Positions 1 to 64,000 of a stretch of DNA of 64,000 bases are shown piece by piece. Below the pieces are notes generated by a model. It saw only the letters and a list, made by a program, of their open reading frames with translations, was not told the origin of the DNA and searched no databases. How positions within the stretch are numbered: position 1 is the first letter of the stretch; each line of letters opens with the position of its first letter. Made by a program: the position numbers and the translations under genes. The stretch comes from Nephromyces sp. MM_2019. Lineage: Eukaryota > Apicomplexa > Aconoidasida > Nephromycida. Where the stretch lies: positions 36,022-100,021 of the forward strand of contig JADHZB010000694.1 in the NCBI GenBank assembly GCA_015657535.1. Direction: 5' to 3'.

Positions 1-3000
1 GATAGATTTTACAAAAAAAATGGAGCTTCTGTCTCATATTTTTTTCTTTAAAAAAAACACGGAATGCACGCTCTTGTCAGAAAAAAGCATTACTAAGCAA
101 CCAAGAGTAACATTGAAAAATATTTCAGTAAGGACTTGTAATAGCTTTGAAATTAGCTATTGCTCATGCTGATAGTTTTGATGTAATGATATTTTCACGA
201 GAGGCCTATATACCCAGTTTAAAATATGATAAAGTATCCTTTTTTTGTGCTAAATTAGGCGCAAAGTCCTGCATGATAAAATTACAAATCTTTCAGCTCC
301 TTATTTTTAATAGCAAACCTCATGAAGGTAAATAGCCGTTTTACTGGACTACAAAAACTGAACTTCCATGTGGATTACCAAAGAGTACTTTGCTAGTGTA
401 TTAATAGTAAGTTAAACTGAGCAGAGAGCTCCTCGGGTTATATTCCTAAGATATACTTTGTACCTCGGTCCTGTGCATTGTGGTTTCAGCAGCATATCTG
501 CCTTGATGAAATAATGAAAAAACTTTTATACTTTGCTAAAAAGGGAAGATATTCAGTTTTTCCTGTAATAACACAAATTTAGCGGAATATTCAACATATT
601 AAACTTAATTTACGCCAGCCATATTTCGACTTTTTACCGTTTTTGTTTACGTTATAAATTCATCGATGTTTTTACCTATGGAAGCCGATGCTCTGAAGCC
701 AAGCTGTATCTCGTCCTAAAATTGGAAGGAGACTCATTACCACACCTATTTCTCAGTCTCCAGCAAAATTACTTGCTCATTCGGTTGATTCGAGTGCTCA
801 TTTATTCAATCCTAGCGAAACACTCTAACGAAATGCCACAATCCATGTAGTCTATGAACTGCTAGGATTGCTTGAGGAGCTTCAGTCTCTTAATGCTTCT
901 ATAGGGCTTTTGAAAAGCATGCATCCCAGTAAACCATACATAACTATATTCTGAAATTCCATGGATACCCAATAAAAAGGCAGCAAAACTACATATTTTG
1001 CTCTACCCAAAATATATTTTCCACCCTGATAGCTTCAGCAAACATAATGGCCGATTGACAAGAAATACACCGTGGTTAAAGGGAGCCTATATTGCACGCT
1101 TCATTGTTTTAAAATGGCGAGGATGGTCTTGTTATCATCTTTTTTTTTGAATTAGCGTGAATTTTTATTAACGAAAATCCTTATCTCTTATTCGCCAGTG
1201 TATTTATACTTTTCAAAGTGAAAACAAGCAAAGTTAAATGCCTGCATGGTACGAACTGCATGTCCTCGTATAGTAGGCTCCAGCACATAGCTGCATTCCA
1301 CCCTAGATATAGGTTTTAAACGCTGAATTATCCTTGCAAAAATCTACAATATCTCCGAAAAAACCATGAACATCCAACTTTAAATTTCACCAAAAGTAAA
1401 GATAAAAATTCACGCTTAAATGACACTATTAGCGGCTATATCGGTAGCTGCGGCGGGGTCCTAAACAAAACCTGTGAAAGTATTTCAGGGAGAGGAAGGA
1501 TGCATTCCAGCTAGCACCGCAGCCAATTTTAAAAACTTATCTAAGCTACAATAGCGGTAAAATAAAAATAATGAGGCAATTTTTTATATTGGCAGAATTC
1601 GATTGGGATATTCAGCTAATTTTAGCAATCACAACCATATTGTAGAGTGGTAATCAGGCAAGTATACAAGAGGGCTATAGAGCAGAAGCAAATTTTTTGC
1701 CCTTGAAGCTCTATATAATCCCAAACATGATGCAATTTGGCAATCACCAAGTGAACGGCAGTATTTGAGATGAATTCAAACTGGTTAATATCTTTCAATA
1801 TAATGCTTTATTGCATTGAACACTATTTACAAGATAGAGAGCATCTAATGGCACCTACTCACTAACTTTTTTAATTTTAAAATAGTTGCAATTGTTTCCC
1901 TGGATTTTAGCTTCTAAAACCGTAGATCAACTCAACAATTTTAACATGACAACTATTCCTTAGTAGCTTGTCATCTCTGACACTTCTTGCATCCTAATGA
2001 ACTTTGCACGTTCCGCTTTTAGAACTTCAGTTCCAATTGAATACTTCGGCGTTTTATGTACGGAAGCTATCTCCTGCGTAACTTTTTTATACCTTTTCTT
2101 TAATATATGCAAGGAATGCTATTTAAGCTTATTCTCTAAGAGTCGTGGCCTGGTATACCACCGGCAGTCAGTGAAACATTACTTTTGGGACTCACCTGGC
2201 ATCAATATTTGGAAGACACATTGTAGTACACGGGGCATGGTGCACAAGGTACCCAACGAAGAAAAAAAACTCTGCCTCATTTTAAAGGGATTTTTTCAGT
2301 GGATTAATAAATTCTTCATGGCTTTGCAATTACTGCGTGCAACTAGCTAGCGCTGGTTAGCGGCAAGTCTGTGCCACTGTTAGTAGAGACTTGTATCGTA
2401 TACTGCACATGTAGAAACAGGCAAGACTTGAAAAAAAGCATCTCTAGCAAAGCAGCAACATGGGCTTTCTTTATTCGCGGCCAATAAATCGTTTTGCTCT
2501 TATCTATCTACTTACTGTTCGTATAAAAAAGGGCACAATCTCAAAAGCCTAGATTTCGTACTTTGCCAGAGCACGAGGACAACATCTTGGGATTCTTCTT
2601 TTCAAAGATAGCCTTCTACAAGTTAACAGTCCCCAAATTCCTTGTTTACTTTCAATTTAGCTGCATGCCCGGCAAATCAGTTTTAGAACCCATCTGCCTA
2701 GCGTGAGCATAGCCAACTTTACTGTGCTCTATCCAAATTTCTGTCGATACGCCGCATATGTAGGCATCGCAAACGATAGCAGCAACCGCTGTTTTTACGC
2801 TTAAGGTAATTACAATTAAGACGGCATATAATTGGGCCATCTATGTGCTATTTTTGAGGTTTAAAAAAGCAAATTAAAGGTTTTTATCCTCAAGGAGAAA
2901 TGCTTTAACGTTACAATTGCAATAGAGGTTTTCTGAAGAAATGCTGATGCTGGACGTGGTGTTACACTTATAAGGAACTTCATCAAATATGAAGGCAGTG

Positions 3001-3788
3001 AAAAAATGCGATTAAATTCGCCATCTCATCCCAATATTTACCCCCACAAAAGAAGCCCACAATCCGGCGCAGTGCTTCAGTCTTTTATAGGTATTAAAAA
3101 ATAGAGTCTAATAAGTTTTACCGGCCCATCGAGCCTGTGCCACTATAAATTTCTATGTCAAACTGCAGATACTAAGATGCGCATATAAGTCTACCTATAC
3201 TACTTCCCTTGGAGCATTTGTTGCGTAACCTTACCGCTGTACAGGCGAAAAACCACTGTAAAAAAAACTTTATTACACATGAAGGCGGCTTGGAGTGCAT
3301 GCAGAAAAAAATGTAAAAAAGATTACAAGCATGAGCACACTTCTTAGTCACTAGAAAACTGAGCGAAAAAAAAAAATTGCGATCTGAAAATTGTAATGCG
3401 TATATATTTATAGAGCTTTGAATTAGAGCCGATTGTGCAGCTTGCAAGGCATAGCTTTACAGGTATCCAAATGACAGACCCCTCGCTTGGGCATAGTTTT
3501 GAATAAGTAAAAGATGAATCATTTTCCGTTATTTTATACTAAGTGGCATACATTACTCTCATGAGATATCCAAACTTCAACTAAATTAAAGCCTTGCGAT
3601 CATATTAATACAGCGCCAAAATTTTTAGGTTTAAACTTCAACACAACCGAAAAAAGCTAAATTCATTGGTAACCCTTGCTAATCGCAACTAAAAATATTG
3701 ATATAGACCCCAGATATTCATCTAATTTCTCGCTTATAATCATATCATCTTCACCTGAAATTGGTTCTAAACCTGCTAAAGCATCCAT
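1..3788. other. No supported gene; possible isolated exons
   Basis: I cannot assemble a convincing gene here. Open frames are short and show no recognised family. One minus-strand stretch ends at about 2197 in a good splice-donor consensus (CCAG followed by gtgagt) and could be an exon of an unrecognised gene. Another minus-strand frame, about 2652-2840, starts with a hydrophobic run like a signal peptide, but nothing else supports it. Base composition resembles the neighbouring coding region more than the very AT-rich right end, so an undetected intron-rich gene is possible. Confidence 0.3.
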
Positions 3789-6700
3789 TTATTTATAATT
3801 TGCTTTAATCGATTTACTTGCGATCAAAGGTCTTGGGATTTCAAAATCCGTGCGGTTTTCATAAGCCTCGTAATTCGCTTGTATATCACCAAAAGAAGCG
3901 TTAGCCTCTCGTACCACTGCTCTGATAGAGGCTCGTAGCGTGCCTGTATGCAGCGATATAAAGCTAAGAAAGCAGCCAGGCTGGCTTATCGGGGGATATC
4001 TCACCTTGTCCGATTAATTTCTCTTCACCTTGTATACGTTCTAGCTGAAAAAATATATCATAATCCTACCTTCATCATTATTCTTGCAAAATGAGAAAAC
4101 AACGATTTATTACCTGCTTGAATATAGCGGTTAGTATTCCGTATTTTTGAGATGATTGATTCCTTTGAAATATTGCTAGGGAGCTGCACAAGGATTTTAC
4201 AACCTGTGCCATGAAGTTTGTTCACCAATGACATGCGGAAGCTTCAGTTTTTTGGCGATTATCATGCATATGTGAATACCTTATTCGCTAGAAGCTTGGA
4301 AGGCTCAAACCACACGGGGAGCGCCGCTAGGAACTATAAAACGAATACATTTAAACAAGGAATACTTTTCAATCTGCTAGGATACAACATTTACCAGGTT
4401 ACAGAGAAGCAACTTGGGTAAACTTAAAGCTGAAGGTTTCACATCTTCAAAATTTTGGAGTGGATCTATTATTAATTGCTGATTCAGTAATTCCATTGAA
4501 TGAAGGCTGTTCAGAAGTCCAGCTCTAACAAGAGTGTCGATGTTAGGCGAAGCAAGGAATATATATATTATCGACAGGCACAAATCAGTGTTAGTAGCTC
4601 CAGAATCCTAAAATTAGCAGTCTCATACAAAATATCACTTATGGAGACCGAGCTGTCTTTAAAAAAAATTACCGTAAGACTAGATCCCAGTGATATAATT
4701 AAGAAGTGTATGAGCAGCTCCGCTGTAAATTTGAATTGCTGCAAAGATATAGCGTAAGGGTGGATTATTGATTTTAGAGACCAAGTTGTTTTATTTTACC
4801 CCTGCCAAAGATGCTGCAATTAATGCACAAGCCGCAGATGCCCGAATATTTGATTCTTCATGCTCTAGCAAGAGGGCCCATTCTTGCAGGTTTATCTCAT
4901 TGTTACGACTATGTAACGGCGCTTTCGATCCCCCGGAAGGATTTGAGATGAGCGACCTTAGTCCTACCGACAGCATCGCTGCTCTCGGAGTTTCTTGGCC
5001 CTGTGAGGATGGTGTGAGGATGCATAATTATTAAAAAGGCCGAGCATCAAGTAGACAAATAAATACGAAATTCAAAGAGTACACACAAAAATAGCAATTC
5101 GACATTCTGTGTATGATAAAATCACAAAGGCTTAAATTGGAAAGGAATAACGATAAAAAATATCCCAGTTAATAATCACTTTCATTGCTGATAGAGTGGG
5201 GTTCACACCAACTCTATTAAGGTTGTACATATTTAAAAAATACACCATTACCTCTAGAGGAAGAACAATATTCGCTATTGAGAGCAGTGCTGCGGCTTTT
5301 ATTCCGGTACATTTCTTCGACGGGCTAGAAAAGACGCCACGGGTGCATTCCTCCAATAAATCTGTAATCGCTACGGAGTTTCTGAAAATCTGCAAGGCTG
5401 TGTAAAAATAAGGATTTATTTGGAAGCAGAAAAAGCGTAGATACGTGATAGGCTACCTTACCTTTCCTAAAGCTACTTTGTCTGCAATGACTTATCAGTT
5501 GTAGCAGAAACGTTAAAAATTGGAAAATTGCAGTCATCCAAATATCATCAGCCTGAATACTCAACCAGATCTAAGCCTAGAAGAATACCAAAAGAATTAT
5601 TCTTCGTTACCTTGTCCACCGTGTCAATGGAGGATCGGAATAAGCTGCCAATAGCAGGACGCAATAAAGTTATGCTTTAGCGGAAAAAATATAGATTTCG
5701 TTTTACCTTGCTATTCTTTGAACCAGGGAAGCCAGCTCAATGCTATCCTCTTCATCAAACCAGGATATCTCACAAAACACTAATTTGGATACTTTCAAGG
5801 CTACTAAAAGCGATTCAAAACTTTTGTTAGCTGCCAGGGGCTTCGGCCTCCCGTTTGCTAACTCTCCGCCGTTGGTTGTGGTTTTGAATGCGATTCCTTG
5901 TACTAATTGCACTAACTGCGTAGCCGAAAAATACGCTGCAGAATATTTCCCGAGTTTACAAACTTCGGATATTATCCATGCTGCTGTAACGTAGATGTCA
6001 GATTCTGTAAGCCCTCTTTCTATTGCAATTAATTTTTCCGGTTCCAGATTATCCATATAGGTTATTAGTGAGCGTAAAATGCACTGTAGAAGGCACTACG
6101 ACTTAGTATATACGCTTATCTAATTATGCAGTATGCCTTTACCTCATTGTTATAGACTGCATGAATTATCGCCTTAGGACATTCCGCACCTCCCTCAGAA
6201 GCGCGTTTGTCATAGCTGCCAAACTTAATAAGCTGGAAGAAGCAGTGATTTTCATGGAAAAAATAAAAAAAAAAGTATACCATGATAACTATCTTCTCGG
6301 TTTCTTGAACTCTCGAGTGCTCGCTTCTTTGCTGTCTCAGCTGCTCATAAAATAGGTTCTTCAACTCCCCACCTAAGTTGTTTCTATACCACCATGTCCA
6401 TTCGGACATAGAAAAGCTTTCTAAGGAATCCATCATACTGTTAAAAAGCCTCAAAAGTACATTATACTGCTCCTGAACTTATGAGCTTTAGCTTTAACCG
6501 TTCTATGAATGTATCTTGGCAATACGTACATGTTGAAGGGCTATAATCGAGGCGAAAAAAAGTATCCGAGGATGAAATCTTTGCTGCAAATAAATATTTT
6601 TTCACCCCTGGCTTTAGTTTAAATGAAAGTGGCATACTTCGGCATAGAATTCGGCGCGATAAACTTTATCTTTTTCAATGCTACAGCGGTCTTGGAACCT

Positions 6701-9700
6701 CCTAGATCAACAAGGAAGCATGGCTTTCGTAGGATAATAACTAGTGAGTACGTTCAGTTCGTACTTCCTTACCAGAAAAATGCAGGCTCAGTAACGTATG
6801 CTTGAAATAATAAGAGACATCCTGCGATGAGACTGTGGTGCGATAGCTGTAAATAAAAGCGCTTTAAATGCCGCTATTTGTAAGTAAATTTTTGGGGGAA
6901 ATACTTGTTGGTCTAGTTGCGAAATTTTTCGCAGAATGGAAGGTTCCGCCAATATTTCGTGCATTCCCTCGGTAAGGTCATCGAAATCACATAGAAGTGT
7001 TCCTTCTGCTGTCTCTAGCAAAGGACTGACTATTAGACAGAGGCAGTGCGAGAGATGCTCACTATCAGGACGCTTCATTGCATCGCGATCGTTCGCTTCT
7101 ATGAACAATTCAAATCACGCCGTTATAGTCCCACCTACTTAGCTAATTACGAAAGCAGCAACTTTACCAGGCGATGGTTGACTGGAGCTTCGAGCCCGGA
7201 AGATCTCACTACGAACAGCACTGTTTTAAACAATCCAGTAACGTATACTCATCGATGTATGGTACCTAATGTATTGTAGTGATGCTGCAGTATAAAAGAA
7301 ACAGGTGTCCGCATGTTTCCATTGTAGTGTGATATGTGTTTACCTAATGCCGAATTAATCCTTGAAGCTGTTTCAGATATGGCACTAAGTAACTCTGTGC
7401 CAAAGTGCTTGGAAGTTAACTTCGCACAAGTGGAAACGGTATAAAGGCAGTAAAAAAAAGACTGATTCGGTAACGGTATAGCTTTCTCGAAATTTTCCTG
7501 CAAAAGCGAAGACTGAGAAAATTTAATTACAAAAGTAAAAGTTATTTATACCTTGGCCTGTTGCACGTGTAATAGTATCAAAGTTTGCAATGTTGGTATA
7601 GAATAAAAAAGGGAAACGACTTCGGGTATCGTCAAGTCCACGCTTTCTATCGCAATACTGAAGTAAAACCGCTGAAATTTTTGAAACAGTTCTGCTACGT
7701 TCGCCAATAAGATCAAATTATTTTCCATGAAGCTTGAAGCCATGCTGCAGTCACTGGATGTGTCAATCAGTAGCTGCTGAACAATGATCAAGCCATGAAG
7801 GGTATTAATTCTGAAATGATGCTTGTGTACAAAAAAAAGGATAAAGTGCTTAAAGTAATGTAAGTTACATTTCAAGCCACTTTATTTCAAGCTCAAAAAA
7901 ATCTGAACTCCCTAGCTGCTCTAATTTCTGCCGATTCGTATTGAAGGAAGGAATACCTAGGAAAAAAAACAGTGCATATTCAAATTGCCTTCGCAGCTTA
8001 TTGATTCTAGCTTACAAATGCACATCCTTATGGCATGACGTGTCAACTTCTCAATTAAATAAGTGATCCTTTCAAGTGATACAACTAATGCAGGCCCCTT
8101 AGTTCTCTCCGTATTGCTGCAGCTAGAGCTTAAATGCAGAAAAAATGCTTGGAAGTTATCCGCGTCAATTTTTTGATTTATTGCGTTTTCCGTCAACACT
8201 TTAATCACGCCTAGAAGCTGAGATAAGTGCCTGAGCTCCAAATGAGGCTGTAATGACATTGCAAAAAGACGACAATCAACTTAGCTAGCAAAAAGGATTG
8301 AACAGATGGATCTTTTCAGAACCTGTGAAGAGGGAATTAGCAGCTCCAGCATAGTAAGCATGGCCTCTAGATATTCGCTGTCGTGAGTGTCACTGGTAGG
8401 CGCATGACATATTTTTGTGACTTCATCGCATAGAAGCTGTATAATTAGCTCAGTCGCTAAAAAAAAGATTTATGACCAACTAGCAATTTTTATCTCATTT
8501 TTATTGCTCACAGTATAGCGAATGATGGTCAGCGAACGCCGCAGAGCTGAGGAAATTTCTCTGCAGGCAGATTACCGAGGCTATTCGAACTTCCAACGTT
8601 CCCACCCTTATACTTTCAAGCAGCCATTCCACAATGCTAACTTCTTCCAGAAATATCCTGATAGCCTCTTTAGGTTTTGCGTTACAAAGCTGGTTTACTA
8701 TTGATATACTAGCTATATAAGTCTCCTTTTTATGTTGTCTAGAAACAAGCAATGACTGGAGTGCTTCAGCTATATGCAGCAGCGCTTTTTCATTATGAGT
8801 AAGAGACATTAGAAACTCGAAATTAGAGGTGCAAGCGGAGTAAAAAAGGATCATTTCAGATCCCAATACCTTGGAAGAAGTACTTTTCTCAAAAATAATG
8901 GACAGGTGGACTTGATTGTCGCTTAAGACCCGGCTCATCGGCTGAAAATTTTCTTCCACGCTTACTAATTTAGTGAGAATAAACACAAATATAGAAAGAA
9001 CGTCGTGGCTCAATGACAGGAGAGTAGGTATAAAGTCGCCCAGAGCTTGTACGAAATTAGTATCCTAAATGCACAGAAAAGGTTATTTCTTTAGCATGCG
9101 AGTAAATGCTCAATCGTACCGTTTGAAATGTGGAAAGCATTGCATCACTAGTAGTACACAAGTCCTTCGTTAGCTTGTATAGGTACATTACGCTGTTAGG
9201 TTCGGATACTCGTAATTTCATTGTTAAGCAGGCTATTATTGCATCTTTTAAAGCTGATTGCAGCCTCGGGATGGCATTATCCAAGAATATTTCTGTCAAG
9301 GTGACAAAAAGTTGAGTTGCCGCTGCCGCTGTGGCGCTAATGCTTGCGTCATGACTATTGTCCTTCTTTCCCAAATCCAACAGCAAGCTCAGCTAAAGTG
9401 TAGAAAAAATTTCAATTTTTTTTAGAGTGGTAAAAAATATATTGCCAGACTTGTCCGACAGTACCATGTTCGTGAGAAAAGGGGTTTCATCCCAAAAAAA
9501 CAGGCTGATTTTGTAGGAGTTTTCCAATTTGTTCTCTGATCTTATCACTTTGTTAAGTTGCTCCATCAGAGATTTTTTTATGAATGATGGAGTGTTTTCA
9601 ACAAGCATATCGCAATAGCAACCACAGCATAAGGTATGCTCGGATACATCAACAAGTATGGGAGTGTTATGGGTATGGTGCTCACTGGAATGTACTTTCA

Positions 9701-9985
9701 GCGAGGGCGGAAAGTTAATTGGAAGCTTACACACTGTCGTCATTCTGTGGTATGAAATTCGAGGTGCATAAAAAGTTTCTGTGGTATGAAATTCGAGGTG
9801 CATAAAAAGTTTCTGTGGTGCCACAGGTATGGATATATAAATTTTTGTGATAATTAAATTGTAAGTTATTCCAGCGTTGAGTTATGGTGTGGCTCTGTAC
9901 GTACGCTACATTTGGCGATATATGTAGCAGCGGGTATGGACACTTACAAAAGCGCGGTCTCATCGTGTCAAGCGCCTTACTATAT
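3789..9985 (-). CDS. Large alpha-helical (ARM/HEAT-like) protein, many short introns
   Basis: Exons in plus coordinates, each in phase with the next: 9948-~9985, 9465-9733, 9120-9392, 8512-9064, 8323-8456, 8016-8247, 7869-7956, 7552-7810, 7344-7512, 7168-7220, 6905-7072, 6773-6846, 6638-6701, 6530-6583, 6281-6472, 6143-6232, 5707-6083, 5611-5644, 5462-5552, 5252-5397, 4800-5000, 4673-4738, 4395-4607, 4280-4333, 4114-4203, 4005-4044, 3789-3943 (TAA stop). They encode about 1390 residues. The protein is rich in Leu, Ile, Ala and Ser with repeated amphipathic helices (for example ACALIAASLAG, LLTM/LELLIP-type runs), as in armadillo/HEAT solenoids. I do not recognise the family; a large scaffold, transport receptor or nucleoporin-like solenoid are options. 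No signal peptide or catalytic motif is seen. Introns are mostly 48-76 nt, the smallest 39 nt (7513-7551). The 5' end is unresolved; the acceptor at 7073 is weak. Confidence 0.72.
9743..9818. repeat. 34-bp direct repeat, 2.2 copies, next to a splice acceptor
   Basis: The unit starting TTCTGTGGTATGAAATTCG begins at 9743 and again at 9777 with no mismatch that I see, followed by a third start of TTCTGTGG at 9811. On the minus strand each copy ends in ATACCACAG, which is acceptor-like. The array lies within the intron 9734-9947 of the ARM/HEAT-like gene, a few bases upstream of the acceptor used at 9734. Confidence 0.85.
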
Positions 9986-10960
9986 TTAACTGAGGGCACA
10001 ATCAAATACTCAATCTAACGAGCATCGCTTGAAGCTGCGAAGCCTAAGTCCCTTTTCATTAATGGATGACTGCCACGTTTACGCGATTATCTTTAGCTAT
10101 GCCAATTTTTAATAACAGGCGAGTACCGCTTGGTTTTCTCAGGGAAATAGATGTGCGCTTGTCCTGGTACGAAAATGGGACCTTAAACGTACAGTGGAAT
10201 AAATGTTGAGTCAGTGAGAATAAGAAGTATCGGATGACCTTGAATGTAGCGTGCATTCAAGAGAAGTCAAATCTAGGGTCGCTCTTATCTAAGTGCTCCC
10301 GAGCGTTGTATCATTTGAAAGTATAGTCCGCTTGCATTTAGCGACGAATTTTGTCTGAAGAATCCAACCACGTTCAGTAGACAAGAGATTTAATGCATAT
10401 TCTCAGCTGCAAGAATGTTGTCTCTCATGACGATGCAGTGAAATTTTTGGCAGCAGATGTTACTTTCAATGGTTCCGTGATAATGTCTTGCACTCAACAC
10501 ATTATGCTCAGCAGATAGCTTAAATATATTGTAAAACGAAAGGCCGGCCTTGGTACTCCTTGTGTCATTCATGTTTTGCCGAAGTAGTCGCACTTCAAGT
10601 TTGTTTATCAAATGCAACAACGTGCTCAAGGAAGAATACGTGAGGGAGGGATTTGTATTTCTGGAATTTTCTTTAGAGAAATCTAATTTACGCGCATTAA
10701 CAGTATACCGAAAGTAAGGTATGGTTGCCATAACTATACCTACTTGCAAATAGGCCACACGCTAAAGAAAAACATACCTTTTTTGGGGTAAGCGAATGCG
10801 GATATCTATCACTATACACGCTGCCTGCATTTCGCGAAGGCAGTGGAAGAGGGAAAAATTAAAAAATAACCCTTGCTTTGGCTCCGGATAAGCCCCTATA
10901 CTCATCGTACAGTACTGCCACTTAGCCGAAAGCTATTCTCGCAAGTATACGGAAAAAAGG
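9986..10960 (-). CDS. Probable 5' exons of the ARM/HEAT-like gene (unresolved)
   Basis: Minus-strand open frames at 10390-10758 (about 120 codons) and 10059-10256 (about 65 codons) lie directly upstream of the well-phased exons and have similar helix-rich composition, for example SSLSTLLHLINKLEVRLLRQ in the first. Candidate donors exist (gtaggtat near 10733, gtaaac near 10083), but I could not find one set of splice sites that keeps phase into the exon at 9948. A further candidate exon with a good donor (gtatgttt) ends near 10780. Either the true 5' exons are here with junctions I failed to find, or some of these frames belong to another transcript. The start codon is unknown. Confidence 0.4.
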
Positions 10961-12764
10961 AAAAGGAAGCGTGAGGCCTCATTGCTTGTAAGTAAGCTCA
11001 CATAGTCTACGGAAAGTAAAAGACTCTTAAATTAAAGTATTAAATATGTCTTATGCTTGTAAGCGCAAACTTCAACCTAGAATAATCTAATCCATAAAAG
11101 AAATTTTTATCAAAAAGATAATGAAAACAGAATGAGCTGCTGAAAAAATACCGTTTATAGCAAAAAAGGAATCAAATTAGCAATCAAGGAGTTGGGTAAT
11201 CTCGGTAGCATAGGCGAACCTATCCCTGGTACGGAACTTCACGTGGTAGTAAGGCTACAAATAAAAACATGCGCCCAAGATGAGAAGTCCCGCAAAATCG
11301 AGCGGCATGTTCCCAAATGCCAAGAGATACGTTGGACGGGGCATAAGGCGTACACTCGCTCATACACAAGTTTTCATGGATCAGCGACTACAGATTGATC
11401 AGGAAAAAATAATGCATATAAAAACTGCCATTAGATGATAACTTTAATAAACGTAAAAATTCAGTATAAGCACATATAACCTGGGTAAGCTACCCCCTCA
11501 TTAGTGCGGTTGGCGTAAAGTAGCGTAATTATGGTTATTTCCTAATATACTATATATGTGTAGTCTAAATAGTGTGAACACTGCCTCATGTTTTGAAGAG
11601 GCGGTTTTAAGTGCCAAAAAACCTTCTGTCGCAGCTTGGCATATACGAATACCCTCAGCATTTCTCATAGCTGCGTTTTCGACGTGAAGACAAAGTTTAT
11701 GAATGTGCTAACGGCATCTCCTGCCCCGAATTGATTTTTTTTTGAGACCAAAACTTATGGAATCTTGTGTCGGCTGTAGTTTTTGAAATAATTTGACTGT
11801 TACAATGGGTACATCCTTTGAAAGTAGAATCACATCAATGTATTGCACTTAAAATTATTACCTCAATGACGGGCTTTTACAGGTAGCGGTAAATTCGTGC
11901 TAACGGCAAGTCTTCCTCAGACATATCCATCCGTGTAGTATATATCGCGGAGGCCTGAAGTTTTTTTTGGGTAGTTTCATTGTTTGACACTTACAGGACT
12001 AGGTCATAGCACTAAGATATTTTGTAGCAAGTATTTTAAGTGTTTATTGCCATTATGTACAGGATGGTAGCATTTTTTTATGAAGCCTAAATCTTTCAAG
12101 AATTAAGAATAGATTTAGAAAATAATTAAATCAAAAATGTAGCCTTTGAGACGAGGAAGCCATACGTTGGATCTTCAATTTGAACGATATTCGAATATTT
12201 TTGTAGGATACAGGAACTTCGAAATCTTTAAACCCGAAAAAAAGTTTTTGCTATTGTGGTAGGCAATAAAACAATTGCATTATTATACCAAAATTAGTAT
12301 TCCTTGCTTTTAGTAGGCCATGATTCTCTACTGAGTGAAAGATCTTTGAAGATGATGAGGGCTCTTATCTATAGGATTAATTCCAACATAATTTAGTGCT
12401 ACTGAACTTTTATCTTTCAGAAATCTTTAGAAAGAGTTCTTTTGCTAGGTCTTTTTAGCTTGGGCAACATTGATAGGCAAGATATTTTTTTAGGTTGGCA
12501 TTCTTGGTTTATAGTAAAAAAAACAAAAACTAAATTAGGCAGCCGTGAGCCAATAAATATTGAAAAATGCCTAGGACAAGATTTAGAGATATGAGTGTAT
12601 TTTTATGCTAAAAATTACGATGAAAAAATACATAATTAGGTATTAATAATATTCATATTTTTAAGGCAAGGAATTAGCTAAGAATGAAAAACAAGTTTCT
12701 AAATAAAAGGTATGTTGCTTTGAAATAAATTTATTTCAGGAAAAAAAAAGTTTAAGATACAAAG
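10961..12764. other. Intergenic; presumed PKA upstream region
   Basis: No convincing coding exon on either strand. A plus-strand frame at 11192-11398 (68 codons) has no recognisable family or splice support. The last ~600 bases before the PKA start are AT-rich and would contain its promoter; I see no motif I can name. A pyrimidine-rich run followed by ttcag near 12735-12739 sits about 25 bases before the ATG, so an intron in the 5' UTR is possible. Confidence 0.4.
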
Positions 12765-15320
<2,556 letters not shown>

Positions 15321-15831
15321 AGTAAGTATTCACAATTTTATGGCATTATTGACAGTTTTTAATTAATTAGAGGCTTTTTTGACTCATACTGAAAACTGCA
15401 TAAACACTAATAAAGTGTTTTAAATATGTATTTCAGCTAAAATTTGTACAAACTGCTGAAGGTTTGGCATCCGAGGCTTCGAGTTACAAATGAAAAGAAA
15501 TTTCCTTGCAGAATGAATGCTCACCACGAAAGGGCCAAGTTTTATGCAGAGCTTACGGAATTTTTTCGGTATTAATGCTTAGTAAACGTCAAACATCTTG
15601 CGATATTACCTGCCTTGGCAAAGGGCTGAGGCTATTTTTCAACAAGGATTTTTTAATACTAGCCGTGGCGACTGAACATTTTCAAGCTACATGGTTTCGC
15701 CACAAAAATTCTGGAATTCAAGTTCCAGAGTAGCAGAGACTACCACAGTTTTATCCTATACAAAAAGAGTCAGCCAGCGAAAGCTTTTCATCAATGTTCC
15801 CAGCACTGTTTGAATAGGCACATTGTCAAAT
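15321..15831 (+). other. PKA 3' UTR with probable intron
   Basis: One base after the PKA stop is a perfect donor GTAAGT (15322), and a good acceptor TTTCAG ends at 15436, so the 3' UTR is probably spliced. A second acceptor-like CTTGCAG ends near 15511, followed by a 20-codon frame beginning at an ATG. That frame is too short to call. The region then meets the 3' end of the minus-strand gene at 15832, so the two genes are convergent. Confidence 0.45.
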
Positions 15832-17435
15832 TTAAAGATAACGAACTACTGCATAAAAAAATTCCACATTCTTACATGTTGCGTATACTATTTGCTTAGG
15901 CGCTAACAAACGTATGCTGTGGTGTGCAGTAGCTCTTTGTGTTCTAAACAGTTTCAAAGCTGAATTGAAAAGTGCTTCCCTGCTTCTACAACCTAAAGTA
16001 ACTTTGATGAAGAATAACTGCAAAAAAAATCTCTTATCTATGCATTATAAACTAACTCTATGTTTAACTTTTGACGCTTGAAAAACATGCATATGAATTT
16101 GGGTTCAGAAATTGGTCTTGGGTATTTTGCATTTAATTATTTGGCAATATAGACGTATGCTTTTAACATTAACTGTTGCTTCTTTTACTACCACAGCATT
16201 GCTATATTGGGGTAATAGTGGCCTATTTATGAAATCAGCGCTGAAGGGCAGCGTTGCGATACTAGAAAAGGCAGGTGCTCTCAGGAAAATTTCGCTTTAC
16301 TGATGACAAAGGCTTTCCTGCTGAAAACTAAGTAATTTCAATTTACCGCGTCTGAGATCGAAGCTTTCAGCAAAATATGCATGACCGACATGATTCGTAT
16401 TCATGCTTTATGAACTTCATGATGCTGCTGCCGTACAGGTCATCCATATCTTGAAGCCGAGGGATGATTCTAGTGCATAGAGGCAAATTACCACGCGAAT
16501 GGTGTAAAATAATTATGAATGCCTTAATAATAACTAGAGCACCCTCTTGCCGCTTAGCTTTGAAATAAAATTTAATCACATACTACTTGAATATATACTT
16601 TTTTCCTTATCATGTCTCAAAACACGTAATAGTTAGCTAAAATGCGTAAAGGCGAAGACACCGTCTTTGCCAACTTTATTTCCCAAAGCTGCGGATACTT
16701 TTCAACGAGATGATTTATAGCAAAAAAATAACCTCTTTGGGGCTATTGGCTAGGAATAAAGCTGTATCAAGACTTGAAAATAGAAAAAGAGGACTATAAA
16801 TGAAATCATTAATTTAATACCATGCAGACCTTGATTCAAAATGAGATATAGCATGTGTTTCCAAGCTCCATTATGCTGAATTGTGCTCGCCAAAATGGTT
16901 AACGACAGAATTCTGAATGCTACCGCAATGAAACGTGATTAAGATACACGAATGAGTAGTAGCTCAACTAAGATTGATGCTGGTTGGCATATATACCTTT
17001 ATTCCAAATGTTCAAGCCTGAATTTTTCTTGGTTGGCCTGCCAAATATGGCATCTAATACGTTAGCCACAATGGGATTTCGCTAGTTGCCGAAGAATCTG
17101 TTGAACGGCGGAAAAATTCTACATCTCTCCGCTATTTGCAAAAATACGCCTGGTGTACCTAGTGCTTCCACAGTAAAAATTCCATTCAAAAATCCTTTTG
17201 CAATGACTCCGCAGTAAAATTTAATCACAGCTTGAGCAATACACATCAGCATTGATAAAGGTGTTATTCTTGTGGGACAATATCCTAGAATATCGGGAGA
17301 ATTATCTTAGCTTTCACTTCTTACTGCTATGCCTAAAAAATACGTGCGAGAGCACTATGTAAAGCTACGAAAAAAAGTGTGACAACCCACGCGGCGCCCG
17401 TATCAATAATACAAAAAATGACAAACGCAAGAGTT
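15832..17435 (-). CDS. Unidentified helix-rich, hydrophobic protein (C-terminal part)
   Basis: Exons keeping phase: 17344-17435, 17148-17284, 16997-17081, 16821-16919, 16733-16761 (29 nt), 16626-16688, then ~16370-16552, an unresolved stretch at about 16220-16300, and a terminal exon 15832-16017 ending AVVRYL-stop. The protein has strongly hydrophobic stretches, one of nearly 30 residues in the exon at 17344 (VIFCIIDTGAAWVVTLFFVA) and another at 17148 (MLMCIAQAVIKF), then helix-rich segments such as ILSLTILASTIQH and ALVIIKAFIIIL. It could be a polytopic membrane protein or an alpha-solenoid. I do not recognise a family. A 66-nt intron (17082-17147) removes an in-frame TAG. More 5' exons are likely (a hydrophobic frame lies at about 17510-17640). 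The terminal exon also contains a strong donor (ACAT then gtaaga at 15875), discussed under findings. Confidence 0.55.
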
Positions 17436-18906
17436 CTCAGGTATCAGTGCTTCAAAGACATGCCTCCCAGACTTAGCTTAACACAGAAGTAATAATGTAT
17501 TTCTTAGCTCAAAGCTAGCGTAGAGACCAGTACACAATTCAACAATAAAGTGCGCCGGCGTAGGCAAGTTCTCAAGCCAGTAAAATATTTAGGAGCTCCT
17601 ATTATAGGTATTGGAGCAATCAAGGCAACACAGAGAGATTTGCGCTCTCTATGATGTCATTAATAAGGCGCTCAGTGGCTAGTAGCAATATCGCATAACG
17701 TGCAACGGTTAATGCGAGGGATCAATCCATATTTTTAAGAATCCGTATCAAAGGTGTCTCTTCAAAGCACAAAAATGACCTTAGAGATCTTATCGTGAGA
17801 CCTAGCCAGCAGCACTAGGCTTTTTAAGCTTCAAATCAAGATTAGTCCGTAATTAGGTCCTACTTCAGGCATTTAGAATGCCATTAGAGGTTTAATCAGC
17901 ATAACTAGACTGACGACGAACTCAAAAAATTTGGCATACCATTGCAATCGACCACCGCAGGCCATAAAACAACATCCCCTAAAGAGATAAATACCAATAA
18001 AAATCTCAAGTATGCAACGGATAATGAGCTCAGTATATATGAATGCATGTCAATCACCAGGGTATATCACTGCAGCAGAAAAAATTTAAAGCAGGATTCG
18101 CCGTGAGAGGTAGCGTGACCCATAATTTAGGTAACCAAATAAAAAAAAATTCGTGTTTTTTGACAGGCAAGCATTTTGGCATTGAGGAAAGCTGAAGTTT
18201 ACAATTACATATCTAGAATTTCAGAAATATCACTGTACCGCAATACGGGTAGTAAGGGAAGGACATAGTAAAAGTTAAAAAAACAGAACTACGGGTGATA
18301 GAATATTCATAGTTAAAAAAAACAGGGGGTGTGTGCGTGGGTGAGAAGCTTCTACCCATTTTTATGTAAGACGCATCAATTGAGCAATGCTTAGTAGAAA
18401 ACCACCTGGAGGTACACAGTTTTACAAAAAGTATTAGTATACCCAACATCGGCCCTGAATGGTCATTTAAGCCCAAAGGAAGAGAGTATCAAACAGTTCA
18501 TTTTTTACCTACAAATGATACAAGGCTAAGAAAGTGAATGGATACACTAAGGATAAAGTATTCCATAGAAAATAGTATAGCAACGGGCTTATATATATCA
18601 TTGACCTCTAGAACGCAGCAACTTCTATCCAATTGTTCTACAATCAGAAAAAACAGATCATGTAAGCATTACAGACGAATGCTTCAAAACATTGGAGTCT
18701 CAGATTCTAGCGCTTAAATGATTCTCACAAGTAGGACATATAATTTAAACCAATAAACTCAGACCAGAAGTTCGCAGCGATAGCCTTTTTAGCAGTAAAA
18801 TCATGAAAACTTCCTCGCAGAAAGCCTCTCATCAAGAAAGATATGCCCTATCAGCCCGCATGGGCAAGGCGGCAAGCAAACTTATAACAACAAAGAAAAA
18901 AACAGT
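17436..18906. other. Upstream part of unknown gene / intergenic
   Basis: About 17510-17660 holds minus-strand frames with hydrophobic residues (CVALIAPIPIIGAP-like) that may be further 5' exons of the gene ending at 15832, but I could not phase them. From about 17700 to 18906 I see no supported feature; this would hold the 5' region of that gene and the 3' flank of SF3A3. Confidence 0.3.
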
Positions 18907-21900
18907 TCATAGGAGGCCCTGTCGTCGAAGATCTTCATACGCTCTCGCACTCATAACATTTCCTTGAGAATCTTCACACTCAACCTCTTGCTCGTTAATA
19001 AATGACTGAATAATAAGACAGTATCAAAAGGAATACAAAGAGTCCAGAAATCACAACGGTCATCACTCGTGCCATAAAAGCCAAAAAAATTATAACCACG
19101 CCGCCTTCTGAAGGCCACAAGGTATAAAACCATGAGACACAGATACTACCGCTGAAAAATACTTCAGAACAAAAATATAACTCTGAGAATAATGTCTTTT
19201 TCCTTAAAAAATAAAAAGAGAAAATTTCGACTGAGCTACAATTATCGTAGCTGTAACACATTATTCAAAGTACTAAGAAATAGAAAAAATAACTCATGTC
19301 TGCAGTCAAGCATGATGAAACGAAAAAACAAAATGAAAAATCTCAAAAAAAAAGTCATTGCAATTCCTCGCTAGAAAACTCTAAATGACAATATACTAGA
19401 CACACACACACGCCACACACAGTCATCAAACAAGGAGCGAATAAAGATCTTTAAAATTATAGGCACGAATCACCGTAAACATTCGGTTTGGACAAAGGCT
19501 AAAAGAAAAATATTGACCGTGTAAGGTGACATATAAAAAACATACAAAGATGGCGCTGCGTTCATACAAAATCCACAAGGATAATCAATTCACTAACTCT
19601 GTAATCCGCCTGTTTTTTCAGCTTCTCGTATAACGTAATAGCATCTTCAATCTTTGTGATTTCCTGTAAAAAAAACATACTTCATAGTGGAAAGCCTGAT
19701 TCATGACTTCAAAAATTAATAAAGCAGAAATTCAAGCACAAAACACCTTGCGAACTGAGTCTTACAGACATTTTTCACTAGAGTGTCTGAAAATTAGCAA
19801 TACCTACATTAACAAAAATATTAGTCTCACTATAATAAATGTGCTTCTTACAAACAGCTTATCTATATGAATTTCCATATTCTTATCAAATTTATCAAAC
19901 ATTATTCTTGACGAATACATTGAAGAATTTCCATACATTTTAGCTTCTGAGATATAAGAAGATTGAACCTCCACTTTACACCCAAACTAAAAGCCAAAAA
20001 TCAATTTGTTAAACACAAAACAAACATCACTGGTATTAACAGAAGAAGACTACTACTCATGATAGGCTTCTCATCATATTCATAACATAAATATCTCTAG
20101 CACGCGGCGATAATTAGCTAAGAAATGCTTATATACTGTGTGTAAAAGAATGTTCACTTAAAATTCATATTACTTACAAGCAGCCTAGCACACGTGCTAT
20201 AAGGAGGATAGGGATCGAAAAAAAATAAAGGCTACAAGAAGTTCTATGGGGAGAAGGGAAACTTTTCAGGTACTTACAAATCCTGAAAAACACACGAGTT
20301 TACTCACGACTTAATTCTGCCAAGAGAGTAAAGAACAAGCGATACAATTCGGAATCATATTCATACTATTCAGGTTCACAAAATTATGTTATGTAAGAAT
20401 CAGGAAGAAGCTATGAATAATGAATTGTGAAACTTACATAAAATGTCAGCTGGAAAATAGTGCACGCACACACATACATGCTGGTGCACAAGCAGATGTT
20501 AGTGGGAAAACACAAATTCACATGCTGGTGCACACGCACATGCTAGTGCACACACGCACACACAGGTGCTAGTGCACGCACACACACGTTTTGATGCATA
20601 CAGACACATACTGGTGCACAAACAAATCTTGAAAAGTTACCTTAAAATGAACGGTGTTTGGGATTTTCAGGCACCTCATACCAAACGCATGTCGCCATTC
20701 TTGAAAATGCCTCTCAAATGCCCTACGTCCCCAATAGGAGTAGTTCCCACATATTTCGCATTTGTACTCAATACCTAAGCCGTGGAGCTTATATAACCAG
20801 TAAGGGATTGGTTTTCCGTCCCATCCTATGGTTAAATATACAAAAGAAGAAATTTATGAATCGACAGCGAAAGAATAAGGCCGAAAAAGCTGCTCAATAG
20901 ATTATATAAGAAGCAGCTCGCTAGACTATATAAAGCAGCTAAATAATATAAAAAGCAGCGAGCCTCAAAGGCAAAAATTGCTAAATAATCTATACATTTT
21001 CGCGTATATAAGATACATATAAAATAGCGGGAAACACCAAAAAAAGGACGGAAATTCTCATATTTAGGGCTAAAACGTAGAAAAAGTAAACTGGCAAACA
21101 GTAACTAGCTTAGTAGAATCTAAAGTGACAAGATACAAAAAATCCTTTGCAAACACACAGAAAGCTCGCGGTCAAGGCAACGCAATTTTTATTCCTTAAA
21201 ATATACTACCTCATTAAGATAGTAAATAAAACAAATAGGATAATAGCTGTCTTAAAAAAACCTCCTTCTACCAAGTCTCTAATAGAAACATCAACACTAC
21301 TTAAAACAAAAATATTCTGGTTTCTCATAGAAATTTGTAGCAAGAGAAGCTGCTAAAACATATTTTAATGAAATATAAAAGCCTGAGATGCAGATAGCCG
21401 ACTTTTCGCACCCGGATACGCAAGAGCATAGTAAAAAGCTTTTACAAATCTTGAAAAGCAAGTAAAAAGCGAAGCTGAAGATGATGTAAGACAACGCATG
21501 ACTTGCACTGTATATAGAGAGTTTTCAGGGGGATATATGTAACATCTCCGCAGCTTAATATATTAAACACGCTAAACTATAAACGTAAAAAAATTTTCCA
21601 GTATAAAAACTAAAAATTACTGCATCCTACAGAGATTTCATAACACTATCATACTGAAAAAAAAGGCGTAAAACTGAAGAAGCAGCAGAAAAAAGTATCA
21701 TCGATTTTTATTGAGGCAAATTACGCATATAAAAAATATTGGTTTCAAGTCTTGTGAGAAGAAGCAATCCTCCTCTTCCTCTAAACACAGATGAATATCT
21801 CATGTTTTACCATATCTTCACAAATAAAAATGATTGAAATGTGATAGCACAAAAGTTCGAAAGCAATACCAAGGGGGAGATTCAATGGGTTGTAAATAGG

Positions 21901-24900
21901 CTTCTCATCTTCATCTGAGCCGTCACTATTAGCTTCGTTATCAAATTCTGCAGGATCGATCTCCGCTGCAGAAAAAGTGAAGATGTCAAGCGTTTGATAC
22001 ATATGCTAGAAGTAATCGCTCAGCTTGCAGTTTAAATACTTGAAGCAACCCCCTTTAAACTAATATTAATCATAACACCTAAAAGCAATGAAAAGATATT
22101 TCTCGCGAATTCACTGTAAATTTTGCTGCAAGGAATATGGACAAAATTCAATTTCCCTCTTCCTACTTTTTGAGCAAAAATTGCAAATTAATTTCAAAGA
22201 GTGATGTACCAGCTGATTAGATATATACCATGATAAAAAGAGTGAATGAAGAGTTCTACCAGTTGAAATGCAAAAAATTCTTGAGGCTACTCAAAAGAAG
22301 CTTCCTTATAATATAACTGAAGGGTAAGATAGGGAGAAAAAAAACCATAACCAGGAGACAAAATATTGCGTAATAAAGCAAAGAAAATGAAACTCTCCAA
22401 ATTCTTCAAAGATTCCTACCTCCAGAATCATCCTCATCTTCAAGTAGCTCACGTGAAGATTTCGATTGCTTCTTCTGAAGTTCGTCAATTGTTTTCTGCG
22501 CGAAATAAGAGACTTTCAATGAATGAAAATTACAAATAACCGCCTTAAAATTAAAAGAAAGAAAAATTTCCGTATAAATTCACGCCCATTGCAAATTTTC
22601 TACCGCCAAACAACAAAAAATGTGAATTTTTTCACCGCAAAAGTATCAAAAGCAGCAATTTTAGGAAGTTTATACAAAAAAACGGTTTTAAAGGTTTAAA
22701 TACCAACGAAGCTGAGAAGCTTAATCACAATCTCACAAAATTTCGCACACAATAGGAGGTTTAGCACTTTCTAAAACAGGTGAAATCCCTCCTGAAGGGT
22801 ACTACTACGGTTAATATCAATCATAGCATATACCAAATTTACAGCAAAATCACCAAGAAAAAGCTGGAAATCAACATTATCCCATGAAGATAAACAAGGC
22901 TGCCAAGATGCATGAATTCACCAACCAATTTGAAAACCTGCATGTCATATCTTGCGCGTGTGTGTATGTGTGTGCAGGAGGAGTGTTTTACATATGCAAT
23001 TATAAAAATTCCATGCATACTAGACAAGCCCATAAAAGTATCACAAAGCGTAAGAAATTTCCCCATATGAAACATATGTTTTTACATCAATCACAAGAGC
23101 TAGGGGAAGCTTTCAGAATTCATATCAACAAGTATACACACGCGAAGTTTAATTAAACACACTATAAAGGAAGCAAGCTTTCTCAAATGTTAATTGCTCA
23201 ACTCAGCAATTCATCCAACCTCAAAGAAGGAAAAAAACAAGCAGAAAAAGCGGCATCGGTCCTAATGTGGAATAAATTGATTAAGCAGTTTGTGTGTATA
23301 TCGTGTGTGAAGTATAAGGAAAGCTACACAAACCGCAATAGTCTCTCCTAAGAACTCCTTGTATCGCTGAATCAAGCATTCATGGTAAGCTAGCTTCTCA
23401 TCCAACTGGCGGCTCGCCTGTAGTAGCTTTTCCTGGTTATCCAGTCCATTCAATACCACCTTATTAAGCAGTTTCTTGAAGTTTTTTCCCTGAAAATTTT
23501 TGCACATATAAGAGCAGAAGTAATATGAAGAATCGAAGTGTAAAAACAGCGATAAATAATACACATGAAGCAACCCAAATAGCAAGCATACAATCAACAG
23601 CAAATTCCGTTTAAAAAGAGCTTCATTTCGTATGCAAAACAGCAAACGAAACTCTCAAAAAATTGTATGAAAAGATCCAGAATTTTCCACAACTAAGGGG
23701 AGCAGTATAATGTACTGCAAGTAGCCCCTTCTGCTAATCTGTGTGTGCACTCAAACTGCATAAGTTACTACTTTATAGGAAGCATATAACGTGTGTACCT
23801 GCAACTAATAAACTTAGGACGGCCATAACTATGCACACTAGTACTGAAAAAAAGGATGAATCAATTGCACACAAGGCATAGAAAATACTCGTAAAAATTA
23901 CAGAGTAAGCTGAAGGCTTTATAAAAATACTAAAAGAATCAGGGTGAACTGACACACGTGAGAAGAATTTTAACATTAAAACGATACGAAATTTCGAGCA
24001 TCATCATTTCTAGCAATATCATACTAAAATTGATGCTCAAGAAAGCTGCTCATAAAGAGCTAATACTGAAGCAAGCAGCAAAGCTTTAAGCGAAAAGTAA
24101 AGCTATAAGATATGAGGGCTAAAAAAAATCTCTTTGCAGCATTTCAAAAAAATATATACTTCGAATGCATAGTGAAGTCTCAACGCTGCATAGCTTCGTA
24201 TTAATGAATGCAGTAGCCACAGACTACTATCAAAGAGGAAATATCTTATTAGCACCCAATAGAAATTCCTTTAAAATCATAAAAAACTCAAACACACACA
24301 CACATACACAAATTACAGATTCTAAGATTTCACACCGATTTGTGAGAATTCAAAGCTCCAACAGATGTGAAAAGCTTGTCGTCAGGAGCACAATAGAGAG
24401 GCATTCGACAGGTTTGAGTCTCCCAGCCTAACAAATCCTTGGATTCCCACTTTTCTCGAAAAAAATCATCAAACTGCTGCTTAATCTGGGGCACATTTTA
24501 AGCACTCAATGCGCTAATTTAACGACATACCCACATATAATATCACTCCTTTTCATGGAGTCTACTGCCACTGCCATGCAATGAGAGTGAGAAGGAGTAT
24601 GCGATAACAACAAAAACATGTTATAACATAACCAAGTCCACCAATATACAGGCAAGCCAAAATCTCTATGATAAGAGGGACATACACGGCAGCTGCCACT
24701 GAACAAAAAACATTTCCTCTAAATTAAATAGCAATTTATGCTCAACCCTAAACCTTAAACCTGAAACTCATAGATAAGCATTTTCACAGATGAAAAGATT
24801 AATTTCCATACGTGATTTTTTCTAAGAATGCAAAAATTTCGCGATCATATACTGGAGAGATAACGTGTGTGAACTCAAATAATCTTATAGAATGCTCATT

Positions 24901-27900
24901 AATTTCAGCTAAAATTACAATAAATTTGCCAAAAAAGTCGCAGTGTTTTGTGCTCATCTAATTTCAAAGTGGCTGGCTGCAACTAAGATAATGAGATGAG
25001 GTAGTTTCCCATGAATAGCCCAAAGGAATATTCCAGCAAAAAATTTATGCATCCAAAAATTGCAAGTCCAACATAATAGCATGCAAAGTTGCGTGCATTT
25101 TGAGCTGGCATGAGGGAGAGACGCATATATATAATAGGTGCAGAAAAAATAACACCTTTGCATGATTCGCCAACGGATTCTGCTTCTCAAAAAAAATCCC
25201 TAAATAAGCAGAGAGATCTTCAAGATATTTCAGATAATCTTCCTCCTTGTACTTGCAAAAGCGGGGTATCTCATGGAACCTGCAAAAAACCCCAGCACCA
25301 GAGATAGTTAGGAAAGGTAGTCAAAAAAAGATATTGCGGAATAAAATGTATAAAACAAGAAGAGGGAAGATTTTTCATCACGTAGGAAGATATCCTCAAG
25401 AGCATTCAATAACAAAGTAGTTTAATTATCTTCGTCCAACAGAGAAACAGACAAAAATTTCAATGGTTTTATAAAATATACAGAAAAACACCTAATTTGA
25501 TACTCTAAAAACAGATTTACACAACTCTTCAAGCACCTCTAACTCAGCTATAAAAACAAGGAAACAACTCAAAATTGTGTGGGTAGGAGATGCCGTGTGT
25601 GTGAGTCGAAATCGTGTGTGACCCATACAAATAATACATATATATACCATTTAAATAGAAAAACTCAAGAAAACTCCAAACCACTTCAAAAGTTGAGGAA
25701 TACCTGTCGAAAGTACGCAAAAAAGTGATGTAATCGATCTCTGAATAAGGCTCCATCTTTGGTAGAGATTCCTGCAATGACTTGCCTTCAGAATCAAAAC
25801 TTTTCTTCTTCAAACGGGATAACTGAGAAGCATCAATCGCATTATCAATTTCAAAATTTTCATTTTTCAAGGTTTCCAGTGTGTGTGAGATGCTTGAATT
25901 TCGCAGGCAAAATCAAAGATGGATTAGATACATAATACGAATCACTACAATAATTGTTATCGCGCGATTCCTAATAAAGCAAAAGTATTACTTCACTATA
26001 TTCAAAAGTTTTAATGCTAAATAATGTGAAATGCTCTCCTCCAGCAGCGAAATTTAAACTGTAAAAAATCTGATAAAACTCTATTGAAGAATCAAGTTAA
26101 AAGCACAAAAATTCTAGTATTTGGCCTCAAAACAAGGATAAAAGTTCTATCATCCAGAGGTTTCTGCAGGAGAAGGATATATCGACTGAAGGGGCTATAT
26201 AAATTTAATGCATTCACAGGTATTCAGTTAAATTCCACTCAAATTCAATAATAAGATGGGAAAAAATGAAAGGAAACGTTAAAAAAAGCTGATCATCACG
26301 GATATATCAAAAATCTTCATTAAAGTGGTTTAACCAGAATCTCCTAGATCATTTCACACATAAAAAAACTGGCCAAAATTAGCAAAAGTAGTAATCTTGC
26401 TTACAGAGGCATAGACCCACAAAGCAAGTAGCATAAGACCTCTAGACGGTATAATTAGAGAGAAATACCTACAAGCTACTGGCGTAAAAAAACTCCTTCG
26501 ATATAAAAAACGTAAACCAGTTTTTAGCAAACAAATTTGATGAATAAATCCAACAAATTAAAGGGATGATTAGAGTATTTTACACCATAAAAGAATTCTA
26601 ATCTAGTTATAAAAGGCACATACACAAGCAAGCAATGTGGACTATATCCACAGCAGAAACCTTCATATTTTTCCATAAACTAAGAAAACATACAAACATT
26701 AAAAAAAATCCCAATTTTCAGCGTAATAACATTAATGTTTTGAAAATTAGAGAAAAAATTTAGTATACAGGTATCTTCACACACACCAGCTTCTTGAGAA
26801 AGATCAAACCTCAGGAACCAAGTAAAAAAATAAGAGTTTTTCATCCATAAAAGGAAGATCAAAATTTTTTCACCACAGCAATACAAGGCAACCTCCAGAG
26901 TTTACTCGCCAAGCTATCCTGTCTACACACTAGATTTTGTAGCAATCATCATTCTTAATTTCATAGACTGGGATAGTGCGTGAGCTACCAGTAATATGGC
27001 AGCATATTCTTCATGCTATGCAGATGTAGAACAGTAAAACTACTTTCTAGAGAAGCTTGTTTGAGTGCACTAACACAGGAATTTTTCTTAGCATTGTAGT
27101 TTTACCTCGGCAGCACGATGCTCATTCAATTTGTATGACTGTAGCTTATTTAGGTTGATGTAGCGATTGTAGAAACTGTTCAAATCAATTAGAGAACCCA
27201 ATTTCTCGCTAGGGGCGAATCCAGTACCATCTTCAACTGCCTATAAAAAAGAGTGCATTATTCTCACTGTTCAGCATTCATTCACACACACAAGAAATTC
27301 ACCTGATGCAGGAGACAGAAACTGCTTTCTTAAGCAATTGAAACCAAAAATTAAATCACACGCACCTCATGCTAAAAATTAGGGTGAGAATGATACATTG
27401 CTCTTACACGTAGCTTGAAGTCGAAACAGTGTTGAAAGGCATATTATTATCCGTAGAAACAGCAAAAAAACACACTTTTGTTATTAGTTTTACGTAGCAC
27501 ACAATTCTCACCCTGTGAGGCTATGAACAAGAGGAGGGAAAAATGAAAATCATTTTGAGAAAGAGGGGACGAAGGCCCTCAATTCTATAGGAAAATACGC
27601 TCAAAAAATAGCTCTTTGAGATTCATACAAAGAAAAACATACAAATTCAAGAAACTTGTATATTGTACTACCTAAACGGGGAAAATGAACTAGAAAGCCT
27701 ATTAAATGCAAGCGAAGAAAAGGCATAACTGTAGGCAATTACTGCACACACAGCAGAAGGAAAAAAGTAAAAAAAACTCAAAGCAGATAAAGTATAATAA
27801 CTACTAGAAGCTTACCAGCAAAGCTTCATCCGCAATAGTCTGCGGATCTTTAAGCTCTACGATGGCATTTAAGTTCTCAAACTTCCTGTAGTAATCCTTC

Positions 27901-29015
27901 ACACCTTTGATCCTATCATAGAAATTAGTCCAGACATCATGAGAACGCGAAGAGCCTCCGCTGGAATTTTGGCCTGAAGAATTCATCACAGTTAAGAGTA
28001 TATAACGTAATGCTATATAAAACGAATTTCGTGATATAAAATCCTGGTAATGGCTTTTAGTTTTACTAAAAATAAAACTAGTTCCAAGTATGCGTTTTCA
28101 AAAGCCTCTAGTTTGCACCCCCCACTTCAGACACCCAACTATGCTTCATAGCGTATAGTCTCAGACCTCATAAAAAAGATCGCCAAAATTCTAGTTTAAG
28201 CAGCGAGCTGTAAGCATAATTTATATCCAGTAGTTCACTTAGTAAGCCAAGTATAACTACCATGTTAAGCGACGGTAAATTTGTAAGGGCTCACTTCATA
28301 TGTATGAAAATAAACTCTCACACACAATAACAGAAGAGCCAGTTCTGTAATTTAGCCTTATTTCAGATATACGAAAAATAAACTGGCACATGCAATAAAA
28401 AGAGCTACTCCAAAATCCTTACGTTAAGAACAAATTCCTACTGCACTCAGTAACGATAAGCAGTAGTATAACGGAAAGAACATCAAAATTTTATATCGTC
28501 GCTATTTTTAGCATGAAATTCTTCCAAAGAATGACCCAAAATCTTAAATAGTAAACCTCAATCAAAGCAGTTCAGCTACCCAACACACCAGAGTTTTATA
28601 AATCTCATCTAATTGGGCATAATCTGATTGAAGAAAATAGCTCCTTAAAAAACATAGGAGCCAAACACTAAAGCAAAGAAAATAAGCACACACAACGGAG
28701 CTGGCTACAAAAACTAAGGCTGCCCAACCCAAATCTATGCGAATTGAAAGATACCGATTAAAACACTTTGTAATATGGCTTACCTCCCAGCATGTGTATC
28801 TCATCACTTTTCAAGCCATCTTCATCGCGATATATATCAAGTACAAGCTTGCATTTATCCTGCACCTCATTAAGAATAGATTTGATTGCATTCTCATAGA
28901 GAATACGATGTTTTTGCTTCTTATCACTCTCAGCCAGAAGCTTAACTACGGATTTTTCAAGAATTTCTACGTCTTCTTGCTCGGCACGGAGCTGCTCAAG
29001 TATGCTTGCAGACAT
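18907..29015 (-). CDS. SF3A3: Splicing factor 3A subunit 3 (SF3a60/Prp9)
   Basis: Twelve exons: 28784-29015, 27816-27973, 27106-27240, 25704-~25892, 25156-25279, 24336-24485, 23334-23489, 22420-22495, 21870-21965, 20641-20825, 19598-19663, 18907-19005 (TGA); about 555 residues, near the usual length. It begins [13 protein letters not shown], has [23 protein letters not shown] and [11 protein letters not shown] of the N-terminal half, the acidic stretch leading to [20 protein letters not shown], and the matrin-type C2H2 zinc finger [24 protein letters not shown]. It ends [11 protein letters not shown], as SF3A3 proteins do. It is a subunit of the U2 snRNP SF3a complex, needed for prespliceosome assembly in the nucleus. 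An upstream finger-like segment ([10 protein letters not shown]...HKSGKNF) is degenerate. The junction between exons 3 and 4 does not keep phase as drawn, so a mini-exon or a different site exists there. Introns run from about 420 to 1210 nt. Confidence 0.95.
20463..20625. repeat. Imperfect CA-rich repeat in an SF3A3 intron
   Basis: Repeated blocks of the form CATGCTGGTGCACACGCACA with many (CA)n runs, diverged between copies. It lies in the intron between the exons at 20641 and 19663, just inside the donor end of that intron on the minus strand. Confidence 0.7.
20885..20965. repeat. Imperfect ~24-bp repeat with TATATAA-GCAGC units
   Basis: Three diverged copies of a unit containing (T)ATATAA(A/G)AAGCAGC with flanking GCTGC. 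They are in the SF3A3 intron between the exons at 21870 and 20825, about 60-140 bases upstream of the acceptor of the zinc-finger exon. Confidence 0.55.
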
Positions 29016-29304
29016 CTTGAAGCCTCGATGCCAATATTTTATAATCTGTATTCAAAAAGGGTGTAACTCGCAAGCACTAGTATTTATTGCGAACTATAAA
29101 TGGAAATTCAGAGCATTTGTGGAGATTAAAATAAGAAATTCATGCTCCCAAACGGAAAAAATAAATGAAGGGCTTTTTTTTATTACAAAAATTTTATTGA
29201 TAATACGAGGCAGATGAATAGACACTAAAAATTGAAGTAAGTCGAATCAAATCAGTGACATTGCAGAGACATGAATAAAAAGAATGTTAGATAATAACAA
29301 AAAA

Positions 29305-29520
29305 AGGTAGGGAAAACACACAAAAAAAAGGCAGACAACACACAATAAGAAAAAGTCAGACGTAAAACACTAAAAAAAGGAAGAGATAACACACTAAAAA
29401 AAGCCAGAGAAAACACACAGAAAAAGGCCAGAGATAACACACAAAAAAAGGCAGAGATAACACACAATAAAAAAAAGCCAAAGATAACACATAATAAGAA
29501 AACATCAGAGATAATATACC
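29305..29520. repeat. Imperfect ~24-bp tandem repeat (AACACACAAAAAAAGGCAGAG)
   Basis: About eight diverged copies of a unit like GATAACACACAAAAAAAGGCA with lengths from 22 to 27 bases. The strand bias is strong (purine/A-rich on plus). On the minus strand it translates to a Phe/Cys/Leu-rich run that is almost certainly spurious. Confidence 0.75.
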
Positions 29521-30508
29521 CAAGCTAAGGACAACTAATAAGGTATGAAGAAATTAATTCATATATCTAATTCTTACTTCCTACTAAAACCGTGGAGCAA
29601 ATTCACGCAGAGGCAGATTCTTAGCTTTGGTTACCTGTTGAACTTTTGGTTATATGTATATAAACCTGTGAGTGTTACACGAAGCCCAGAATAAAAAAAC
29701 CCTGAGAAATCGCTGGAATCTCCCTATGAGCACGACTGCTCATAGCTGTCGTAGCTCGCCTCCTCAGCCAAAGGGTGAAGGCCTTGTACGTGGAAGCTTA
29801 GTACATATTTATTAATTCCTGAGAAAACACACAAAAAATAAAGGCCCTTGTTTAATCTACAGTGTGGATACAAAATTTTTAGTATAAAAAAAATTTTTAG
29901 GAAACATAAAAAAAAATGCAATCAAACTTTGCACACTAATGGAAGAGCTTATACTCGCCATCCTCCATACATTCAGTCTACAAAAAAAAGAGTAACCATA
30001 AAACGAGGCATCAGAGCCTAGGGATGCTTCTAAAATAATACCCATTCCAAAAGCCAACTGCGTCATACATCATACACAGAGCAGAAGACTCGACAATATG
30101 ATGACTACGCGCGCATGATATCTTGTGACTTGAAAAATTCCGCCACATGCCATACGGCTAAACACAAGTACAGAAAATCTTGGTGGAGCATCCCCGTGTC
30201 TATAATGTAATCTTTTGACAAAAACAAGCAATCGTCAACAAGGGTTCAAAAAGAGACGATGCGGTAAAGACTGCGTTTAGCTATTGGAGGGATGGATAAT
30301 GTAATTCTTTGCTATATTGCCGAAGAAGAAGCGTATCAGAATGCCCACAAAGAGTTTCTTCAAAAGCAAATTTTACGGCTGCGCGGGTGTACGTACACTG
30401 ATAAATTTCAAAAGAACAATGAGGACTTCAAAAAAATCATTCTGAAACGATGTTTACATACAACACAGCGTAGAGAATGTTCGAGTGAAGAGCTTCTGTC
30501 CTAGAGAA

Positions 30509-30664
30509 GAGTGCTAGAATGAAGAGCATCAATCCCACACACAAGAATGCTAGAACGAACTGCATGAATCCTACACACGAGAATACTAGAATGAAGAACT
30601 TCAATTCCACACGCAAGAGCACTACAATGAAGAGATTCAATCCTACATACGAAAGGACTATAAT
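30509..30664. repeat. 36-bp tandem repeat, about 4.3 copies
   Basis: Units start at 30509, 30545, 30581 and 30617, with a partial unit from 30653. Consensus begins GARTGCTAGAATGAAGAGC and the unit includes CAATCCCACACACAA. The period is exactly 36 bases, so one plus-strand frame reads as a 12-residue repeat (MKSINPTHKNAR and variants) with no stop across the array. Whether it is translated is unknown. Confidence 0.88.
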
Positions 30665-30949
30665 CACTGCCCTGTATATTGCTCACTCATTGGGTAACAA
30701 AAAACCACAAGGCAAACCGTAAGTAAAAACTAGTTTTCTTTTTGTCTTCACCAATTCTAGATAAGTATAGCCTCCTCAAGGTAAAACAGGGATAGATGTT
30801 AATTACTCAATTACAAAGCTAACCAAAGATCAAAAAAGCGTACCCAATTGCTTACCAAACGCGCCACCAACTTGAGGCTATCTGGCCAGTGATGATTAGT
30901 AAGCAAGGGGGGAAAGGCCAGGTAAAACTTGGAAGTCAATAAATTACCT

Positions 30950-33007
30950 TTAAAATCGTAAAAGTTGAACTTCTCCCGCCGCCACAATGAGTAGCACTTC
31001 AGCTAGGCTCATTATCACTTTCACTCTGGCAAAAAGCCGAACGGTTGAAACCGGTAAAGCCATGAAGTCATGCCTTCCGTAGATCCCTTTTAAAAAGTTA
31101 CCGATGGCACTCACCAACTCCCTAGTTTGAAGCAGCGCCAAACTAGTTTACGTGCCCAACATGATACAGAGTACCGTGTATTCCTGCTCTGGTCTCTCCC
31201 CGCTTAACATGGCACACACGTTAAAGCCACTGATGCCAAGGTAAGAAGGATTAAATAATGTTCGTAGGCTTCAAGTTTGGTGCTAGGATACGGGTAAGAT
31301 ACATAGCAACGTGGTCACCAATGTGGTCTGTCGCTGCTTAGCAGGAGGTGAAATTTGCTTCGGTGGCTATTCTTTGTTAAACTTGTTTTGTTAAATTTTC
31401 CTTCGCTAAACTTGCTCTATTAATCTCTTCGCCTCGAGAACAACTGAGGTCAATGGCTGTCATTTTGAACTAATCTCACACACCTTTCCTGCTTTCTATT
31501 ATAAGAAAAAGCAGAAAAGATGCAGCTTATATGGCTGAAAAAAGTAATTACTTTGTCGACCTACAAAGCGAATGAGTGCTACTTTTGTGACTGGAAAGAA
31601 TTGAAGGCATTCAGCTAATTCCAGCTTTTAAATTCAACAAATAGATACTGGGGAAAAGAGATAGTTTACTGCTGATAAGTTTTATCGTTTTAAGTAATTA
31701 CCAGTGAAGGCATATGATTATACCTGCCCACGTTTTACAGGTGATTCGTGGCCATTTAGCTAAGAAGTTGCCGATTATCGCGTTGTGGTACTACGTATCT
31801 ACGCCCCAGCTCATGGACTTCTAATAGCTAGCTCAATCCTTACATCCGGAAAAATCGCAGTGGGCCTCAATAATTGAAATTAATGAATGCATGCATAGAG
31901 GGAGCAAGATTTTCTCTTGTCAAGAGCAACTGAACGCTCACATGATCACCGGGGAGGTGTGATCATTATGGATATAAGCCGGCTGGCAGGTATAACCGCA
32001 GTAAATATTCACCTCAGTCTAAACGAACCCCTGCATCACTTCCACTTTCCAGAACATGGCAAAAGCAATTGTAACATGGTAAAGTAGTATAAATAATAAG
32101 CTGCTATGTATGCGCCAGAGCAAGTCCCTAGAACCAATTCCCTTTGTGAAATACCATTGAAGTTACTGTCTAGCGTGCAGTTTTAAAAATTTAAGTAAAC
32201 TTCATCGGTGCATTTTTCTTAAGAGTAACCCTCGTTTCAAGTAATTGTTTGCTGGCAAATTGTAAGGCACTACTCTGGACCTTTGTTTTTTCTGTTGGAA
32301 ATCGCAGGACAGTTACTTTCTAATGTTCTAAGCATGTATGTTAATTCTTTTTCTCAGTGATCTTCAGTTCTAGTACTGACTGGTCACTAGGTACCCTTTT
32401 TACCTGCAATATACGCCAAAGCATTCCGCACGATATTTCTGAGGCAAAAATAACACGTTCAGTGCGGATATGGTTGCTTGCTATATTATTGCCATAGTTT
32501 ACTAAGTTGTTATGCTAACCTTTCAAACGCGTGGACTAAAAGAATTGCAGTCAAAATTTCATTACTGCATGAATTATCTAATGCCTGCATATGGAATTCC
32601 CCGAAAATATGATTAAAGATTGTCACAAGGAAAGTTCAAATTGAAGCTGTACCACAAGGCCCCCAAATATAGCTTATTGTAAAGCCGATTCAAGGCATCT
32701 GCCGGTGAAGTGCAGTGTTGCGACGCCAGGCCGTCAGCTTTAAATGCAAAATAGTAGGTAAAACTACATAGCAGACATTGGAGATAGTGAAGAGAACGAT
32801 GCCAAGGTCATATAAAACATAGCAAGAACCCTACAGATTTATGTGCAAGAAACTAGCTTAGCTACTCAGATTGAAGGACAGCAGGAGCTGAAAGCCTCGA
32901 CGCAAGTGTTGACATTATACTACGTAAAAATTTTGGTTATGGACTAATCTTTTGTTAAAAAATCATGGCGAACGAGCGTCCAAAGGCAGTTACTGCATAG
33001 AGCCTAC
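30950..33007 (-). CDS. Possible further 3' exons of the nucleotidyltransferase-like gene
   Basis: A minus-strand frame at about 30950-31141 (ending GEVQLLRF then TAA) has coding-like, helix-rich composition (TVRLFARVKVIMSLAEVLLI) and could be the last exon of the gene starting at 34492. I could not phase exons between 31142 and 33007, where I see no other supported feature. Confidence 0.3.
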
Positions 33008-34492
33008 ATTGATGGTTTCAAGTTTATTCATTGCTTGTTGCATGCTACGCACAAGAAATCCCCTTCTTTTGCGCAGGTGGTTTGCACCAACTACACTCTG
33101 AGGGACTACACGAAATCTAGAGTCGCTTGCAGTAACGCCGAATGCTAGATCAAAACGATGGTAACAATGGTCAGCCACTTTAACTGCACCTCTAAGTAAT
33201 TAAAGACTCAAAAAAGTCTTTCTCTGCCACCTTTACAGGCGTAATAGCAGTACCCAGTAATGAGTCCTCGGGCTACCCACAACACGCTCCAAAGACTTTT
33301 TAGGGTCATGGTATCATTCAGGAGATTTTTCATCGTGGAAAAATCGCGAATAGTAGCTTTTCAGCCCAATCTTTCGGGAACACTCTATACATCAGCATAA
33401 CAACTTAACTGTAACCTGCATCACTAGAAGTCTTACCAGCAAAGAAATTACGGGTCGACCGGATAAATTGTTCAAAATGAAAAGAGTAATGCACCACGAT
33501 GACGCGGGACCTAGTATGCCGAAAGCTCTAGAGGTCTTTCTCAATGCCCTACTCTCGGACGCCAGTACACGGATATCCAGATATCTTAACCCTACACATT
33601 TGAGCATAAGATACTTCAAGATTGCCAGCTAACTTTAGTGATATTACTTCAGTCCAGGAATCCATTTTCAGAACACTAAGAATGCTTGCAAAGCAAGCAA
33701 ACCAATGACTATCTGATACGCACAAAATTCACAGTATTGTTGCAGCTTTAGCTCCAAGCCAGAGTAATATCTACAATTATAGCCTATTCATCGGAGATAT
33801 ATTCACAGGCTGGACACGCTCAAGAGCTGAAACTGTATCAAGAAATGGTACCTGGCAACATAGTAATGTCCAGCTCAGGCTTTTCATTACGCACAAATGA
33901 AATTAAAATAATGAAATACTAGCTTAAAATAAGGAGTAGGGGCGAAAAGTTTACTTGCTTCACAGAATTATTGGAGTAATGACAGATAGGAGAGGATAGT
34001 CGATTTACACGAAACGCAACTTGAAGTACCTTTTTAAAAATACTCTACAAGAGGAAATTGATTACGCATCCAAATTTTGCTAGTCGCAATGTTTTAATGA
34101 AATTCTTTTGCAAACATTATTTCAACGGTAAAAAGTGATAAAAAAGTCACCGGCTCCGCACCTTTAATGCACTTCCCATAACATTGCTAGAGGCAGTCGA
34201 GTTGCTCAATATCAAAATTCACTACAAGTATATACTCAGTAAGTTAAGTAGTATAAAATCAAATAAGCGATTGACAGGTTATTATAGTTCTAGGAACACG
34301 CGTTTTGGACAGGACTCCAATTAACCTTCCAATTACGTGTGAATAATCTCTTGAAAAGTTCAATATACAAGTGGAAAGCGTAAGAAAAGGTAATTATGAG
34401 ATTGCACAGGCAGACTTCCTTAAGCTCACCTCATGAGCGAAGCAAGAGTTTCGTAAAAACTCCTCACTTTGCACTAAATCGCGAAAGTTCAT
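33008..34492 (-). CDS. Probable non-canonical poly(A) polymerase / uridylyltransferase-like protein
   Basis: Supported exons: 34430-34492 (ATG start, then strong donor gtgagc), ~33852-33896, 33437-33613 (59 codons, in phase), 33237-33295 and 33008-33191, with donors gtaaga, gtaaag and gtaggc. The exon at 33852 reads PELDITMLP, resembling the beta strand with the third catalytic Asp. The exon at 33437 contains LRYLDIRVLAS...GILGPASSWCITLFILNNL...RPVISLL, like the LSSYAL-type helix of cid1/TUTase proteins. The last two resemble a PAP-associated domain (CYHRFDLAFGVTASDSRFRVV). An earlier minus-strand segment with VMGSALK near 34150 may carry the GS motif. The role would be adding untemplated A or U to RNA 3' ends. 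The assignment rests on motif-level resemblance, and the catalytic DxD pair was not located. Confidence 0.45.
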
Positions 34493-37400
34493 CTATCACT
34501 TGGATAGTTTTGCGTAAAAGTAAGAAGTATCTTATTTCTTAATGAAGTTTAGCAAGAAGTTTAAGTTTACGGGTTAAAACCTTAATATTACTCCGTGCGC
34601 AAACGTATAAAAACCATAAAAAATTCCTTTCAACTTCATCGCATGACTCAAAAGCTGCCCTCTACACCTAACAATGTATAAAACCTAAATAGTGCTACCA
34701 ACTAAAAAAATCCCAACCAAAAATAACAGTAGCACAACATATACAAGGTGAGCTGCTAGAAAGCAAGTATCATCAATGCCAATGCAAATAGGAAAAAGAC
34801 GCGGCGCAGGCAAAAGCTTTAGCGGTACCAAAGAAACAGTAACCACGTACTGCAATAAGCAAGTAAGCCTGACGAAAAAGAACTGATGACTCAGCTTGAT
34901 AAAATTACGTTGTAAAATGAAGAAATAGATAAAATTTACAGGTGCAAAAGTGCCTAGATTCACGCAGAGACAGCACAAGGAAGTTAGGCTGGAAGGCAAC
35001 CAGAGATAACGATACCTAGTCCTGGGCATTCATAGGTCAAAAAAATATACGTCCAAACAGTGCGTTGATCGAAAAATGCATCAAAAACCAGGTATTAGTC
35101 CGAAGAAAATTTTTGTTTAGAGAGAGATACAATCGCTAGCTAAAAATGTTAAACAGAGGTTGAATTCACGAAAAAAAATAGCTGCACCAGCACCCTATCC
35201 ATAAAAAAGCATCAAATTCATCAGATCCATGATGCTGGTACTGTGAAAACATGCAATAATTGAGCTTCCTTAAAATACTTGAGGGCAGAGCGTGAGCGAA
35301 ACAATACGCAAAGTTAAGCATCCCCAGAGAAAGTTATAATAACATCATTTTGACTCAAATTAAACCAAGGCCATTAGCGCTAATGGCCACCAGGCATTAC
35401 ATTTTTAAGCAATGCTGGTAGAAAGACTTAAGATTACAAAAGGAAGATTACCCTAGCTCTATTTGCCTCATAGAGAAACTACTTTGAAGGCCGAGAAAGA
35501 ACGGAAAAGCTCCACTAAAGACGTTGCAATCATAGGTATTTTTTCAGGTGAAAATTCAATCAGTCCCTTCCCAATGAGATAATGCAAGGCTGAACCCATG
35601 TTTTGGTAACCTAAAAAGCACACAGCCTACTTTCTATTAAGTAAACTGAAGCAAATGCTGTTATCAAATTAAATCCTACATGATGGTTATCTCCCGGTAG
35701 GTACATAGCGTCAAGGTAGTTCATACTAGTGCTATATAATATACTCAGCTTATAAAAATCAGATTCTAGCGATAAATCTCCAAACATAGTACCACACACA
35801 ACTGACTATACAGGTTTCATAAGAAAAAGCGCATGGGAGACACACACACAGACACACAAATCCATTCACACGAAAGGCATATATCCATTTAGTAGTCCAT
35901 ACAAAATCTCATATGCGGCAATCTGATGTCTTTGGAATTGCCCAACTTAATTGGAATCAAAAACAAAAATATGTAAAGACTTTCGCAACTGTATCGTCTC
36001 AATACTGATACAGCTCTGAGTAAGCACGGCACTAATACAACACCCACGAACACGCAGACGCATTATTGCTACAGAAAATAGGTATACAGTGCAAAAAATA
36101 GACAACACAGCATGCCTGAATATCTCCAATAATATATTCGTATCAGTCACCTCTGAAAAATATGCGAGAACCATTACAATAAACGATGTTTCGCGCTTAT
36201 AAATGAACCTATAGGCTAGCACCCCAGCAACATATATATATATATATGAGAAATACTTAAGAAAGCAAGGCATTGAAGAAAATAACAACCTCTTAGACTA
36301 AAATCTCAACGATTAAGCAGACTGACGGAATTAAGCATGCAGTTCAGCGATCTTTACTCCAAAGAAGAGCAACGAAGCCCCTAAGAAGGGGGACAAACAA
36401 ATTGCAATTTATGGGTATCAACGAAAAAGAAAACATCTATACATTTTAACTTGAATGAGTAACATCTGTGCTCCGCTAACATGTACTAATAGTAAGGCGA
36501 AACAATATTTGCAATTCCGGGACACGAAAACAAAAAATAAAAGTGGCCTTCGACATCAAAAGCATCATCAATTATAGCAAAACCAGTAATAATAAAACAA
36601 TAAGAAAAGGTCTTAGAATGACTATAGATCCTTCTGCCGGCCAAAAGTAGCTTCTCGAACATTCTGTTACAAAAATCTCACGGCTGCCAAACAGCGCCAA
36701 CAATTATAGCGGAGACAAATTGAAGTATAAAGCAACATGAGCAGACATAAGCGAAGACGAGAGAGCAGACGTTTGGTTTTGAGTCAAAACAGGAATATAT
36801 AAAAAACTCTCATATGTTGTGGGTATCAACAAGCAAAATAAATTGTTCAAATATAAAAAAAATTCAAATTTGCTCTCAAGAAAATTAAGATAAAAGCAGC
36901 TTATCAAGGCGAAGCAAAAAGTATGGATTTGAAGCGCTAGGCTAGTGGAGAGAGAGAATGATGAAGATGATAACGATGAGAATGATGATATTACTAATAA
37001 TGGATAATGATATACACTCCGGCCAGCTAATGAAAATGCAAACGCAGAGATATACCTATATATAGAGTCCACCCAGACAAATGAAAATGCAGACGCACAC
37101 ACCAAGCAGCATATATATAACACGATACGTATATACATATAATAGCACTTAATCTACAAAAGTCAACCTGTGCTTTTTGATTATGTGCAGAAATACTCAT
37201 AGCTCACAATCCCTAAAAATACTATTCGACGGGGCAACAAAAGAGAGATACATTTATATATACACATGGCAGGCTTCAGATTAGAGAATCTTTTCCTCTT
37301 GTGTGCAGAGCACTCCAAAACCCTTATAAAAAATTGAGTAATTATCATCTTTATACGGAAAATTTATCAAGGCACCCTATATGAGATTATCTAGGATTTT

Positions 37401-39683
37401 ACTAACACCAAAAAATTGGAAAATCAGTTACACTTTGTAAATTTTTGGTTAGTCCTTATTAGCCGTCAAAACCCAACTGCAGTATTGAAAATTTCCCTTG
37501 TTACATGAGTGAAGGCAAACACAACGACGTGATAAATTCCACTAGATATATATACATAGTAAAAAGTAGGGAGAATATGTACTCATGTAAGAATGAGATT
37601 CCACAAATTGAAGACTCATATCAACTCAACGTAGGTTAACACGGCATCAAGGATTTGCACTGATAGCACAAAAGAACAAGCCGATTTTAACAGAGAATTG
37701 AAGCTAGCTACAGGAGCCCTCAGAAAACGGGTGGTAGCGTGGTGGTTGAATAAGCGCTTCGTTTAGTACCTCTCACACAAGGGGGTAAATCTAATGGAAT
37801 ATAGCGGTGCCAAATCAGCTGAAGTAAACAGAGCAAACGAGTATAAAATCAGTGAAGAACAATTAGGGCTAGTTAAAAGCAAGATTTCTAAGGTATCTTC
37901 TTCTATTCAAGCAAAAATACTTCAAGGCTAAGAACAATCTTCGCAACTCGCTGCAGTTTGCTCTTTTACTTTTCCATTAAAAATAACATGAATTCCTAAC
38001 CTCAAAGTTTAAGTGATGTAATTCCTACAGTGGGAAGCTGAAAGCATTATCTTCATCTTCATTGGAATGTTCATCGTTAGCATGCTTAATCATCTTGCAT
38101 TTTCATCATCTTCATCTTCACCTTCACCATCAGCTTCATCATTAGTATCTTCATCATTATCAGCTTCATCATTTCCATCTTCACTTTCATCTTCGCAATT
38201 ACCATACAAATACACAATCTTGTAAAAACTCATAAATTTTTCCAGCAATGAGTAGTATCGCTGATGTTATTTTTAGCGAGTGCTAAATACGATGCCGCTA
38301 CAGCTTTTTCGAAATAATTTTCTGCATTATGAAAAAGTACTAAAATGTCTAGTCTGTATTGAAGAGTCAAGCGAGTAAACGAATATCAAATTGAACTAGA
38401 TTTCTTCAGCTCGTAAAGAGCAGCAAAATTATCAGTTTATCCGAATCTTTAAGCTTGGAAATACCCGTTAATCCACTACCCAAAACAAGAAAAATCTACT
38501 TACTCAACTAATTTAAGTGGCGAAAAAAATTTGGACTAATAGTCTTTCACGAAGATATAAAACATGCTTTTATACTTTAATTTTTTAATTAAAAAATCCT
38601 TTTTTGTCATGTTCACATAATTATTAATAGCTAAAGAAGAACTTGCCAGTAGCAAAAAACACTGGCAATTTATAAATGAGGAGGAAAAATTATCGTAAAA
38701 ATCTAGTTTTATCTTCAATTTTGAGTCAAAATTTTATGAGAAAAGACTAGGAATAACTACATATACAGCTTGAAGGGGTCGTTTCTATACATTAAAATCT
38801 AGATAATTCATCTTTGGAAAGAGTGAATATCATATATAAGATGAATCTGTATAACGACGGTAAAAAGCGCGGATAACAAGCAAAAAGAATCATCCAAATT
38901 GAAAAATTAAAGATGTACATTAAAAAAAAGCTGCATAATATGGAAAGTTTAAAAACATTCAAAATATAGGGAGTATAAGGAAAGCTTATACCATTATATA
39001 AGAAGCAAAGCTTTTACTGAATATAGAGTAATATCACTGTGAGCAGATGAGGCATGTGCATATGTACTATCTAGAAACAGAAAAGACGACTGAAAAAAGT
39101 ACACGATTTTTTGGGAAATGAAACACACTGTTTATAATAATTAGCTAAAATATAGATAATGGAAATTTAGGGCAACTGTTTGTGTATTCGATGAAAAAGT
39201 CAAGATTATGGAGTCAAAACAAATATGCTTTTCAACACACACACACACATTCTCCGTCCTGACTAGAAAAAAATGCAATCCCAAAGCAAATTAACACCAA
39301 AAAAAGCGCTTTCAGCAATTCTCTTTGTAGTGCACACGCAAGGATAGACACACAAAGAGTTTCAACTTATACAAAGCATACAATGATTAAACCAAGTCAA
39401 ATTCCCACCAAACTTCGTATCAAAAAAAGAAAAAAGTTGATATACTACACACAATATAGACAAATATCACAATATCTGCAATATCTTCAACTTTGCAAAG
39501 CAAAAATTGAATATTCAAAGAATCAACACCCCAAGAAACACCACCAACATAATCACTCCAAAACAATTCACACACACACAGCAACTCCTCCCAAGAACAC
39601 ATAGATACAACACACTGATTTTCCCACTCCAAATCTCTTGAGAGCACCCAAAGATTATGCACGCCATAACTACCTGAAAACTA
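34493..39683. other. Long AT-rich region without a supported gene
   Basis: Open frames such as minus 34685-35029 (114 codons, very hydrophobic) and minus 36704-37138 (144 codons, Ser/Tyr/Phe-rich) have low-complexity composition and no family or splice support. The region has many short (CA)n and (TA)n runs, for example at about 35840-35855, 36234-36246 and 39235-39250. It may hold undetected small exons, but nothing can be asserted. Confidence 0.35.
38050..38197. repeat. TCATCT-type trinucleotide repeat (acidic on minus strand)
   Basis: Imperfect runs of TCATCT, TCATCA and TCACCT for about 140 bases. On the minus strand one frame reads almost only Asp, Glu, Gly, Asn and Ala (for example DEADNDEDTNDEADGEGEDE) and is open for about 50 codons. 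It could be a low-complexity acidic segment of an unrecognised exon or simply a microsatellite. Confidence 0.65.
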
Positions 39684-42600
39684 TCACTCCCCTCCCACAG
39701 AAGTCAATGCGGTAGCAGCTAAATCCTCATCCATAGCAACATCTTTATCCAACACTAGAGAAACACCGGAGGAAGCAAGCACAGAGAGATCATTAGTAAT
39801 AACTTCACCACCAGCAGCACCACCACCTCCACTGTCTTCACTTATGCCACTACTATCAGCAAATACTTCCTCCATATCCTTTCCACCTTTCTCATCCCCG
39901 AGCCCTTTCTCTAGATCCGATAAGAATGAATCATCCAAACCATCGATACTACGGCGGTTAACCTTATCAACCCATTCCTTCAACACATCCAAAGCTTCAA
40001 TAACTCCCAAAGCATCGCTATACATTGGCCGAAAATACTTTGTTATCCACTGAGAGGCTTCCTTGGGATAATCATCTCCTCCTCCTCCTATACCTTTGCC
40101 AATATTATGATCTACCCACGGATTCTTGAGACGAACAACGAATGAGCACTTCATAAAGTCCCACTCAATATGAACGCAAGGGTCTCGGCTTATTTTACTG
40201 CGATGAATTTCTAACATGGAATCAGCAGCTTTCTTTAGACCCTCTGCATCAAGCTGGAGGGCTTCCCCCAATGGGGCTGAAGCCATAGCTAAAGCATCGA
40301 TGGGGGTATTATCAATGTCTTTCAGGGGCCCGAAACTTTTGTTCCTCTCAATGAGAGCCCTGAGAAAGGTATCTCGAACTGCGTCGGGGGTGGGATCTTT
40401 CGGGCTGCATCGCCAACAATAGCCTCTACCCTTACCGACCACCCAGCTTCCGCCAACAGCAGTCCTCTCACGTGCCCACCTGGGGGATTGAGAAGGGAGG
40501 GGGGGGATTTGGGAGAATGAAGAATGTGCGTGTATTTGAGATAGAGAGAATGAGGGAAATCCGGGAATGAGAGGGTGCACGAGAAAAGTGAGATTTAACT
40601 TCAAAACTGGGGGGGGTGAGTGCACCGGATGAAGGCAAAAAGAGAGCCGGAATAAGGTGGAATAGCGTAACATACCTTGGTACAAAAATAGGGTAATAAA
40701 GTTCAAAAACAGGGCATATTCATAGGGTGATTGTTGGATAAGAAAGAGTGAAATTTTGCAGAGAAAACTCGTAGAAGATGCATAAAGAATAGCATAAAAA
40801 TGCAGCCACATAAAATCCGGAAATTTTGCAATATAATAACCACAAGGCTAATTTTTGTAATGATATTTCATAAGAGAATTCAACAGAAAAAATATCAGTT
40901 AACGCCGTATCCACTAAGCAAGCTGTACGTATTATGAAGGAAAATTACCTTTTTTAATACCAAAAAATTGCCTTGTATGAAGCGTTTTTGATCTCTAAAA
41001 TAATATTATTCTATGCATTTGACGTTCTTTATAAAAATATATAAATCTACACACATATTCCCTTCTGTTTGAAACAAAAATTCACTATTCCTTTACCTTA
41101 TATTAATGTTCTTCATGGCTAGGCATCGTATCTTGTGAATAAGAGGAAAAGCAAATGCCCAACTATCATCTAGCTGACCATCCCTCCATTTTCCTTCACC
41201 ACATAATCTAACTCGCCCAGGAATAGTGTTGAGTGGAGGGGCAGGCATATCCTCGAGTCGCATAGATTCTCCATCTTCATCTGATTTTCGATGATATACG
41301 CACACATTGGAGCTGACTACAGTCCGCCGAGCCTTTGCCCCGCATGATTGTGGGGATGGTCCCAGAGAAGCGTCACCCACAACCACCTTCTCTACAGAGA
41401 AAAACAGCAAAAAAAGCAGAGAAGATGAAGTATTAAAAAAAAAGCGTTGACCTCGAAGTCTCAGTGTATATACACTCAAACTTGGGAGCTTCGGTGTATA
41501 TACACTCAAACCCTCTTCTCATTCTTCACTACGTATACACTCAAACCCTTCTCAGAAAGTAGCAAAAAATGTAAAATCTCAAGATATAAAGGGAAGAGGA
41601 AGCTTTGGGGGGTTAAAAAAGAAATTAGAGCTAATAAGGTTTTAAAAAAGATATATGAGGTGTAGCGAGCAGCACAGAAAAAGCAAATAGAGGCCCTTAA
41701 ACGCCAGCTTTCGGAGTATCAAAATCGTTAAGAAAATGATGAATGGAGAGGGTATCGCACAGACTTAGATTCACACACTTGAAAACACATGTGAATGTAG
41801 TTTTACACGCATAAAATCACAAAAAAACCCAAAAAACCTTCCGCACATACCCCAAGATCTCCCACACACACACCCGACGTGATCCTTCATTGGAGATTCA
41901 AGAGAAAAGTGAAATATCAAAGAAATCAAACTGAAGGAGCGGGAAAAACATTGAAAATTAGCATAAAACACACACGGAAACAAGCTTCAATTACGGCCAA
42001 CCTTCAATATCATCAAATTCAGCACCTCCTCCAGCTTCCTCCCCCCCCTTTGTCCTCATTGACCCTCTACTTCTCTTCTTCCTTCGCCTCCAAGGCTGAA
42101 CTTTTGCAGTCCTTTGTAAGCTTCCAGAATGAAGAGCTGCATTACCAGCGGGCAGGGTAGCAGCTCCATTCTTATAGTCATCCTTATCTACGCCTTCCAT
42201 CAAGCCCAAGCTTCCCATACCAGTAAAACCTGAACCCGTAGTAAAAGAATGAAAAAACCTTATTATCTCAGTGGCTAAATATCATTACATGAAAGCAGCA
42301 GAGCTAATATCTTAAGCTTGTGTGCAAATATCGTGTGCGTGCTTCGATGATTTAAGTGTCCCGTTATCGCATGCTTGTGTGTGTGCTAATAACTTATGCT
42401 TGTGTGCGTGCTATTATCGTGTGTGCGCTTTGATGATTTAAGTGTGTGTCGATATCGCATGCTTGTGTGTGAGCTGATATCAACTGCTAAATCCTCAAAG
42501 ATATAGGAAATCTCACAAACGGATCAATTCTACGAATACTCAAGAGGTGAAAACCAGGATATTTGTAACACTCAATCAAATAGAGTCAAATAGCAGACTA

Positions 42601-45434
42601 TAAAAACCAACGCTAGGCAGAAAAAGAGCACCGCTAACACACAGGATACCCAAAGCAATCTGGCATTATACCTAATCCAATCTGCATCTTCTCAAGTAAA
42701 ATTACACAAAGGTATATATCCAACAAATATCTTTGAAAAAAACCTCCAAAATTCCTTCGACATAAATTTTCACCCAAAAACCACAAATAAAAGCGATTCA
42801 AAGCCTCAAAAAACCCTTACAAAGTCACTTCAATACCACAACACTACTCCCACCTTCATACCTCCTACTATCCCTCATAAACCGGCAAAACTCACGCATA
42901 GACTGACAAATTACAAAACAAAAATCAAAAATTTTATAATCTTATTAAAAAAAAAACCCTCTCAACCATCGCGCTAGATGCATTCCCTAATGAAACCCCC
43001 TTCATCAAAACCACCTACCTACCTACCTACCTTCGATATGGGAATTTTGCAGAAAATCCCAACGATTCACCCAATCAACACTAAGGAGTCCAGAAGACCC
43101 CCCTCGATTTTCGAAGTTATAAAATCCTTCCTCCCCAGCTCCCCCCAGCTTATACACACCAGCAGCCTGAGCAGAGCTATCAACTCCGAAATTTTCGTGA
43201 TCTCTATAGGAAGAAACTCCATGCCGGATGAAAGATTTCGCCCCTCCTGAACCACCACTTGCCACCTTATTGCTACCACCGACATCATAGCCATTAACAC
43301 CCCGCACAGAGCCAAATTCTCCAGCACTCCCACCCCGATCTTCACCAGTTAAAACTCCTCCACCTGCAACAACCAAGGTTGGAGATAAATCAAACGCTCC
43401 CCCCATCACGGGACAAATTACCGGGGAAGAGGGAGCAAAGGAGGGAGAAGTTGAAGATACATCAAAATCGCTTATAACCCCCAGACGCTTCGCTCGAATA
43501 GTCTCGAGCTTATAAACAATCTGAAAGAGCATATCAGGATGGATTGCCAGCATGTTAGGATACTGATGAATCGCTGGCTCAAAGATATTCTGGTAACAAA
43601 GAAGCTCCTTATGATTCTTACACTGTAAGATTTCCCCCCAATGAAAGCGGAAGCTGTTTGTTGCTAATATGAAAGAGGTGCCAAAATTAGCGTAAATTGA
43701 GGAGCAAAGATCGTAAGTATCTCGCAGAGCAAGTAGCAAACGCTTGATTACTGAAGAAATTATAAACTTTCCACCAGCTGGAGGATGAGGAGGAGAAGTT
43801 CTACTCCCTCCTGCCTGTGGATATGGTGGATCCTTACAGTTACTAAGATGATCTGCAGAGAAAGGAGGAGCACCCACTCCAGTAGTACCCGAAATGATAT
43901 TATCATTAAGGAGTCGGACAGTGGAAGCTGCTGCTTCGTTAACCACACATGCACTACCATTTGGGAGTTTGGAAGCGGTGTTATACTTAAAAGGAGGGGA
44001 AGCTGTGTGTGTGTCGTCGGGGGGAACCGAAGAAATTCGCACTTCCTCCGTATCAGTTTGGCTGTCTAATTGGCTGGTAAGTTCCGGAGAAACTACCGTG
44101 TGCGAGTTCGAAGCCTCATTTGTGGGGTCGATTTGAAGTTTTTGAGTAGTAACCGCTGTAGGCTCGCTGTGTGATGTGAAGGTGTATTCTACAAAAGACG
44201 GTGCACCGAATGCGTTTAGTCTTTCCTCATGCTCGGTAGTAGCAGCTTCAGAATCTTGTAGGGGGGGCGGCAGGTTGGCATCCGTGTGCGATTCCTGCAC
44301 GGGAAATTCTTTCACTAGGGAAAACTGACAATGAAAGTCTTTTTGCAAATGAGCCGCGTTGTTAGATTGATCTTGTCCGGTAGATGAGGCAAACAAAATC
44401 ATCCCACTCTCCGTGACAGCTAAATCGGAATCGGCCTTCAGCTTTACAAGTGTGTCATTTTCTGCTAGTGAAATCCCAGTAGAAGTGGCAGCATTCTCAG
44501 CATCAGACGATGCAGGAGGGAGAGAGGATTCAAACTTCAAACGGCAAAAATCATTCTCGTTCATTGACAGCACAAGAGAATCGGTGCAAGAAGTTATATC
44601 AGACTCATCGCAGGCTTCCAGCATAGGTTTTTCATCACACACAGGCACCTGGTGGCTATCTTTGGGAATGTCTCCAGGAGCAAGTGCAGGGACTGACTCT
44701 TCCCAGACACACGCAGCATCCCCCCCATCAGAGATGGAGCCTAGGTTATCACAACTCCCGCAATCGTTTTGGCTCTTCAAAAAAGGCCTATCAATATCAG
44801 TATAACTACTATGCAGAGCATCTTCTGATATCGGCTCACTGCTCCCCTCACCTTCAGATAATCCACGATTATTCAAGACTGGGACATTGCTCGGATTAGT
44901 CACGCTTGTACCATCACTAATCGGCTCCTGCGAATGTCGTCGAGTATCCCCATTCTTATGCGGCAAGTAATTCGCAAAAGAGGCAGTCTCTGAAAGAGTA
45001 GAAGCAGACGAATTTCCTCCAGAAAAAACGCCCATCTGGAGCCCATTGCTCAACACTTTTCCTGTAGGCTTCACAGACATTACTCCACCTGCCTCCACCT
45101 TCCCACTTCCAAGAGAAGACGACGACCAGAAACCATTGATAGACGAGCCTAAGCGAGGAGAGAGACTTCGATCGACTTCTCTATCGTCACTATTCACCGA
45201 GGTATCATACTTTCTAGGTACAAGGTAGGGGCTGACCGGGAAATTCATTAATTTTTGCTTGAGATGAAAATCTTCTTCGTTACTTGCTCCCATATTAAGA
45301 TGCATTGAAGGGCTTCTAATATGCATCTCTTCTTCCGATTTCATATTCAACATATTAGAAGCTAAAAAAACCTCATCACACGTTCTAGTCTTCATTCCTC
45401 CTGGAAAAATTGTGTTTCTTGAAAAGAATATCAT
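39684..45434 (-). CDS. 1240-residue low-complexity protein, candidate ApiAP2-type regulator
   Basis: Four exons whose lengths sum to exactly 1241 codons with the stop: 43031-45434, 42002-42229, 41097-41391, 39684-40479. I use the ATG at 45434; the next Met is 14 codons in. Residues 1-550 are Ser/Thr/Glu/Asn-rich and probably disordered. Residues about 560-650 form a compact helical domain (KRLLLALRDTYDLC, NIFEPAIHQYPNMLAIHP, QIVYKLETIRAKR) that recalls the ACDC domain accompanying ApiAP2 proteins. A basic stretch, WRRRKKRSRG, is in exon 2. Exon 4 has VHIEWDFMKCSFVVRL followed, after a Gly-rich insert, by KYFRPMYSDALGVIEALDVL, which has the three-strand-plus-helix pattern of an AP2 domain. The C-terminus is Gly/Asp/Glu-rich. 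The gene model is firm; both domain calls are tentative. A nuclear DNA-binding role is inferred only. Confidence 0.8.
41464..41548. repeat. Palindrome-containing repeat GTGTATATACACTCAAAC
   Basis: Two exact copies of GTGTATATACACTCAAAC at 41464 and 41494, and a shortened third (CGTATACACTCAAACCC) near 41532. Each contains the perfect palindrome GTGTATATACAC or its shortened form. They lie in the intron 41392-42001 of the candidate ApiAP2 gene. Confidence 0.8.
42317..42482. repeat. 82-bp tandem repeat, two diverged copies
   Basis: Copies start at about 42317 and 42399. Shared blocks are CTTGTGTGC, ATCGTGTG, GATGATTTAAGTGT and ATCGCATGCTTGTGTGTG. The array is rich in alternating purine-pyrimidine. 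It lies in the first intron (42230-43030) of the candidate ApiAP2 gene. Confidence 0.75.
43012..43033 (-). repeat. Tandem GTAG microsatellite at a 5' splice site
   Basis: On the minus strand the first exon of the candidate ApiAP2 gene ends ...GAAG and continues GTAGGTAGGTAGGTAGGTGG. The repeat gives several overlapping GTAGGT donors four bases apart. The first is required by the reading frame of exon 2. Confidence 0.85.
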
Positions 45435-48400
45435 ACGTATCAGCAATAAAACGTTAGAATTAGCATTCGCTAGTTTTATTTACAGCTTTTTTTGGTATAT
45501 TAAGCAGTAATAGTAGGAGAGCAATCTTCTATAGCGCCACTGTGCGTGTGCGTGTGCGTGTGCACGCGCTCTCTTATAAAGTCGTACCAAATTCTTGTCT
45601 AAAGCAGCTATGGTAGGAGAGCAGCGGTATTAACAGAAATAACGGAACCACCGCAGACTCTACCTACATGATGATAGTATTGATAAATCCGCTACTTTTT
45701 CTTCTCTTACTAGTAGTTGGCAATGCGCACTAACTTCAAACAATGTGTTTGTATACTTCAAAATACCTCTAAGATCTTTCTTTCTCATAATCAGGAGATA
45801 TTCTATATACTTGTCAATTAAAAGGTCTCTACTTTAAGTAGTAAACACAAAATTAGCCGAATCACCAACTACGAGCTCATAACTGAGCCCTCAATAAAAT
45901 CGCTTCAAACAAGCTGCAGAGGGAGGTAAGCTAAATATCAAAAAATAAAAAAACTTCAGAAGGCACTTTCCAAGCAATTTTTAATATTGAAGGAGTTATA
46001 CTCATAATAAAACCTGTCATCTTTAAAGGGAGCATCAGCTATAGCACTCACAGGCTGCTGAGCACACTGGCGAGATCAAGTCAGAGAATGTTTCTATAAG
46101 TCCCCCAGCGATATTTTCCCCATCAAAACAATCGCATCGCGCATGGAGGCCGTGGCCTCCATCATTTACTCGCTGCTCAATCCAGGGCACGTGAATTCCT
46201 TCTTATTACGCTCATTATTCGTCGCGTAAATACAACGGGGGATTCAACGTCACTACGTGAGCTTCATTGTTCTTTGAAAGAACAAGATCCTATCAAAATA
46301 CATAAAATAAGTAAGCTAATGGAATAAGAGGGGTATATAACAATACTAAAGCAGCTGGTTGATGTGCTGTTTACCAGGGTTGTACTACAGCAATAAACTT
46401 TCGCTAAAAATCAAACTCTAGCAGCTGGTAAAATTACAATCTCTGAAGAAAAGCTTTCCAATATGTGATGGGAGGCAACTTTTCACAGATGAGACACAGC
46501 CGCTACAGCCTTTGATAGAATGGCACCTTACATGAGGCCCTGAAGATTTCACACAAAAAATGAAAGCAAGAATCAATTAACACTCAAATAGCAGGGAAAT
46601 GATTAGCAAGAGGGAATAAAAATCTATAGCAGAAAACCTTTTGACCAAAATTTAATGCAAATCTTCAGTCTACGCAGAACGGTAGAAGTCGCTAAGATGA
46701 GCTTTTTAAAACATTACTTTTAAGCCTAAAGCTGCTCCTTTGTATTCAGATGTAATAGATGCTTACCACACACAAGGCCCTAAAATGGAGGTGACTCACT
46801 ATCTTCCTTCTTATGCCAGGATGTAGTTGGAACATATCCATATTCCTGCATCTTGCTTCTGCAATACATTCGAAATGAACGTGCACACTCTTTATCTCTA
46901 TATGCTTCCTTACATTTTAATCTCAAGAATACTAATGCACCTTAAGAATGCCTTGCAGAGAATAACCACAAAGAAAGACCCTTACCGTAAAAAAACAAGC
47001 CAAGCCCTTGTGCAGTTCGGTCATGTAAAAGCAGCAGAAGGGCAAAATTGGCTATTATAGACCCCTGCAGCGCACAGGAACCTAAGTAAAACTAACACAC
47101 TCTTCTTCATTAGCTGAAAAATCAGGAAAAATGGGATGAACATACAGTAGATAAGGGGGTACCTTAATTTCTACATAAAACCTCCAATGTTTCTCTAAAA
47201 TGGAAAGAATGCAAACATGGACTTATAAGATCAATAATCTAAAACACAAGGACGAATAGGAAAATTTTGCAATTCACGCACAAAGCAGAGGAACTACTAA
47301 ACTTAAAAAATAAGGTTGTGAGCACGTATGACACCGTCAGGTAAAAAAGGCTTAGTCGCTTACACGCATATGCATGCTGCCCTGGCAAAAATCAAAGCGA
47401 TCACCTAGCAATCAAGTAATCTCCTAGCTTAAAACACGGAAAACACTATAAAAATAAATACCACACATTTCCCCCACTCTTGTGTGTGTAGCTTTCTGAC
47501 ATACAAGAAAATGCGCATATTGCATATATCGACGTCTCATACTCTAGAGAAATTTTGAAAATGTAGATGACATGACAGTTTAAACCTAAATAAGAATCGT
47601 AAAGCAGCTACCTACTTCGCTGATAAACTAAGCCTTTTCCCACTAAAAGTTCAACTGAGCAACCCCTACTTGAAAAGCATAGTTACAGGCGTAGTCGCCA
47701 CAATATTCAAACTTCCAATCTCTTGAACCATGGTAAAAAACACTAAAAAAAAGCTTCAAGTCCTACCTCATTCAGCATAGCTTCTATAATCATCCGTCAA
47801 TTTCCTAATCTCCCATACAACTATGCTTTCCCTACCAAAGCAAGTCTGCAAAAGTTTATCCAATCCCCAAAGAACGACAAGGAACAAGAGCAACACAGTT
47901 GAACGACAAAAACCTCCCAAAAGCAAACAAAATCATGCTACAGTCAGCACTATATCAGGTACTTAAGCATGGTAAGCCACCATCTCAAATAAACCATCAT
48001 ATAATCAAACGTACGCATAAATTTGAGGAAAATGTGTGGCGCCAACGCTTCCCAGTAGCAATAAAGGTGAGGCACATCACATCCATGCAGTGTACGTACA
48101 CCCTTGCCATATTCTACTGCACTGCAATGCACGCTTGAGTACGAAATAAAAAGAAATAAACACACATTTGCAATTAAGCTCTGCATAAAAAGCAGCAAAT
48201 AAAACTACATTTACAACCTAACTCCGCATTCAATAACGCTGTAAATAAATGCTACAGAAGCGATACATGTTGAAATCTAGTAACGCGACATTGCAAAATG
48301 GGAAAATATCAAATTGCCAGCGGCAATGTCATCCCCGGTAAAACCTTGAATCGCTCAGCATGCAAACATGAGTCTTTTAGTAGCACTTGGAATAGCAATG

Positions 48401-49275
48401 ACTTACCAAAATATATATTCACTAGAAAGCTTTCAAGTGAATATATCACTTTTTTGGAGCAACCGCGTGGTTAACACATGGGGAAGGTGTGCCTACACCT
48501 ATGTTGCTGGTAACCATAACAACGGCCTATGCTCAATTATAAGTTAAAAATCGACGTCAAACCAGCTCGGTGCTAAAATGACGAAACACAACAAGCGGAA
48601 TTTGCAAAAAAAAACTGTGGTTGACTATACGTGTATTTGAATGTCTACATGAGGTGATTAGCAGCGTTAAAAATATATTCGTGGCCACTATATTGACTGT
48701 GCCGCCGTATTTTGTTCTGTGCACGTCTGTACAATTGCTCTCAGGTGATTCGTCTTACCCTCGCAGGGTAGCATTACAGTAGGGTCAATAATTTGCGTAT
48801 AAAACACGTACGTGTTAGCAAGGGGCCCTTTTGACTGCGAATTCATTTTGCATCATTAGGTGTATTTCATCGTAGGGAAGCGCTGACGCGAGAGTTTGGT
48901 AAGGGCTAAGAAGCCTGATTATCGAACCGCAACCCAGGGGCCCAAAAAGTAGAAGCACTCAAGTTTTGAAAGCAGATAGGGCATGGCAAGGAAGCCCGTC
49001 AGGTCAGCATCAGCACGACACTTGAAAATACACGCCGTAAACACGGCGACATCCAGGGAGAGCCTAGTCGCCAAAATTCACAAGGATGCCAACGTTGCTA
49101 TGTTGCGAACCTAGCGGGGTAGATGGGGTGAACACAGTCCGCAACTAACAGAGGCTACCGCAGTGATTAAAAGGGTGGATATGTGAATTAACACCTCAAC
49201 TACAAGTGAAGTTCACATAGATTCATTGTGTACCTCTTTCGTAGATGTGGTGATGCTAAGTGGCTTGGTACCTTG
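45435..49275. other. Upstream of candidate ApiAP2 gene; no supported gene
   Basis: The first ~150 bases hold the 5' region of the minus-strand gene starting at 45434, including a (TGTGCG)n run. A plus-strand frame at 47899-48138 and its minus-strand overlap are undecidable. The region may contain further 3' exons of the minus-strand gene that starts at 51659, but I could not phase them. Confidence 0.35.
45540..45571. repeat. (TGTGCG)n alternating purine-pyrimidine run
   Basis: About 30 bases of TGTGCGTGTGCGTGTGCG ending GCACGCGC, just over 100 bases upstream of the start codon of the minus-strand gene at 45434. Such sequence can adopt Z-DNA. It is otherwise an ordinary microsatellite. Confidence 0.8.
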
Positions 49276-49420
49276 AATGGTGTACACGTCGGGAAAAAAG
49301 TTCTTTTATGGCCTGAATCCTTCAGTTTGATGGATGGAGCTATTAAAGTTTCAAGAACTTTCCCAAAGTCAAAAAACGATTTGCATGAAATTAGCATTCG
49401 AAAGCTAAACTCGTGGTTCA
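49276..49420 (-). CDS. Possible exon of an unidentified minus-strand gene
   Basis: A minus-strand frame of about 47 codons between an acceptor-like CACGAG near 49417 and a donor AAG-gtacca near 49275 reads like coding sequence (SFFDFGKVLETLIAPSIKLK). The overlapping plus-strand frame 49228-49434 is equally open, so the strand is not certain. If minus, it could belong to the gene starting at 51659. No family recognised. Confidence 0.3.
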
Positions 49421-50971
49421 TAACCTTGGTTTAGACCTTGTTAATCAAGGGTAATATGGGGCCGCGATGTCCTTAGGTGGCTCTACGCTGAGCATGAAGA
49501 AGTTAACCAAAACAATTTAGCAGGCAATACCACTGAGGCCATTTAAAAGATGGTGATGAGTCCAAATATAAAATATGAGTGATACGCCCGGCATCTTTGG
49601 TGCAAACTGTTTGTACCTTAAGGAATACCAAGTGCAAGATTATGGATATTTGAGCAACACGAAATTTCAACGTGAGCCTGCTTTAGCTGAGCAAGAACCA
49701 GCCATATAGGCATTATATTTCTAGGCTAGATACTGTGAATTTATGTTTTAGGATTGGGTACAAGTCTCAGCATATCTTTTGCTAATAAATGCGTTACCGA
49801 ATATTCATCTTGCCTGCGTTTCATAGGCAAATGAAGTAGCTTAGAGTGAGACCTTAGCAGCGAGTAATATCATGCTTTGAATTTGTTTTTGTTTCTACAT
49901 GCTAGCAATGGTTATAAAAATCAAATGACTCATTGGGCACGCTACATGCTTAAAATATAGTCGAAGAATGAGAGCGAAAGAATCAATTTTTCAAAGCCAA
50001 GGTTTTTAAAGCCTAGCCGCTTAACAGTCGGTTGAGTTTCGAGTTAATATAGCATAACAAATCCCGCCTATGGGAACTTGCAAGGACAGCTTAATGATGA
50101 AACTTTCGTAGTGACAAACTAAAAAAGACCTTACTGATATGCCATAATCTTTTTGATGTTGACGCAAAATGCATGAACTTGGTTGGCTTCATGCAGGGAA
50201 ACAATAATTGTTGGTACAGCGAGAGTGCAAGATTTGAAATCGCAGAGCTGACATAAGATATACCTATAAGTGTCCGGTTGCAGCATAATTTTTAGCGGTT
50301 TTGACTCTATGCTACTTGGAAGTCAGCAGTAAAGAAGCCACATTTCGAGTCTACCTCGCCATGACTACACAGTTTCTTTCCTGAAATAATGCTCCGGTGA
50401 ACTTGCTATAAAGCCTCCTACGAAATGCACACTGCTCTCTCAGCCACCAGATTTTGCGCTGAAATTCTTTAGCGTTAGACTAATGGAAGCACCTATTGTT
50501 CCAATATGTTCTAATAAATGCCTGAATAAATGCATGAGCACTTTTAACACAGGAGCATAGCGCCACGGGACATTCAACCATGCAATTAGGAAATAGAGTA
50601 GAGTCTACGCGCCACAATCGCGAGCTTCAATCACAAACTTCATTTGCTAGCGAAAACGTCTCGCTCTCTATTTCTCACAAATAAGCGTTAGAGCGGCTAG
50701 CGCAATGCAAGTCTTCGAAAATGCGCGCCCACCTCACATCGAGTTCACGACAGATGGCGGAAAAGCATTACTTGCCGCGAATAGCCCACCCAGGTGCACC
50801 TTTGCACAGTTGCGGAGTTTCCTTTACTAGCCTGCCGGATTTAAGCGCGCCACGATGCGTAGCGTGACAAGTTGCCACAACAGCCTACCTCTGGTACTGT
50901 TTTTTTTAAACGATGTTTTCCTACATCGTTGCACTTGAAGCACGCGAAGTTGCTCTCATACGAATAGAAAC

Positions 50972-51659
50972 CCTTGATATACTAAACAAGTTTGGATGAC
51001 TGAAGGTTGTTTCGTTAAAGGTTGAGGTAATTCGTAAACGCTTCGTCGGTGAAGCAGCAAGAAATCTGGTAATAAAATATTTACCATTTTTCTTCTGGGT
51101 TCTTATTACCTCCGGATTTTTTGTGAAATTCTAGAAACACTTTCTCCTGCAAGGTGAGTAACTTTCTCCTGTACTTCTTGAGGCAAAATTTGCCAATATT
51201 ACCAGAAAAGGCTAGTAGTATATACGATGTGCGTCGTGAAGCGCATTCTGCGAATGGAAAAATAGCTTCAAATTGGACCAAATATCCATGGTTTCATTTC
51301 CAGAAAGCTACAGAACTCTTTCTTACTGCTATAGCAAACTTTTAAAATCTAGCTGAAAGGTAAATAAATATGCCACTCTAGAGTATTCCCCAAACCGGTT
51401 TAGCAGACATAAATAAGGGAGGAACCATTCGGTCGTGTAAGTGGTTGGGCATGATCAAAACAAAAGAAAGTGAAAGACTATGGCGCGCAGAGTGACCGCT
51501 GCAAAGAATGCCACATGCAATAGTTCTGCGTTCTTCATAAAATATCATTTCTGCTTTGCTGCCGCTTTTAAAAATGAAAACACGCTTGTAGAGGGCGATT
51601 ATAACACTAACCTCTTCTTTTGGATTTACTGAAAAAAGCTCAGACAGTATTTTGTTCAT
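50972..51659 (-). CDS. 5' exons of an unidentified gene
   Basis: Four consecutive exons keep phase: 51612-51659 (ATG, MNKILSELFSVNPKEE), 51226-51247 (22 nt), 51110-51176 and 50972-51065. The encoded N-terminus is charged and helical (HRQVQEKVTHLAGESVSRIS), then turns into a Ser/Thr-rich stretch (AASPTKRLRITSTF). A further candidate piece lies near 50890. Donors are gttagt, gtatat, gtaata and gtttct. I recognise no family; a coiled-coil or trafficking-type protein would fit but is a guess. The gene continues leftward and is head-to-head with the flippase-like gene at 53528, about 1.9 kb away. Confidence 0.55.
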
Positions 51660-53527
51660 GAATATTCTTCAATTTTATTTAAATTTTTTATAGTTATAAT
51701 AGCCCTTCAAACTTAAACGTGAACGCTACAAAAAAATTCTTTTGGCCCCCGTAAATCAGTTCGAACTTAAGAAGCGCCTTCCAACTACCGGGTATGAATT
51801 AAATGAATACATGAATTATAACTGGAAGCGTTGGCTCTACGTACATAACGCGAAGAATTAATGTGTGCGTAAACCGTAGCAGAGCTCGAGGGTAGAAATG
51901 CCGCAGTGGCTTAAAAAACCCAAATTTTTGCAAGAGGGAATGAGGATAGTTGCAGCTGCTTAATGGGTAAAACATTTATTTTAGCATTTTTTAAGATATA
52001 ATGGCTTTCAAAAAATGAGTCCATTGTATTGTGTACTCTCAAGTGCATCTAGGCTCTGTAGACTCAATTGCTTGTTTGTAGAGTTAAGGGTGAGGTAATT
52101 TAAGTGAAATGGGATATCCCTGTGTGATGTACACTAGCAGTGACTTGAAGAGCACGAGCTTTTCAAGGCTTCTTTAGGATAAGTCCTTCAAAAAGTTTTT
52201 TTTCCCTCAGAAGTCCCCTAAGGAGATATATATATTCGCTGCACTGAAGTTTCTAGTCGCTTATTTTCAATTTGCTGACAGTGCTCACCGCTAATAAAAG
52301 ATCCAAAAATCAATTTTGCATCCTTTGGGGATAGCAGAAAATGCTCCGTTGCTTGCACTTGCTGCCTCTAGTAATTCCTAAAATGAGTACCAGTCTTTGT
52401 GACTAAATTGATTTTTTTTACTGAAAATAAAGTTTTGTAAGGGAATAAACTATTAACAACAAAGGCATGCAAGAGTCTCAATAATTCGCAGTTCCTAATT
52501 AATAATACCATAAAGTACTATTTTGTGACCAAGTCTTAAAAGCTAAAAATCAGCTTAGTATGATCAACAAATAAACTCAACTTTATGCAAGGCTGTAAGA
52601 GCTGTATGCACGGTTTCCTCGAAGTAAAGTGGGAAGATAACATATATACCACTGTGGTGGGGTATTAGGCTAAAGTACAACGCCACCAAGTACAAAACAG
52701 CAACGCTTTCTGTACTTAAAAGTTACGCAGAGTCTCCAGGCTCTAATGGACAAAAAAACATCTCTTAATTTAGCCCCAGCACTATTATTACCTACAATAA
52801 AATAAATCATATCGACGGTTGTTCGTTTGCTACTTTATAGTATCGAAGAATATTCCATGATTTTATCTGGCATAGGGCCCGGTAACAGTTATATTTTCAG
52901 TTAGCATTTAAAGAGGGAATATTTTAGAGTTGCTACTGATTCTACTCTAAGCGCTATGCGCAGTATTCCTCGCAGTATCACTGGACAGCCTCATAATATT
53001 CATAGATTAAAAAATACGTAATGAAAGCCTGAATGCCAAATTCTGCAAGTTTGATTTTATTACTTTCAGATGCCAGTAATATCACTATAGCCAGAGATAT
53101 CAGTAGTACTGATTATTAAAAAAAATTATTGAATTAATGTCGCTATAACCTGAGATAAGAGTGGCGTTGGTAATTTAAACAAAATTTACAAGTATTTAAA
53201 AGAGTTCATGCTGAGGAATTTTTTAAATACACGTAATCTGTAAAGCAAACAAAATCAATCCTTGATAATTTTAGTAAACCTTTTCATACATGGTAATAAG
53301 CGACATAGGAAGCTCTCATCAGAGAAGAATTTAGGCTAAGCCTTAAAGTTTTTCGTGAATACCTGGTATTGAAATATGGACTGTACTCTCGGATGGCTCG
53401 ACTTAATTAGAAGTAGATGAAAAACAGCAGGTGAAGATTTTGTGCGATGATGCCTTAAAAAGTTCAATAAGCTTTTTCCTTTATTCTTGAATAGATTTCC
53501 CAAAAAAAATTGAAAAAACCGAGTATC
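51660..53527. other. Divergent intergenic region
   Basis: This stretch separates the minus-strand start at 51659 from the plus-strand start at 53528 and presumably carries both promoters. Composition becomes more AT-rich toward the right. I see no coding exon or structured RNA. Confidence 0.4.
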
Positions 53528-56500
53528 ATGGAGGAAGCAGCCCGTTTCCGACGCTATGGGTCATCCCTATCAGATACAGAGTACACGAAGGCGGATTCTA
53601 GGGAACGAACGGCAGCAGAATTGGAAGCTGAAGAAGACGAGGATAACCAGGAATATAAAAACCCCCTACAAGTGCGTAAATCAAGAGCTTTTTCGCGCAG
53701 GACTTTGACAAAAATATCTAAAATAAATGGTTAGTTGGTTTTTCCCTTTTATGCGGGCTATTTCTCAGCTTTTTGAAGGCAATTTAAAAAAGAAGTTTAT
53801 AATATATACACTGATATATTATACCTTGAGATCATAAGCCAGCACCTGCATAGCTTTTACACTAGAAAAAAATTATGCCAAGCCTTATGCAAATTCAACT
53901 TTTAATGAAATGGGTGCTTGAGAAATTTTTTTCGCAATATTCATCAGATACATATTTTTTTTTTATCACAAAGGACTACTAATATTTTTCCTTCAATACA
54001 TAATGAGTATATTATGCCCAAAGATAACTCAACCTTTGGGTTTTTGGGGCTCTGCTAATATATACTTCGTATAAAAAAGTGGTGTAAATTACCGTAGAAT
54101 ATCCTTTGATCAGTTCATAATTGTTTTGAAATCACTCTGCTAATTTTAAATCCTTTTTTTTGTTGAGTTTTAAATGAATAGAAAATTAAAGAATTGAAAA
54201 AGCCACTTTTACGGTTTATGCTAATAGAGGCGTCGGAGGCTCTAAAGCTAGGAGACATGACTGCTAGATACAAGCTAAACAGGGCCGCTAAAAAAAACCA
54301 AAAATCCGAAAATCAGCAGACTAGAGTATGTGGCTTTTCAAATGTGAAAAATTTGTAGCAGTTTTTTCTATGAAAAAGCTTATCAATAGATGGTGCAATT
54401 GATTTTTTTTTTATTTTATCATAGTTATTCGCTGGGAACATTCTGAAGATTGCCTTTTTTTTTTTAATTTCCCGTAATCTTAGAGTAAGATCACGAGAAA
54501 AGAAAGAAAACCATAAAGCTAAAGCAACGGATTAATTTAGTTATTCTGAACAACATGCAAAAACATTACGATTATGATAGTTCAAATTTTAGCAAGCTAA
54601 AAATTGATTGAAAATAACTGAAAATACCCAATCTTTTTTTTGATACCAGTGTTTTATAAAAAAATTTAATTGGAATAATTTTTGTGGAATTTGGAGGGCT
54701 TGCTCACTCTTCCTCAATTTTTCAGTTGTGTTAAGGTTATTATTTGCAGTGTTAAAATAGCCTATTATCTTGAAAAAACTGATAAAAATATATTTGCACT
54801 GTTTAATTTTTTATACTTAAAAAAAATATTTTTATTTTTTAATCCCACCTTAATTGTTTTTATTGCATTGAGGTGCGTTTGATTAAAAATTTGTACAGTG
54901 AGTGAGCTTATGTTTGGCAATTAATGTGATTTAAAAAAAATTATTTTCAGGCTTCACTAATCCAGCTAGTAGGTCAAATAAGGCCCAGTGGCAGAAAAAG
55001 AAATCCTATAACTTTGTTTGACAAAAAAAAGAATCTGTACAATGAGGCAAAGGAAGAGCCTATTTGGAACACTAGGAAATTCGTCATAAATCCGGTTGAT
55101 AAATCGGAAATAGATAGATTTCCAAAAAATGTAACTAGAACAAGCGAATATACGGTGAGGCTCTCAAACAATTTTTTTATTGGGCCATAATAAGTATTTG
55201 AGCAAGACACCGAAATTTATTTAATATCTTATGAACAATTTTATTTAATCCCTTTTTGTCGGTTTTTAATAATTTCAAACAAAAAATAACTTTATTGGTC
55301 AAAATTTTATAGTATGTGTGTGTGTGCTTGTGTGTGGATTTCCGTGAAATTTTACCTGCTAATTGCGTATAACAAAAAAGCATTTTTGCGGGTCTTTTTT
55401 TTCGATTTCACTTTCAACCTTTAGGGTTGCATTGAGGGTAAATATACTCGCACTAAAATACTTGATTACCCTTTTTTTAGTTTGCCAATTTCTGGGTAAA
55501 GAACATTCTAAAACAGTTGAACAGGAAATTTTACTTATGGCTGGCAGCTATGGCAATAATTCAAGCTATTCCAGATTTGAATATTAATAGGAATAGCTCA
55601 TATTCCAGCCTTTTTCAGTTTTTTGCAGGTAAATTTGGTAAAAACTGAAGAGAAATTCAAAGAAAAGGACTCAAAATTATAAAAAAAGTTTTATCAAATA
55701 TTTTGCTGAAAAAAATATTTTAATTAGTAAATTACTTGATTAAAGAGCAAAAAAATTTGAAAAGCATCCAAAGAAACAAAAAGCAGAGAAAAAGACTAAA
55801 AAGAAATCAATTCAATGTTAAAATTAATAGAATTTTATACATTTGTTGTTTTTAGTCGTTATAGTGTGTGGAGTAAAAAATTTAATCGAGGATTTTCAAC
55901 ACAGAAAAGAAGATGATCTTATTAATTATCGCTGTTGTCACATAATTGATGGCAGAAAACCCCAAATATGTGCAAAATATTGGAAAGATATTGGAGTGAG
56001 TTATTTTTTAAAACGCAAAAAAAAAATTGAAAAGCAACTAAAAAATTCACACTAAATATTGAATAAGGAAAATCCTAATTTAGCATCACTAAAATCTTTA
56101 AAGAGCTGGAAATATATGCTGAAATGAAAACATATTTAATTGATCAACTTATAAAATTTTGTTTTCCAAATTTAAAATCTTCAAACTCAAAAAATACTCT
56201 TGTAATTTACGTTTATAAACTAAAAAAGGCTCTTCAGTAATTTAAAACAATTTTCTTTGGGGCATAAATTTGAATATTTGTAATTGAGTGTTAGTAGAAT
56301 TTTAGATATTGAGCGAGTCGCTTTCTAAGCAAATGAAATTTATTTTTGCTAATTTCGTACAAAAATATTGAAAAATTATCTAGCAAAAAATGAAATTAAA
56401 TTCATTAATTAAATAGGTTTTATATATTTAAAAAAGACCTTATATTTTCGTTTAAAAACGCTATTCAGCTGATGGAAATTTTTTAAATAATTAAATTAGG

Positions 56501-59500
56501 CAGATTTATTTTAAGTATTTAATTTGAAGGAGAAATTTGATTTCAACTCGGAATATCATGCTTTTCTACATGGACAGACTGAGTGAATAATTAAAAGAAT
56601 GTTTAGAAATATTGAAATTAAAAAAAAAATTAGTGTTGTGCCTTCACTAGGTTGGACAAATTTTATATGTTTGTGCTGGAGAGGAGTTTCCAGCGGATTC
56701 CATCTTGGTAGGAAGCTCAAACTCTGATGGAACGGCTTATGCTGATACTTCTAAAATAAATGGAATTACTTATCTTACGACGAAGCATTCTGTCAAGGAA
56801 ACAAAAAGTACGTAATTTAAAAAACTCTGAAATTATGGTTGAAGATAATGTGGGTTTTTTGAAGAGTTAATTTTTACAAAAATTGCTTTAACTTTAACAA
56901 AAAAACCGAAAACTCTGCTTGCTATAAAAACAAAAATTATTTTAAAAAACATTTCATGTATAGACAAAATGAAGGCCCAACCTAGTGCAAATTTTTCCTT
57001 TTTTTTGGTAAAAATCTTGGGTAAACAGCAATTTTATCCTTAAAAAATATTGCAAAAATTCCATGTAATTAAAAAAAATATTAAATTGCGTTTAATTAAA
57101 AAGTAATCAGAAAACTTTTTATCCAACAAAATATTAAAAAAATCTTTAAAAAATGTAAAATTCACAAAAATTCTGAAAAATAGCAAATTAGCAGTCTAAG
57201 CGTCACAAAAACACCTCTGTATTTAGCAACACAAGCTACAGAATAATAATTTAGTGTTATAAGCCTGGGTATGACTCAATATCCAAGATTTTGTTTTTAA
57301 TTTACGTTGAAAATTTTGCAAGAAATTCTATCTCATTCCTCTTAGTATCAAAGGTTTTTAGAAATTTTCCTCAACTAGAAATATTTTTGCCGCCCAAAAA
57401 ATTCAATTTTTTTGTATTTTAAAAAAAGAAAATGCAAAGAGAAAAAAAAAATTTTAGAGCTTTTAAGCAGGAAATTGAAAATCAAACCTTTTTTTAAATT
57501 TGTATAGGTGAAGTCAATTTTACTTCAATATCTGCCATAAGAGGAAGAATAACTTGTAGGCAACCGGATGCCCAATTGGAAACTTTTGAAGGAAATTTTA
57601 AGCTTGATGCGTATCCTAGAGCTTCTGGGCTGACTTTTAAAAACTTTATTCACAAGGGTAGGTTTTAGAAAGCTCATAAAAAGTTTTTTTAGAATTTGAA
57701 TTGAACTTCACGAATTGAATAGTTAAAATATTTTTTATTGCAAATTAGAAGCTTAAAAATTCCAATTAAAAAAAATTTAATTTTTGTGAAGCTTTCCGGG
57801 ATATATTTAAAATTATCATTTTTATGCTAAAAAAATCAAAGCTCTGGAGAAGAGAAAATATTTTATTACTATTTCATCAGTATGATTGAAAAATTGAATA
57901 CAAAAGACTGTAGATGCTTAGATTCGCCTTTAAAAATAAGAGCGTTATTTAGTCTGCTGGTTTTGATATATTTTTGCAGTGAAGTGTTTGCTAATAAGCT
58001 GCTGTAAAGCTGAGAGTTCTGAGGTTTAAATTTTGAGGAAATTCAGTTTTTGAAGAAAATTTTTTGCAATTTTTTGCAATTTTTTCATCGTGTTTTGAAG
58101 AGAGTTAATGCATATAAAATCAAAGACTTTTAGTGGCTTCATATTAAATAGGCACCATACTGAGGAACACTAATTGGGTGTATGCCATTGTTGTTTATGC
58201 TGGAGGCGAAACGAAAATAGCTCAGGCAGAAAAAGTCTGGAAAAACACCAAGATTAGCAGCACAGAGAAAGGCTTAAACTTTACTCTTTCGATTCTTTTG
58301 ACTATAACGCTAATTTACTCTTTGGTACGAAAAAATTTAAACACAAGCATTTAAAGGGTAGAATAAATATTGTGTGTCTTTGTGTGTCTTTGTGTGTGTC
58401 TTTGTGTTTGTGTCTTTGTGTTTGTGTCTTTGTGTTTGTGTCTTTGTGTTTGTGTCTTTGTGTTTGTGTCTTTGTGTGTGTCTTTGTGTGTGTGTGTCTT
58501 TGTGTGTGTTTGTGTGTGTTTGTGTGTGTCTTTGTGTGTCTTTGTGTGTGTCTTTGTGTGTCTTTGTGTGTGTTTGTGTGTGTCTTTGTGTGTCTTTGTG
58601 TGTGTGTTTGTGTCTTTGTGTGTGTGTGTCTTTGTGTGTGTGTTTGTGTCTTTGTCTTTGTGTCTTTGTGTTTGTGTGTCTTTGTGTGTGTGTTTGTGTC
58701 TTTGTGTCTTTGTGTCTTTGTGTCTTTGTGTCTTTGTGTGTGTGTGTCTTTGTGTGTGTGTGTCTTTGTGTGTGTGTATGAGTAAGTTTGCAAAGGATTA
58801 GTAAAAATTAAAGGCTTTTTGTGGCTGTGGTGAGCAGTATATATCTTCAGTGTGAGGCAAATCCATTTTTTTATTCTTGGCATAAAATGGCTAGTTTTTG
58901 TTTTCATCATAGCAAATGAAGCTATAAATAGATATATATGATTTTCATTTAAAAAAAGCAACTATAGATGCAGGTGGCTATATTTATACTTTATTTTTAG
59001 TGTCTTGAGAAATTTGCTTAATAAACGTATTTTTCAGGGGCTAAAGCAGAGTTTTTTTTCAAACTTTTTTTTTGCTTTTGTAATAAAATATTTGGTGAAT
59101 TTGAAAGCGTGAGAGCAAGTTTTTATGTAAAATAGTACGCATTTGTGATAAGTTGGAATTTTTGTTATTCAGGTTTCCATAATTTTGTGGAGTATTTGGA
59201 CCACTTCAGAGGATAAAAACAGTGTATTTTGGTTGCTTGATAGCAATTGGAATGCTAGTGGTACTGGAAGAAAAAGATTAATTTTTTTAGAGTTTCTTCA
59301 AAAAATTAAAAAAAAAAAATAATAAAGAGACACACCAGCAAAATAGAATATTTAATTTCACACACTAAAATTAAAGTGTTCATCAATTTTACACAGAAAA
59401 AAAAAGCTTCTAATCTCCAAACTATTTGATTTGCTATTTTAGGAGGACTTATAACTGTTGGATTGAGTTTTTTTGTTGCTTATGGCTCTCTACTTCCAGC

Positions 59501-62500
59501 AACAATTTATCTAGTAACTGATGTGTTTCATATAATGCAATATATATATCTAAGTAAGTGATTATATATTTTTTTTTTTTTGTGAAAAATTTGGTACACT
59601 GGGCCAAAAATGCCATGATTGAACAGAAGTAACATTAAAAAACAATGTGCTAAAAATAAATTTAATTTTTAGTCATTTTGTTGCTTAAAGTTTGCCTTTA
59701 AAATAAAAAAAGTATAAATGCAGAAAATTAATTTTTATGTTAAATATTTTGAAGATTAAAACAATTATTTACGCTTACAAAAAAGATACAAAAATTGGCT
59801 TTAAAAAGTGGGTTTTTTAGCATTTAATTTTTGAGAAAAATTTTAAATTAAAAAAGGTTATTATAGTTTAATTTCATGATAAAAATCCGATTTTTGAAAT
59901 ATGAAAACATCATTTACTTGAGGATCACACAGCGAATCAAAAAGAACTAAAAGCAGCAGTTTAGTCTTAAAGATTTTTAAGTTGAAAAGCTTGTTAAAAC
60001 CTATTTTTTAAAGCTAATACCTAGGCTTAACGCGGTTTTTTTTTTTTTATTTTATTGAGAATAATTTTATGTGCTGAAATAAGAAAAAAAGGCTGATCTT
60101 TATTTCGAATAATATACTAGTTGATTAAATATATAAATAGGAAAAAATAGGGAATTTGAAAAAAAAATTTCACTTTGAAAAATTGGTGTGTTAAGGCATT
60201 CGTTAAAAGAGGCTTAAATATTGGCGTGTTTGCCAAGTTAACAGCTTTTTTTGTATGTTTATTTCTGGATTAGGGGGAAAAAAATTTATTTTTTTGTCTT
60301 CAAGTTGTTGGTGAATAGAGCAATCAAGATTTTAAGAAAAAAAAAAAAAAATATATAGACACAGAAATAATTTAAAAGTATATTATAAATGTTATATCTT
60401 CATGCTTTTAAAAGCTTCAGATCTAAGCAAAATTGAAATTTTTCTTTGAGATGTTCTCATATGGACTTGTTTACGTAGTGGAGGTGTAATAGCATCTCTG
60501 TATTGTTGAGTAAAAAAATCACTCAAAAAGCAGATTTGCTTCATACCTTTTTTCCTTGTGGTTTTAGAGATATATGTGGTGCTATTTTTTTTTTTTTGCA
60601 TTTACTCTAAAATTTTAAAGCGTTCAAAATAAAGAGCTTTAAATGAGAAGTTATCTGTAAAAATATATGTTTTTATCTTTTTTCAAAATATTAATGTTTT
60701 TATGAGTAAAAATTTCAAAAAAGACGATTTTATACAAATATATTATGAAATAAAATGAATTAAAAAACTTTTTTAAAAACTGAAATTATGCAAATAATGA
60801 AGATAAAATTAGAATTAAAAAATAAAAAAACTATTAAAGTGCCAAGCAAAGGGATTTTTACACGAATTTTAAAAGAAATATATTTACCTCTGCAAATAAT
60901 ATATTTTATAAAATAAATTTGATATCCCTTAATACTTCAAAGGCTACTATTTAAATATAAAAATAATTTATTTGTTTTTAGAACAAAATTTAAGCATGGC
61001 AAAACAAACAACAACAGATTATCTGGTTCCTTTTAATAAAAATATGAGTTTGAACGACTCAATAGGAGAAGTGGATTATATTTTTATGGATAAAACCGGG
61101 ACACTCACAAAAAATTTAATGAAATTTACATGTTGCTCTATTAATGGAAGGCTCTACGGAGGAAGAAAGCGATGGACTACAAAAGTCTCTCAAATGAGTA
61201 GTCTAAACATGATGGTATAAAAAAATTTAAGAGAAATAAATTTTTTTTTAATTTTTATTTTGTTAATTTGGCATTTTAATTAGGAAAGTTTGCAAGGAAA
61301 TTGCAGTAGAGTGTTTTATAATTAAGTCAAGCTGCTAGAGTTAAGCGAAAGATCCTTGAAGAGGGGGTTAAAAAGAGATTTTCATGCAAAAAATGAGACC
61401 CTCTTTTGAATTTTTTTTTTTTAAAGAATCGGCTATTTATTAAGCATTCCCAAAGCAATTTTACTGGCAAAAAAAGTGGATGCTTTTAAACGTTTTTAAA
61501 CCTTTTTAATACGCGTTTTAAGACTCTTTAATTTTAGTTTTTACATGCTTTATTGATTTTGTTTTTATAGACTGTCAAAAAATACAAATAAATCCTTAAA
61601 TACTGCAAAAAAAAAAACCCATCTTTACAAAAGCATTTCAAAAGGTTGATACTATATTAAATCAAGATTGCATATTTAATGTTAACTGGCTAACTAAAAT
61701 TTTTAACAAAAGAGCTACTGGAATAAAAAGAGGTTTTAGCATAAAATGATAGTTTTTGCCGTTTTCTTTTTGTTTTTGAAAGTCAAGTTATAATGATAAT
61801 ATTTTTATTTAGTTTGTTGAAAAACTTTATGCTATTTTCAATCTGTTTTTTCTGTTTGTTTTCACCTGTTTAAATGCTAATTCCATATATAATAAGAAAT
61901 TTTAAAACTTTAAAAAACATTTGTTTTTTCTGTTTGTTTTCACCTGTTTAAATGCTAATTCCATATATAATAAGAAATTTTAAAACTTTAAAAAACATTT
62001 GTTTTTTCCGTTTGTTTTTACCTGTTTAAATGCTAATTCCATATATAATAAGAAATTTTAAAACTTTAAAAAACATTTGTTTTTTCTCAGAATCTAAATG
62101 CCAGTAGCATTCTTGAGGATAACTTAACTTTTTCGCAGGGGCTATCTCATTCATATCTTAATCGAGGTATAAATTAAAAGATATGAAGCTTGTTTTGTAA
62201 GTTATACCATTCAAAAGAATGTCTGCATCAAAAATTCTTTATTTTTTTATAAAGAAAAAGTAGTTTAAAATTTCAAATCGTATGAAGATGATTTTTTTTT
62301 TTGATAAAAAACCCCCTTTTTTTCAGGTCTTTCGAATTATGTCAAACAAGGTTTGGAAGCTGAGTCAACAATAAAAGAAAACAAGTCTCTGTTTAGTTTT
62401 CGAGATTCCAGAGGACGCAAGTTTTCTCTTACCAGAGAAGCTCACAAATTTATAACCTCACAGACACATTCTGCAATAAAACGCTTTCCTGAGGAAAATT

Positions 62501-62574
62501 CAATATTTGGAAAATTGCCATTAGGTAGTTTTAGTTGGTTATATTGTAAGACTAATCTAAAACCTCTTGATTAT

Positions 62575-62606
<32 letters not shown>

Positions 62607-64000
62607 GAGAAAATTTGGGGTTGTAATGAGAGAATTTGAGTTTAATAAAAGGAAAATCAAAACGCCTATTTCAACTTGAGTGACGAAGGATTTTTGAAGA
62701 GCTTAAAAAATTGGATATTTTAACGATAATTTCTGATATTTTCTGGGCTTTTTATGTGCTTATTGAGGAAATTTAAAGAAATGTGATGACAGCAAAGAAT
62801 TGGCTTTCTTATTTTCTGTAATTAAATAAATATTAATTAAGAAGAAAACAAATTTGAAGGCCCTTTAAAATAAAATTTTGCCTTTATTTTTTCGCAGATT
62901 TTTTAGAGAGCAGATGTATATCTGATGAAGATATTCGGTCTATAGAATCCTCAAAGTATTTTCCTGCTGATGATTTAATGCTACCTATGGAGGCATCCCG
63001 GGAAACCACTTTGGTTTTGGATGACTTTGAGCAAATTGATTTGCTAAGTTTTGTTCCTAAGAAAGAAAAATCTATTTCTGAAGGTATTGAGCAAAATCAC
63101 TTAGTTTATTTAGCAGAAGTGCAATTAATTGAATATTTTTAATGTAAATGATAAGTAAAAAATTATTAAATAGATGATGAAAAAACTCAGTGTATTTTAG
63201 AGGTTTTTTGCTGCTAATTAAACATTTTTTAAATGAGAAAAAAAGATTATAATTCACACATAATATTCACTGCTTTTTAAACAATTTTAAATAAAGAAAA
63301 GTAACAATTTATAAAAATATGCCTATATATATATATTATTGCTTAGACTCAGCTTTGGGCTCAAGGGATTTTTCTAGAAAAAGCAAAAAAAAAGTAACCA
63401 TATCTGGTAAGTCTCTAACTAGCTGCAAAAAAATAAATTTAATATTTTAGCCTTTTCTTCTATGTTTTAAAGCCAAAAAAAATAATGAAATCTAGCAAAT
63501 ACAGTTTAATTTAGGTGTTTTTGCCTAGAGTATCATATGTAAATAGCATGCTTCTATAATGTTTTTCTTCCAAATGTTTTGCATTTTCATGCCTGAAATT
63601 GACTTTCTTTTTAATCTTCAAAACAACATGAGGCACACTGTTTTTCTCAGCCTGGCCTACTACAAAAAGCAGCCTGCTTTGCAAAAATTGATTTATTTTA
63701 TCTTCAAAAAAAAAGCATCAACTTTACAGTTTAATCTGATTTTTTTCTCTTAATTTTTTCGAAATATTCAACACATTTTTTTTATGCACACGATTTATCG
63801 TGCTAACAACAAAACTTCAACTGCGCAAAATTGCCTTTAATAATTACGAAATGCATTTCAAAGTTTCTTTACTTTAAGAGTCTTTTTATATTTAAACTAA
63901 AAAACGCTTTGCTGCGGATAATTTAAACCTTCCAAGCAATCTGAAAGATTTATTAAAAAACCAAACGTTTTTCGTTTCTATTTCTCCTGTTTTCTCTCTC
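53528..64000 (+). CDS. P4-type ATPase (phospholipid flippase-like), 3' end beyond window
   Basis: Fourteen exons: 53528-53729, 54970-55154 (or from 54951), 55481-55628, 55856-55995, 56651-56807, 57508-57657, 58152-58324, 59173-59260, 59443-59553, 60982-61214, 62091-62166, 62327-62524, 62898-63083, 63347-63406; then a donor at 63407 and intron to the window edge. An acidic N-terminal extension precedes the P4 signature [12 protein letters not shown], first membrane segment [20 protein letters not shown], actuator-domain blocks ([53 protein letters not shown]), [20 protein letters not shown], membrane segment 4 with LLPATIYL, and the phosphorylation motif DKTGTLT (Asp at 61089). The usual DGET is NGIT. 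After DKTGTLT comes a long Ser/Glu-rich insert (from 62091). The remaining N-domain, P-domain and C-terminal membrane segments are outside. The family moves phospholipids between membrane leaflets; in alveolates related domains are fused to guanylyl cyclases. Confidence 0.9.
58370..58790. repeat. TGTGTCTTTG composite minisatellite
   Basis: About 420 bases made only of (TG)n and CTTTG blocks, open in all three plus frames and one minus frame because it lacks stop codons. It sits in the flippase-like intron 58325-59172. The long Cys/Val/Phe or Thr/His/Lys open frames over it are artefacts of composition. Confidence 0.95.
61844..62090. repeat. 78-bp tandem repeat, three copies plus a partial, ending at a splice acceptor
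   Basis: Units start at 61844, 61922 and 62000 with only one or two substitutions, and a partial fourth starts at 62078. Each begins TGTTTTTTCTG; the partial fourth copy reads TGTTTTTTCTCAG and forms the polypyrimidine tract and acceptor of the exon at 62091. Confidence 0.92.
62577..62606. repeat. (TG)n microsatellite
   Basis: An uninterrupted run of about 15 TG units, in the flippase-like intron 62525-62897, 50 bases after the donor. Confidence 0.95.

What the first reader, a model, noticed from the sequence alone, without database searches (positions are those of the whole stretch)
56651..61214. Flippase-like ATPase with NGIT in place of DGET but intact DKTGTLT
The exon at 56651-56807 reads ADTSKINGITYL where P4-ATPases have the xxxANLDGETNLK block. 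The Glu of DGET is needed to dephosphorylate the aspartyl intermediate, so NGIT predicts a protein that may be phosphorylated but not cycle normally. The phosphorylation motif at 61089 is intact. In apicomplexans and ciliates, degenerate P4-ATPase domains form the N-terminal half of bifunctional guanylyl cyclases. This gene, with an acidic N-terminal extension and a long insert after DKTGTLT, could be such a fusion. The cyclase part would be to the right of the window.
Basis: partly seen in the sequence, partly recalled or inferred. Interest (0 to 1): 0.75.

Follow-up and report, generated by a model that had tools for sequence, protein, structure and literature searches.

The report
Flippase-cyclase gene lacking dephosphorylation glutamate
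The window ends inside a gene for a membrane protein whose front half looks like a lipid pump that may still be switched on but lacks the part that resets it; it is probably the sensor half of a cGMP-making signalling protein known from malaria-type parasites and ciliates, and the same assembly holds a second gene with the same defect.

Summary
Observation confirmed. A 13-exon, in-phase model (669 aa, 53528-63083 +) runs off the contig, which ends with the window. It matches P4-ATPases (6k7g/ATP8A1 E=4.9e-55; TIGR01652 E=1.6e-86). NGIT (56759-56770) stands where ATP8A1 and DRS2 have DGET; ATT differs from Glu codons at all three bases. DKTGTLT (61089) is intact; PISL reads PATI, QQ reads QA.

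The cyclase half cannot be read here. The assembly has one spliced GC2-type cyclase gene, cut by the left end of contig C286, with a matching tetranucleotide profile and the Cys/Asp pair printed for Toxoplasma GC2. By sequence alone its nearest solved structures are adenylyl cyclases. GC1 and the rest of the ATPase were not found.

New: contig C508, similar in profile, carries a second P4-like A-domain without the Glu (DGVL), sharing two intron positions in phase. C286 could belong to either gene.

Best reading: one of two flippase-cyclase paralogs (compare Plasmodium GC-alpha/beta) whose flippase part is a non-cycling, possibly phospho-latched regulator.

The parts
53528..53671 (+). exon 1: start codon, N-terminal extension with acidic patch (donor uncertain: 53671 in phase, 53729 out of phase)
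54951..55154 (+). exon 2: P4 N-terminal block (FPKNVTRTSEYT)
55481..55628 (+). exon 3: M1; QQIPD of ATP8A1 reads QAIPD
55856..55995 (+). exon 4: M2 and start of A-domain (NLIEDFQHRKEDDLIN)
56651..56807 (+). exon 5: A-domain with DTSKINGITYLT in place of ETSNLDGETNLK; NGIT codons 56759-56770
57508..57657 (+). exon 6: A-domain, from SEVNFTS to NFIHKG; 150 bases, the same length as the C508 exon
58152..58324 (+). exon 7: LRNTNWVYAIVVYAGGETK and start of M3
59173..59260 (+). exon 8: M3 end and loop
59443..59553 (+). exon 9: M4; PISL of P4-ATPases reads PATI
60982..61214 (+). exon 10: P-domain with intact DKTGTLT (Asp codon 61089-61091)
62091..62166 (+). exon 11: insert after DKTGTLT
   Evidence: TIGR01652 match ends at residue 523
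62327..62524 (+). exon 12: insert
62898..63083 (+). exon 13: insert; the model is open at the contig end (64000)

Best explanation
This is the N-terminal flippase-like half of an alveolate-type P4-ATPase/guanylyl cyclase fusion, one of two such paralogs in its genome. Shown: P4-type M1-M4, A-domain and phosphorylation motif; loss of the A-domain Glu; altered PISL and QQ lipid-path motifs; a second gene (C508) that also lacks the Glu; a GC2-type cyclase gene (C286) with a matching sequence signature. Inferred: the cyclase half follows in the unassembled gap; it makes cGMP; the Asp can still be phosphorylated; without the Glu the aspartyl phosphate is hydrolysed very slowly or not at all. The domain would then be a one-shot or latched conformational regulator (lipid or ATP sensor, or CDC50-bound scaffold) of the cyclase, not a working flippase.
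For: In-phase 13-exon P4 model; 6k7g (ATP8A1; that name is recalled, the table says phospholipid-transporting ATPase) E=4.9e-55; TIGR01652 E=1.6e-86 ending at residue 523, followed by 146 residues without a match, i.e. a long insert after DKTGTLT. By residue numbers in PMC6592433 and PMC7858053 PfGC-alpha has D756 and KGSD at S1739, so a long insert occurs in that family. C286: linker, hydrophobic segments, then GC2 with KLCTIGDAY and RYDIWG, i.e. the Cys/Asp pair by alignment to adenylyl cyclases, and FADICGF/IGDAY for the two Asp that PMC6592433 places in Toxoplasma GC2. C286 0-6 kb correlates 0.80 and 0.82 with the two 5-kb halves of the window gene region, and C286 0-10 kb correlates 0.85 with 53-64 kb. 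With that same reference, 40 random 6-kb pieces of the window's first 53 kb give mean 0.67 (0.54-0.77), 40 C297 pieces mean 0.44 (max 0.58), 40 C214 pieces mean 0.46 (max 0.49). ATP8A2 E198Q in DGET blocks PS-induced dephosphorylation (PMC4937031, passage). PfGC-alpha D756N gave no parasites in 3 transfections against 2 of 2 for the silent control (PMC7858053, section 10 read), so in that relative phosphorylation matters.
Against: No cyclase sequence on this contig; GC1, the N domain, GDGxND and TM5-10 of this gene were not found. C286 may belong to the C508 paralog. The C286 GC2 is nearest by sequence to adenylyl cyclases (types 8, 5, 9; 6e-37 to 1.5e-27) and less so to guanylyl cyclases (best 9.5e-19); guanylyl specificity would rest on the unseen GC1. 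Pfam finds nothing in the C286 linker and hydrophobic part. The k-mer match is inflated because both regions are AT-rich and intron-heavy; C297 pieces reach 0.60 with one half of the gene region. Whether the N domain binds ATP is unknown. CDC50 matches lie on 5 contigs; of the two fetched, C170 does not share the signature (r 0.22) and C130 is ambiguous (0.42-0.46, against 0.42-0.73 for 3-kb own-contig pieces).
Confidence: 0.72

Rival explanations
1. A stand-alone degenerate P4-ATPase (pseudo-flippase) with no cyclase; C286 is the end of the C508 gene.
For: No cyclase on the contig. One GC2 found for two P4-like genes. In protein identity the visible A-domain is no closer to C508 (0.336) than to ATP8A1 or DRS2 (0.354 each).
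Against: Long insert after DKTGTLT as in apicomplexan cyclase fusions. Asn for Asp in the motif as in PfGC-alpha ETSLLNGET. Two intron positions shared in phase with C508. AT-rich, intron-heavy contig ends can explain the missing parts.
Confidence: 0.15
2. A flippase-cyclase whose pump still cycles: another acidic residue or a different geometry hydrolyses the phosphate, so NGIT is tolerated.
For: LRNT, PAD and DKTGTLT are intact and the frame is open over 13 exons, so the domain seems to be under constraint.
Against: The conservative Gln change at this Glu already blocks dephosphorylation in ATP8A2 (PMC4937031, passage). PISL and QQ are altered at the same time. The C508 paralog lacks the Glu too.
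Confidence: 0.08
3. Artefact: mis-assembly or an unannotated alternative exon supplies DGET in vivo.
For: The assembly is fragmentary and looks mixed. No transcript was available.
Against: Three base changes separate ATT from GAA. No other [DN]GE[TS] peptide in the + frames of 53-64 kb. Splice sites and phases fit. An independent locus shows the same loss.
Confidence: 0.05

Closest known systems
Plasmodium GC-alpha (PF3D7_1138400)
   Same: P4-ATPase-like N-terminus, Asn in the DGET motif (ETSLLNGET), DKTGT present, long insert between DKTGT and KGSD (PMC6592433, PMC7858053)
   Different: Keeps the catalytic Glu, PISI and QN; the window has NGIT, PATI, QA
Plasmodium GC-beta (PF3D7_1360500)
   Same: [quoted passage not shown] a second paralog beside GC-alpha (PMC7145802, passages)
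   Different: The window gene keeps DKTGTLT. GC-beta's own residues at the DGET and DKTGT sites were not seen in any call
Toxoplasma TgATPaseP-GC / TgGC
   Same: P4-like N-terminus and two cyclase domains; ETSKL before the motif against DTSKI here; GC2 Cys/Asp pair matches C286
   Different: TgGC has DGET and is a single gene
Human ATP8A1 / yeast Drs2 (P4A flippases)
   Same: Best matches among solved structures; M1-M4, A and P domains
   Different: They carry DGET, PISL and QQ (alignments); no such insert after DKTGTLT (recalled)

Membership tests
P4-ATPase (flippase) family | P4-type sequence similarity over M1-M4, A and P domains | tested here: met
   TIGR01652 291 bits is below the whole-protein cut-off of 431, as expected for 414 of 1,058 positions
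P4-ATPase (flippase) family | DKTGT phosphorylation motif | tested here: met
   61089, exon 10
P4-ATPase (flippase) family | DGET dephosphorylation motif | tested here: not met
   NGIT; so not filed as a working flippase
P4-ATPase (flippase) family | PISL in M4 | tested here: not met
   PATI
P4-ATPase (flippase) family | N domain KGAD, P domain TGDN and GDGxND, TM5-10 | not testable with these tools
   beyond the contig end; no piece assignable to this gene found elsewhere
Alveolate flippase-guanylyl cyclase | P4-like N-terminus followed by two cyclase domains in one reading frame | tested here: inconclusive
   N-terminus present; GC2 only on another contig, C286; GC1 not found
Alveolate flippase-guanylyl cyclase | GC2 holds both metal Asp and a Cys/Asp purine pair | tested here: met
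   C286: FADICGF, KLCTIGDAY, RYDIWG against PMC6592433 (passages). Met for C286, whose link to the window gene is inferred
Alveolate flippase-guanylyl cyclase | GC1 with Glu/Ala pair giving GTP specificity | tested here: inconclusive
   no GC1 found; short diverged exons could be missed
Alveolate flippase-guanylyl cyclase | CDC50 partner encoded in the genome | tested here: inconclusive
   11 exon matches on 5 contigs; C170 differs in signature, C130 ambiguous, C568, C1061 and C245 not fetched

The most novel reading that the evidence does not exclude
An organism in which both flippase-cyclase paralogs have lost the dephosphorylating Glu while at least one keeps a phosphorylatable Asp: a P-type ATPase turned into a single-turnover aspartyl-phosphate latch that sets the state of a guanylyl cyclase, separating 'phosphorylated' from 'pumping' by natural evolution.
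Probability: 0.25. Interest if true: 0.75.

Novelty: new variant of a known kind. Interest (0 to 1): 0.5.

Why it matters
What the flippase domain of apicomplexan guanylyl cyclases does is open: PMC9426505 (passages) calls it 'of unknown function' and saw no change in bulk uptake of fluorescent PC without CDC50B; PMC7858053 (passages) asks whether flipping or sensing is needed. A relative that keeps the phosphorylation Asp but has lost the dephosphorylation Glu and the PISL lipid motif would be natural evidence that cycling and flipping are dispensable and that the domain senses or holds a conformation. The value is limited until the fusion is shown on one molecule.

Tried and rejected
Rightward extension: the contig ends with the window, and a DNA search with the last 3.1 kb found only itself. 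C214 cyclase: one open frame, with an arginine-repeat, S4-like stretch in an upstream ORF (my reading; Pfam gave no channel match) and a different k-mer profile; rejected as this gene's cyclase. C297: an ordinary P4-ATPase gene (DGES, DKTGTLT, GDGANDVPM) with a different profile; rejected as the continuation. Protein search with the spliced model: 2 hits at E <= 1e-10 among 6183 candidates, both with GET (P0001 NGET, P0002 DGET); candidates are limited to 0.55-1.75 of the query length, so full-length fusions could not appear. Identity does not place C508 nearer to the window gene than to ATP8A1; intron positions do, but I set the C508 exon edges by eye. The GC2 protein scan did not recover even the C214 cyclase, so it would also miss a diverged GC1. 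The 18S search did not complete. A nephromycid-type apicomplexan is only a guess, from recall and a similar contig count (1,176 contigs >5 kb in PMC6320678, passages; here 1,127). No structure prediction was run: the protein is spliced and incomplete.
Full report
Where it is. The window is bases 36022-100021 of contig C375 (100,021 bases) of an unnamed assembly of 48.28 Mb in 1,127 contigs. The gene starts at about 53.5 kb, where G+C falls from about 0.41 to 0.26-0.32 in 4-kb steps, and runs off the end of both window and contig.

The gene. Thirteen exons with GT-AG borders join in phase into 669 residues. Only the donor of exon 1 is uncertain. Pfam finds PhoLip_ATPase_N (E 1.9e-9) and, below its cut-off, E1-E2_ATPase (E 5.8e-5). 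TIGR01652 (phospholipid-translocating ATPase) matches residues 105-523 at E 1.6e-86; its 291 bits are below the family cut-off of 431, as expected for a fragment covering 414 of 1,058 positions. Among solved structures the best match is 6k7g (ATP8A1, name recalled), E 4.9e-55, then Drs2 and other flippases; 20 distinct sequences match at 1e-10 or better, and all are phospholipid-transporting ATPases by name. Hydropathy peaks are consistent with M1-M4.

The motif. NGIT aligns to DGET. The following NLK also changes (YLT). The Ile codon is ATT. DKTGTLT is intact. PISL reads PATI and QQ reads QA. In ATP8A2 the E198Q change in DGET blocks PS-driven dephosphorylation (PMC4937031, passages). PfGC-alpha reads ETSLLNGET and TgGC ETSKLDGET, and PfGC-beta lacks most signature residues (PMC6592433, passages). 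So Asn for Asp is known in this protein class; loss of the Glu beside an intact DKTGTLT is what is unusual here.

A cyclase in the same assembly. A Guanylate_cyc (PF00211) scan gave 3 matches on 2 contigs, C286 and C214. C286 (16,987 bases) carries a + strand gene whose start is cut off. Five exons (705-1107, 1837-2004, 2510-2658, 3072 to about 3254, 3435-3535, edges by eye) join in phase into a linker and hydrophobic segments in which Pfam finds nothing; GC2 exons follow between 6.4 and 10.0 kb. The joined GC2 scores E 1.4e-30 to PF00211 and has the two Asp and the Cys/Asp pair that PMC6592433 gives for Toxoplasma GC2. Its best solved relatives are adenylyl cyclases 8, 5 and 9, with guanylyl cyclases lower; PMC5746546 (passages) describes the alveolate enzymes as having mammalian adenylyl-cyclase topology with C1 and C2 motifs swapped, so this does not decide the substrate. 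A protein scan with this GC2 found only C286 (4 of 4 matches).

Signature. C286 0-6 kb correlates 0.80 and 0.82 in tetranucleotides with the two halves of the window gene region, and the C297 and C214 pieces 0.16-0.60. C286 0-10 kb correlates 0.85 with 53-64 kb. With that reference, random 6-kb pieces of the window's first 53 kb give mean 0.67 (0.54-0.77), C297 mean 0.44 (max 0.58) and C214 mean 0.46 (max 0.49), 40 draws each. Shared AT-rich intron style inflates this, so it shows 'same kind of genome', not 'same gene'.

A second gene with the same loss. A TIGR01652 scan (45 matches, 41 candidates) pointed to C508:22433-22630 (E 3.1e-6). C508 (24,951 bases; the last 4,451 fetched) correlates 0.85 with the window gene (4.5-kb own-contig pieces: mean 0.64, 0.43-0.76). 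Its exons contain IPADLIML, then YFETSTVDGVLFEKPKYPVEDT, SIRGRILC, NFICKG and SRVKKVPYIDGVVVY: DGVL for DGET, and VKKV where LRNT stands. It is P4-like (6k7g E 7.9e-15; TIGR01652 E 1.4e-19), though Pfam finds nothing at E 1. The introns after exons 5 and 6 fall at the same residues and phase in both genes, and exon 6 is 150 bases in both (C508 edges by eye). C297 has no break at the second of these places (one open frame over LLRGAMIKNTEW). The C508 gene also runs off its contig. In plain identity it is no closer to the window gene (0.336) than the window gene is to ATP8A1 (0.354). Two paralogs recall Plasmodium GC-alpha and GC-beta (PMC7145802, passages).

What is missing. No GC1, N domain, GDGxND or TM5-10 assignable to this gene was found. 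The scans work exon by exon and score only the best candidates, so they are lower bounds. The fusion is therefore inferred, and C286 could end either gene.

Organism. Alveolin repeats (22 matches; one bacterial control genome also rings) and AMA-1 (2 weak matches on one contig, best E 8.4e-5, no control rings) suggest apicomplexan-type DNA in the assembly. Their loci correlate 0.48-0.52 with the window gene, which at this length decides nothing. Repeated copies of some genes and different k-mer profiles suggest a mixture, though paralogs could also explain the copies. The organism was not established.

Mechanism. Shown: the sequence facts above. Known from relatives: PfGC-alpha D756N gave no parasites in three transfections, against two of two for the silent control (PMC7858053 section 10); the TgGC complex with CDC50.1 and UGO integrates phosphatidic acid and other cues (PMC9600588, passages). 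Inferred: phosphorylation without efficient dephosphorylation makes the domain a latch, or, if the unseen N domain is dead too, a scaffold and lipid sensor. Either way a normal flippase cycle is unlikely.

Print check. Searches (open-licence PMC papers only; listings seen) showed no paper that I recognised, from titles and abstract starts, as describing a flippase-cyclase with DKTGT kept and the DGET Glu lost. PfGC-beta's exact residues were not seen, so precedence there cannot be excluded.

Noticed in passing
G000:C508:22439-24951 (L036): Second P4-like gene with DGVL for DGET and VKKV where LRNT stands, cut by the contig end; sequence signature like the window's.
   Followed up: partly
L011 (C214:6319-7920 and 9005-9865, -): Single-frame nucleotide cyclase with an S4-like arginine-repeat ORF upstream (by eye); may be the channel-adenylyl cyclase fusion of alveolates; k-mer profile unlike the window's.
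   Followed up: partly
G000 contigs C494, C587, C876, C1006: Four contigs each hold 3-4 alveolin (IMCp) exon matches, and two P-type ATPase classes appear on four contigs each: the assembly may be a mixture of related species or strains.
   Followed up: no
58371-58777: Long TGTGTCTTTGTG-type tandem array (18.7 or 28.4 copies by period 22 or 14) inside intron 7.
   Followed up: no
61844-62087: Three near-identical 78-base copies (98% matches) at the end of intron 10, three bases before exon 11; C286 at 2.7-3.0 kb has a comparable direct repeat before an exon (by eye).
   Followed up: no
43026-45479 (-): 818-codon serine-rich open frame with no Pfam match.
   Followed up: no
about 52-56 kb, and C286 at about 6-8 kb: Change between about 0.40 and 0.27 G+C; both pieces of the putative gene begin or end near such a change.
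   Followed up: no
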